Of a stretch of 39,278 bases of DNA, positions 1 through 39,278 are shown piece by piece; position 1 is the first letter of the stretch, and each line of letters begins with the position of its first letter. This DNA is from a virus. The position numbers and the translations under genes are program-made. A model generated the notes under the pieces. It was not told where the DNA came from and ran no database searches. It was given only the letters and a program-made list of their open reading frames with translations. Location: IMG/VR virus record IMGVR_UViG_3300020160_000219, positions 1 to 39,278 of that record; one strand, 5' to 3'.

Positions 1-99
1 TCTTTTTTGTTAAGCTGATCCGTTACCATTATTTCTTGTTGCTTGGCTTGGATCATTGCTAGCCGTGCTTTTAACCCAGCTTTCATATACTCAGGGTCA
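1..99. repeat. Left copy of 99-bp terminal overlap (circular contig)
   Basis: Bases 1-99 are identical to bases 39180-39278. An exact 99-base overlap inside the tape measure coding frame is what an assembler leaves at the ends of a circular or circularly permuted molecule. It is most likely not a biological terminal repeat. Removing one copy gives a genome of about 39,179 bp. Confidence 0.95.
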
Positions 100-905
100 T
101 CTTCAAGGCTCTTTTTTGCACGATTAAACGTGTCGCTAGAAGTGTCACGGCGGGGGTCGCTAACTACCGATGCGATCTTATTAATAAAATCTGCTAACGG
201 TTTAGCCAGCACAAGAATGGCTTGCAACGCTGTTGTTCCAGCCGCTTTAAGGTTATCCCACGCAGTAGCGCCCGCCTCAATAGCCGCCGACACTTCCTCA
301 GAAACAGTTTTGCCGCTTCCGTACCCTTCCCAATATGCTTTCCAGTTTACGCCTCTAGCGGCTTTTCCAAGAATCTCAAACGCCAAAGCGTTTCGTTCTG
401 CTGGCTTTTCTATTTGCGATAACTGGTATGCGACACGCTCAAACAATTTATCGGGGGCTAAGTTATCAACTTCGCCGCCAGCAATTCCTAAACGTTTAAA
501 AGCATCACGAACATTGTCTGCGCCTTCTGAGGCTTTGTCTTGATTAACGGTTAACTTATTTAACAGAGCCCCCATCTTCTCAGCTTCGCCGCCAGCCGCT
601 TTAATTGCCGACTGCATACGAATAAGAGAGCCAACGGTAATATCTAAGCTGTCTGCTGTATCTTTAATCTGATCTGCGTAAGAAAAAGCCTTGAGAATAG
701 CCGCCCCAGCAATAGCGGCAACAGTAGCCACCTTGCCTAATACAGCGGCGGCTTCCTTGCCGAACTGGGCTGATTCTTTGTTTTGACGTTTTAGCTCGTT
801 TTGGAATGCACGGGATTTAATCGTGGCTTCATCCAAGCCCTTTTTGAACTCTGCTGAGTCCACCGTCATTACTACGCCAAGTCTAGCAAGGATGCTCTGA
901 GCCAT
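1..905 (-). CDS. Tail tape measure protein, N-terminal part (gene continues at the right end)
   Basis: I translated the minus strand from the ATG at 905 to base 87 and found no stop. The frame joins exactly to the reading frame at 39265-38219 through the terminal overlap, giving a protein of about 621 residues. The N-terminus begins MAQSILARLG and is rich in Ala, Lys and Glu. It includes a hydrophobic stretch near residues 55-70 and helical repeats, as in lambda gpH-type tape measures. Such proteins fill the tail tube, set its length and are ejected first. The ATG overlaps the TAA of the upstream GT gene by one base (TAATG), so translation is coupled. At about 0.15 nm per residue the tail would be near 90 nm, which is an inference. 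The position after the G/GT chaperone pair supports the call. Confidence 0.9.
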   Translation of the reverse strand, partial: MAQSILARLGVVMTVDSAEFKKGLDEATIKSRAFQNELKRQNKESAQFGKEAAAVLGKVATVAAIAGAAILKAFSYADQIKDTADSLDITVGSLIRMQSAIKAAGGEAEKMGALLNKLTVNQDKASEGADNVRDAFKRLGIAGGEVDNLAPDKLFERVAYQLSQIEKPAERNALAFEILGKAARGVNWKAYWEGYGSGKTVSEEVSAAIEAGATAWDNLKAAGTTALQAILVLAKPLADFINKIASVVSDPRRDTSSDTFNRAKKSLEDDPEYMKAGLKARLAMIQAKQQEIMVTDQLNKK

Positions 906-1246
906 TATTTCACCTTAAATCTACTGGGTTTAAACCCTTTCGCCTGACTGACATACGTTAGTAAGCGCTCGTTTACGGATTGTGTCGTGTCGTGTGGCGG
1001 GTAAATATACTCGTAAGCCGTGTCAATTATATTCCGTAAAGTATAGGCTTGGGAACTACTTGACCTCATGTAATTGTATACGCCCGCAGTCAAACTGCCT
1101 AGCGTTTCAATTATCTTATTGTTGCCAATAACCCCATCCGAATACATTACGCAAATCTGCCTAAACGTTTCCTCGTCTACTTTGTCAGGATCAGCCCCAT
1201 GCGCTGTCATGTAAGCCCTCGTTTGAAGGCGCACGGAGCCTATGAG
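905..1246 (-). CDS. Tail assembly chaperone, T part, expressed as G-T fusion by -1 frameshift
   Basis: This frame has no convincing start of its own; the first candidate is a GTG at 1234 without a clear Shine-Dalgarno site. It lies exactly in the -1 frame relative to the upstream gene, whose end carries the slippery heptamer A AAA AAC. A ribosome slipping there reads on through CTC ATA GGC TCC into this frame, adding about 113 residues and giving a fusion of about 270 residues. In lambda and most siphoviruses the T part lets the GT fusion recruit tail tube subunits to the tape measure protein. The stop overlaps the tape measure ATG by one base. The fusion is inferred from the sequence, not observed. 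Confidence 0.85.
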   Translation of the reverse strand, partial: LIGSVRLQTRAYMTAHGADPDKVDEETFRQICVMYSDGVIGNNKIIETLGSLTAGVYNYMRSSSSQAYTLRNIIDTAYEYIYPPHDTTQSVNERLLTYVSQAKGFKPSRFKVK

Positions 1247-1716
1247 TTTTTTCTGATTTCCTCGTAGCCTGTGCTGATAACCTCAGAAATCTTTTTTACT
1301 AGCTCAAGCTGGATTGGCAATGGCAAGTCTTCACAGATTTCCTCATACGTTAAAGTGGTCATGTCCCGCCCGTCTGCTGGAACTAGGAACTTAAATGTTT
1401 CAAGGATTCGGGTTTCGCCCTCGGCTTGGGATTGCGCCAAGGCTTTAATAGACGTGCCAGCAAGCACAATATCGTCTTTTTTATACTGGATTTCGCTATC
1501 AGCCTTTTCTAGCTCTGCCCGCTTTTCTAACAGCGGGGTGCTTAATTCTTTATATTTTTGTGCCACAAGCTCCTCAGAAGGGGCTTTCATCTTTTCGTAA
1601 AGTGCGTCAGCCTCAGCCGTTAAAGGCACTCTGACCCTTAAAACTTGCCCGTTAAACTCAAAAGAACGGATGCGGATTTGATCTTGATTGATTTTTAATG
1701 ATTGTGCAAAGCTCAT
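1240..1716 (-). CDS. Tail assembly chaperone, gpG-like
   Basis: This 158-residue protein lies between the gp10-like protein and the tape measure gene, the usual place of lambda gpG-type chaperones. The middle (about residues 45-95) is charged and helical, and no membrane segment or signal peptide is seen. The last codons read AGA AAA AAC TCA TAG, which embeds a canonical slippery heptamer five codons or fewer before the stop. The identification rests on position, size and frameshift signal more than on recognised residue similarity. It probably binds the tape measure protein and keeps it soluble during tail assembly. Confidence 0.85.
   Translation of the reverse strand: MSFAQSLKINQDQIRIRSFEFNGQVLRVRVPLTAEADALYEKMKAPSEELVAQKYKELSTPLLEKRAELEKADSEIQYKKDDIVLAGTSIKALAQSQAEGETRILETFKFLVPADGRDMTTLTYEEICEDLPLPIQLELVKKISEVISTGYEEIRKNS
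1246..1252 (-). promoter_or_regulatory. Programmed -1 ribosomal frameshift site (A AAA AAC)
   Basis: On the minus strand the heptamer A AAA AAC is in the zero frame of the G gene (AGA|AAA|AAC), two codons before its TAG at 1242-1240. The downstream open frame at 1246-905 is in the -1 register. This matches the X XXY YYZ rule for tandem slippage and the conserved arrangement of phage G/GT genes. Confidence 0.85.
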
Positions 1717-2255
1717 GATATTGTTTTATCCTTTTGTGATTTCTCTTGTTTTGAACGATATTCGGCTATACGTCTGCCAAGTATCATTTCCAGTTGGTCT
1801 ACGCAAGCCATAGCCGATGATTCTAGCGCCCTACGTAGGAAAGGTTGCGCTGGTGTTCTAGCGTTTCCAAACTCTTGTGACATACCTCTATCGTCTGTTC
1901 TTACTGATACCATTGCCATAGCAACGTCATTTTGTTGTATATAAGCTGATTTTTTGTCTTTCCCTGACGGCATACGGGCGTTGAGCCTGAGCGTATCCAG
2001 CATATGTGGTGTTGTAACGTTTTCGGGGTTAAATGGTCCAGCGGCAATGTTAGCTCTAGCCGTAGTAAGCGCTGGGCGCATAGCTTCTTTAAGGGCTGGC
2101 ACAAGCACCCGCTTGGTAGACTCGCCGTAGCCAAAGTCTTTGCCAAGCTGTATTAAGACTTCCTCAAGCCCGTCAAACCCGCTGGTTTGCCATTGGTATT
2201 TGAGATAGTCGTATTTTTTGCTTGAGCCGCCTCGCTCGTTTACGTCAATGCCCAT
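1713..2255 (-). CDS. HK97 gp10-like neck/tail protein
   Basis: This is a 180-residue protein with a GFDGLEEVLIQLGK segment near residues 28-41. A later MSQEFGNARTPAQPFLRRAL stretch is typical of the HK97 gp10-like family, where the G..P..PFLR.A motif is diagnostic. These proteins act at the head-tail neck or in tail completion. Its start overlaps the preceding gene's end at 2255, and its end overlaps the G gene start by four bases (ATGA), so the tail genes are translationally coupled. The Lys-rich C-terminus is probably disordered. Confidence 0.85.
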   Translation of the reverse strand: MGIDVNERGGSSKKYDYLKYQWQTSGFDGLEEVLIQLGKDFGYGESTKRVLVPALKEAMRPALTTARANIAAGPFNPENVTTPHMLDTLRLNARMPSGKDKKSAYIQQNDVAMAMVSVRTDDRGMSQEFGNARTPAQPFLRRALESSAMACVDQLEMILGRRIAEYRSKQEKSQKDKTIS

Positions 2256-2482
2256 TAGCTTGCCTTAACTGCTAGCTTTTCATAAATTGCATTATTGAGC
2301 CTAAAAGCAAAGTCGGCGCATTCTTCGGGGGTTAACTTGTCGGCATGATGTTTAGCTATTTCGCAAGCTAAATAAATACCCATAATCCTTTGTTGCTTAA
2401 ACCCGAACCACATTTTAGAGCCTGTGCTTTCTTGGCTTACTAAATACGCAAATAATTCGTCTGAGTTGTTTTGTATTGTCAT
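2255..2482 (-). CDS. Small tail-module protein of unknown function
   Basis: This 75-residue acidic, helical protein begins MTIQNNSDELF. An in-frame TTG at 2533 would add 17 residues, but that start lies inside the tail tube gene and the extension would be read through a terminator hairpin. I therefore prefer the ATG at 2482, just after the terminator U-run. The G-rich terminator stem may serve as its ribosome binding site. It sits between tail tube and gp10-like genes and has two Cys, one in the CADFAF segment. No family is recognised; a small tail assembly factor is possible. Confidence 0.65.
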   Translation of the reverse strand: MTIQNNSDELFAYLVSQESTGSKMWFGFKQQRIMGIYLACEIAKHHADKLTPEECADFAFRLNNAIYEKLAVKAS

Positions 2483-2488
2483 GTAGTC

Positions 2489-2510
2489 AAAAAGCCCCCG
2501 AAGGGGCTTT
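2489..2510 (-). terminator. Intrinsic terminator after the tail tube gene
   Basis: On the minus strand AAAGCCCC-TTCG-GGGGCTTT is followed by a T-run. It is an 8-bp perfect stem closed by a C(UUCG)G loop, directly after the tail tube stop at 2515. Tail genes continue downstream without an obvious promoter, so it probably works as a partial terminator that lowers expression after an abundantly needed protein. Confidence 0.85.
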
Positions 2511-2514
2511 CCGT

Positions 2515-3036
2515 TTAAGCGTTGTTTGACCAACCGTATGAGTTGCCGCCTACTGGGTGCAATACAAATGTGTATTTGCCCTCAGCAGATGGTGACATAT
2601 CCCATTGCAAGCCGCCGACACGGGCGTTAAACGCATAGGCTACGGTATCTGTGCCGTCATAAACAGCGATAACATAGGTGCGAATAATAGTGCCGTTGTA
2701 GCCGTCATCACGAATTAATAGCTGTGCTGGGTCTGCTGGATTCCACGCAGAAGTGATGCTCAAGCTAGTAACTTGGTTTTGAGTGGTGATCTTAGCGCCT
2801 GTTCTTGCGCCAGCCACACCATAGGTTGCGGAAGCATCGTCCGCACCAAAAGCTGGAATAGCCTCTACTGGAACTTGAATTCCTGCAGTTCCTACGCCGC
2901 CAGCAGAAGTGCCAATAATGTCATTAACATCATCCCAAGTGCTTAATTCAGCATCAGTTAATGGAACAGGATTAACGTCATCTTGCGCCCATAGTGTTGC
3001 AACGTACCCTGGAAGTACCTTATTAATAAGAGCCAT
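2515..3036 (-). CDS. Major tail protein (tail tube)
   Basis: This 173-residue protein is rich in Gly, Ala, Thr and Asp, with alternating hydrophobic residues expected of the beta-sandwich tail tube fold. It lies after the DUF3168-type protein and before the chaperone genes. The ATG at 3036 follows GAGG eight to nine bases upstream. The strong terminator directly after its stop also marks a highly expressed structural gene. Family assignment rests mainly on synteny, length and composition; no short diagnostic motif was identified. Confidence 0.8.
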   Translation of the reverse strand: MALINKVLPGYVATLWAQDDVNPVPLTDAELSTWDDVNDIIGTSAGGVGTAGIQVPVEAIPAFGADDASATYGVAGARTGAKITTQNQVTSLSITSAWNPADPAQLLIRDDGYNGTIIRTYVIAVYDGTDTVAYAFNARVGGLQWDMSPSAEGKYTFVLHPVGGNSYGWSNNA

Positions 3037-3075
3037 TTTTAAACCTCATTCAAAGAAAAGTTAGTAAATCGTGTC

Positions 3076-3498
3076 TTATGTTGGTACATCAAGAGTGCAA
3101 TCCATAAACACTTGATGCAAGCCTAATTCATTGTCGTAACTATTGTATTGCCACATCACATCCGCTTTAGCTACAAAAAAACCGTCTGTTGCGGGGTTAC
3201 CGAACATTCCTGAGTAGCCATGTAGCGATTGTAATATACTGTTTGCCAAATTGAAACAATCTCCCATTTCTTGAGCAAAAACGCTGATTTGGAAAATAGG
3301 TCTGTCAATGCCTTTATTGGATTGCGTCTGTCCTGTGTATACATCTTGATGCACATTACGCAATTGCCAAGTTAAGAACTGTGGCTGTTCTGCATATATA
3401 CGGTTAAACAGCGCATAGACTGGAGTAGGCGTAACAATGCTTGCCAATTGATACTGGATGCAATGTGCATAAACGACTGGACTTTGTTGGGTACTCAT
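3076..3498 (-). CDS. Tail completion/terminator protein, DUF3168-like
   Basis: This 140-residue protein has the features of the DUF3168 / tail terminator group: a helical N-terminus (AHCIQYQLASI), a VYALFNRIY strand, a central PIFQISVFAQ strand and a long helix. Members cap the tail tube and join it to the head. It lies between the head closure protein, with a four-base overlap at 3495-3498, and the tail tube gene. Similarity is weak by eye, so order in the operon carries much of the weight. Confidence 0.75.
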   Translation of the reverse strand: MSTQQSPVVYAHCIQYQLASIVTPTPVYALFNRIYAEQPQFLTWQLRNVHQDVYTGQTQSNKGIDRPIFQISVFAQEMGDCFNLANSILQSLHGYSGMFGNPATDGFFVAKADVMWQYNSYDNELGLHQVFMDCTLDVPT

Positions 3499-3839
3499 AC
3501 TGGCACAGTTGGGTCATTTCGGTAACATAAAAGCGTAATTTTCATTCGGTCATCCGATTCAAATACGTCCGTAATGCGCCAGTCATAGTCCCGCCATGTA
3601 ACGCTGTAATCTTGCTGATTATCTACTACCAGCTTCATATTAGGGGTATATTGGAAAGTCAAGCTTACTAAATCCGTATAAACCCTGTAACGCTCTGCTA
3701 TACGCAAGCTGTTTCTAACGTCTTTAACGTGCGCACGGGTATTAAACCAAACTGTTTGAGTGGTTGTATATTGCCCCAACGTGTCAATCCCGTTAACTAC
3801 GTTGTTCATGACTACTTTCTCGTAGCGAACTATGCCCAT
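3495..3839 (-). CDS. Head closure / head-tail adaptor protein (SPP1 gp16-like)
   Basis: This 114-residue, beta-rich protein contains a DYSVTWRDYDWRITDVFESDDR segment. Its strand and W-R-I pattern matches phage head completion proteins of the SPP1 gp16 / HK97 gp7 group. It would seal the connector after DNA packaging and receive the tail. The start overlaps the stop of the connector gene at 3839, and the end overlaps the next gene by four bases. Confidence 0.8.
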   Translation of the reverse strand: MGIVRYEKVVMNNVVNGIDTLGQYTTTQTVWFNTRAHVKDVRNSLRIAERYRVYTDLVSLTFQYTPNMKLVVDNQQDYSVTWRDYDWRITDVFESDDRMKITLLCYRNDPTVPV

Positions 3840-4495
3840 TACATCACCAACGGTTTATAAGGTCTGAGTAATTGTTCTACGCCAAAAGGTAGCTTTTTAA
3901 GAGATTCTACCGTTGTATCGGAGCGATTGTTATAAAGGTGCGTAAGCATTAATAGCCCAGCCTGTTTAATTACTGGATATGTTGCGTAAACGCTGGCATT
4001 AGACGTATACAGAACCACTAATGGGTTACTCATAAAGTTATTAACTTCTGAGGGAAACGCCTGCACGATTATTTTGTTGCCAGTAGGGTCGTAATAATAA
4101 GACGTTGGATCAAGCGCCGTTAATACTGGGGGAATGGCTGAATTGTAATAACTTACAGCATTAACCGTTACTCCAGCCGACCCCTGACTAGCTTCGGGCA
4201 AATCTAAATAAGCTTGCGTATTAATATTTGTTGCGTTGCCGTAATAAACTCGATATTGAGTAGCAAAAATAGACATACCCAAAAAATCTTCAATAGCCAT
4301 ACGGGTAGCCACTTCCAGCCCCGTTAGGTAGCTGTCTTGGCTTTCGTCACCGTCTAAATTAAGCTGTTGAGTAATTTCTTCAAGAGTAAGCCATGCCGTT
4401 GAAACGTCACGGGTTACTTGCTCTATCTTTTCATAACTATAAGGGTTACGGCTACTAGCCGAATACCCTTGTAACTCAACGATTCCATTAGGCAT
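3839..4495 (-). CDS. Head-tail connector (gp6-like)
   Basis: This 218-residue protein has the usual gp6-like connector plan. The helical N-terminal part contains LTLEEITQQLNLDGDES and TGLEVATRMAIEDFLG. A beta insert follows, and the C-terminus ends in LLMLTHLYNNRSDTT and LPFGVEQLLRPYK, which are close to the family signature. It would form the ring below the portal. It follows the second capsid gene with a 12-base gap and is coupled to the head closure gene by TAATG. Confidence 0.9.
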   Translation of the reverse strand: MPNGIVELQGYSASSRNPYSYEKIEQVTRDVSTAWLTLEEITQQLNLDGDESQDSYLTGLEVATRMAIEDFLGMSIFATQYRVYYGNATNINTQAYLDLPEASQGSAGVTVNAVSYYNSAIPPVLTALDPTSYYYDPTGNKIIVQAFPSEVNNFMSNPLVVLYTSNASVYATYPVIKQAGLLMLTHLYNNRSDTTVESLKKLPFGVEQLLRPYKPLVM

Positions 4496-4507
4496 TATGT
4501 AACCTTA

Positions 4508-5548
4508 TTAAGCTGGACCAACTAAACGAACACCCGCAAACACGTCACGAATGGTTGAGGCTACACGCTTTTCGCCAAAGAATGTAATAAAGCCAGCCTG
4601 AGTTTGCTCAAGTAGTTGAATATTCATTAATTCATTATCAGCAATAGATACAAAACGTTCCCATTCAGCAAGATAAACGGGATACTTACCAGCGCCCGTT
4701 ACATCCATATAAGGGTTTTCGCAAACTGGATGACCAAAGATATACACTACCGCACCGCCGTCAGAATCGCCGACCTCAAGGAAGTTATTGGCAGAAGTCG
4801 AGGCTTTTAATTTACGCAACGCCATAACTGTGCTTGGGTGCATCATCCAGCAAGTTGTAGGCTTACGCTTATATTGTGCTGGTAAAGCTCCCATTAAATT
4901 AGCAAGATCATCATAAACAACTGCTGTATTGGCGGCTTGAGCTACTTGTAAAACCGTGTGTAGGCCGTTTGTGATAGCAGAGCCATTAGAGCCAAAGGCG
5001 GCGGCAGAAGTCGAGCCAGCGTATTGGTTTAAGCCACGCAAGCCGCTTGTTGCGCCATAGTTAACTGTTGTAGAACCAGTTTGATCGTTGTTAAACATCA
5101 TAGAAAGCGCCTCTTGTTGCGCAAACTCTAATGCCATGTCTAAAACGATTGTTTCGTTAAGCAAATTAACGTCTGACAACACGGCTGTTCTTACAGGCAC
5201 GGTTGCGTTAATTGATCGAACTGGGAGTTGCCAAAAAGCAACAGATTCGTTACCTAAATTAGTTTTAATTCCATAACCCCAAGGATTATCTGAGCCGCTT
5301 TGAATAAGTGTAGCGTTACCCTGTTTTACTACAAAAGCCTCATCTGAGCCGATTGTAGGAATTACTCTTGCGCCCGCCATACGGATTGGGTTAGCCATAC
5401 GCAACGCCGCAAAGGCATCATCGTATATAACACGACCACCAACACCACTACCTGAGCCTGTGAGTGCGCTGGCTTCGTTTAAATTTACTGTAGCCTTGCC
5501 CTCAAGCATGGCAGTTTTTACTGCTTCAAGTAATAGATTTGTGGTCAT
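4508..5548 (-). CDS. Second HK97-fold capsid protein paralogue, without scaffold domain
   Basis: This 346-residue protein is clearly paralogous to the upstream capsid protein. Both carry EASALTGSG(A/S)GVGGR, the phrases NNDQT and GLRGLNQY, and a terminal GFITF(Y/F)GEKR followed by a conserved tail. Only about 22 residues precede the EASALTGSG landmark, so the long scaffold-like delta domain is absent. The ATG at 5548 follows GGA; an in-frame TTG at 5560 would add four residues and is less likely. A strong terminator separates it from the first capsid gene, suggesting lower dosage. It may be a minor shell, vertex or accessory subunit, or a second shell type; the sequence does not decide. Confidence 0.85.
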   Translation of the reverse strand: MTTNLLLEAVKTAMLEGKATVNLNEASALTGSGSGVGGRVIYDDAFAALRMANPIRMAGARVIPTIGSDEAFVVKQGNATLIQSGSDNPWGYGIKTNLGNESVAFWQLPVRSINATVPVRTAVLSDVNLLNETIVLDMALEFAQQEALSMMFNNDQTGSTTVNYGATSGLRGLNQYAGSTSAAAFGSNGSAITNGLHTVLQVAQAANTAVVYDDLANLMGALPAQYKRKPTTCWMMHPSTVMALRKLKASTSANNFLEVGDSDGGAVVYIFGHPVCENPYMDVTGAGKYPVYLAEWERFVSIADNELMNIQLLEQTQAGFITFFGEKRVASTIRDVFAGVRLVGPA

Positions 5549-5568
5549 TTTAAATTCCAAAAAAAGTT

Positions 5569-5594
5569 AAAAAAGCGGGGGATTTCTCCCCCAC
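5569..5594 (-). terminator. Intrinsic terminator between the two capsid genes
   Basis: On the minus strand GTGGGGGA-GAAA-TCCCCCGC forms an 8-bp stem (one G-U pair) with a GAAA tetraloop, followed by six Ts. It begins a few bases after the stop of the first capsid gene at 5600. It would make the first capsid transcript more abundant than that of the paralogue. Confidence 0.9.
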
Positions 5595-5599
5595 TTCTA

Positions 5600-6973
5600 T
5601 CAATCTCCAGCAGTTGCTGTTGAGCGATAACGGATGATTGAGAATGGATCGACTACGCTGGTGCATAGACGCTTCTCGCCGTAGAAAGTAATGAAGCCAG
5701 GAGCTGTCTGATCGTAACGGCGCAAGATCATGTTCAAACGATCCACGATTGTGTGACCTTTTTGGAAGTCACCAAAATACATCGGGAATAGGTTAAGCTT
5801 GCTTGCAACGCCAGCATAAGTTGGTGTGTCAAGATACTTATTGACTACAACATCAAAGCCGAGCATACGACCAACAATGCCGTCTACTTCTAAAGGACCC
5901 ATACGCTCAAATACTGGTGTACCGTTGTCATCTACTAAGCCACGAATAGCGGCAAGCATGATTGGGTTAACAATAATTTTTGCAGTTGGTGTCCAATACT
6001 GCTGTGGCAAGCTGTAAACAAAATTAACGATGTCTTGGAAGACTACTTTGTTAGTTAGCTGTCCAGCAGTTGTGCCATCACCGTTAGTAGTTAACTGGTC
6101 ATACGTAGCAATATCTGACAAACCGCTAGATGAGCCAGTACCGCTATTGCCATACCCAGCACCGCTAATTGCGCCGCCTTTATAAACAGCCGCCGCACCG
6201 CCGTACTGATTTAAACCACGCAAGCCGTTTGTGCCGCCGTAAGCTGGAGTGTCAAAGTCAACGTAAGCTGTCTGATCGTTATTTTGGATCATAGACAATG
6301 CTTCTGCTTGGCTAAATTCAGCCAACATATCGGAAACAACGTTAGCTTCTAAGCCGTCAATATCGTCAAGAGCCGCTGTGCGGATTGGAAATTGAACGTT
6401 TAGGTCTTGGAGAGTTAACTGCCAAATATTTGTGTCAACGGTTGTGCCAGCGTTGTTGTTATTGATTGCATAACCCCATGCCGCACCTTGGTTGCCAGTT
6501 TTAGCACGAAACTGATAGGTTGAGCCATCAGTAGCTACTTGACGTGACACGCCACGCATTGGGTTTAACAAACGCAATGCAGTAAATACTGGATCGTAAG
6601 CTGTACGACCACCAACGCCTGCGCCTGAGCCTGTTAATGCAGATGCTTCCTTCATGTAAGCGTCATACTGACTTTCGCTTTCGAACATCTTGATTTCTTT
6701 TTCTACACGGTTACCCGATTTGTAGAAATCACGGATTTGCTCTTTAACCATACGGTTAACTTCTTGACCTACTGATTTATAAGTCTTGACAGTTGGAGTA
6801 GAGCCGATTTCAGCTAAACGGGCTTCGATTACAGCCAGCTTCTCTTGAGTTTCGGTTTTAACAGCTTCAATCTTTTCGTTTACAGAAGTTTCTACTGAAG
6901 TTTTTACTTCTTCGATTTTGACGGATTGATTTGCTTCCATCTCATCTAACTTTGCAATGATTTGCTCTGACAT
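5600..6973 (-). CDS. Major capsid protein, HK97 family, with N-terminal scaffold (delta) domain
   Basis: This is a 457-residue protein. Residues 1 to about 60 are a charged coiled coil (K/E/V-rich), and up to about residue 108 it resembles the delta scaffolding domain that is removed by the prohead protease. The HK97 shell domain follows from about EASALTGSGAGVGG, with NNDQTAYVDF, GLRGLNQYGG and a C-terminal GFITFYGEKR. A Gly/Ser-rich insertion near residues 265-290 is absent from the paralogue. The ATG at 6973 follows AAGGA with good spacing. It is next to the protease and followed by a strong terminator, as expected of the main shell gene. Confidence 0.93.
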   Translation of the reverse strand: MSEQIIAKLDEMEANQSVKIEEVKTSVETSVNEKIEAVKTETQEKLAVIEARLAEIGSTPTVKTYKSVGQEVNRMVKEQIRDFYKSGNRVEKEIKMFESESQYDAYMKEASALTGSGAGVGGRTAYDPVFTALRLLNPMRGVSRQVATDGSTYQFRAKTGNQGAAWGYAINNNNAGTTVDTNIWQLTLQDLNVQFPIRTAALDDIDGLEANVVSDMLAEFSQAEALSMIQNNDQTAYVDFDTPAYGGTNGLRGLNQYGGAAAVYKGGAISGAGYGNSGTGSSSGLSDIATYDQLTTNGDGTTAGQLTNKVVFQDIVNFVYSLPQQYWTPTAKIIVNPIMLAAIRGLVDDNGTPVFERMGPLEVDGIVGRMLGFDVVVNKYLDTPTYAGVASKLNLFPMYFGDFQKGHTIVDRLNMILRRYDQTAPGFITFYGEKRLCTSVVDPFSIIRYRSTATAGD

Positions 6974-6983
6974 GATAGTTTCC

Positions 6984-7772
6984 TTATTTAATGCGCTTAG
7001 AAATAGCTTTCAACAATTCTCTTTCCTCTAGGGCTTTGAGAATAGTATCAGCTTCGGTTACCACCGCATCAGAATCACTCTGCTTCGGGGCATCCTCAAC
7101 GATTGCTGGTGCAACATCACGTTGTTCCAGTATCTTTTTGAAGATTGAAGATGCGGTGGTCGCATCTTTACGGTCAACTCCAGCTTCACGCAGAAGTTTT
7201 TCGACTTGTCTTGGGTTTATTTGTCCGTCTTGAAAACACTCAAGAGAATTGATTTCAGCTTGCTGATTATTAGGGTGCATAACGACTGACACTTCCCGTA
7301 AACCGCCTTTGGTAATTTGAAAATATCCATCTTCTGTTGGATCCTCCATTGGTGTGCCATCTTCGGCAACGAATTGATATTCTTCAGCGTATGCGCCTAC
7401 TGACACGCCGCCGAACAAATCTGGTGATTCTTTTAATACGTTGTATATGTCACGCCCGCCGCTTGTGTTTAAAAACAAACGTCCATTAGCGCTCATGCCG
7501 TCATCTTCAAAGGCAAACTCATGCCATTCACCGATTGGCATACCCATATCGTTATGATTTAAGAACATAGGCAAAGGTTTGCCTGTGTCTGCAAATTCTT
7601 TTGCCCAATCCATAAAACCTTCGGGCTGATAGTTAAATTTGCGACCATCTGCGCCTTCTCTAGCGCCCCAAGTCGTTACCTTAGCTTCAATCTTTCCGCT
7701 TGGTGCTGACGCTTCGTTTAGCCCTTGGTTTACGCTGAGTCGTGCTTCGCAAACTAGATTTAGATTCTTCAT
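6984..7772 (-). CDS. Prohead maturation protease (HK97/S78-type)
   Basis: This 262-residue protein lies between portal and capsid genes, as in HK97. It has a PMFLNHNDMGMPIGEW segment supplying the expected catalytic His, and GLREVSVVMHPNNQQAEI supplying the Ser, in the usual His-then-Ser order. The C-terminal 80 residues are charged and helical, which fits a self-removed scaffold-like region. It would cleave the delta domain of the capsid protein during maturation. The ATG at 7772 follows AGGGG. The first 86 bases overlap the preceding small ORF. Confidence 0.9.
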   Translation of the reverse strand: MKNLNLVCEARLSVNQGLNEASAPSGKIEAKVTTWGAREGADGRKFNYQPEGFMDWAKEFADTGKPLPMFLNHNDMGMPIGEWHEFAFEDDGMSANGRLFLNTSGGRDIYNVLKESPDLFGGVSVGAYAEEYQFVAEDGTPMEDPTEDGYFQITKGGLREVSVVMHPNNQQAEINSLECFQDGQINPRQVEKLLREAGVDRKDATTASSIFKKILEQRDVAPAIVEDAPKQSDSDAVVTEADTILKALEERELLKAISKRIK

Positions 7773-7911
7773 TAATAGCCCCTATTGAAATATCTTCACG
7801 CATATCTTGTATTTTTGGGCTTGCACCCTTTGTAGCAACGGGTAGCTTAATGTCGTTTGTTTTTACTTGCTTTCGCAAGAAGTATAAAGCAAGTTTATCA
7901 AAAAGTAACAT
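7687..7911 (-). CDS. Small basic protein between portal and protease, unknown function
   Basis: This 74-residue ORF has its ATG overlapping the portal stop (TAATG) and its last 86 bases overlapping the protease gene in another frame. The protein has a hydrophobic N-terminus and a very basic, Ser/Arg/Lys-rich C-terminus. Coupling to the portal favours translation. The long overlap and the low-complexity tail leave open that only the upstream part matters, for instance as a coupler to the protease ribosome binding site. No family recognised. Confidence 0.5.
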   Translation of the reverse strand: MLLFDKLALYFLRKQVKTNDIKLPVATKGASPKIQDMREDISIGAINEESKSSLRSTTQRKPRAKRSVSTKRKD

Positions 7912-9323
7912 TAATTTGCGCCTATGTTCATTTTTTTGGTTTGATTGCCGCCGCCTCCCCCAGTATCTTGAGGACTTGATCCAGCAATTGGTTCTTGTGG
8001 TTTTGATTTTGCACCCAATTCATCCCCGCCGTCAATCTTTGGCATATTTAAATAAACACGGGCTTCGTTAGGGGTCATAATACCGCCGCTTACGCCAGCC
8101 GTAGAAAAATTCATCTGGTCAAGAGCCGCACCCTTTAGGAACTCTTTAGTATCAAACCTTACGCACAGATTTGGGTAGCCTTTGAGCAAATGCTGGTTTA
8201 GTTTTTGCTCAATATTGATGACCATAGGATACATAGTAGTTTTATGGAACTCATCAAGCATGGTTTGCGTATTATTAAACTTGCCTTCGCCAACCGCTAC
8301 CATTTGCGGCGGGACACCAAACAATCCACAAATACGTTTCATGGTTTGCTCTTTTAAAGCGGCGCAATCGGCATCTTGAAGGGTTAGCATATCAATCGGA
8401 GTGTATTTCATGCCCTGATCTAGCAACATACCCTGTCCAGCCTTAGACAAATCGGTTGTCCGTGTGCCTACCATAGCTGACCAAGCCTCTTTTAGCCTTG
8501 CCGCTACTTCCTTGTATTTAGCATCAGGGATTACGGTATCAGTAGTAAATAGTCCTGACGGTTTAGCCCCGTTTTGCATAATAAAGTTTGCATATAGGTC
8601 AATATCTTGATCTAACGCTACTAATTCAGTAGCCAGTATGCCTTTGTTGAAACCAGCCGAGCCTTGCCAAGCGGCTTCCATAATGTGCATGACCTGATAT
8701 GCCGCTAAGGGTTCATCTTTGTTAAATCCGTAGCTTGGGGTGCTGAGAACATACTTAGGATAGCGGCTTGGGGTAAGCTGGCAAGTCATTAATGACGAAT
8801 CTAAGTTATACATCTCAATCGGCATCTGATTAGGGTCTTTTGTGTTCTCTCTCCACCATAGGGTAAAGGTTTCGCCCGCTAAGTCTTGCCACATAGACCA
8901 TTGATACCAAAATTCGTAGCTAGATTGGAAGTTATTAGGGTTATACAGTAGGCTTTCTACTTGCCTTGCCCTTGTTTTGTCCCGTGCATTGATTTTTGGG
9001 GCTTTAAGCGCTTCAACAAACTCGCCATTCTCAGTTTTATACATTACGCACTTAGGAAGCTGTGCTAATGTCCTAGCTTTAACCCCTACGCAAGCCATAA
9101 CCGTGCTATTGCGGGAAAGCATAGACATATCAACGGGTCTGCCAGCGGCAGTAACGCTACTCGTTGTTACGTATAAAAGCTGTTGGGATACAGTCTGTTT
9201 GCCCGCTTGACCTTGGTAAACAACATTATTACCAAGCTGGGTTTGTCCGAACATGGTATTAGATTCGGTGGTTTTCACCTCATTTTTACCTTGTTTTCCT
9301 CTAAAAATGTCTAATAGCGCCAT
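7911..9323 (-). CDS. Portal protein, HK97 family
   Basis: This 470-residue protein lies directly after the large terminase. It shows portal-family landmarks: the VMACVGVKARTLAQLP entry helix near residues 72-87 and a KGILATELVALDQDIDLYANFI helix region. A later MKRICGLFGVPPQMVAVGEG motif, with the CGLFGVPP core, is highly typical. The C-terminus is Gly-rich and ends in KKMNIGAN. It forms the dodecameric ring for DNA entry at one capsid vertex. The ATG is preceded by a GGGGGG-type ribosome site. Confidence 0.93.
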   Translation of the reverse strand: MALLDIFRGKQGKNEVKTTESNTMFGQTQLGNNVVYQGQAGKQTVSQQLLYVTTSSVTAAGRPVDMSMLSRNSTVMACVGVKARTLAQLPKCVMYKTENGEFVEALKAPKINARDKTRARQVESLLYNPNNFQSSYEFWYQWSMWQDLAGETFTLWWRENTKDPNQMPIEMYNLDSSLMTCQLTPSRYPKYVLSTPSYGFNKDEPLAAYQVMHIMEAAWQGSAGFNKGILATELVALDQDIDLYANFIMQNGAKPSGLFTTDTVIPDAKYKEVAARLKEAWSAMVGTRTTDLSKAGQGMLLDQGMKYTPIDMLTLQDADCAALKEQTMKRICGLFGVPPQMVAVGEGKFNNTQTMLDEFHKTTMYPMVINIEQKLNQHLLKGYPNLCVRFDTKEFLKGAALDQMNFSTAGVSGGIMTPNEARVYLNMPKIDGGDELGAKSKPQEPIAGSSPQDTGGGGGNQTKKMNIGAN

Positions 9324-9352
9324 GATTCCCCCCGTATTAAGGGCATATTACA

Positions 9353-11020
9353 CTAAAAACTTCTAAATCCATAGCTAGAACTGACGAAAGGATGATCTAA
9401 AGAACAGTGCATAGCGATAATCATGGCAATTATGCCATCGACCTTGGCAGATTTGTCAGCCTCGTTCTTTCTGATCTTAATATTTCCGTTAACATCCTCA
9501 TAACATTCAGCGTTTCCTAGTTGCCAACTAACAAAAGGGTTGCCATCATGTTTAATTTGCTTATTGAGTATCAGCTTCTCCACTTGCTTGGAAGGATTGT
9601 TCAATACCGCCATGCCTTGTCCGACCTTTTTAACGGGAACGCCGACCTCGTAACACCGAGCCACCACGCTTGCCGCATTATAGGCATCATACCCAGCCTC
9701 TTTGAGCATGGGGTACTTTGTGGATTCGCTAATAATGTAATCACTAACTTCCCGATCATCAATTACGTTGCCTTGGGTTAAATGCAGTATTCCGCTTTTC
9801 CTAGCTTCGTCAAAGATGCTTAGATAGTGTTTCGGCACAAACTCAAGCCCTTCTTCGGGTAGAAAAAATTTCCACTTTGCCTCATAATCAGTTTCGCCGA
9901 ATCGCTTTAGAGTGCAAACAGCGTTCAAGTCACGGGTTGACGCTAAATCGAAACCGATGAAAACAGCTTCGGGTTCACGTTCTTCTGTGATTCGGCACTC
10001 AGGCGCATCCCAGTATTGACGGTCTAGCCATGCAGAATTGGCGCTGACGTATACGTTTAAGGTCTTGCACAAAAACTCATTTAAAGCGGCGGGCTTGTTC
10101 TTAGCCTCCTCAGCACGTTGGTGAATGGCGCTGTCAAATACACTTATACCGTGCATTGGGTTAGCTTTAGCCCATGTTGCTGGGTCTTTCCAGTCATCTT
10201 GCAAGTCTAAGCCATACAGCAGTCCAAACCAGCGGGGGTTATCCGTAGCTGTGCCGTGCAACATATTTTCGACCATTTGCATATCTTCATAGAACTTGGT
10301 GTCCTTGGTAAAGGATGCTGTCGTAATATAGATGCGTAAAGGGTTTTGACGTGCGACCATGCCTGAGTGCAGAACCTCGATAGAGTTACGGTCTGTGATC
10401 TGTGCCGCCTCGTCAATAATGGCGCATGAGGGGTTTTTACCGTCACCCGTCTTTTTGGTATCTCGACTGAGCGCCTTAAACATCGACTGGCTATCTCCAG
10501 CCTTGCGTATTTGGTATTTTGATACATTAAACAGCTTTTGTAGGTCTGACGGCATATTCTCTACAAACCCTAAAGCCGCATCAAACACAATAGAAGCTTG
10601 TTCACGGCTGGTTGCTAGTGTGAATACCTCAGCGCCCGCCTCTCCGCAAATAAGCTCATATAGAGCGATTACAGCAGTCAGCGTAGACTTTCCCGCTTTA
10701 CGGGGAATGAACACAATAACGTCTGACACCATACGGTGCGAATGGTCTTTTTTGCTACGGAATCCATATATGGCGCAGATCAGTAGGATTTGGAACGGCT
10801 CAAGGACAATCGACTCTCCCGCCTGTGGACCTTTGGTGTGCTTTAGCGATTCCGCAAACGATAAAACGTGTTCTACGTAATCTGCATCAAAATACCATTC
10901 CCAGTCCTTGCGCTCAATCTGGTCGAGAAAACGCTGGCAAGCTAATCGAACATTAGCGCAAACATTAATCTCACCTTTCGCTACTTGACTGGCGTAAAGA
11001 ACGCCGTCTTGATGATTCAC
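9353..11020 (-). CDS. terL: Terminase large subunit
   Basis: This 555-residue packaging motor has an N-terminal ATPase with Walker A PRKAGKST at residues 106-113 and Walker B CAIIDEAA at 199-206. The C-terminal RNase H-like nuclease starts near residue 355 with FIGFDLASTRDLNAV, whose Asp is the first metal ligand. The ATG overlaps the small subunit stop by four bases. The length and motif set fit the Terminase_1 (HK97/P27-partner) lineage. It drives DNA into the prohead and cuts the concatemer. Confidence 0.95.
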   Translation of the reverse strand: MNHQDGVLYASQVAKGEINVCANVRLACQRFLDQIERKDWEWYFDADYVEHVLSFAESLKHTKGPQAGESIVLEPFQILLICAIYGFRSKKDHSHRMVSDVIVFIPRKAGKSTLTAVIALYELICGEAGAEVFTLATSREQASIVFDAALGFVENMPSDLQKLFNVSKYQIRKAGDSQSMFKALSRDTKKTGDGKNPSCAIIDEAAQITDRNSIEVLHSGMVARQNPLRIYITTASFTKDTKFYEDMQMVENMLHGTATDNPRWFGLLYGLDLQDDWKDPATWAKANPMHGISVFDSAIHQRAEEAKNKPAALNEFLCKTLNVYVSANSAWLDRQYWDAPECRITEEREPEAVFIGFDLASTRDLNAVCTLKRFGETDYEAKWKFFLPEEGLEFVPKHYLSIFDEARKSGILHLTQGNVIDDREVSDYIISESTKYPMLKEAGYDAYNAASVVARCYEVGVPVKKVGQGMAVLNNPSKQVEKLILNKQIKHDGNPFVSWQLGNAECYEDVNGNIKIRKNEADKSAKVDGIIAMIIAMHCSLDHPFVSSSYGFRSF

Positions 11021-11481
11021 CCTTTAGGACCTCTCAGGAATTTCGATACTGGGCTGTCTTCTTCTTGAGCGCCGTCACTAAGGCGGCTTCTAGGGGTTAG
11101 CCCTAGCTCGTTCATTAATTGAATAATGGTCTTGAGCGTATTTTGCCTTACCGTCAAATAAGGGTTTGGTCCAATAGTTTTGCCATTGTTGAACTTAGTA
11201 ACCACGGGCGTTTTTGCTAGGGTCTTTTTGCACTCAATATAGGTGTCAATTTGTTCGGCTAAATATGCCAGCGTGTGCTTATCTTGATCTGAGCCAATCC
11301 CGTAAACCTTATACAAAAAATCAGCGGTTTCAGCAATAAATGTAGAGCGATCCCATGCGTCAGGATTATCTAACCATTCAGCTTTTGGAATACGGCACTT
11401 TATGGACTTAGGAATGTCAACGCCTTGGTTCATTCCCTTTGATCCGTTGACTACGTGTAACTCAGGAGGCAATTTGTTCAT
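11017..11481 (-). CDS. terS: Terminase small subunit, P27 family
   Basis: This 154-residue protein carries the P27-type arrangement: an N-terminal PP.L....GNP-like basic stretch, a PKAEWLDNPDAWDR helix, a central helical segment and a C-terminal TVRQNTLKTIIQLMNELGLTP. That last segment is the family's best-known signature. It recognises the packaging site and feeds DNA to TerL, to which it is coupled by a four-base overlap. The ribosome site before the ATG at 11481 is weak. The parS-like palindrome lies 38 bp upstream. Confidence 0.9.
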   Translation of the reverse strand: MNKLPPELHVVNGSKGMNQGVDIPKSIKCRIPKAEWLDNPDAWDRSTFIAETADFLYKVYGIGSDQDKHTLAYLAEQIDTYIECKKTLAKTPVVTKFNNGKTIGPNPYLTVRQNTLKTIIQLMNELGLTPRSRLSDGAQEEDSPVSKFLRGPKG

Positions 11482-11685
11482 AAAATTATTCTAACGTAAA
11501 GTTTCGTTTCACGCTAGTAGTTTCACGTGAAACATTCAGAGGGAGAGGCGGGAGAGAACCCTTGGTTTTTGATACCCCCCTACCTTAACTCTGTTTACAC
11601 AAAGTTATAGGGCGAGCTTGCTTTGGAGATTATTTACAATTTTTTAGTTTCTAACCTTTTCCCCAAAAATCATCGAATTTGGCTT
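11482..11685. other. Non-coding gap between HNH nuclease and terS; candidate packaging (cos/pac) region
   Basis: About 200 bp without a credible gene. It holds the parS-like palindrome, a purine-rich stretch at 11540-11556 and a C-run at 11574-11580. It also holds an imperfect palindrome at 11587-11606 (AACTCTGT-TTAC-ACAAAGTT, one mismatch). In HK97-type phages the packaging site lies beside the terminase and HNH genes, so this is the likeliest place for it; the cut site cannot be read from the sequence. A minus-strand -10-like TAGAAT precedes terS. Confidence 0.5.
11506..11534. promoter_or_regulatory. parS-like centromere site with adjacent half site
   Basis: GTTTCACGTGAAAC at 11520-11533 is a perfect 14-base palindrome. 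With the following A it matches 15 of 16 positions of the universal chromosomal parS consensus TGTTTCACGTGAAACA; only the first T is replaced by A. A second GTTTCACG at 11506-11513 is a half site, 14 bases upstream in direct orientation. It lies in the non-coding gap between the HNH and terS genes. Chromosomal ParB proteins bind this sequence; use by host ParB is inferred. Confidence 0.75.
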
Positions 11686-12114
11686 CTATTTCGATGAAGG
11701 GCAGACCCTTGCATAGTCTTCAATAATTAAATCATTATGACCATAGTGTTTGATGATGCCCCTTTGCTCATACCATGTCTTCTCACTATGGCATGACGCA
11801 CATAGAGATTGGAATAGGTTGTGATAGAAGGCGCTATCACTTATGGTAGCCCAAGGAAAGACGTGGTCTACGTGTAGCGCTGAGGTGACCCTGCCCTTCT
11901 CCATACAGGCGGCACATAGTGGGTGTAGGCTTAACTGCCTAGCCCTAATAGAACGCCAGTATGAGGTCTGATACATAGCGTTATGCTCAGCCCTAGCCTT
12001 CGTAATGATTAGTGTGTTCTTGCCGCCATGCTCTAAGCAGTAGTTATTATAGCGTGACCGTTCAGCCCTACATCCTAATGATGCGCACTTAGTAGATGTA
12101 GGGATTGAGGGCAT
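11686..12114 (-). CDS. HNH endonuclease (terminase-associated)
   Basis: This 142-residue protein has an N-terminal zinc-binding pattern (C-x4-C...C..H) around residues 11-34. A C-terminal HNH domain follows with LCAACMEKGRVTSALHVDHVFPW, then N at FYHNLFQSLCASCHSEKT. The two CxxC pairs, the HVDHV histidines and the later Asn/His are all present. HNH proteins next to HK97-type terminase genes are needed for specific cutting at the packaging site. Its ATG overlaps the upstream stop by one base. Confidence 0.9.
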   Translation of the reverse strand: MPSIPTSTKCASLGCRAERSRYNNYCLEHGGKNTLIITKARAEHNAMYQTSYWRSIRARQLSLHPLCAACMEKGRVTSALHVDHVFPWATISDSAFYHNLFQSLCASCHSEKTWYEQRGIIKHYGHNDLIIEDYARVCPSSK

Positions 12115-12482
12115 TACTTTAGATAGCGCAACTTATAGAGGGTAGAGTCAATAAGGCTTACGATAGTGTCTACTTCGTTCTGTATATTAGTGTCTTGTGG
12201 AAACCAGCCTGATCGCCTACTAGCCTCAACATACCCACTTATCTGCTCAAGATAGGCAACGGGGTCATTAGTAGGCAGATCATAAGATGCGGAATAACCG
12301 CTTAATAAGCCATATTTACCTTGTATAACCTCAGTTAGACTATCTACTAAGTCATTTAATTCATTGTAAAACTTGCCTAAAGCCTTGTGCTGGCTATATG
12401 ACGTGCTTTGGAAATGTAAGATATGTGCGTTTGTGACGCAATGCAATAGGTTTTGAATAAATGCTGATAGATTGGTTTCCAT
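12114..12482 (-). CDS. DUF5856-like helical protein (ferritin/Dps-like fold suspected)
   Basis: This 122-residue, mostly helical protein contains THxLHxQ-like NAHILHFQSTSYSQHKALG followed by FYNELNDLVDSLTEVIQGKYG. The pattern is familiar from small phage proteins of the DUF5856 type, with a Dps-like four-helix layout. Their role is unknown. It lies between the ParB-domain gene and the HNH gene. The ATG has a GGGGG ribosome site. The family call is from memory of the motif and has not been tested. Confidence 0.6.
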   Translation of the reverse strand: METNLSAFIQNLLHCVTNAHILHFQSTSYSQHKALGKFYNELNDLVDSLTEVIQGKYGLLSGYSASYDLPTNDPVAYLEQISGYVEASRRSGWFPQDTNIQNEVDTIVSLIDSTLYKLRYLK

Positions 12483-12506
12483 GATTCCCCCGTTAGTGGC
12501 TCTATT

Positions 12507-13085
12507 CTAGCTGTCATCCCTAGCTCTAGCAATCTCGTTGCGATCAACGTGGAAAGCCTCGGTGCAATGTGGGCAAATAACCTCAACATAAGCAGATTGT
12601 TGAACCTTTGAGCGATCCTCAAACGTCATCTGCATCTTAGTTTCGACCTTGCCAATGTTCTCAGCCGTAGGGTTTTTAAAGTTAGTAGCGCCAGCAGTAT
12701 CCGAAATAAGCTCATCTAGGCTGATTGTAGGAAAATAAATCTCCATATCCTCGACAGCCTCAATCTCCCTTAATTCGGGGATTAATCGGTTCATATCCCA
12801 GCTAGATAATTCGCTGGTTTTATTGTCAGCAATACGGTATTCCTTGATTTCTTGTGCTGTAAGGTCTGTTTTGACTACGCACGGCACGTCAGTAACGCCT
12901 AGCTCTTGAAGGGCTTTATACCGTGTATGACCCGCAATAATGACATTTTCGCCATCAACTACAATAGGGTAATTAAAACCATAGTCCTTAATTGACTGTT
13001 TAACTGCGGCAACAGCATCCTCGTTGTTACGTGGGTTACGCCAGTAAGGCTTAATGTCCGTAAGTTTAAGCGTTGTTATTTGCAT
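12507..13085 (-). CDS. ParB/Srx-domain protein with C-terminal zinc ribbon-like CxxC
   Basis: This 192-residue protein starts with a ParB N-terminal (sulfiredoxin-like) domain. LTDIKPYWRNPRNNEDAVAAV contains the N-P-R-x-N entry, and VIIAGHTRYKALQELG supplies the GHTR phosphate-binding motif near residues 50-62. A linker leads to a C-terminal CPHC. No ParB helix-turn-helix domain is present, so it is not a partition protein. Stand-alone ParB domains in phages act as nucleotide-binding or nuclease modules and are often linked to DNA-modifying enzymes. It follows the ibrB-like gene with a 20-base overlap. Confidence 0.8.
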   Translation of the reverse strand: MQITTLKLTDIKPYWRNPRNNEDAVAAVKQSIKDYGFNYPIVVDGENVIIAGHTRYKALQELGVTDVPCVVKTDLTAQEIKEYRIADNKTSELSSWDMNRLIPELREIEAVEDMEIYFPTISLDELISDTAGATNFKNPTAENIGKVETKMQMTFEDRSKVQQSAYVEVICPHCTEAFHVDRNEIARARDDS

Positions 13086-13740
13086 CTGATTGTTCCTTTT
13101 CGTATTGTTTGCGTAACTCTATTTGGCGCTTAGTTTCCCACGCTTTCTTATATTCCACGTTTTCGAACAGCTTACTAAAGCCTGTAACGTGCTTTAAACG
13201 CACTAACTCGTCAGGCTCAACGCCTAACTCTGCGCAAATAGCCTCGTCTGCCCAGCCATTCTCAAGCATTTGGAACACCATATTAGCCATGCCGGACACA
13301 GAATGTTTGCCTCTAGCCCGATTGTGCCGCACAGTAGACGCCATACGGTCATTTATGGACTTGTCAATAACTACGACTGGCAAAAGCCCATTGTTGCGCT
13401 CGGCAATGTCCTTGTTTAACTTCATTGTCGTATAACGGTGAAACCCATCTACGATAACGTATTGGTCTTGCTGATCGTCATATACCGTTACGACTGGCTG
13501 AGTATAGCCGTCATGTAGGATTGACACATACAGCAAACGCATCTCGTTTTTGGCTACAGAATTTGGGTTATAGTCGTTTGCGTGAACTTTCTCAATCGGC
13601 ACCCATCTTACAAAGTTAACAGGCTGGGAATTTTGAGGGGATATGCTATGCAAAAACGCCCGTAAATCCTCTATGTAATCAATTTTAGCTTGCGTATCTA
13701 ACGCATCAAGCTGGTTCTGTATTTGTTGTTTTATCTGCAT
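13066..13740 (-). CDS. ibrB: IbrB-like ParB-domain protein
   Basis: This 224-residue protein has the IbrB layout. It opens with WVPIEKVHANDYNPNSVAKNE, followed by DGYTQPVVTVYDDQQDQY and the ParB motif VDGFHRYTTM. A second half follows with MASTVRHNRARGKHSV and GWADEAICAELGVEPDELVRL. The start at 13740 is chosen because GGAGAG lies nine bases upstream; a GTG at 13761 would add seven residues. It overlaps the IbrA-like gene by 35 bases. The IbrA/IbrB pair was described in E. coli as affecting expression of eib genes; the molecular activity is unknown. Confidence 0.88.
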   Translation of the reverse strand: MQIKQQIQNQLDALDTQAKIDYIEDLRAFLHSISPQNSQPVNFVRWVPIEKVHANDYNPNSVAKNEMRLLYVSILHDGYTQPVVTVYDDQQDQYVIVDGFHRYTTMKLNKDIAERNNGLLPVVVIDKSINDRMASTVRHNRARGKHSVSGMANMVFQMLENGWADEAICAELGVEPDELVRLKHVTGFSKLFENVEYKKAWETKRQIELRKQYEKEQSDANNNA

Positions 13741-14848
13741 TCTTTTTGGCTCTCCAAGCACGTTTTAGGTCAATATTTTCGGGTCTACGCTCAAAATTAC
13801 CCAGTTTTACAAACTCCCAGTCATTCGTAAGAATGGCATTAATGTGTTCTTTATACATTTTGTCGGGGATTGCATGAGCATACATTTCGTCATGCCTAGC
13901 AAAAATGGTCTTAAACCCAGCATTCCATTCGGGGTTTTCTATTAGCTTTTCTAGTAGATAATCACGGTATTCGCCCCATGTGGCAAACATAAACGGTAAC
14001 GACCTTGGAAAATAATCATCTTTGCCTAGCTTGCCAGCCATATCTATGCCGGCAATCCGTTGCGTAAGGCGCTGATATGTGTCGCCCTCAATCTCTTGCA
14101 TATAGAACAACGTTCCCACGGCGGTTTCGTGGTGAACATTGGAAACCCGCATATTTTGTAACTTTACCCCGTAGTTGTATTGAGCGTCATAAATACGGTT
14201 ATACGCCCATTCGTTATCGTGTATTGCTTTCCACACATCCATATACGACCAGTCATATATTGGATAGAAAGTATAGTGTTCGTTGGTTTTGTCTAAGATT
14301 TTTCCCCATGTTCTTCCCTTGTAGGTAACGTCATGGGTAAGCGCCATTGCTCTTGTTGGTGATTCCTCAGTCCGAACTCCCGCAATGTAGCAAGTCTTGA
14401 TGCCAGCGTATTCTTTTTTGATAATTGCTGGAAAAAGTTCTGCAAATCTTTCTGTTCCATAAGTGTTTTCTTTAATGCTGTATGGCACTCTAGGGCGCAT
14501 CCAACGGTGTTCTTCTTGTTCATCCCAGCACATAAGCCAATGATCCGTAGTGCTGGTAGCGTTAAATAGCTTAATTGGCATTTGATACCACTTAGCTTCA
14601 ACGTCAGGATTTTCCATGATTTCGGTAATAGTATCAATCGTGGCTTCCCATTCGGCTTCTTGATCGACAAATAAGCATTTAAGCGGCAGACGATTCTTTT
14701 CCCGTGCGACTTGCAAGGCTAGGTTATAGACCACGGTGCTGTCTTTCCCGCCTGATACGCCGACAATAATGTTTGGAAATTCATCAAATAGCCAGCGAAT
14801 ACGCTCTAAACCGGCATCGTAAACGGTCTTATTGCCGTAAATTTTCAT
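13706..14848 (-). CDS. ibrA: IbrA-like PAPS reductase-family protein (DUF3440)
   Basis: This 380-residue protein has the PP-loop SGGKDST at residues 32-38 (about MKIYGNKT as start), the mark of PAPS reductase / N-type ATP pyrophosphatase enzymes. The downstream IAGVRTEESPTR and FYPIYDWSYMDVWKAI match the DUF3440/IbrA branch. These enzymes probably activate a substrate by adenylation; the substrate is unknown. The ATG at 14848 overlaps the GNAT stop (ATGA); a start at 14938 would run inside the GNAT gene and is rejected. It is one of five or six coupled genes of an accessory cluster. Confidence 0.9.
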   Translation of the reverse strand: MKIYGNKTVYDAGLERIRWLFDEFPNIIVGVSGGKDSTVVYNLALQVAREKNRLPLKCLFVDQEAEWEATIDTITEIMENPDVEAKWYQMPIKLFNATSTTDHWLMCWDEQEEHRWMRPRVPYSIKENTYGTERFAELFPAIIKKEYAGIKTCYIAGVRTEESPTRAMALTHDVTYKGRTWGKILDKTNEHYTFYPIYDWSYMDVWKAIHDNEWAYNRIYDAQYNYGVKLQNMRVSNVHHETAVGTLFYMQEIEGDTYQRLTQRIAGIDMAGKLGKDDYFPRSLPFMFATWGEYRDYLLEKLIENPEWNAGFKTIFARHDEMYAHAIPDKMYKEHINAILTNDWEFVKLGNFERRPENIDLKRAWRAKKNADKTTNTEPA

Positions 14849-15210
14849 AGTTTTAGCTGGATTTGAGTCCAGTCCTTGTATTCTTTTGTGATTTTTGCGC
14901 CCATTTTGATATACAAGGGCAACGACATTGCTGAGCAATTAGCCTCAACTAACTTAATTCCACGTTCCCGCACAGCAATCATGCTGTATCGGAATAACTC
15001 TTTAAAGTAACCTTTGTGCCGGTAATCAGGCAAAACATAATGGTTCTTAAATACAGCTTTTTTGGAATACCAAAGGATGCCGGTAAAAGCGACCAATACG
15101 CCATCTACAAATTTACCGTAATACTCAGTAGAGTTACAAAACGATAGTCCTAGCTTTTCTGTTTCGGCAAGGTAAGGCTGTATATCTCTGTCGGTAATGG
15201 TGCGTATCAT
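14845..15210 (-). CDS. GNAT-family N-acetyltransferase in IbrA/IbrB cluster
   Basis: This 121-residue protein has the GNAT acetyl-CoA motif VLPDYRHKGYFKELFRYSM near residues 58-76 (V-x-P-x-x-R-x-K-G) and the C-terminal pattern ALPLYIKMGAK-like SMSLPLYIKMGAKI. It is short but complete for a small GNAT. The four-base overlaps with both the glycosyltransferase and the IbrA-like gene point to a joint pathway. Acetyl acceptor unknown. GNAT folds also include the Mu Mom DNA-modifying enzyme, but Mom-specific features are not evident. Confidence 0.85.
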   Translation of the reverse strand: MIRTITDRDIQPYLAETEKLGLSFCNSTEYYGKFVDGVLVAFTGILWYSKKAVFKNHYVLPDYRHKGYFKELFRYSMIAVRERGIKLVEANCSAMSLPLYIKMGAKITKEYKDWTQIQLKL

Positions 15211-15755
15211 ACGGGGTCTTTAAACGTTAGGCTTTGCCGTTTACTGCTACGGCGTGGGTCAATCATACTCTTTGCAACACGATGATCTACAAGGCTTGGA
15301 ACGTGTATCCAATACTTTTCTTTGCCCGCTTTTAGGTAATCGCAAATCATGCTGTCTGTGCCGGTAGGGTGCTTTTCTTTATCTTCCCAAAACTGGTAAT
15401 AGTCATGAATTGCTGTTGAGTAGCCTGCTGGCAGGTAAAAGCATTGGTTCATTAAGTAGTTATTGTCGTAGCGACTCCCTTTTGTCAGGTCATCTTTACG
15501 CATAGAAAAGAACTGTATGACCTCGTTGGGGCGCTCATGGACTGCACCAATTAGCTTTGTCATAAAGTTTTGGGTCAGAATAATGTCTTCTTCCATGTGA
15601 ACGCACGGGTCATCTCCAGCCATGCGCATAGCATCAAGAAACGTGTCCATAGCGTTGCGGGTCTTATCAAAGCACCATTCGGCATTAGGCAAATTGGTGC
15701 GTAGGTATTTAATAAACTCGGTGCGCTCAGGCACGGCACGAATAATAATTTTCAC
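15207..15755 (-). CDS. Small glycosyltransferase-like protein (GT-A type)
   Basis: This 182-residue protein has a short Rossmann-like start (MKIIIRAVPERTEF) and a MEEDIILTQNF segment near residues 54-64. In that segment acidic residues replace the DxD metal site of GT-A enzymes. The late PSLVDHRVAKSMI...RRSS..RQS motif is common in phage glycosyltransferases. Sugar donor and acceptor are unknown. It overlaps neighbours on both sides by four bases. It could modify DNA, a small metabolite or a virion protein; the cluster context favours joint action with the GNAT and IbrA-like proteins. Confidence 0.7.
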   Translation of the reverse strand: MKIIIRAVPERTEFIKYLRTNLPNAEWCFDKTRNAMDTFLDAMRMAGDDPCVHMEEDIILTQNFMTKLIGAVHERPNEVIQFFSMRKDDLTKGSRYDNNYLMNQCFYLPAGYSTAIHDYYQFWEDKEKHPTGTDSMICDYLKAGKEKYWIHVPSLVDHRVAKSMIDPRRSSKRQSLTFKDPV

Positions 15756-16039
15756 AAAAGCGCCCTATTGATGATTTTAGTAATCTCAAGCGGGTTACCC
15801 ATAGTCCAATAGGTGTAAGGCGCCATGTCGTAATAAACGTAGCCTTTGCGGAAAAACTTACGCATTTTGCCGTGTTTGCGTATATATAAAACTGCTCTGT
15901 AAAACTCTACAAGATCACGGCATTTGTCTTTGACTACGTAACAATGGGGCATTTGCGGCATTGTTTTAGCAAAAGTCCATTCATGAGCCTTTACAAACTC
16001 ATGAAACTCTTGTTCTGTCATATCTTTTTCGTCAAACAT
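15752..16039 (-). CDS. Conserved phage protein of unknown function at head of the accessory cluster
   Basis: This 95-residue protein contains the phrases MTEQEFHEFVKAHEWTFAKTMPQMPH and VVKDKCRD, and ends with YYDMAPYTYWTMG and PLEITKIINRA. The pattern resembles small phage proteins found beside glycosyltransferase and PAPS-reductase genes, but no function is known to me. It is the first gene after the terminator at 16077-16104 and is coupled to the glycosyltransferase gene by a four-base overlap. Confidence 0.7.
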   Translation of the reverse strand: MFDEKDMTEQEFHEFVKAHEWTFAKTMPQMPHCYVVKDKCRDLVEFYRAVLYIRKHGKMRKFFRKGYVYYDMAPYTYWTMGNPLEITKIINRALL

Positions 16040-16076
16040 ATTACTATTATGGCACTTTTATTTTACGTTTGTAAAC

Positions 16077-16104
16077 AAAAAAATCCCCAGTTTTTAGGCT
16101 GGGG
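16077..16104 (-). terminator. Intrinsic terminator after rusA
   Basis: On the minus strand CCCCAG-CCTAAAAA-CTGGGG is followed by A and seven Ts. It lies five bases after the rusA stop and separates the recombination/nuclease genes from the IbrA/IbrB accessory cluster, which may thus be a distinct transcription unit or depend on read-through. Confidence 0.85.
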
Positions 16105-16109
16105 AAAAG

Positions 16110-16463
16110 TCACTTCCTCACGTATGGCTTGATTATAACGACCACTTTGCCCCCCGTGCAAAAGCCAATTTTTTCTTGCGTAAGCCTATGAATAATATGA
16201 TCGTCTACCATTACGCCAGCCGTAACCATGCTGTCAGTAAGCACTTTTTCATAGTTAGCAATATCTCTTTTGCGCTGATCCGGCATCCAATAATGATACG
16301 TAACGTCTAATGGTGTATTAAAGCCAGCCTTTAGCCCAGCTAAAGCCACCCTTAAAGCTACCTCTACGTTGTAGGTTTTCGCCTTAGCAGTTTTGTAAGT
16401 TTGATGCCCTCTACGCCCTAGGTAATGATTTACGCTAGGCGGAAAGGGTAATTCAAGAATCAC
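16110..16463 (-). CDS. rusA: RusA-type Holliday junction resolvase
   Basis: This 117-residue protein starts with the family phrase LPFPPSVNHY. It carries the catalytic motif RDIANYEKVLTD (Asp67, Asn70, Asp77) and a second acidic pair at VDDHII (Asp87, Asp88). RusA dimers cut four-way DNA junctions and prepare phage concatemers for packaging. It overlaps the upstream gene by 11 bases and ends at a strong terminator. Length is normal for the family. Confidence 0.95.
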   Translation of the reverse strand: MILELPFPPSVNHYLGRRGHQTYKTAKAKTYNVEVALRVALAGLKAGFNTPLDVTYHYWMPDQRKRDIANYEKVLTDSMVTAGVMVDDHIIHRLTQEKIGFCTGGKVVVIIKPYVRK

Positions 16464-16704
16464 GTTTGGCGTTTCGCTGGTTATCTAAGCGTCTGCAAAT
16501 CTTAAAACATCCGCAATTAGGCTCAACTTCCCAGTTTTCGGTAGACCCCCATTTGCGCATCCCGTCTACCATGACTTTACGGGCAAGCTTACATGGCTCA
16601 TTGACCGCTATCCGTGTCCGGCATTGGGGGCATTTAAGGCTAAATACGCCACCGTTATTGGCGCAATCTTTACAATCATTTAACGGTAATGTGTCCTGAT
16701 TCAA
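16453..16704 (-). CDS. Small Cys-rich (zinc-binding) protein, unknown function
   Basis: This 83-residue protein has CKDC, CPQC, a single CKLA and a late CGCFKIC cluster, eight or so Cys in all, suggesting two zinc sites. It lies between the YbcO-like nuclease (29-base overlap) and rusA (11-base overlap), the usual place in lambdoid-type phages for small nin-region proteins. No specific family recognised. Confidence 0.7.
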   Translation of the reverse strand: MNQDTLPLNDCKDCANNGGVFSLKCPQCRTRIAVNEPCKLARKVMVDGMRKWGSTENWEVEPNCGCFKICRRLDNQRNAKRDS

Positions 16705-16963
16705 ATAACCATCCTATTGTTTTTCTGTGCGCTTCTTCCCAAAAGTCAATGCGTTCTTGTTTTGTCATACGAGTGCCTTGGTCTATGGCGTAATGACAGG
16801 TGTAGCAAAGTGCCGCAATCCTATAATCGTGGCATTTAATCGATCTTCCTTTGCCGTCCGCCAACTGATTTGAATGTGCCGCAACGATTGTTCCATCTTG
16901 TTTCCCGCATGCTTGGCATGGACTCTGCCTTGCTATCTCTAGGAGTTTTTTGTTTCGATACAT
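16676..16963 (-). CDS. YbcO-like HNH-type nuclease (DUF1364)
   Basis: This 95-residue protein has CQACGKQDGTIVAAHSNQ, then GKGRSIKCHDYRIAALCYTCHYAIDQG. These are the two CxxC pairs, the AHSN histidine and the CH-x-x-IDQG end that mark DUF1364 proteins such as YbcO of prophage DLP12, a predicted DNA structure-specific nuclease. It lies with ninB and rusA in a recombination block. The first 128 bases overlap the preceding membrane-protein ORF. Confidence 0.88.
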   Translation of the reverse strand: MYRNKKLLEIARQSPCQACGKQDGTIVAAHSNQLADGKGRSIKCHDYRIAALCYTCHYAIDQGTRMTKQERIDFWEEAHRKTIGWLFESGHITVK

Positions 16964-17075
16964 TTTTACGCCAATCAGAATAAGCTGATGCTATGAAAAT
17001 TAAGGCAATTGCGCACAATATGGACAATATTACCGCCATTCCCACTACGCATACCGCAATAATGGTATCAATCAC
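16836..17075 (-). CDS. Small membrane protein with one N-terminal transmembrane segment
   Basis: This 79-residue ORF starts at a GTG that overlaps the previous stop (GTGA). It has one long hydrophobic segment (about residues 5-30) followed by a basic, hydrophilic tail. The last 128 bases overlap the YbcO-like gene in another frame, so the tail composition may simply reflect that gene. The coupled start and the clear membrane helix support expression. It could be part of an envelope function together with its two upstream neighbours; no family recognised. Confidence 0.5.
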   Translation of the reverse strand: MIDTIIAVCVVGMAVILSILCAIALIFIASAYSDWRKNVSKQKTPRDSKAESMPSMRETRWNNRCGTFKSVGGRQRKID

Positions 17076-17194
17076 AATAAATCCCAGCCTATTTTTATAA
17101 AAAACCAGCAGATTTTAGCTACGACCCCAATAAATACAAGGGTTACAAGCCAAGTTAATGCCGCAATAAAGCCAATTTTGATTTTTTCTAGCAT
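17072..17194 (-). CDS. 40-residue membrane protein
   Basis: An ATG at 17194 shares its A with the TAA of the secreted-protein gene, and the frame runs to a TGA at 17072. The product starts MLEKIKIGFIAALTWLV and is a single hydrophobic helix (about residues 7-27) with a short amphipathic end. Stop-start overlaps on both sides make it a convincing coupled gene despite its size. It may anchor or partner the secreted protein. Confidence 0.6.
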   Translation of the reverse strand: MLEKIKIGFIAALTWLVTLVFIGVVAKICWFFIKIGWDLL

Positions 17195-17484
17195 TAGTCA
17201 ATCCTTAAAGAACGGGGTGCGTATTGGTTTCTGTCATAAGTGTAGCTTAAATTGCCTTGATTACCGCTAAATGATCCGGCATCCCGATTAATGTTCTTAG
17301 GCTTGTAATAGACGTTTCTAGAACTGTCATAGTAATAACCGTTTACTTGGTTAAATTGCTGATTTAAACGCCCTTGGTTGCCGTAAATTTGTGTTCCTGA
17401 GCCGTTATATCGGTTTTCGTAATAATTGGACTGTGCAAAGGCTGGCGCTGATACGAGGGTTAGTGCAATAAGTAGTGTTTTCAT
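17194..17484 (-). CDS. Secreted Asn/Gln/Tyr-rich small protein (moron candidate)
   Basis: This 96-residue protein has a textbook signal peptide (MKTLLIALTLVSAPAFA, cleavage before QS). The mature part is rich in Tyr, Asn, Gln and Gly, with repeated GNQGRLNQQF / GNQGNLSYTY phrases. It would act in the periplasm or outside the cell. It has a good ribosome site (AGGAG) and its own sigma70-like promoter overlapping the end of ninB, so it may be expressed apart from the main programme. No family recognised; superinfection exclusion or surface alteration is a guess. Confidence 0.75.
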   Translation of the reverse strand: MKTLLIALTLVSAPAFAQSNYYENRYNGSGTQIYGNQGRLNQQFNQVNGYYYDSSRNVYYKPKNINRDAGSFSGNQGNLSYTYDRNQYAPRSLRID

Positions 17485-17505
17485 GTTCTCTCCTGTTATT
17501 TGTTA

Positions 17506-17534
17506 ACTGTATAACGTAATTATCCAATTGTCAA
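17506..17534 (-). promoter_or_regulatory. Sigma70-like promoter for the secreted-protein gene
   Basis: On the minus strand TTGACA (17534-17529), a 17-base spacer and TACAGT (17511-17506) precede the gene at 17484. The -35 is a perfect consensus; the -10 is moderate. The spacer contains GTTATACA, a motif also present in the two early promoters, though at a different offset. Confidence 0.6.
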
Positions 17535-17929
17535 ATAGTTTGCACGGGTAAATCATTAAATATTACGCCATGATCTACCGCCCACGCTTCTACCATTTGC
17601 ATATAGTCGCTAAATTCGGCAACGCTTAACTCTGTGCTGGTCATGCCTAAAACTATGATTTCGCCGTCCGGCAACACTATTTCTCGCACGCCAATAAACC
17701 TACGTTTAGCCCATTCGTGCCATACCTCAGCCGTCATTTGTTGCTCATTGATTTTTAGCTGTTCCGCAATCTCGTGCATGATTGTCCAATAACGCCTGTT
17801 TTGCACATCCCGCCGTTTTTCTTCTAACTTCTGAAAGCTAAGTATCCACGGTTCATTGGTCAGCATGACCTTAATTTCTTGAAAGGCGGGTAATAAATCC
17901 GCTACTCGATATATAGTTTTCTTATACAT
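17531..17929 (-). CDS. ninB: NinB/Orf-family recombination protein
   Basis: This 132-residue protein carries the NinB signature around residues 37-52: KLEEKRRDVQNRRYWTIMH, followed by TAEVWHEWAKRRFIG. It has the FSDYMQMVEAWAVDHGV C-terminal helix seen in the family. Lambda NinB (Orf) helps load annealing proteins on SSB-coated DNA in the Red pathway, which suits the ERF, YqaJ and SSB genes of the early operon. It overlaps the previous gene by 28 bases. Confidence 0.9.
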   Translation of the reverse strand: MYKKTIYRVADLLPAFQEIKVMLTNEPWILSFQKLEEKRRDVQNRRYWTIMHEIAEQLKINEQQMTAEVWHEWAKRRFIGVREIVLPDGEIIVLGMTSTELSVAEFSDYMQMVEAWAVDHGVIFNDLPVQTI

Positions 17930-18276
17930 TTCTCTTTTAGTGTTTGATAGCTGTCATATCCATTACCCAATATTCCCAGTTCTTTTGCCTTAGCCTCTAT
18001 GCCCTCATTGGTAAACATCCATGATTTGTCTACCTTTGCCGGTTTAGCTTTCGGCGGTTCTATCACCAATTCATCTTCGAACCTTGCCTGATTCAGCCAT
18101 GTTGCTGGGTGCGGGATAAACTCGTGCTCTGTTTCTTTTGTTTTCCAATATTTAACGTGCTGGGTTATTGCGTTTAATGCTTTAGTCTGCTCTATGTCCG
18201 TCAATTTGTTCCAAGCCTTTTCGGCTGACTTCTTAGCGACCTTTCTTGGATACTCTTTCCAAAAATCCTCAAACAT
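17902..18276 (-). CDS. Replication-associated protein with FWxxYPrK domain
   Basis: This 124-residue protein starts FEDFWKEYPRKVAKKSAEKAW and continues with IPHPATWLNQARFEDE. That module is usually found at the C-terminus of phage replication initiation proteins (protein O/DnaT-like helicase loaders). Here it stands alone, with no preceding DNA-binding domain, so a truncated or minimal loader is possible. The Pro/Lys linker and a C-terminal helix follow. It is coupled to a 24-codon leader ORF. It is the only candidate for a replication protein in the genome. Confidence 0.75.
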   Translation of the reverse strand: MFEDFWKEYPRKVAKKSAEKAWNKLTDIEQTKALNAITQHVKYWKTKETEHEFIPHPATWLNQARFEDELVIEPPKAKPAKVDKSWMFTNEGIEAKAKELGILGNGYDSYQTLKEKCIRKLYIE

Positions 18277-18343
18277 TTTTCTCCTTTCTTTTAGCTATCT
18301 CTTTTTGCAAAATGTGCCAAAACTCTGATTCGATAATGTCCAT
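18269..18343 (-). CDS. 24-residue ORF coupled to the replication-associated gene
   Basis: The ATG at 18343 has a strong AAGGAGAG ribosome site. The frame encodes MDIIESEFWHILQKEI followed by a Lys/Arg/Glu tail and ends at a TGA overlapping the next ATG (AATGTTTGA). A ribosome finishing it would restart on the next gene, whose own AAGGAG site is inside this ORF. It may be a coupler or a small helical protein. Confidence 0.55.
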   Translation of the reverse strand: MDIIESEFWHILQKEIAKRKEKNV

Positions 18344-18570
18344 ACTCTCTCCTTTTCTATATTAAAAACCATAGTAAGACCAACGGCAAACTGCCGTTTT
18401 TTACAAGTGACGTATTGAGTAGCGACTCTCTGAATAGCTGGCTTGTCCTAACTATTCGGCTATCGAAGGTGTCTCCCCTTGCTCTTGTGCTGTTTCTCAC
18501 AAGCCTCTAGCCCGTCTAGGCTTTCTTATTTACACGCTTGCCCTTTGCGTGATCGAGAGTTATGCCAAAA
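18344..18570. other. Hairpin-rich non-coding leader
   Basis: About 230 bp without a gene but with at least five local stems. They are CACGC/GCGTG (18535-18552 region), AGCC/GGCT (18509-18523), CTTGTG/CACAAG (18484-18503), GAATAG/CTATTC (18431-18460) and AACGGCA/TGCCGTT (18382-18398). Such density over a contiguous stretch suggests a folded RNA upstream of the replication-associated gene. No known RNA family is recognised. Confidence 0.5.
18382..18402 (+). terminator. Plus-strand intrinsic terminator-like hairpin
   Basis: AACGGCA-AAC-TGCCGTT followed by TTTT is a 7-bp perfect stem with a T-tail on the plus strand. No plus-strand gene lies just upstream, so it would end an antisense or stray transcript. 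On the minus strand it is simply a hairpin in the leader. Confidence 0.55.
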
Positions 18571-18692
18571 GAAAAACCCCGTGAATCTTAGGTGGAGTAT
18601 GTCCCTTGGCACGGGCAACCCTAAACAGCCGACTTAAGGATTTCTCACTTACTGTTTAAAGTTACACATACCCCACCTAAAACTACGGGGTT
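18571..18692 (-). ncRNA. Attenuator-like structured RNA with terminal U-run
   Basis: Read on the minus strand, the two ends pair as AACCCCGT/ACGGGGTT (18692-18685 with 18582-18575). Further in, TTAGGTGG pairs with CCACCTAA (18673-18680 / 18588-18595) and ACATA with TATGT; the inner TAAACAG pairs with CTGTTTA. The 3' arm is followed by TTTTTCTTTT, as in an intrinsic terminator. It lies downstream of the regulator gene and just after a mini-ORF. It may be a small RNA, a regulated terminator, or both. No named RNA family is recognised. Confidence 0.65.
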
Positions 18693-18693
18693 G

Positions 18694-18714
18694 TTACCTC
18701 AAGTCGTTTGTCAT
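18694..18714 (-). CDS. Six-residue leader ORF (MTNDLR)
   Basis: ATG at 18714 follows AGGAG with 8-base spacing, encodes Met-Thr-Asn-Asp-Leu-Arg and stops at TAA (18696-18694). The stop is one base from the 5' arm of the long stem, so a terminating ribosome would cover that arm. A second possible mini-ORF (MCNFKQ, 18669-18649) lies inside the stem region behind AGGTGG. Expression is unproven. Confidence 0.4.
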   Translation of the reverse strand: MTNDLR

Positions 18715-18751
18715 GGATGCCACTCCTGACAACTACATAATAAATCAACTT

Positions 18752-18955
18752 CTAATTGCTTGCAACACCATAAATCTCCGGCGCTAAATCGTAACGACTT
18801 ACCCCGCTTAATTGCTCGACCCGCAAGACGTGGTGCGCTGGTATCTTGTTTTTTCTAGCCCATGAATAAACTGCGGCACGGGTTAAACCCAATTCTCTAG
18901 CCATCTGCGTTTTGCCGACCAGCCTCAATGCTTTTTCTATTGGTGTTAAGTTCAT
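18752..18955 (-). CDS. YdaS/Cro-like helix-turn-helix regulator
   Basis: This 67-residue protein starts MNLTPIEKALRLVG and carries a helix-turn-helix near residues 13-34 (TQMARELGLTRAAVYSWARK), followed by IPAHHVLRVEQLSGVSRYDL. This layout is typical of YdaS/Cro-like phage regulators. The ATG at 18955 has GAGA upstream; an earlier ATG at 18997 would add 14 residues but overlaps the -10 box of its promoter. It is the only transcription regulator seen beside the divergent promoters, so it probably controls the choice between early and leftward transcription. Confidence 0.85.
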   Translation of the reverse strand: MNLTPIEKALRLVGKTQMARELGLTRAAVYSWARKNKIPAHHVLRVEQLSGVSRYDLAPEIYGVASN

Positions 18956-18996
18956 ATTGCAATCTCGTAGTGTTATATGACATATGGTATCACACA

Positions 18997-19025
18997 ATTA
19001 TACGTTTGCTTAAGAAACTTTCTCA
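18997..19025 (-). promoter_or_regulatory. Leftward promoter of the regulator gene
   Basis: A perfect TATAAT on the minus strand (19002-18997) lies 42 bases before the regulator ATG. The -35 region 17 bases further is poor (TGAGAA) and overlaps the 19019-19037 palindrome, which suggests control by a bound protein. Confidence 0.5.
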
Positions 19026-19037
19026 TATTGTGAGAAA
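19019..19037. promoter_or_regulatory. Operator-like inverted repeat in the divergent control region
   Basis: TTTCTCA-TATTG-TGAGAAA has perfect 7-base arms and lies between the leftward -10 and the rightward -35. Size and position fit an operator for a dimeric Cro-like repressor such as the product of the adjacent gene. Confidence 0.65.
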
Positions 19038-19054
19038 TAAAATGATACAAAACG

Positions 19055-19083
19055 TTGACTTTTGTTATACACACCAATAAACT
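19055..19083 (+). promoter_or_regulatory. Early rightward promoter 1
   Basis: TTGACT (19055-19060), 17-base spacer, TAAACT (19078-19083). The spacer starts TTTGTTATACACA. The promoter drives the gene starting at 19122. Its spacer motif recurs in promoter 2. Confidence 0.75.
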
Positions 19084-19121
19084 TACCATGTAGTTAAATT
19101 AAATGTGAAAGGAAATTAAAT

Positions 19122-19433
19122 ATGAAATATGCAAATCACTATGGCTGGTCAGACGTAAACCCCTATGAAGTTGTGCGGGTAGTCAGCGACAAAACTATCG
19201 AAATCCGTGAAATGGATGCGGTAGAAGATAACTCTGTAAAACTCAATTGGGAAATTGGCGGGTTTAGCGCAATCTGCACTAACCAAGGCAATCAGAAATG
19301 GATCATCACTTCTAACCCCAATAACCCAGTAATCAGAATCCGTGCAAACAAGCGTAAGGGCTGGGCTGATAAGCACGGGCGCACTTTTGGCTTATCTGAT
19401 GCACCTAGCAAATTTTATGACTACAACTTTTAA
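19122..19433 (+). CDS. First early gene, conserved phage protein of unknown function
   Basis: This 103-residue protein starts MKYANHYGWSDVNPYEVVR behind AAAGGA. It is a small, mixed alpha/beta, charged protein that contains IRIRANKRKGWADKHGRTFG near the C-terminus. Proteins of this type are frequent first genes of early phage operons, but no function is known to me. As the promoter-proximal gene it is a candidate host-takeover protein. Confidence 0.75.
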   Translation: MKYANHYGWSDVNPYEVVRVVSDKTIEIREMDAVEDNSVKLNWEIGGFSAICTNQGNQKWIITSNPNNPVIRIRANKRKGWADKHGRTFGLSDAPSKFYDYNF

Positions 19434-19443
19434 GGAGATTGCA

Positions 19444-19782
19444 ATGACTAATCGTGAACAGATGGATTTAAGATTTGCCGCAATTTATTCTACGGCTGTT
19501 GCTAAAGCAATTATTGCTGGTCAACAGTATGTTGCTCAGTATGGCGAAGACGCATACTGCGGTTTTGGCTGGGTAGAAATACCCAATGGGCGCAGTCCTT
19601 TTGTAAATTGGTGCAGAAAGAACAAAGTAGGCTCTAAGCATTGGCGCAAGGGCTGGCAGATTTGGAGACCGTCCGGCAATATGACGCAGTCTATGACCGT
19701 GCTGGAGATTGAGGCACAGGCTTTTGCTGACGTATTAAAAGAACACGGCATTGAGGCGTGGATGGGATCGAGGGCAGACTAA
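19444..19782 (+). CDS. Early conserved hypothetical protein
   Basis: This 112-residue protein starts at the ATG preceded by AAGGAG; longer in-frame starts run back into the first gene and are rejected. The sequence shows YCGFGWVEIPNGRSPFVNW and a WCRKNKVGSKHWRKGWQIWRP stretch rich in Trp and basic residues, then a C-terminal helix. It is acidic-basic mixed and has no signal peptide. Its stop overlaps the next ATG (TAATG). Function unknown. Confidence 0.8.
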   Translation: MTNREQMDLRFAAIYSTAVAKAIIAGQQYVAQYGEDAYCGFGWVEIPNGRSPFVNWCRKNKVGSKHWRKGWQIWRPSGNMTQSMTVLEIEAQAFADVLKEHGIEAWMGSRAD

Positions 19783-19970
19783 TGAAAACTACGCAGATTT
19801 TTGATGAAAAAGGCAGATGCGTTGGGCGTGAATGGCGCTGTGCCTGTGGCAATAAAGTTGAATCTTACATGGGTTATGACGTATCGTGTGAACGTTGCGA
19901 CCAGTTGTATAACGCATTCGGGCAAGCTTTACGCCCACAATCTCAATGGGAAGAACAAGATGATTACTAA
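19782..19970 (+). CDS. Small zinc-finger-like early protein
   Basis: This 62-residue protein has CACG and CERC pairs spaced by about 17 residues, the pattern of a zinc ribbon, followed by an acidic tail. The ATG shares its A with the preceding stop. It overlaps the next gene by 11 bases. It could bind DNA or a host protein; no family recognised. Confidence 0.75.
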   Translation: MKTTQIFDEKGRCVGREWRCACGNKVESYMGYDVSCERCDQLYNAFGQALRPQSQWEEQDDY

Positions 19971-20151
19971 ATTTATACTTGAAATAGAACTAGGAAACTC
20001 TGCGTTTGACGTAGATTGGAAACCCGAAGTGACTTACATATTGCGCAACGCACAACGCAAGCTTACTGAGGGTCAAGTCGAAAGCATATTGCACGACCAT
20101 AACGGTAATGTTGTAGGTTCATATAGGGTAAGTCCTAATCAATTTACTTGA
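19960..20151 (+). CDS. Early hypothetical protein
   Basis: This 63-residue protein starts MITKFILEIELGNSAFDVDW. The upstream extension of the frame overlaps the previous gene completely and is not credible. The protein has two beta-like halves and the HDHNGNVVGSYRV end. It closes the first early block; promoter 2 follows. Function unknown. Confidence 0.7.
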   Translation: MITKFILEIELGNSAFDVDWKPEVTYILRNAQRKLTEGQVESILHDHNGNVVGSYRVSPNQFT

Positions 20152-20159
20152 AATAACTG

Positions 20160-20188
20160 TTGCATTTTGTTATACATATCGTTAATAT
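20160..20188 (+). promoter_or_regulatory. Early rightward promoter 2
   Basis: TTGCAT (20160-20165), 17-base spacer, TAATAT (20183-20188). The spacer begins TTTGTTATACATA, identical to promoter 1 over 12 bases when the preceding T is counted. ATTAAATGTGA in the leader is also shared with promoter 1. Confidence 0.75.
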
Positions 20189-20233
20189 GTAGTTGTAGTT
20201 TGATTAAATGTGATTTTTATAAAAGGAGTGTAT

Positions 20234-20539
20234 ATGTCAGTAGCCAAAGTAATATTAAGTCAATTAGGCGGTAACCGTTTTGTAGCCATGACTGGCGCAA
20301 AAAATCTAGCCGAAACCGGCGATCAAGCTGGCGGTCTAGCATTTATGTTACCCGCACGTTTTGCTAAAAATGGTATCAACGCAGTCAAAATTACCCTCGA
20401 CTGGTCTGATACTTATGTAGTCAAATTTCTCAAGATTGGCAAAAGTAACCTAACCGTTGTATCCCAGCACGACATGGTTTATTGCGACCAGCTTGTTCCG
20501 TTGTTTGAGCAAGAAACTGGCTTGTATACCCACCTATAA
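20234..20539 (+). CDS. Early conserved hypothetical protein
   Basis: This 101-residue protein starts MSVAKVILSQLGGNRFVAMTG behind a strong AAGGAG; a GTG eight codons earlier is rejected because the ribosome site lies within that extension. The phrases GLAFMLPARFAKNGINAVKI and DTYVVKFLKIG suggest a small alpha/beta protein common in phages of several hosts. First gene after promoter 2. Function unknown. Confidence 0.8.
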   Translation: MSVAKVILSQLGGNRFVAMTGAKNLAETGDQAGGLAFMLPARFAKNGINAVKITLDWSDTYVVKFLKIGKSNLTVVSQHDMVYCDQLVPLFEQETGLYTHL

Positions 20540-20548
20540 GGACTGACT

Positions 20549-20641
20549 ATGAAACAATTTTTACTAGGTATGTTAGGCGGGTTACTAGCTTTTGGTATCC
20601 CAGCAATCGTATATGTGTTACGGACTGGGGGTATATCGTGA
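20549..20641 (+). CDS. 30-residue membrane peptide
   Basis: ATG at 20549 follows AAGGA, and the product MKQFLLGMLGGLLAFG continues hydrophobic to residue 24. The TGA overlaps the next GTG start (GTGA). One transmembrane helix. Coupling on the downstream side and a good ribosome site support it. Confidence 0.6.
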   Translation: MKQFLLGMLGGLLAFGIPAIVYVLRTGGIS

Positions 20642-20910
20642 GCGTAGCCGAAACCTCAATCAATGCGTATAAAGAGCATAAAGCGCAAGGCAAAGTTGGC
20701 ACCCAAGCCATGCGTATATTTGACGCAATGTTGTTCGGCAAAGATTACTCCCGCCGAGAACTTGTAGGCATTACCGGACTAGAACTTAGTTCTGTATGCG
20801 GACGTGTTAACGAAATGTTGCAAGTCGGTATGCTTAAAGAGGTTGCCCCACGCAAGTGTAAAGTTACCGGCAAAACCATTAACCCAGTAGTAAAAACCAG
20901 CTTATTTTAG
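20638..20910 (+). CDS. Winged-helix-like early protein
   Basis: This 90-residue protein starts from a GTG coupled to the membrane peptide. After a helical start, YSRRELVGITGLELSSVCGRVNEM reads as a recognition helix-turn-helix, and the following LQVGMLKEVAPRKCKVTGKT is a beta wing. This is a common small phage DNA-binding protein layout. Likely a regulator of early genes or an accessory replication factor; target unknown. Confidence 0.8.
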   Translation: MSVAETSINAYKEHKAQGKVGTQAMRIFDAMLFGKDYSRRELVGITGLELSSVCGRVNEMLQVGMLKEVAPRKCKVTGKTINPVVKTSLF

Positions 20911-20918
20911 GAGATCAA

Positions 20919-21227
20919 ATGCACAATTACGATAAATGGCTAGAAAGCGGTGCGCACGATAACGAAGACGAGGATGTGTTTGTTGAGGATCGTGTAGCCG
21001 AATTAATGCGGGGCGAATATAACCCGTTTACCCCAGCAAACATACTGACTGCAATCTCTGAGGAATGTTTGTTTAAAGATTCTGACCTAGAAAGCATGTC
21101 CGACTATATGGAACAACGCAAGATTACCGAACTAGGCTTGCTGGTCAAGTGCCGCATTGTTGAGTATTGGGAAAATCAAGCAAATAACCACGCACACGAG
21201 GATTGGCAGAATGGCTACCGTGATTGA
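20919..21227 (+). CDS. Acidic early protein of unknown function
   Basis: This 102-residue protein starts MHNYDKWLESGAHDNEDEDVFVEDR and is strongly acidic in its first 40 residues, helical after that, and ends HAHEDWQNGYRD. It may be a DNA mimic or an adaptor, but nothing specific supports that. RBS GGAG. It overlaps the next small ORF by 17 bases. Confidence 0.75.
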   Translation: MHNYDKWLESGAHDNEDEDVFVEDRVAELMRGEYNPFTPANILTAISEECLFKDSDLESMSDYMEQRKITELGLLVKCRIVEYWENQANNHAHEDWQNGYRD

Positions 21228-21306
21228 GTTACTAAAAATTTGGGCTGTAATAGCGTTGCTGTTTACGGCGTATTTGTTGTCTTGGTATTTTGAACCACTT
21301 TTCTAA
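21211..21306 (+). CDS. 31-residue membrane peptide
   Basis: ATG at 21211 inside the end of the previous gene; the product MATVIELLKIWAVIALLFTAY is one hydrophobic helix with a short end WYFEPLF. It ends nine bases before erf. The ribosome site is weak. A second tiny membrane gene in the same operon as the one at 20549. Confidence 0.45.
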   Translation: MATVIELLKIWAVIALLFTAYLLSWYFEPLF

Positions 21307-21315
21307 GGAGAGAAA

Positions 21316-21906
21316 ATGAAGCAATCAGAAACACTAAAAGAGTTAGGCACAGCATTAGCCAAAGCACAAGGCGCATTAACTCACGCCAGCAAGTCATCCG
21401 TTAACCCGTATTTTAAGTCTAAATATGCAGACCTAGCGTCCGTATGGGAAGCCTGTCGGGAACAATTGTCTAGCAATGGTTTATCCGTTGTGCAAGCGCC
21501 AGCCGAATTTCAGAACAATATTATGACGCTGACTACCCGCTTGTTGCATAGTTCCGGCGAATGGCTTGAGCAAACTATGACTTGCCCTATACCCGATAAA
21601 AAACTTGATCCGCAAGGCATTGGCTCTAGCATTACTTATATGCGCCGTTATGCCCTTGCCGCAATTGTTGGCATCTATCAGGATGATGATGACGCAAATA
21701 GCGCCTCATACGCCCCTAAAGAGCATCCAGCAACCCTAACGGATGAGGAAATTACCCGCATCAAAACCCTAGCCGTAGCCACCCATTCTGACAATGCCAA
21801 AATTGCCGCATTTTATGGCAAAAAAGACTTGCATGAAATCGAGCGTTTACACTTCCCCAAAATTGTAGAAGCCCTAGAAAAGAAACTAAAGAAAGAGGGT
21901 GAGTAA
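21316..21906 (+). CDS. erf: ERF-family single-strand annealing protein
   Basis: This 196-residue protein shows the ERF signature: LAKAQGALTHASKSSVNPYFKSKYADLASVWEACREQLSSNGL, then ITYMRRYALAAIVGI, with an acidic DDDDAN stretch after it. ERF proteins form rings on single-stranded DNA and anneal complementary strands, for recombination and genome circularisation. RBS AAGGAG. Stop overlaps the exonuclease ATG (TAATG), pairing it with YqaJ in a two-component recombination system. Confidence 0.95.
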   Translation: MKQSETLKELGTALAKAQGALTHASKSSVNPYFKSKYADLASVWEACREQLSSNGLSVVQAPAEFQNNIMTLTTRLLHSSGEWLEQTMTCPIPDKKLDPQGIGSSITYMRRYALAAIVGIYQDDDDANSASYAPKEHPATLTDEEITRIKTLAVATHSDNAKIAAFYGKKDLHEIERLHFPKIVEALEKKLKKEGE

Positions 21907-22742
21907 TGCTTACGCAAGTATTTTTAGAGCAAGGGTCAGAAGAATGGCTGGAATTTAGGCGTACAAAGCGTATGGCAAGCGAAACTCCTGCGGTCATGGG
22001 GTTATCGCCATATCAACGGCAAAGCGATATACGGCGCATTAAAAACGGCGGGGGTAGCGGGTTTGTCAATAACGCTATGCGCCAAGGCACTCAGCAAGAG
22101 CCTATTGCCCGTGAAGCCTATATTCGTGATTTTGTAGACGTGCGCCCAGCCGTATATGTAAACGGTGACTACGGGGCAAGCCTTGACGGTATTAACATTG
22201 ACCAAACCCTAATTTGGGAATGTAAAGTGCCGGTAGACGGTTGCAAGTCTGAGCGTTGGCAGTTAGCTTTAGAGGGCAAATTAACTCCGTATGACTATGC
22301 TCAAGTCCAGCACCAGCTTATGGTTACAGGTGCAGAAATGTGCCACTTTTTTGTTTGGGATGCCGAATTACAGTCTTACGTAATAACGGATGTGTTGCCC
22401 GAACCCGACTATTGGCTGTCTATTGAAATGGAATGGGAAAGCTTTTGGAAGACGTTAGGGCTAAGAACTGACCGTGCATGGGCTAAAGCCGTTAAAGAAT
22501 ATAAAGAGGCTAAAGAAATTGTAGAAATATCAACACGACTTTACGATGAGAAAAAGCAAACGCTTATGGAATTGCTTGTTGGCGAGTCCAATGAGGGATC
22601 AGGTGTGCGTGTCCAGCGCATAACTGTTGCTGGGCGCACCGACTGGAAAAGGGTAGAAAAAGAGTTATTACTAGGTGCTGATTTGACACAATACAAAACT
22701 TCTGATAGCACGCAAATCCGCATAAACGAAATTAAGGAATGA
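21906..22742 (+). CDS. YqaJ-type viral recombinase exonuclease
   Basis: This 278-residue protein has the YqaJ/lambda exonuclease landmarks: GSEEWLEFRRTKRMASETPAVMGLSPY near the start, DGINIDQTLIWECKVP (Asp...Glu-x-Lys active site) near residues 95-110, and YDYAQVQHQLMVTG. It resects double-stranded ends to give single strands for the ERF protein. The C-terminal 90 residues form a helical region with a basic end. Coupled to erf by a one-base overlap. Confidence 0.93.
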   Translation: MLTQVFLEQGSEEWLEFRRTKRMASETPAVMGLSPYQRQSDIRRIKNGGGSGFVNNAMRQGTQQEPIAREAYIRDFVDVRPAVYVNGDYGASLDGINIDQTLIWECKVPVDGCKSERWQLALEGKLTPYDYAQVQHQLMVTGAEMCHFFVWDAELQSYVITDVLPEPDYWLSIEMEWESFWKTLGLRTDRAWAKAVKEYKEAKEIVEISTRLYDEKKQTLMELLVGESNEGSGVRVQRITVAGRTDWKRVEKELLLGADLTQYKTSDSTQIRINEIKE

Positions 22743-22743
22743 T

Positions 22744-23127
22744 ATGAGTTCAGTAAATAAAGTATTTATTTTGGGGCGCTTAGGAAAAGACCCCGAAGTT
22801 AGGTATACGGCTGACGGTAAAGCCGTTGCAAGTTTTAGTGTAGCCACGTCAACATACGGCAAAGATGCTCAAGGCAATAAGACTGAGCATACCGAATGGC
22901 ATAGACTGTCCGCTTTTAATAAAGCGGCAGAGGTTGCCGGTAAGTATTTGCGTAAAGGCGATATGGTTCACGTAGAGGGTTCATTGCGCACTAAAAAGTG
23001 GAACGATAACGGGGTAGATAAATACAGCACCGATATAGTTGTAGGGCGCTTGAATCTGCTGGGTAGTAAAACCCAGTCAGAACCCGCTGGCGATTTGTCA
23101 GCAATTGATGATGATGTACCATTCTAA
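22744..23127 (+). CDS. ssb: Single-stranded DNA-binding protein
   Basis: This 127-residue protein starts SSVNKVFILGRLGKDPEVRYT, contains EWHRLSAFNKAAEVAGKYLRKGDMVHVEGSLRTKKW and ends in the acidic tip DDDVPF. That tip is the partner-binding peptide of bacterial SSB. OB-fold complete, linker short. It would protect single strands and interact with NinB and the exonuclease. It follows the exonuclease by one base. Confidence 0.97.
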   Translation: MSSVNKVFILGRLGKDPEVRYTADGKAVASFSVATSTYGKDAQGNKTEHTEWHRLSAFNKAAEVAGKYLRKGDMVHVEGSLRTKKWNDNGVDKYSTDIVVGRLNLLGSKTQSEPAGDLSAIDDDVPF

Positions 23128-23133
23128 TTTTTG

Positions 23134-23139
23134 TATAAT
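23134..23139 (+). promoter_or_regulatory. -10 box for a possibly leaderless transcript
   Basis: TATAAT is followed by TTTGT and the ATG of the next gene at 23145, so initiation seven bases after the box would start the mRNA at the ATG itself. The -35 region (ATGATG, 17-base spacer) is weak, and the gene has no Shine-Dalgarno sequence. Confidence 0.45.
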
Positions 23140-23144
23140 TTTGT

Positions 23145-23507
23145 ATGCAAGCAAAACGTAAAGAAAAATTAGATTACATTATCTGTTTGTTGCAAAAAGA
23201 ATCCCTAAATCGTAGGCAATTGCAGACGCATTTAGGGGTTACTTTAGGCGCAGTTGATGACTATACGGCTTACCTTAGTCAAGAAGGTTTAATTTATGTA
23301 GATTATTGGGTGCGCACTTTAGGCAAGCCTACTCCTTATTGGCGTGCTGGAAATCGTTTAAGCGCCCCTCGTCCTGATGCACTAGGGCAAACAGAATACT
23401 TACGAAGATCAAAAGAGAAAAAACTATTACCGCAACCAAGAGAACAAATAGAATTAGTAGAAAGTCCATTTGTTCCTCGGCGGGATTTAGCCTCTAGCTG
23501 GTTTTAA
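23145..23507 (+). CDS. Winged-helix-type DNA-binding protein, last early gene
   Basis: This 120-residue protein starts MQAKRKEKLDYIICLLQKES, followed by LNRRQLQTHLGVTLGAVDDYTAYLSQEGLIYVDYW. That is a DeoR/winged-helix-like recognition unit. The C-terminal half is basic, Pro-rich and probably disordered. There is no ribosome site and a TATAAT lies just upstream. Its stop overlaps the endolysin stop on the other strand by three to four bases. It may act as a late regulator, which is inference. Confidence 0.75.
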   Translation: MQAKRKEKLDYIICLLQKESLNRRQLQTHLGVTLGAVDDYTAYLSQEGLIYVDYWVRTLGKPTPYWRAGNRLSAPRPDALGQTEYLRRSKEKKLLPQPREQIELVESPFVPRRDLASSWF

Positions 23508-23956
23508 GTAAACGGGCGAGTGCCAGCCTTGTCAATAATTAACGATTGATTACGGGGCGTTTGCTCAGCCGTATTAGGCACGCTAATATGTGTCCAACCA
23601 CCGCCTCGATCCTTGTCCCAAAACTCCCGAATTATTTGGTCAAACTGTATATCAGAAGCTATGATTGCTCGGCACACTTCGTCAGGAGTCATGCCGGCAA
23701 CCCGTATGTCTGCGGCACAACCAATCCTGTGCTGGCTGGTATCTTTAGAACCTACCGCATCATTGACTTGCTTGTTACGAAACCCTGAGTTAATCATTAT
23801 TGGTTTACCAAGGGTTTTACGCACTTCTTCTAGTAGGCCTGCTAAGCGAGTAAGATTTGCAATCTCGTTAGCGTTTGGCATATTATCCCAGCCGTTACGA
23901 GCGCCTACTTCTGAGGCAATTAATTCTTGGAGTGTAAAGTTTTCGCTAAGGTTCAT
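23504..23956 (-). CDS. Endolysin, peptidase M15 family
   Basis: This 150-residue protein starts with FTLQELIASEVGAR, has SGFR at residues 57-60, QHRIGCAADI with His76 and Asp83, and GWTHIS with His123. These are the zinc ligands of M15 (PF08291-type) D-Ala-D-Ala/endopeptidase enzymes. It would cut peptidoglycan cross-links. No signal peptide, so export depends on the holin, whose gene overlaps by four bases. It is the last gene of the leftward transcription unit. Confidence 0.93.
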   Translation of the reverse strand: MNLSENFTLQELIASEVGARNGWDNMPNANEIANLTRLAGLLEEVRKTLGKPIMINSGFRNKQVNDAVGSKDTSQHRIGCAADIRVAGMTPDEVCRAIIASDIQFDQIIREFWDKDRGGGWTHISVPNTAEQTPRNQSLIIDKAGTRPFT

Positions 23957-24456
23957 TTTTTAAGCATCCCTTCTATCTCTTTTGCTTTGTCTTTACTGCC
24001 TTGGCTTGAGCCAAAATAAAACGATAAAACTTGTCCGGCGGCACTTGTTATAAATCCTAGTGCAAAAATAATAATTTGCTGTTGATCTTGTGGCGTATTA
24101 ACAAACATAAGAACGCCAATTAATGTAAAGGCTAAACCAACTACGCCTAAAGCAAGCACGGGAACTACTAACTTGTCTAATGCGCTTGCGTGTTCAGAAG
24201 TGGCTACTTGTGCATAAGCTTTACGGGCAGAGTCACGATCCGCAACTTCTAGCTTAGCATACTCAAGGTCTAATTCTTTTAGCTTTAAAGCCATTTCAGG
24301 ATTGCCGGTCAATGCTTGAGTAACACCCTCTACCGTAGCGTCATCTATACCCAGTTTAGATGCTATCCAGCCAACTGCCGCACCGCCTGCCGGACCAGCA
24401 ACGGCTGTTGCTAATACTGGCGCAACCCCTTTAAGTATTCCTAATAGCGTATCCAT
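23953..24456 (-). CDS. Holin, 3-TM gene-transfer-agent type
   Basis: This 167-residue protein has an Ala/Gly-rich hydrophobic N-terminus (residues 7-35), a helical middle with the ELDLEYAKLEVADRDSARKAYAQV phrase, two clear membrane helices (about 93-115 and 125-146) and a Lys-rich tail. This matches the GTA-type 3TM holin family (PF11351). It sits directly before the endolysin. It would form inner membrane holes at lysis. Confidence 0.88.
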   Translation of the reverse strand: MDTLLGILKGVAPVLATAVAGPAGGAAVGWIASKLGIDDATVEGVTQALTGNPEMALKLKELDLEYAKLEVADRDSARKAYAQVATSEHASALDKLVVPVLALGVVGLAFTLIGVLMFVNTPQDQQQIIIFALGFITSAAGQVLSFYFGSSQGSKDKAKEIEGMLKK

Positions 24457-24716
24457 TATTTCTTAGCCCTTTCTTCAAGAAGTTTTACTCGCACATGCAA
24501 ATCTTGAATTTCTCTGTGTAGTTCAGCTTTAAGAACATGACGCTTTTCTGCAGATATTGGGCTATCTGTGGGTACGCCCTCGTTGGTAATTAAAGCTGGC
24601 ATTTTGCCTTCAATCTTAGTAAGGCGTTCTTGAAATGAAGATACTTGACCGAGTAGCCATGCTATACAGGCTACCAAAATCGGAATCACCGCCTTCATAA
24701 TGTCTTGCATATTCAT
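24456..24716 (-). CDS. Membrane-anchored coiled-coil protein in the lysis cassette
   Basis: This 86-residue protein has one N-terminal membrane segment (about residues 8-25, PILVACIAWLLG) and then helical, charged stretches ending in EIQDLHVRVKLLEERAKK, a coiled coil. The shape suits an inner-membrane spanin or an antiholin; no lipoprotein partner is found. It overlaps the genes on both sides by one to four bases. Confidence 0.7.
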   Translation of the reverse strand: MNMQDIMKAVIPILVACIAWLLGQVSSFQERLTKIEGKMPALITNEGVPTDSPISAEKRHVLKAELHREIQDLHVRVKLLEERAKK

Positions 24717-25165
24717 TTTTTAACCCCCCATACCATGTAATAGGCTATCCATCCAGCAACTAAAAAGCACCAAAACTGCACCCATCTAACTCTGCCTAGT
24801 TCTGCATCAAAGTATTCTTTATCTTGTTTTTCTAGCTTTTCGATTTCAATTTTTATATCCAGCAACTTTTGCCATTCTTTAGTGCCGTATTGTTTTATAA
24901 AATCTACTCTTAGCTTGTATTCTTCATCCGAAATCTTTTTTCGGTGTTTATATTCTTCTAGGGCTTTAAATATTGCCCGTTCTTTTTTTAGCTCTGCCTC
25001 TCGGCGCTCACGTATTTTTGCTTGCGCACGTTGTCTTGCTACGTCTACCGCTTCTTTCTGAACATCCTCAATGTTCTTGCCAATTTCTTTACCAGCTTCT
25101 CGCCCCGTTTTTATCCCTTCGCTGATGCCTTTAGCACCAACCGATAACCCCAGTTCGTCTGACAT
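24713..25165 (-). CDS. Coiled-coil protein with C-terminal membrane anchor
   Basis: This 150-residue protein has a Gly-rich helical start (GAKGISEGIKTGREAGKEIG), a long charged coiled coil (about residues 40-125) and a C-terminal membrane helix near 129-146 (VQFWCFLVAGWIAYYMVWG). Similar proteins are common next to phage lysis genes. Its function is unknown; it may modulate the holin or link to the envelope. Coupled to the next gene by four bases. Confidence 0.7.
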   Translation of the reverse strand: MSDELGLSVGAKGISEGIKTGREAGKEIGKNIEDVQKEAVDVARQRAQAKIRERREAELKKERAIFKALEEYKHRKKISDEEYKLRVDFIKQYGTKEWQKLLDIKIEIEKLEKQDKEYFDAELGRVRWVQFWCFLVAGWIAYYMVWGVKK

Positions 25166-25171
25166 ACCGCA

Positions 25172-25339
25172 TTAGTGTATTTTAAAGACAATGGCAACTA
25201 ATGACGCAACAATAAATGCGGCGCTACTAATTAAGATTTGTTCTATGCGTTTTAGTCTTGCGCAGATTGAATCGTAGCGAATCTCGCATACGGCTTCATG
25301 AGAATTTAACCGAGCCTCGGTTTCGGGAATAGATGACAT
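25172..25339 (-). CDS. 55-residue tail-anchored membrane protein
   Basis: ATG at 25339 follows GGAG with good spacing and the frame runs to TAA at 25172, just before the next gene. The protein starts MSSIPETEARLNSHEAV, is helical and charged, and has one C-terminal membrane helix (about residues 36-52). It is the first gene of the lysis cassette in the direction of transcription. A class III-type holin or antiholin is possible. Confidence 0.7.
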   Translation of the reverse strand: MSSIPETEARLNSHEAVCEIRYDSICARLKRIEQILISSAAFIVASLVAIVFKIH

Positions 25340-25367
25340 AACAGCTCCAAAAAGTTGGGAAATCGTG

Positions 25368-25805
25368 TCATGTCGTGTGCAAAAATTTTATCACTTCTTG
25401 AGGAGATACAAAAGCATCATTTTTGTGCTCAGTAAAATCCCACCATAAAAATTGGTTTTCGGCTAAATATACTCTATCTTTAAGTAAATTTGTGTTCTCT
25501 GAGTGTCCGTATATTAGCGGATCGGATACTGACCATAGGGCTATTCCCTGTTTACCCTCAGCCCAAGCTAGATGCTGGAAAAAACTATCCACCCCAATCC
25601 ATGTGCGGCACTCACTAATTAAGGTTTTAAGCTCGAATAACGGTAAGTTTTTCCTAAAATCAGGCACTAATTGATCCTCGCCATCTATCCCTACTTGCAC
25701 AATTGGCTCATCAATTAAAGCAATAAGCTCTTTCCAATAAGGATAATTCTTAGGGTTTTGTTTGCCGTTTTGTAGTTTTTTAGCGTATGGATGAATAACT
25801 ATCAT
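25368..25805 (-). CDS. Glycosyltransferase family 9, C-terminal domain as a separate protein
   Basis: This 145-residue protein starts VIHPYAKKLQNG and carries CRTWIGVDSFFQHLAWAEGKQGIALW. That is the GT9 (ADP-heptose:LPS heptosyltransferase-like) donor-binding half, with the typical G-x-D-S-x-x-x-H-x-A core. It ends WWDFTEHKNDAFVSPQEV. The N-terminal GT9 half is at the end of the preceding gene. The four-base overlap keeps the halves coupled but in different frames. Probably they form a two-chain enzyme. Confidence 0.8.
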   Translation of the reverse strand: MIVIHPYAKKLQNGKQNPKNYPYWKELIALIDEPIVQVGIDGEDQLVPDFRKNLPLFELKTLISECRTWIGVDSFFQHLAWAEGKQGIALWSVSDPLIYGHSENTNLLKDRVYLAENQFLWWDFTEHKNDAFVSPQEVIKFLHTT

Positions 25806-27370
25806 AGGTAAAGCTTTCGGTAAGCATCCTCTAGGCTACCAGTCCAGCCCCAGTCAGCCATTTTTTTGTATATATTCCATTGATCTAAATTGCCGAACAA
25901 AGCATGGGCATCAGCAATGGACTTGCAAGGTATGACTTCGGGATAGCACCCAAACACAATAGCGTTAGATATATCTGGCAGAACCTTACTAAACACAATA
26001 TGATCGCCAAGCCCAGAATCAAGAACCACAATCGTTTTTTCAGCCAGCCCCAAGATATTCCGATATATTTTTTCATCGTGCTCAAACATTTCTTGCTTTG
26101 CGCCATCACGGATACCCCCTTGTGGGTTCTTTAAGTGCCAAGTAATAGCATTGGGAACGACTAATAGCTTGTATCCTTTACGGTGTAACCCGTGCGAAAA
26201 CAGCGTTTCTTCCCTGTGCGCAACCTTAGATAGCCCAAGATTAAAGTCATGCACCCCAGCACGGTATATAAAAGTTGAGTAAAGATGTTCGACTGGCTTT
26301 GGTTCTTTAATCATGCCCCATTGAATATTAGGCTCAACGTCTATGTTCTCAATTAGCCCAGTAGATTCTAGGAACGTAGGCGTGTTAGGCGGGTTAATAA
26401 CTGAGCCGCCGACTGCGCCAATGCTGTCATTACAGTAATGGGATAAGACTTCTAGCACGTTAGGCTCTGGAATGGCATCATCATCGCACCGCCATACCCA
26501 TGTATAGCCCGTTTGCGCCGCCATTGTATTAGCCGTTTGGTGTATGTGATGCTGACCTTTTTTGCCCGCAAAGAGCCATTCCCACTCTATTTTTTTGCTA
26601 TTGAGTAACCAAAATAGGTGCTGATATAAGAATTCTTTTCTCATATCCAGCGGCTCATCATTGTCATCAAAAATAATTAGCTTATCTGGCTTCTTGGTTT
26701 GATTGGCAATAGCTTCAATTACTAAGGGTAGAGTAGTAAAGTATCTGCCCTTAGTCGGTAGACAGCACAGTATCTTTTCTTTGTCCCACTTGCCCATGAG
26801 CAAATTAAATTGATTTGTAGGGGATACGGGAATCATGTATTGGGTAATTAGCCCAAACTCATTCGTATATTCAAAATCAAAACCCTTAAAATGGGATTCG
26901 TTTAAGCCATGTAGCTTATGATGCTCACCCCAGAAACCTTTGGGTTCATTGTGCGGGGTAGTAAATAGTAAGCGCTTGCAATGCTTTTTGAGCTTCTCCA
27001 GCACCTCTAAACCATTGTCCATGTGCTCAATAATTTCAAAAGCAATAATCGTATCGTATTGTTCTAGCTCGATTTGATTAATGTTGCCTTGAATAAAATT
27101 ACAGCTTATGTAATTTAAAAATTTATTCCAGTTTTGTTCTTTGGCAACTTCAATAATTGTAGGGTCGTAATCTAACCCCGTATATTGAACATGAGAAGGC
27201 ATAAATTGTATGCCGTAGCCCGTTGAGCAACCAATATCTAGGATTTTTGTGCCTAAAATATGTTTAGCCGCCCATTGGTATCGAGCAGATTCCCTAGCGT
27301 GGACTAGATCACCTTTTAGGAATACTGCTCTTTCGTAGTTGTTTGTTAGTCTTGTCCTATATTCATCCAT
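25802..27370 (-). CDS. Methyltransferase / GT2 glycosyltransferase / GT9 N-domain fusion
   Basis: This 522-residue protein has three parts. Residues about 30-200 are a class I SAM methyltransferase: LDIGCSTGYG motif I, YTGLDYDP, IIAFEIIEHMDNG. Residues about 200-430 are a GT-A family 2 glycosyltransferase (ILCCLPTKGRYFTT, WVWRCDDDAIPEPNVL with the DDD metal site). Residues about 435-522 are the N-half of a GT9 enzyme (VVLDSGLGDHIVFSKVLP, ending GSLEDAYRKLYL). Lying between the collagen-like fibre and the lysis genes, it may decorate the fibre or the host surface glycan; the substrate is unknown. Confidence 0.85.
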   Translation of the reverse strand: MDEYRTRLTNNYERAVFLKGDLVHARESARYQWAAKHILGTKILDIGCSTGYGIQFMPSHVQYTGLDYDPTIIEVAKEQNWNKFLNYISCNFIQGNINQIELEQYDTIIAFEIIEHMDNGLEVLEKLKKHCKRLLFTTPHNEPKGFWGEHHKLHGLNESHFKGFDFEYTNEFGLITQYMIPVSPTNQFNLLMGKWDKEKILCCLPTKGRYFTTLPLVIEAIANQTKKPDKLIIFDDNDEPLDMRKEFLYQHLFWLLNSKKIEWEWLFAGKKGQHHIHQTANTMAAQTGYTWVWRCDDDAIPEPNVLEVLSHYCNDSIGAVGGSVINPPNTPTFLESTGLIENIDVEPNIQWGMIKEPKPVEHLYSTFIYRAGVHDFNLGLSKVAHREETLFSHGLHRKGYKLLVVPNAITWHLKNPQGGIRDGAKQEMFEHDEKIYRNILGLAEKTIVVLDSGLGDHIVFSKVLPDISNAIVFGCYPEVIPCKSIADAHALFGNLDQWNIYKKMADWGWTGSLEDAYRKLYL

Positions 27371-27389
27371 CTTGTCTTATCTTATTTTG

Positions 27390-30300
27390 TTAAACAATCA
27401 CCCATACCGCATCCGTAGCTACTGTTACTGTAAAGCCCGTACTAATAGTTATTGGTCCAGCCGATAATCCATTGGTGTTTGCCAAAATGGTAATATTTTC
27501 TGCTATTGAATTTGAATTATAAGCAATAGCTTTTGTTGCGGCAGTTCCATAAAACTGACCGCCACTAGGTGCAGCTGCCCAAGATGGTAAACCGCCAGCA
27601 ACCGTCAACACTTGACCAGTTGAGCCAATGCCTAACCTTGCGGCAACAGTAGGAGATGATTCATACAGAATATCTCCAGTTGTAGTCATTGGGTTTAGCG
27701 CATTAAACGCCGCAGTAGCCGTAGTATTCCCTGTTCCACCGTTAGCAATAGATACTGGCAACGCTACGCCTAGCCCGCTGTATCCGCTAAATCCGCTAAA
27801 GCCCGATGTTCCTGTTGTTCCTGTTGCGCCAGTTGCGCCAGAAAATCCACTTTGCCCTGAGAACCCTGAGATACCACTAAATCCTGATGTGCCAGTTGCG
27901 CCAGTTGCGCCTGAGTAACCGCTAAGTCCAGATGCCCCCGTTGCTCCCGTTGCCCCAGAGTAACCACTAAATCCTGACGAACCGTTTGTGCCGTTAATGC
28001 CAGAAAATCCGCTTGTGCCTGAGAATCCAGATATGCCGCTAAAACCAGAAGCGCCAGTTGCCCCTGTTGCTCCGCTGTATCCACTTAATCCAGAAGCGCC
28101 TGTTGCGCCGTTAATTCCAGAGTAGCCGCTGATACCCGAAGCGCCGTTTGTGCCGTTAGTACCAGAAAAACCAGATTGACCAGAGAAACCGCTAATGCCT
28201 GAGAATCCAGAAAAACCGCTTGCGCCAACTGCACCAGAAAAACCGCTAAGACCGCTTGCCCCAGTAGCGCCGCTGTATCCGCTAAAACCAGATGCCCCAG
28301 TAGCGCCATTAGTGCCGCTAATGCCAGAGAAGCCGCTAATTCCTGAGAAGCCAGACCAGCCGCTAATTCCAGAACCAGAATACCCTGAGATACCGCTAAA
28401 CCCAGATGTGCCAGAGAATCCACTAATACCGCTGTATCCTGAGTAACCGCTTGCGCCGCTATACCCTGATTGGGTATACATTACCTGAGTTGCAGTAAGA
28501 ATAACTGATGGAGTTCTAGGATAAGAACCAGTTGCCGCTAATGTTTCAATGCTTACGCTTGCATTTGCAGTTTGCCAATAAAGTTGAAATACATCATTAG
28601 CCGCAACATTTAAAACATAATTTACAGTTAATATTTCAGATGAAAATGCTGAACCTTGTTTATCAGGCACATCAAAGTGGCTATTGCTATCGGCTAAATT
28701 AGAACCATTCTTCCTTAACCAAACTTGTATAGAACCATTGGCAGTTGAGGTATTGGTAAGTTGCAATGAATAAGTAATGCTAAATGTTCCAGCAACATTA
28801 AATCGCCATTGATTTGCAGAAATTAAAACAACATTGTTGCTTCCATCCGTTGTATTAATGTTAATTGCTGTTGGAGTATTTATAGTTGCAGTTTGGTTTG
28901 TGGTGTCATAGAAAGAACCATAAGCACCTACCGCACCGCCTAAACCAGCAACGCCAGAATACCCAGAGAATCCGCTAATCCCGCTGTATCCACTAATCCC
29001 AGAGAAACCTGATATACCAGAGAACCCAGAAATCCCTGAGTATCCAGAGTAACCCGACACTCCGCTACCTGAGTAGCCTGAGATGCCTGAGAATCCAGAG
29101 TATCCCGATTGTCCTGAGAACCCAGAATACCCTGATATTCCTGAGAAACTTGAGTATCCACTTATTCCTGAGTAACCTGAGAATCCAGAGATTCCGCTAA
29201 ATCCGCTGTAACCGCTTACGCCGCTACCAGAATATCCGCTGATCCCAGAGAATCCAGAAATGCCTGAGAACCCAGAATACCCGCTAATCCCCGACCAGCC
29301 GCTTATACCGCTGTAACCCGACCAGCCACTTATTCCAGAATTGCCTGAGTACCCTGAGATGCCACTAAAGCCGCTGATCCCGCTGTAACCCGAATACCCG
29401 CTTATTCCAGAGAACCCGCTAATACCTGACCAGCCAGAGATTCCGCTAAACCCTGACCATCCCGATATACCCGAATACCCGCTGTAACCTGAGATACCAG
29501 AGAAGCCACTTATGCCAGAGAACCCGCTGTAACCGCTTATGCCTGACCAGCCTGAGATACCAGAGAATCCGCTTATCCCAGAATAGCCTGAGTAACCACT
29601 AATGCCTGAGAAACCACTATATCCGCTGATGCCAGAGAACCCTGACCAGCCAGATATGCCTGACCAGCCGCTGATGCCAGAGTAACCGCTGTACCCAGAA
29701 ATGCCGCTAAAGCCAGATATACCGCTAAATCCAGAATAGCCTGAGTATCCGCTAAAGCTAGAGTAGCCAGATATGCCTGAGTACCCAGAATAGCCGCTTA
29801 TCCCAGAAAACCCTGAGATGCCGCTATACCCTGAGAATCCTGAGATACCGCTGTAACCGCTATACCCGCTTACTCCGCTACCAGAATAACCTGAGAATCC
29901 AGAAAAACCTGAGTAACCACTTACTCCGTTCACAACAGCAAAGATTACGTCTTGATTATTAGCAAAGTTAGTTGTGCCTGTTCCAGCAGAGCTAATAAGG
30001 TCTACTGGAAATGTCCAATACGTTCCTAAATTTGTTGGTGTGCCAGTTATAACCCATGTCTGCCGATTAGCGCTATTCGCTTGATCTTGAATAATAAATT
30101 GTTCTGTTGTAGTTAATATTTCTAAAAAAGCACTAATGTCTACGCCATTGTCAGCAATACTACTGACGTTGATTTGTGTTGCGTTTATTTGCGTAGCGTC
30201 ATTCCATAGCAAATACTCTGCCGTAGGGTCACCGCTTAAAGCATTTGTTTTGGCTTTGTAAAAATAATAGGTTGTTGATACGCCACTATATCCAGAATAG

Positions 30301-30446
30301 CCGCTGTAACCAGAATAACCTGATATGCCAGAAAAGCCTGATGGACCAATGACTCCACGATCAATAGCAATTACTTGATTAGGAGTTGGCGTTACGGCAA
30401 TGTTTACATTATTTTGGTCTATGACCGTGACTTTCATATTTGCCAT
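27390..30446 (-). CDS. Collagen-like tail fibre with G-X-S triplets
   Basis: This 1018-residue protein is built of three collagen-like blocks separated by globular domains. Residues 34-56, about 172-505 and about 657-890 are Gly-X-Ser triplets with X mostly Tyr, Phe, Ile or Trp, partly GAT/GAS near the end. Domain 57-170 is beta-rich. Domain 505-657 looks like a C1q/TNF-type jelly roll, probably a trimerisation unit. The C-terminus has an IANGGTG fibre motif and a final SAGPITISTGFTVTV...WVIV module. Proline is nearly absent, which is unusual for collagen. Probably a trimeric side or tail fibre for host binding. Confidence 0.85.
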   Translation of the reverse strand: MANMKVTVIDQNNVNIAVTPTPNQVIAIDRGVIGPSGFSGISGYSGYSGYSGYSGVSTTYYFYKAKTNALSGDPTAEYLLWNDATQINATQINVSSIADNGVDISAFLEILTTTEQFIIQDQANSANRQTWVITGTPTNLGTYWTFPVDLISSAGTGTTNFANNQDVIFAVVNGVSGYSGFSGFSGYSGSGVSGYSGYSGISGFSGYSGISGFSGISGYSGYSGISGYSSFSGYSGYSGFSGISGFSGISGYSGYSGISGWSGISGWSGFSGISGYSGFSGISGYSGYSGISGFSGISGWSGISGYSGFSGISGFSGISGYSGYSGISGWSGFSGISGWSGISGFSGISGYSGYSGISGFSGISGYSGNSGISGWSGYSGISGWSGISGYSGFSGISGFSGISGYSGSGVSGYSGFSGISGFSGYSGISGYSSFSGISGYSGFSGQSGYSGFSGISGYSGSGVSGYSGYSGISGFSGISGFSGISGYSGISGFSGYSGVAGLGGAVGAYGSFYDTTNQTATINTPTAININTTDGSNNVVLISANQWRFNVAGTFSITYSLQLTNTSTANGSIQVWLRKNGSNLADSNSHFDVPDKQGSAFSSEILTVNYVLNVAANDVFQLYWQTANASVSIETLAATGSYPRTPSVILTATQVMYTQSGYSGASGYSGYSGISGFSGTSGFSGISGYSGSGISGWSGFSGISGFSGISGTNGATGASGFSGYSGATGASGLSGFSGAVGASGFSGFSGISGFSGQSGFSGTNGTNGASGISGYSGINGATGASGLSGYSGATGATGASGFSGISGFSGTSGFSGINGTNGSSGFSGYSGATGATGASGLSGYSGATGATGTSGFSGISGFSGQSGFSGATGATGTTGTSGFSGFSGYSGLGVALPVSIANGGTGNTTATAAFNALNPMTTTGDILYESSPTVAARLGIGSTGQVLTVAGGLPSWAAAPSGGQFYGTAATKAIAYNSNSIAENITILANTNGLSAGPITISTGFTVTVATDAVWVIV
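27775..28475 (-). repeat. Coding repeat, third collagen-like block
   Basis: This block contains Gly-X-Ser and Gly-Ala-Thr/Ser triplets in 9-base multiples, imperfect at DNA level. Codon choice varies (gly/ser synonymous codons), which indicates selection for the protein pattern more than recent expansion. Confidence 0.85.
28930..29935 (-). repeat. Coding repeat, main collagen-like block
   Basis: About 110 Gly-X-Ser triplets in a row, X rotating among Tyr, Phe, Ile, Trp and rarely Gln, Asn, Ser. Local units such as GISGFSG and GISGYSG recur. DNA identity between units is moderate, so it is an old repeat maintained at protein level. Confidence 0.85.
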
Positions 30447-30448
30447 GA

Positions 30449-30937
30449 TTACTCCACAACAATGCCGTCAGAACGCACTAGGAATAATAGGAAAATAATG
30501 TAGTCATTTTGAGGGGTTGAGCCTACGGAAGCAAAACTGATCTTAATTCGACCAGAAAAGCCTACGCAGTCTACTGCATTAATGTCTAGCTCTGGGTCAT
30601 CATTCATTAAATCCCATACGCTATCGTCTATTACAAGAGTGAAAAACCCTGTTGCATCGTCAATATTAGTTACCGTAAGGGGTATAGGTGTAGGAGTAGG
30701 GCTGTAATTGGCAATATCAAAAGACAATCCGTTACGGGTATCGTTGATGTTAGACACGGCTCTACGAATGATTTGCGCATCAATCGTGGCTGTGGATAGG
30801 TTAATAGGGGTTACTTCGTCATCAGCAGTAATCTGCAGATTCCAATAAGTTGACTGTTCCCATACTAGCTCGCCAGCAATAATAGGGTTATCGAACCCTG
30901 ATACTTGCGTAAGGGTATTTTGATTAAATATTGCCAT
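30449..30937 (-). CDS. Tail protein preceding the collagen-like fibre
   Basis: This 162-residue, beta-rich, acidic protein starts MAIFNQNTLTQVSGF and contains LVWEQSTYWNLQITADDEVTPINLSTATIDAQIIR. That resembles the immunoglobulin-like N-terminal unit of baseplate upper-protein (BppU)-type attachment proteins. It ends two bases before the fibre start and likely forms its attachment point. Family resemblance is weak and offered as a guess. Confidence 0.6.
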   Translation of the reverse strand: MAIFNQNTLTQVSGFDNPIIAGELVWEQSTYWNLQITADDEVTPINLSTATIDAQIIRRAVSNINDTRNGLSFDIANYSPTPTPIPLTVTNIDDATGFFTLVIDDSVWDLMNDDPELDINAVDCVGFSGRIKISFASVGSTPQNDYIIFLLFLVRSDGIVVE

Positions 30938-31009
30938 GACTACTCCGATTCTGGGTTAATAGGAAGTGGCACTCCACTTTACCTACGGGTCATGTCTTGT
31001 CTTTTTTAA

Positions 31010-31015
31010 ATTATA
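31010..31015 (-). promoter_or_regulatory. Possible -10 box upstream of the fibre genes
   Basis: TATAAT on the minus strand lies in the largest gap of the fibre module (30938-31015), about 70 bases before the gene at 30937. The -35 region is poor. The gap also holds AAGTGG-AGTG-CCACTT (a 6-bp hairpin without U-run). Weak evidence. Confidence 0.3.
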
Positions 31016-31273
31016 TCAGCCTACCAGCGCTTTAACTTCATCTTGCGTTAAACCTAATGCGGCTAATTTAGCTAATGCAGAAGCTTTTACGTCTAGTGCG
31101 GCTTGTGCTTGTGCGGTTACCGTAGCTTGTGTAGATTCCCATAAAGCATCTAATTCAGCTTTTGTAGGTTTTGGTGTATCTGATAACCATGTAAATTGCT
31201 CATAATCATTGTTAAGCATTACCCATTTTTTGCCAGCATAATTTACATGAAGAATTAAAGAATAATCAAGCAT
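31016..31273 (-). CDS. Fibre-associated small protein
   Basis: This 85-residue protein starts MLDYSLILHVNYAGKKWVMLNNDYEQFTWLSDTPKPTKAELDALW and ends in an Ala-rich helix LAKLAALGLTQDEVKALVG. The pattern is known from small tail-module proteins (XkdW-like or fibre-assembly-like) of many phages. It overlaps the upstream gene by eight bases. Role in fibre assembly is inferred. Confidence 0.7.
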   Translation of the reverse strand: MLDYSLILHVNYAGKKWVMLNNDYEQFTWLSDTPKPTKAELDALWESTQATVTAQAQAALDVKASALAKLAALGLTQDEVKALVG

Positions 31274-31742
31274 ATGCTATTTCCATTAATGTAAGAGTTG
31301 TTATGCCGCCCTGACTATCATTACTACTTGTGCCGCCACTTCGGTTAAACACTAACGATAAATAATTTTGATAGCCTTGCAAATAATAGGTTGTAGAAGA
31401 TGTTGTTGCTGGTGAATCTAAATATTGCATTGAAATGCTCTGACCTCCCCAAACACTAGAGCTTCCTTGCGAACCCATTGTCATACCAAAATTTGTTACA
31501 TCCCCACCTGTATACATTGGCAAAGTGGTGGCGTTTCTTAATAAACGAGTATTTGTTTCATTGCCCCCAGCTTGTGCATTTGTTGCATACATTATTAATA
31601 TTTTGTTAGATGCGTTTTTTGGGGTAATTGTTGCGGATGTAAGATTTGTCCATGTGTCTGCTGAAGCAGTAATCATTGTAGTTACTACTGATTGAACAAC
31701 TTGGACAACTATATTGCCGCTTCCATAAATAGTAACAGCCAT
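31266..31742 (-). CDS. Fibre tip/adhesin-like beta protein
   Basis: This 158-residue protein starts MAVTIYGSGNIVVQVVQ and contains WTNLTSATITPKNASNKILIMYATN, a phrase frequent in receptor-tip domains of aquatic phages. It is rich in Ser, Thr, Gly and Asn and likely folds as a beta sandwich. It probably sits at a fibre end, as do the related neighbours. Receptor unknown. Confidence 0.65.
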   Translation of the reverse strand: MAVTIYGSGNIVVQVVQSVVTTMITASADTWTNLTSATITPKNASNKILIMYATNAQAGGNETNTRLLRNATTLPMYTGGDVTNFGMTMGSQGSSSVWGGQSISMQYLDSPATTSSTTYYLQGYQNYLSLVFNRSGGTSSNDSQGGITTLTLMEIAYA

Positions 31743-31744
31743 GA

Positions 31745-32158
31745 TTAAGCCTCTGCTTTCAACCCACGCAAGGTTTCTAATGATTTAGATGCTGTTGCTA
31801 GACTGGTAACATCACGCAGTCTTTGCTTTTCAGCAACAATAGCTGTGGTATCAGCGCCTGTTTCTAATGCCCGCTGAAAAGCCACGTCTTGAGCCGCTAA
31901 TAACGGTTCACGCTCTACACGTAAACGGGCTTTAGTAATCTCAACGGCTTTAGCTTTGTTAACGGTTACTTTGCCGTCAGCATCCATTTCCCAAGCATTA
32001 AAGAAGTCGTTATCTTTGTTTGGTAGATCGGTAATGTTTACAATTTTTGATCCGACTGGAGTATCTTTTAATTGCACTTGTTCAATAGATAGCTCGCCAG
32101 TAGGGATGCAAACTGATACGCCGCCGTTGTCGTTAGTAAAAATAATTGCTTGTGTCAT
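31745..32158 (-). CDS. Tail-module protein with C-terminal helical region
   Basis: This 137-residue protein starts MTQAIIFTNDNGG behind AAGGA; a longer frame from 32206 is rejected because it runs into the upstream gene. It contains TDLPNKDNDFFNAWEMDADGKVTVN and KARLRVEREPLLAAQDVAFQRALE, typical of a conserved phage tail-fibre accessory group. It could be a fibre chaperone. Function not established. Confidence 0.7.
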   Translation of the reverse strand: MTQAIIFTNDNGGVSVCIPTGELSIEQVQLKDTPVGSKIVNITDLPNKDNDFFNAWEMDADGKVTVNKAKAVEITKARLRVEREPLLAAQDVAFQRALETGADTTAIVAEKQRLRDVTSLATASKSLETLRGLKAEA

Positions 32159-32168
32159 GGTTTGTTCC

Positions 32169-32555
32169 TTATCTAAAAAATGCAATATCGCATTCAAATG
32201 GGTCATAGTTTGCTACATCAGGTGAATATGCGTTAATAGCACAAGCAGATGTTGTTTTATTTGAATATGAGTTATTTGATGGAGCATAAACACCAATTAC
32301 AACAAAAGTTGTTGATTGAGTAGGCGAAGCACCAGCAACTACTACATAATTTGTATCAGAAAAAGCATTGGTAAAATTTACTGTGTATTGACCAGCAGAA
32401 GCTCTAGTAACTGAGCTTACATTATAAGAAGCCCTTACAGTAGGTGTTGCACCATTGAAGTTTACCCAAGCCTTTGCAGAACCTTGAATACAGTTAGTAG
32501 AAGAAGTGCTATTAGTACCGTCTGATAGTGTTGATATTGTTAGTGTGCCAGCCAT
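32169..32555 (-). CDS. Fibre tip protein, paralogue B
   Basis: This 128-residue protein starts MAGTLTISTLSDGTNSTSSTNC and contains GSAKAWVNFNGATPTVRASYNVSSVTRASAGQYTVNF. It matches its neighbour at 32565 along its whole length (MAG.LTI.TL, K.WV.(Y/F)NG, S.N(I/V)SSVTR, Y(F)TV.F, NYVV). Such small beta proteins are common at aquatic phage fibre tips. The start is preceded by the same AAGGATAAATT leader as the paralogue, so the duplication included the ribosome site. Confidence 0.7.
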   Translation of the reverse strand: MAGTLTISTLSDGTNSTSSTNCIQGSAKAWVNFNGATPTVRASYNVSSVTRASAGQYTVNFTNAFSDTNYVVVAGASPTQSTTFVVIGVYAPSNNSYSNKTTSACAINAYSPDVANYDPFECDIAFFR

Positions 32556-32564
32556 AATTTATCC

Positions 32565-32948
32565 TTATGAACTAAATACGACAAGATTTATATTAGGATT
32601 ATCATTAAAAGCAGTGCCGCTGTTTACTAAAGTCCAAATATAAAAAGTTGTTGTTGTTCTTGGGTTATTTACATCACGCATTGTCCAACTTGTAGAAGCC
32701 GTACCACCTGTTGATTCAGATACAGAACCAGCCACAACATAATTAGCGTTTGGCATTGCAGTTGTAAAAGCAACAGTAAAATAACCAGTTGCAGTTCTAG
32801 TAACACTTGAAATATTAAAAGAACTAATTATTGTTTGTGTGCTTCCATTGTAATAAACCCATGACTTAGAAATACCAGTCATGCCATTTTGAGTGGCTAA
32901 AACACCGCTTCCTGCTCTTAATGTATCAATCGTTAATTGACCAGCCAT
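32565..32948 (-). CDS. Fibre tip protein, paralogue A
   Basis: This 127-residue protein starts MAGQLTIDTLRAGSGVLATQNG, with GISKSWVYYNGSTQTIISSFNISSVTRTATGYFTVAF. The divergent C-termini of the two paralogues suggest different receptor contacts, while the framework is kept. Ten bases separate the paralogous genes. Confidence 0.7.
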   Translation of the reverse strand: MAGQLTIDTLRAGSGVLATQNGMTGISKSWVYYNGSTQTIISSFNISSVTRTATGYFTVAFTTAMPNANYVVAGSVSESTGGTASTSWTMRDVNNPRTTTTFYIWTLVNSGTAFNDNPNINLVVFSS

Positions 32949-32958
32949 AATTTATCCT

Positions 32959-33426
32959 TTAAACAATTACCCAAGTTGAATCGGTTGGTACAGTAACTTC
33001 TATGCCAGTATTAATTGTGATTGGACCAGCGCTCATGGCGTTTTTGCCTACTGTAATTGTATAATTTACTGTTACAGTTTGATCGTTTTCAAAAAATACT
33101 TGATTGTTACCGCCGCCTTTAGCACCAGCACCGATTGATCCCCAATCTGTGCCATTGTAACCCTCAAATCCTACAAATTCACTATTAAAACGTATGTATC
33201 CAGCTTGAGGGGATGCGTCACGCTCTGCCGTTGTGCCGACTGGAAGAATCTCTGAGCCTGTTACGTCAGTAATAACTTCTAGGTTTATTTTGGCGTCTGC
33301 GGCTGTTGAGCCGCCTGTCCCGCCATTGGCTACTTGAACGTCATTGTATAAACCAGTTGAAGCATCTACCTGACCGCTTGAGTTGGTAAAATTAGCCAGT
33401 TGGCTTAGGTTAAATGCTTGTGTCAT
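32959..33426 (-). CDS. Short tail fibre protein sharing the C-terminal module of the collagen-like fibre
   Basis: This 155-residue protein starts MTQAFNLSQLANFTNSSGQVD and contains VQVANGGTGGSTAADAKINL, a fibre repeat also found in the large fibre (IANGGTGNTTATAAFNAL). Its last 35 residues (NYTITVGKNAMSAGPITINTG through WVIV) match the end of the large fibre almost word for word. It looks like a minimal fibre without collagen blocks. It overlaps the J-like gene by four bases. Confidence 0.75.
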   Translation of the reverse strand: MTQAFNLSQLANFTNSSGQVDASTGLYNDVQVANGGTGGSTAADAKINLEVITDVTGSEILPVGTTAERDASPQAGYIRFNSEFVGFEGYNGTDWGSIGAGAKGGGNNQVFFENDQTVTVNYTITVGKNAMSAGPITINTGIEVTVPTDSTWVIV

Positions 33427-36400
33427 GCCGCCCCTGTCCTATTAAACGTTTGCTGTAATAATATTTGGTAATTGTCCGCTGGCACGTTAGCCAAAGTAAA
33501 TTCCCCAAATCCAGCCGTGTAATCAGTATCGTAGTCTAATAATACGCCATTTTGGTAAATATTTAAAGCATTAGCAACATAACTAAATGCGTAAGTGTCT
33601 TGCCCTGTAACGCTATTAGCTACTACGTTAATAGGTGTGCCGTTAGGAACACCAAGGTTATTTTGTGTCCATTGTAAGATTGTTAGCTTGCCCGTTACTT
33701 GACTTGGGAAGTTAGTAATAGTCTGTCCCACAATATCGTAGTCTTGATCGTTTAATATTGTGCCGTTAAGGAACAATAACTCATAGCCGCTAGTAATCGT
33801 AAACCCTGATGCGGTATAAGAGTTGACGTTTACTAGGTCAACGGTATTAATGCTAAACGAATCATAGGTTACGCTGGTTACTGGATTAAATGATCTAAAC
33901 GACACAATGGTAATAATGTCAAAAAGGTCTGCGCCAACGGCTAAAGTAACCGTGCCAGTTGAGCCAGCCGTATCGGTAAACTCGGAAGGGTCAAGCCAGC
34001 ACCCGTTTTGAAACACCCAGCAATTATCTACTCTATAACCAGCGGCTCTAGTTACTGTAAACACGGTTTGACCCGCTGTGGCGCTAAATTGTTGCATAGT
34101 ATAGCCAAAATCATCAGGCGGTTCAAAACCTAGAACCCGTCCGTATATGTCAATAGTTAAATTGGCTACCGCCGCCGTATAAGTGCCAGCTCCGCCAAAA
34201 TTAAGTAATGGCGCAAGAGAGGCTACCACTACGCCGCTGGCATTGTTTGTTACCCTAATCTCGCCCGTGCCTACTGTGGTTGTGCCTGTTTCTGTAAGCT
34301 GTCCTGTCCTACGGTCTAAGTCAATAAAATTAGTCCCGTCAGGCAATCCTGACCATATAGAACGGTCAAAATTAGCGGCATCGGTAGGCACAAAAGAACC
34401 CGTTACTGCCGCAAAGTCTGCTTGCCCTGTGCCAAACCCAAACCGTCTTGTGCCGTAGTTAATAAACAATAGGTAGTTATTAGTGCTAAAAGTTGGGTCT
34501 GCGGCAAACCATGTGTATAAAGCGGGGTTCAATATTGGGCTTGAGGATGAGGCGTTTACCAAGCCATAGAAAGCTTTGTTTCTTGGGTTGCTTGTAAAGC
34601 CCGTGCCTATAACGTCATCCGCATAAGCAACAACTAAATAGCGTTGCGTATATTGAACGGTTGTAGGCCTCCACTCGACTAACGAACTAGCTGGACTATA
34701 TCCCGATGAGCCAAGGCTGTTTACCATACGGCTAAAGAAATACCAGTCACCTAATGGAAGGTTAGAAACAACAACGTTACCCATTGAAGTATTGGGCTGG
34801 TAAGGGTTTCCAGCCGACTGAACCGCTGTTGTGCCAGCAAAAAACCGTTGGGACTCTGTCGGGGTGCTGTAAGCTGAATACCATATCTCGCCATACTGGA
34901 CTATGCCTGAGCTAGACGATACGGCATTTAAAACAACGCTTGGGTTTGCCCCGCCAGTAATAAGGCTTACAACGGTTGGCGCTGGGATTGTGCCAAAAAA
35001 TGATGGATCTCCAATGCCAGTATTAGGGGCTGGAGTAAATTGAGTAATGTTTAGGTCATCGTAGACTTGTGAGTTAAATTCTCCCAAGGTGAGTTTTGCC
35101 AGCACCGCACCGTCATCGGCAAATTCTTCTACGACTTTATTGATGCGGAACTCTTTTGCTACCCAGCCGTAGTTAGAATTGGTAATCGTTACAATGTCCC
35201 CCGCCTCAAGCTGAATACCTGAGAAGTTAACATTTACTTGAACTTGTAGGTCTTCACGGGCTGATTTAAGGAATCGGGTAGCCAAATACTGGGCTTGAAC
35301 GTCATTGTTGCATAGCGGCAAAGTCAATGATTGTTTATTGACTGGCTCATTAGGGAACAGTAAAGCTGGGTCAATTTGAGCCAAGTCAAAGGTTACGGAG
35401 TTAAAGCTGTCCTGATTTGAATTGTCAGGATATTTAACTTCGGCAACGTTATATGTGCCAGCAAGATCAATTGGGGTAATAGTAATAGCCGACACAATGT
35501 TGCTGTCGTTTAAATCCATCACTATTTCATAGGTAGGCTTTTGAACAATAACGCCCCATTGAGCCGTTATCTCATTGTATTTAATTAAACAATCGCAACA
35601 CGAACTCATGTCCTGTAAGTTAGGCATGATGTTTTTGCTGGTATCTATTAACCCGTTAAATTTAAAGCGAGGCTGAGTAGTTGTGTTGCCCTCATAGTCT
35701 GTATAAGTAAACGATTGGTTACTGTATGTGTTTAATTCGCTAAGGCTATTTGTATCTATTTGGGCTACGGGAATAGCGCCGCCATATACCGTGCTTGTTA
35801 AATAGTCGTAAAAACAATCGCCAGCAGAATTACGGGAATTGCTTACTTGGAATCGGGTTTGCTGTATGCCAGTAACGCCAGCGCTAGAGTTGTAAGTCAG
35901 CTTAATAATGGCAAATACGCAATTTGTCATTAGCTTAGTAGAGTCCCACTTATATGTAAGATCGGGGTCTTGCATAATCTCTATGGCTGATTGACTATTA
36001 TTTGCTGGCTGGTTTGAGCCGTTTCTGTATGTGTAAACCTTAATATATTGAGCCGCCTTAGTATCAACTTCGCCAGTTGATTCATCCAGCAAGCCCGTTA
36101 CTTGGTATTGAAAAGTCGGGTCAAATTGTAGTTTTTTGCCGCCGTAATAAATATCGCCAAACGTAAACGTGTCTGCGCCATTGTTAGTAACCTCGCATAA
36201 AGAGATTACGTAATAAAGGTTTTGGTTGTTAGACGTGATACTAAGATCGGTAATAGTGCCGCCAACATAAGCCGAGCCATATACTACGGGCAGTTTGTTA
36301 TTGGTTGCTGGGGGGACTTGTTGCCTGTTGCCCACGTTGTCAAGGCTTGAGCCAGCCGCACCGTAGTCTGTATTAGGAACGGCAAAAGCCTTGTTCATAA

Positions 36401-36494
36401 TTACCGATGCTGTAATAGCAATAGCTACGGCAATAGCAACCATGCCTGACGTAATGGCGTATCCAGCAACAACAATGATTACGGTACTTGGCAT
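33423..36494 (-). CDS. Tail tip / host specificity protein, lambda J-like
   Basis: This 1023-residue protein starts with a hydrophobic region (residues 4-33, rich in Ala, Ile, Val), as in lambda gpI-like parts. After this comes the J-type phrase PVVYGSAYVGGTITDLSI with a QQVPPATNNKLP lead. The middle part (DMSSCCDCLIKYNEITAQWGVIV, VNVNFSGIQLEAGDIVTITN) is characteristic of gp J/tip hub proteins. The C-terminal 400 residues are repetitive, beta-rich fibronectin-like and fibre-like segments, probably the receptor-binding end. Membrane-like start and length fit a tip protein that contacts the host. Confidence 0.85.
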   Translation of the reverse strand: MPSTVIIVVAGYAITSGMVAIAVAIAITASVIMNKAFAVPNTDYGAAGSSLDNVGNRQQVPPATNNKLPVVYGSAYVGGTITDLSITSNNQNLYYVISLCEVTNNGADTFTFGDIYYGGKKLQFDPTFQYQVTGLLDESTGEVDTKAAQYIKVYTYRNGSNQPANNSQSAIEIMQDPDLTYKWDSTKLMTNCVFAIIKLTYNSSAGVTGIQQTRFQVSNSRNSAGDCFYDYLTSTVYGGAIPVAQIDTNSLSELNTYSNQSFTYTDYEGNTTTQPRFKFNGLIDTSKNIMPNLQDMSSCCDCLIKYNEITAQWGVIVQKPTYEIVMDLNDSNIVSAITITPIDLAGTYNVAEVKYPDNSNQDSFNSVTFDLAQIDPALLFPNEPVNKQSLTLPLCNNDVQAQYLATRFLKSAREDLQVQVNVNFSGIQLEAGDIVTITNSNYGWVAKEFRINKVVEEFADDGAVLAKLTLGEFNSQVYDDLNITQFTPAPNTGIGDPSFFGTIPAPTVVSLITGGANPSVVLNAVSSSSGIVQYGEIWYSAYSTPTESQRFFAGTTAVQSAGNPYQPNTSMGNVVVSNLPLGDWYFFSRMVNSLGSSGYSPASSLVEWRPTTVQYTQRYLVVAYADDVIGTGFTSNPRNKAFYGLVNASSSSPILNPALYTWFAADPTFSTNNYLLFINYGTRRFGFGTGQADFAAVTGSFVPTDAANFDRSIWSGLPDGTNFIDLDRRTGQLTETGTTTVGTGEIRVTNNASGVVVASLAPLLNFGGAGTYTAAVANLTIDIYGRVLGFEPPDDFGYTMQQFSATAGQTVFTVTRAAGYRVDNCWVFQNGCWLDPSEFTDTAGSTGTVTLAVGADLFDIITIVSFRSFNPVTSVTYDSFSINTVDLVNVNSYTASGFTITSGYELLFLNGTILNDQDYDIVGQTITNFPSQVTGKLTILQWTQNNLGVPNGTPINVVANSVTGQDTYAFSYVANALNIYQNGVLLDYDTDYTAGFGEFTLANVPADNYQILLQQTFNRTGAA

Positions 36495-36496
36495 TT

Positions 36497-36943
36497 CTAT
36501 TCCTTAAAATACGTTGTTTCTAGCTTTTTAAACCCACGCTTTTCATAATCTATGGCTGGAGAACTAACCATTACCGTAGAACATACTATGTTTATGCGCC
36601 CGCTATCTAAAAACTCATTACCTTTTTTATTAAATTCCAGCCAAAGTTTGCCGCCTAACGTGCCTTTACGATACTCAGGCTTAACCCACCAAGCAAGCTC
36701 CTTTAATTCCAGCACTTTGGGACACCATACATTCGGCGTAATCACCGCTATAAGCATCCCGTTTAAATCATTGTCTACTAAAATAAATCCTTTCCCAGCA
36801 ATCAATTCATAAATCAGTTGAGCAAAATATTCGGGGTTCTGATTTACTGGGTCTTTTAAACTTTCTACTGGCGCTTCTTTTGCGTATTCACGCATCATTT
36901 CTGTTATCTTAAATATGTCGTATTTTGTCGCTAGTCTTATCAT
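36497..36943 (-). CDS. GNAT-family acetyltransferase inside the tail module
   Basis: This 148-residue protein starts MIRLATKYDIFKITEMMREYAKE and has the GNAT core LKELAWWVKPEYRKGTLGGKLW (V-x-P-x-x-R-x-G-x-x-G), followed by the AIDYEKRGFKKLETTYFK end. Placed where lambda has gpK (a peptidase) between the tip genes. Acceptor unknown; perhaps modification of a tail protein or a host target. A similar GNAT occurs in many aquatic phages. Confidence 0.85.
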   Translation of the reverse strand: MIRLATKYDIFKITEMMREYAKEAPVESLKDPVNQNPEYFAQLIYELIAGKGFILVDNDLNGMLIAVITPNVWCPKVLELKELAWWVKPEYRKGTLGGKLWLEFNKKGNEFLDSGRINIVCSTVMVSSPAIDYEKRGFKKLETTYFKE

Positions 36944-37533
36944 TAAGTCTTTCCAAATTGAAAGCTCAAGGTTGATATAAACGCTACCCTGTCCATACTG
37001 GTATCGTTTGGCGTAAAGAATTGCCAGCTATTGTTATTTGTGTATCGCCCCGCCGTTCTGTTTTGCAGAATAAGCTGGATAGATGAGGCTGATACGGTAA
37101 TAGTCCCTACGTATGATCTAGCTTCTTCCATCCATTGTTCGGATATTGAGTAGGAAGAAATATAGCCATTAAAATATTGATACAGCCCGCCAGTCCCGCC
37201 CGTAGTAATTAGCTCACCATTGGTATTAAAGAACCCGTGCCATGCCTCAATTTGTGAGCCTTTAATCTCTTGACCAAGCACCCAGCCTAGCATAGCCGTA
37301 TCAATACCGACCAAGGTAAAGGTCGTTTCGTTTGCCGTAGACTTAATATCACGCTGAGCATCACCCGCTTTCATTAATACTCCAAGGGCATTAAAAGGCT
37401 CAGAATCAACTGCGGGAATAGTTAAAGCACTAGGGGTAGAGGCAAAACGCCAAATTTCACTACCGCTAGTAACCCTTACAAAATCAGCATAGCGAATGTT
37501 ATTAGTATTTTCTACTGGATCAATAACGTTCAT
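36943..37533 (-). CDS. Minor tail protein (DUF2163/gpL-like position)
   Basis: This 196-residue protein starts MNVIDPVENTNNIRYADFVRVT and has GSEIWRFASTPSALTI, GIDTAMLGWVLGQEIKGSQIEAW and FFNTNGELITTGGTGGLYQYFNGYI. Like distal tail/hub proteins downstream of the tape measure gene, it is beta-rich. Overlaps the upstream gene by four bases and the GNAT by one. Family call by position. Confidence 0.7.
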   Translation of the reverse strand: MNVIDPVENTNNIRYADFVRVTSGSEIWRFASTPSALTIPAVDSEPFNALGVLMKAGDAQRDIKSTANETTFTLVGIDTAMLGWVLGQEIKGSQIEAWHGFFNTNGELITTGGTGGLYQYFNGYISSYSISEQWMEEARSYVGTITVSASSIQLILQNRTAGRYTNNNSWQFFTPNDTSMDRVAFISTLSFQFGKT

Positions 37534-38219
37534 AGCACGCTCTCAAACGCTTTAAACTCGCCTGACCATTGTATAAAGGAATCGTTTGCCATTGGCATTA
37601 GCGCATAGGTTGGGTAATCCCTTAGTATTACAGGGAAAGTAATCCCCGTATAAGTTGCCCCGCCTAAGCTCGTTGTTATTCCAAACTCGCCAATAACTGC
37701 CGCAACAGGGCTTGCTAATGTAGAAATTAGGTTACGATGAACTGGAATGTTTACGGTTGAGCCTGAGCCACGCAACACATCTGCTGTTGCTATATACGAG
37801 TAACGACCTACTTGGCAAAAATCACCCGCTTTAACAATATATTTAGTAGCTGAAAATGATGCTGTGCTTGGTAGCGATCCAAGAACTAAAACTTTATTGG
37901 CTGAGGCTGTTTGCCATGCGCAAGCTGATATTTGACCCGCAGTCATATCGCCTTGATACGCAATATAGTTTGTCCAGCCAGTTGTCCCAAAATTAAGATA
38001 TTGTTCCAGCGCTTTGTCGGGAATACGCAAGCTATTTAAAAGCCCTCGGCTTTTGCTATACAACAAATAATTCATAGGCTTGAGGCTAAACTCAAACGGC
38101 ACAACGGTTAAAACCTCGCTGGTTGTAATCCGCTGGTTACGGGAAAGCATTTGCCCTACGAACCGATGGTCGTTTACGTTGACTGATTCGCTAATGTAAA
38201 GAATGTCGTTTAAGCTCAT
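37530..38219 (-). CDS. Minor tail protein (distal tail-like)
   Basis: This 229-residue protein starts MSLNDILYISESVNVNDHRFVGQMLSRNQR and contains FEFSLKPMNYLLYSKSRGLLNSL, followed by beta-rich segments with FCQVGRYSYIATADVLRG. It is the first gene after the tape measure gene (TAATG overlap), the site of distal tail or gpM-type proteins. It could form the ring at the tail end. Function inferred from synteny. Confidence 0.7.
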   Translation of the reverse strand: MSLNDILYISESVNVNDHRFVGQMLSRNQRITTSEVLTVVPFEFSLKPMNYLLYSKSRGLLNSLRIPDKALEQYLNFGTTGWTNYIAYQGDMTAGQISACAWQTASANKVLVLGSLPSTASFSATKYIVKAGDFCQVGRYSYIATADVLRGSGSTVNIPVHRNLISTLASPVAAVIGEFGITTSLGGATYTGITFPVILRDYPTYALMPMANDSFIQWSGEFKAFESVL

Positions 38220-39278
38220 TATGTCCTCGATGCTGGTAAGCCCCGTGCGGCAGATTGATTAGCCGCCCATACGCTATTTTTGTTTTTAGCCAAGAATTGT
38301 TGCGCTGATTGAGTATCAATGGCTTGCATATTGGCAATATATGGTCCGTTGTATATAACTTGACCGCCGCCCATAGCATTAGAAAGCTGTCCATTAGGGA
38401 TAACTGTGCCGCCCCTGTGCGGAACAACAAGCTCAGGTCCACGCTCACCCACAATGTATGGGGTATTGGCTGTAACTGATCCACCCTTTTCACGACCTTG
38501 ATATTGCTGGTTACGAATCATATTGACCCGCATCATACCCGCCGCAATAGCCACGCCCGCCGCCGCCGCACCCAGCGCTGGTCCGATGATTGGGATTCCA
38601 GCTAAAGACGTAAAGGCTTTTTGTGCGCCCGTGTAGGTATCAATAATAGCGTTGACAATACTAAACGCTTTCCATGCCGCAAACGCCGCTTTAGATTGCT
38701 GACCTAACACTTGGAAATTGTCTACTAATTGATTTAATCCGTCTTTTTCTACGTTAGTAAGAATTTGTTGAGTTCTAATCTTTTCTTCTTTAATGCGCAA
38801 TTCTTTCTCAGCCGCATCGCCAGCTAGTTGCGTCATAAATCCATACGCATCTGCTTGCTGTTTTAAAACATCTATTTTTTTACGGGCTTCGTCTGTGCCT
38901 TTAGTTTCTTCAATGGCTATTTGTTTTTTTAGGTCAAGTTGCATCTTGAGGTTTTCATCCTCAAGCGCATAACGAATTTTTTTAATTTCAGCGTCAGATT
39001 CACTTAATCCCATTAATTCTGTTTCACGGGCAATCTGTTGACTTACTGTGCTAAGTTGTTCTACTCTAATCTTAAACGATTCACGTAAAGCGGCTAATTC
39101 TCCAGCCAGCCCAGTTTCCTTTTGGCTTGCTTTTTTATATCCTTTAGCCGTTCCCGCCGCTGGCTTAGTGCCTTCGCCTTCTTTTTTGTTAAGCTGATCC
39201 GTTACCATTATTTCTTGTTGCTTGGCTTGGATCATTGCTAGCCGTGCTTTTAACCCAGCTTTCATATACTCAGGGTCA
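38219..39278 (-). CDS. Tail tape measure protein, C-terminal part
   Basis: This continues in frame from bases 1-905 through the join. The N-terminal portion here is a coiled coil (about 38700-39150), rich in Lys, Glu, Gln. The hydrophobic region FAAWKAFSIVNAIIDTYTGAQKAF and GIPIIGPALGAAAAGVAIAAGMM would be the channel-forming part. The end GGSVTANTPYIVGERGPELV followed by a Gly-rich tail is a signature of tape measure C-termini. Stop overlaps the next start (TAATG). Confidence 0.92.
   Translation of the reverse strand, partial: DPEYMKAGLKARLAMIQAKQQEIMVTDQLNKKEGEGTKPAAGTAKGYKKASQKETGLAGELAALRESFKIRVEQLSTVSQQIARETELMGLSESDAEIKKIRYALEDENLKMQLDLKKQIAIEETKGTDEARKKIDVLKQQADAYGFMTQLAGDAAEKELRIKEEKIRTQQILTNVEKDGLNQLVDNFQVLGQQSKAAFAAWKAFSIVNAIIDTYTGAQKAFTSLAGIPIIGPALGAAAAGVAIAAGMMRVNMIRNQQYQGREKGGSVTANTPYIVGERGPELVVPHRGGTVIPNGQLSNAMGGGQVIYNGPYIANMQAIDTQSAQQFLAKNKNSVWAANQSAARGLPASRT
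39180..39278. repeat. Right copy of 99-bp terminal overlap
   Basis: Identical to bases 1-99. The joined molecule keeps the tape measure frame open, which supports closure here. Confidence 0.95.

Follow-up and report, generated by a model that had tools for sequence, protein, structure and literature searches.

A modular IbrA/IbrB gene cassette of phages with a probable role in nucleic-acid modification

What do an ATP-pyrophosphatase, two ParB-domain proteins and several transferase-like proteins do together when a virus encodes them as one overlapping gene set ahead of its terminase genes? The question is raised by a viral sequence of 39,278 nucleotides (IMG/VR record IMGVR_UViG_3300020160_000219), the whole of which is called the window here. 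Six overlapping genes at 12507–16039 probably form a modular phage nucleic-acid modification cassette, most probably one for hypermodification of DNA bases before packaging. DNA as the target is what we infer from the neighbouring genes only, and the product of the modification is likewise inferred. The likely benefit would be that phage DNA is shielded from restriction or from other defences that sense DNA.

All seven open reading frames at 12114–16039 are present on the minus strand and free of internal stops. The order, 5′ to 3′ on that strand, is U95 (15752..16039), GT (15207..15755), GNAT (14845..15210), IbrA (13706..14848), IbrB (13066..13740), ParB2 (12507..13085), a DUF5856 protein (12114..12482), an HNH endonuclease belonging to the packaging block (11686..12114) and, directly downstream, the small and large terminase genes TerS (11017–11481) and TerL (9353–11020). 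The junctions U95/GT, GT/GNAT and GNAT/IbrA are overlaps of 4 bases each, IbrA/IbrB overlap by 35 and IbrB/ParB2 by 20. DUF5856 begins after a gap of 24 bases and overlaps HNH by 1. Because of this gap DUF5856 is not coupled to ParB2, so that of the six to seven genes that the earlier note had joined by overlaps of 1–35 bases, only six are coupled, by 4–35 bases. For IbrA and IbrB the mechanical starts lie too far upstream: the most likely start of IbrA is the ATG at 14848 (380 aa), since in several relatives the stretch before it holds stops, and IbrB was read from the ATG at 13740. The set does follow a terminator, as had been noted, in the form of an intrinsic terminator-like hairpin of 7 pairs (5 G-C) followed by 7 T on the minus strand between RusA and the cassette (16105–16084, TCCCCAGcctaaaaaCTGGGGA-TTTTTTT). 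A promoter-like site ahead of U95 (TTTACA-18-CATAAT with TG before the second hexamer, 16046..16075, minus strand) is suggestive only, such matches (12 found, 15.5 expected in shuffles) being no commoner than in shuffled sequence.

The family calls of the earlier note (an unknown, a GT-A-like glycosyltransferase, a GNAT, a PP-loop/DUF3440 enzyme, IbrB, a ParB2 with CxxC and a DUF5856 protein) agree with Pfam and PHROG. Its inclusion of DUF5856 in the set does not hold. In a census of 92 non-redundant viral loci whose upstream DNA was long enough, the DUF5856 protein (DUF5856 1.5e-20, phrog_858) is found in 5, in other positions, and HNH (9.9e-8) in 8. Both were rejected as cassette members; as passengers, they are missing from most loci or sit elsewhere in them.

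IbrA contains a PAPS_reduct-type PP-loop domain (PF01507, 2.3e-17) followed by DUF3440 (PF11922, 5.2e-6; 26.8 bits, just above the cut-off of 25), the arrangement that defines its family. The PP-loop ATP-pyrophosphatase motif SGGKDS is invariant in the alignment. The AF2 model (pLDDT 91.3) has a CysH/FAD-synthase-like fold of the adenylating type, with CysH nearest and TilS and TtuA also among the matches. The single sequence had no match in the PDB, and profiles were needed for the PDB comparison of both IbrA and IbrB. The Pfam match, the nearest fold and the PADLOC DndC models (5.2e-11) would suit a PAPS reductase, i.e. a sulfur auxiliary metabolic gene, or a DndC-like enzyme placing sulfur in the DNA backbone, a reading that is nevertheless extremely unlikely. 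Among 93 IbrA sequences no Cys column is conserved (best column 55/93), which leaves neither the catalytic Cys near the C-terminal end expected of CysH nor the distinctive Cys dyad of DndC (PMC10853773). Scores against the curated NCBIfam models fall far below the cut-offs, for cysH (28.4 bits, cut-off 165.1) as for DndC (TIGR03183; 34.4 bits, cut-off 290.4). No DndA, D or E homologue was identified among the recurrent neighbours in a survey by clustering and general family scans. Since the ATP-pyrophosphatase motif is kept and a conserved cysteine is absent, IbrA is read neither as PAPS reductase nor as a sulfur enzyme of the DndC type, but by its sequence as a PP-loop enzyme of the adenylating type that lacks sulfur chemistry.

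The partner of IbrA is a ParB/Srx-domain protein with a DGFHR motif. It matches Pfam ParB_N at 5.6e-5, under the Pfam cut-off, and the ParB-like phrog_2159 at 2.7e-77; its profile matches include Noc/ParB, free serine kinase and SbnI, and its single sequence gives only weak matches in the PDB. A ParB-domain protein beside IbrA is what defines IbrB, and the two are adjacent within 3.5 kb in 86 of the 92 loci. ParB2 (ParB_N 9.9e-9; phrog_620 2.4e-49), with a C-terminal, zinc-ribbon-like CxxC end, is similar to the ParB portion of phage ParB-methyltransferase fusions (phrog_498, 2.3e-36). Plasmid or phage partition (ParA-ParB-parS) was left aside, as neighbour clustering and family scans showed no ParA among the recurrent neighbours of cassette loci; two ParB-domain genes lie instead in an enzyme operon. 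Carrying a ParB homologue is not by itself a sign of modified bases: Serratia phage eta has one and yet contains normal nucleosides (PMC3918226).

U95, a core member of 95 aa, has no functional match in Pfam or PHROG. A fold search with its AF2 model (pLDDT 92.6) turned up nothing in the PDB at E ≤0.001 and one viral protein in BFVD (E 7e-8). Profiles of U95 and GT found nothing meaningful in the PDB. The full alignment of U95 is too diverse to scan, and a closer subset of it was used. A PADLOC match of U95 to SAVED_TM (7e-4) spans just 47 residues and was regarded as chance. In relatives, homologues of U95 are fused to a class I methyltransferase, SET or AdoMet decarboxylase. The two decorators of this virus are GT, assigned as a GT-A-like glycosyltransferase only via phrog_854 ‘glucosyltransferase’ (1.7e-6), and a GNAT N-acetyltransferase-like protein of 121 aa (Pfam Acetyltransf_1, 7.2e-6). 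The GT family has a conserved acidic EDD region in its alignment, and the homologue in Microbacterium phage Hendrix is weakly GT25-like.

That these genes constitute a conserved, mobile cassette is strongly supported by their distribution. The 92 loci carry ParB2 in 65 cases, U95 in 48, GT in 28 and GNAT in 26, together with a methylase-like protein in 20, an HxD protein in 9 and an AdoMet decarboxylase in 8. Most loci bear swappable enzymes, in 28 combinations: GT, GNAT, a DPPW DNA-methylase-like protein, an HxD...H protein, AdoMet decarboxylase and cupin. In related loci, the 272 junctions that join family members have a median gap of −4 bases, and 96% are at ≤10 bases. Gene order is kept in relatives and in the unrelated 98-kb phage Hendrix. 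The co-occurrence beyond IbrA/IbrB on which the earlier note had staked its proposal is thus found for U95, ParB2 and the decorators in many unrelated phages. No published description of the cassette was found in the searched literature. A megablast search of 50,697 phage records with the region gave no match, and a scan of genome contigs with IbrA confirmed no relative.

A terminase-large-like gene lies within about 3.5 kb downstream in 57 loci. The stretch ahead of the terminase genes varies in these phages and could be a positional hot spot in which unrelated accessory genes gather, making the grouping meaningless. Such a site would give many loci without IbrA, whereas scans by a single other family mostly return it: U95 alone leads to IbrA in 58 of 61 non-redundant loci (about 95–98%), HxD alone in 47 of 48 (98%) and GT alone in 10 of 11. 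The hot spot, hardly credible against these figures, was rejected. One locus with U95 and without IbrA yielded no convincing IbrA in the DNA covered.

The same linkage bears on the view that IbrA and IbrB are regulators switching on phage or host genes, the other genes being separate morons. In several phages the pair is annotated as co-activators of prophage gene expression, following work on E. coli cited in PMC4541368, and some carry the pair alone. This view, quite improbable on balance, does not account for the way in which U95, GT, HxD and methylase-like genes are reciprocally linked to the pair, for the 4-base overlaps or for the invariant enzyme motifs. It is compatible with modification, because a DNA mark could itself alter expression. 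IbrA/IbrB pairs without decorators, which weigh against the cassette as a modification system, occur in Escherichia phage PhiR5_2 (no U95, GT or GNAT) and in 21 of the 92 loci, where U95 and every tallied decorator are missing.

PP-loop, GT, GNAT and methyltransferase enzymes act not only on DNA but also on RNA, proteins and glycans, and it is the swapping partners that point to nucleic-acid modification. DPPW/DPxCGxG proteins match DNA methyltransferase models, the HxD...H triad of the dioxygenase-like protein is invariant in its alignment, and AdoMet decarboxylases and SNF2-like helicases are further neighbours in relatives. The earlier note had suggested that the set builds a modified base or nucleotide, or alters a host target; conserved linkage with enzymes of this type supports the proposal in part, with DUF5856 left out. 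Epimerase, cytidylyltransferase and SET-like partners are also seen beside cassettes; such proteins, like GT and GNAT, often serve in the modification of glycans and proteins, and sugar amidotransferases of a PP-loop family are known, to which a weak WbuX match of IbrA may relate. Decoration of a virion protein, a phage or host surface glycan or a small molecule is very improbable: it gives no clear part to the ParB domains and the DPPW methylase-like partners, and the cassette lies beside terminase, not tail genes. Modification of RNA, e.g. of tRNA for evading anticodon nucleases or tuning translation, is unlikely. There, IbrA would activate a base carbonyl as TilS or thiolases do, leaving the decorators to complete the hypermodified base. 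The classical substrate of PP-loop enzymes is tRNA, the folds matched by IbrA include TilS and TtuA, and RNA modification, too, has GNAT, GT and methyltransferase steps. The ParB partners, the SNF2-like helicases, the DPPW neighbours and the place before terminase fit DNA better, and tRNA genes beside loci were noted, in a non-systematic look, only for Hendrix.

With DNA as the preferred target, IbrA would spend ATP on adenylating the target base at an oxygen or carboxyl group, with release of pyrophosphate. IbrB and ParB2, as NTP-binding ParB/Srx proteins, would hold or load the machinery on DNA or, alternatively, hydrolyse or transfer phosphate. U95 may be a core adaptor or enzyme coupling the activated base to the decorating enzymes; here GT would add a sugar and GNAT an acyl group, which methylase-like enzymes, the dioxygenase-like enzyme or AdoMet decarboxylase products would replace in relatives. 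A bolder and more tentative proposal is that the cassette represents an unrecognised class of DNA-base chemistry, in which a base is activated by a PP-loop enzyme with its ParB/Srx partner and then receives, from one or another exchangeable module, a sugar (GT with a dioxygenase-like partner), an acyl or methyl group, or aminopropyl from decarboxylated SAM (AdoMet decarboxylase beside U95 and methylase-like genes). Related phages might then bear different, swappable DNA marks.

If true, genes now filed as PAPS reductases (sulfur AMGs), partition proteins and virulence co-activators would be the core of a common combinatorial DNA-modification system, IbrA/IbrB would gain a testable biochemical role, and many candidate base-modifying enzymes would emerge, including ones possibly using decarboxylated SAM. 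It would also predict which phages should resist restriction. Cultured carriers are Microbacterium phages Hendrix and Leaf and Streptococcus and Flavobacterium phages. Hendrix and Leaf have the full cassette, and Mycobacterium phage Athena is an isolate that has the core only. Viral PF01507 genes should not be called cysH without checking the cysteine.

Several known systems share parts of this organization, and the activating enzyme, if the proposal is true, differs from those of the known 5-hydroxymethyl, deazaguanine and CmoX routes. Dnd phosphorothioation has a PP-loop (DndC) and ParB-superfamily (DndB) pair, and IbrA is weakly DndC-profile-like; the cassette differs in having no conserved Cys dyad and no DndA, D or E. 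The Dpd pathway of 7-deazaguanine DNA base modification involves DpdB, a ParB-like ATPase (PMC12839542), a likeness to IbrB that is drawn from its description. The cassette instead combines a PP-loop enzyme with decorators; in general family scans of the neighbours no DpdA/TGT or DpdC homologue was identified and no TGT-like protein was named. The CmoA/CmoX/CmoY system for 5-carboxymethylcytosine resembles the cassette in its AMP-forming activating enzyme, its methyltransferase-like enzyme and, in phages, the ParB-domain neighbours beside CmoX/CmoY (PMC12783734). The ligase CmoY is of the asparagine-synthetase type and CmoX is a C5-methyltransferase, whereas IbrA is a PAPS_reduct/DUF3440-type PP-loop enzyme; CmoA/X/Y were not seen among the neighbour families named in the general family scans. 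In Escherichia coli and its prophages, the same PP-loop/DUF3440 and ParB pair is known as regulators of prophage genes, in work cited in PMC4541368, and the pair of PhiR5_2 stands without U95, GT and GNAT. 5-Hydroxymethyl-pyrimidine hypermodification in T-even-like and related phages differs by its precursor chemistry: the cassette has an ATP-pyrophosphatase core, with no precursor hydroxymethylase or kinase found in it, and no modified-precursor nucleotide gene was found among the window proteins searched. Those systems nevertheless share with the cassette the principle of one handle with interchangeable decorators, and a subset of cassettes likewise couples a dioxygenase-like gene with GT, in 42 of the 48 HxD loci.

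The window, 39,278 bases long, belongs to a siphophage-like virus. Its minus strand carries genes for portal, TerL, TerS, protease, capsid, tape measure and tail; its plus strand carries those for a RecE-like exonuclease, Erf and SSB. Along the minus strand, RusA and a terminator (16105-16084) precede the cassette (12507-16039), which consists of U95 (a 95-residue protein), GT (a GT-A-like glycosyltransferase), GNAT, IbrA, its ParB-domain partner IbrB and ParB2 (a second ParB-domain protein with a CxxC end), followed 3′ by DUF5856, HNH, TerS and TerL. The earlier note had described six to seven genes coupled by overlaps of 1-35 bases; this holds from U95 through ParB2, where successive overlaps are 4, 4, 4, 35 and 20 bases, while DUF5856 starts 24 bases past ParB2. 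The IbrA frame opened by TTG at 14938 is over-long, since several relatives have stops inside its additional portion, and the ATG at 14848 shares bases with the GNAT stop codon. The DUF5856 protein (12114-12482, minus) matches phrog_858, labelled ‘starvation-inducible transcriptional regulator’, and its position shifts in close relatives, lying 5′ of U95 in three loci (L003, L021, L038). Elsewhere on this strand, neighbouring genes of 457 and 350 residues (4508-6973) each match phrog_10 (major head protein), so that two capsid-like proteins may be encoded. A 522-residue protein with a methyltransferase-like N-terminal part (25802-27370; phrog_22502, 1.3e-6) adjoins a 1018-residue collagen-like tail fibre gene (27390-30446) and is perhaps a tail-fibre or glycan modifier.

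IbrA combines a PAPS_reduct-type PP-loop domain with DUF3440. Across 93 sequences no cysteine is conserved, and there is little or no variation at SGGKDS, D62, E64, W108, G157, E162, R166, D199, D204, Y220 and R234. In the AF2 model (pLDDT 91.3) the PP-loop core lies near CysH, FAD synthase and CysD, and the C-terminal part is helical; sequence and model together fit an adenylating enzyme rather than a reductase or sulfur transferase. IbrB and ParB2 both carry ParB domains, ParB2 matching the ParB portion of phage ParB-methyltransferase fusions. The IbrB profile, with its DGFHR motif, reaches ParB/Noc and also free serine kinase and SbnI, so that IbrB may bind DNA in an NTP-dependent way or may transfer phosphoryl groups. 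The GNAT assignment is clear; that of GT comes from PHROG_854 and a weak GT25 match of its homologue in Microbacterium phage Hendrix, with conserved acidic residues.

The order U95-GT-GNAT-IbrA-IbrB-ParB2 ahead of HNH-TerS-TerL is kept in close relatives. In more distant phages GT and IbrA identities are about 50-65% (36% for IbrA at one locus), yet the packaging genes show little similarity or no relationship. The right end of Hendrix, an unrelated 98-kb phage, has a 92-residue gene, GT, a second GT, a methyltransferase and GNAT, followed by IbrA; the left end has IbrB, two ParB genes, gp4 and TerL. The N-terminal part of this methyltransferase matches the U95 domain weakly (22%, E 5e-4); U95-methyltransferase fusion is clear in other loci.

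Two profile scans raised the total to 129 non-redundant viral loci. The census covers the 92 of them in which IbrA is present together with 2 kb or more of upstream DNA. IbrB was present in 86, ParB2 in 65 and U95 in 48, accompanied by GT (28), GNAT (26), DPPW/MYHSAL methylase-like proteins (20), SNF2 (10), HxD proteins (9), AdoMet decarboxylase (8), cupin (8), HNH (8), a second GT type (5) and DUF5856 (5), in 28 family combinations; the median of 272 gene junctions was -4 bases. With shared ancestry ignored, U95 and ParB2 co-occurred (both in 46 loci, p 2e-8), HxD was accompanied by GT in eight of nine loci (p 2e-4), and SNF2 excluded both U95 (p 3e-4) and ParB2 (p 1e-6). Because census families had been chosen from neighbourhoods, the viral collection was also searched with one family at a time. 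IbrA was recovered in 58 of 61 non-redundant loci with U95, in 47 of 48 with HxD (GT in 42), in 10 of 11 with GT (the remaining contig stops 136 bases past GT) and in 46 of 60 with DPPW, several misses being contig-end cuts; 11 of the DPPW loci have AdoMet decarboxylase and just 5 a GT. Census and reverse searches thus bear out the expectation of co-occurrence beyond IbrA/IbrB in other phages. A terminase-large cluster lies within about 3.5 kb downstream in 57 loci; a mere hot spot before terminase would not produce the linkage to IbrA seen in the reverse searches.

We call the interchangeable enzymes decorators. Among them, DPPW proteins carry DPPW and DPxCGxG motifs ordered as in beta-class amino-methylases, and match DNA methyltransferase models weakly. 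HxD proteins, which matched no Pfam family in family scans, have an invariant HxD...H triad like that of Fe(II) dioxygenases, and their pairing with GT is as expected if a hydroxyl were installed and then glycosylated. AdoMet decarboxylase genes (PF02675, 3e-22) of IbrA cassettes (L132:6708-7076, L095:1355-1732, L134:7327-8004 and five further loci) adjoin U95 or, as in L134, are fused to it, which suggests that decarboxylated SAM may serve as a group (aminopropyl) donor. SET-like domains are fused to U95 at L083:6053-6763 and L043:2647-3378, and in both cases an AdoMet-decarboxylase-like gene lies immediately upstream. Separate cupin-like proteins of ~265 residues adjoin IbrA in nine loci, including L149, L150, L151 and L163, and may be another core partner; the IbrB of Mycobacterium phage Gaia (L030:6608-7507) carries the annotation of an ectoine synthase/ParB fusion. 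A separate group combines an SNF2-like helicase, IbrA, sometimes GNAT, and IbrB; an arrangement with the helicase next to IbrA/IbrB, and with neither U95 nor ParB2, occurs in L148, L156, L157, L167 and L175, and also in L035, L036 and L140. Escherichia phage PhiR5_2 (L265, 1831-3644) has an IbrA/IbrB pair without any decorator, adjoining antirepressor genes; such solo pairs show decorators to be optional.

IbrAB has been labelled virulence-linked (PMC4541368), IbrA/IbrB-type genes phage-plasmid markers (PMC4490671), and a PAPS_reduct-family gene of a Psychrobacter phage a sulfur-related AMG (PMC10434257). The literature searched, which excluded most subscription papers and all preprints, held no description of the cassette. 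At least 25 papers name viral cysH or PAPS reductase alongside auxiliary metabolic genes and sulfur, and genes of the IbrA type, lacking the cysteine, could be raising their totals.

In the mechanism that we propose, IbrA would adenylate a group on a base, IbrB and ParB2 would position or fuel the complex on its putative DNA target, U95 would link the complex to the decorators, and the putative modified product would form ahead of packaging. Serratia phage eta calls for caution over a DNA-modification reading, as its bases are normal despite a ParB homologue (PMC3918226). Parallels in the literature are CmoX/CmoY of phages, also with ParB neighbours (PMC12783734), and DpdB of the Dpd system (PMC12839542).
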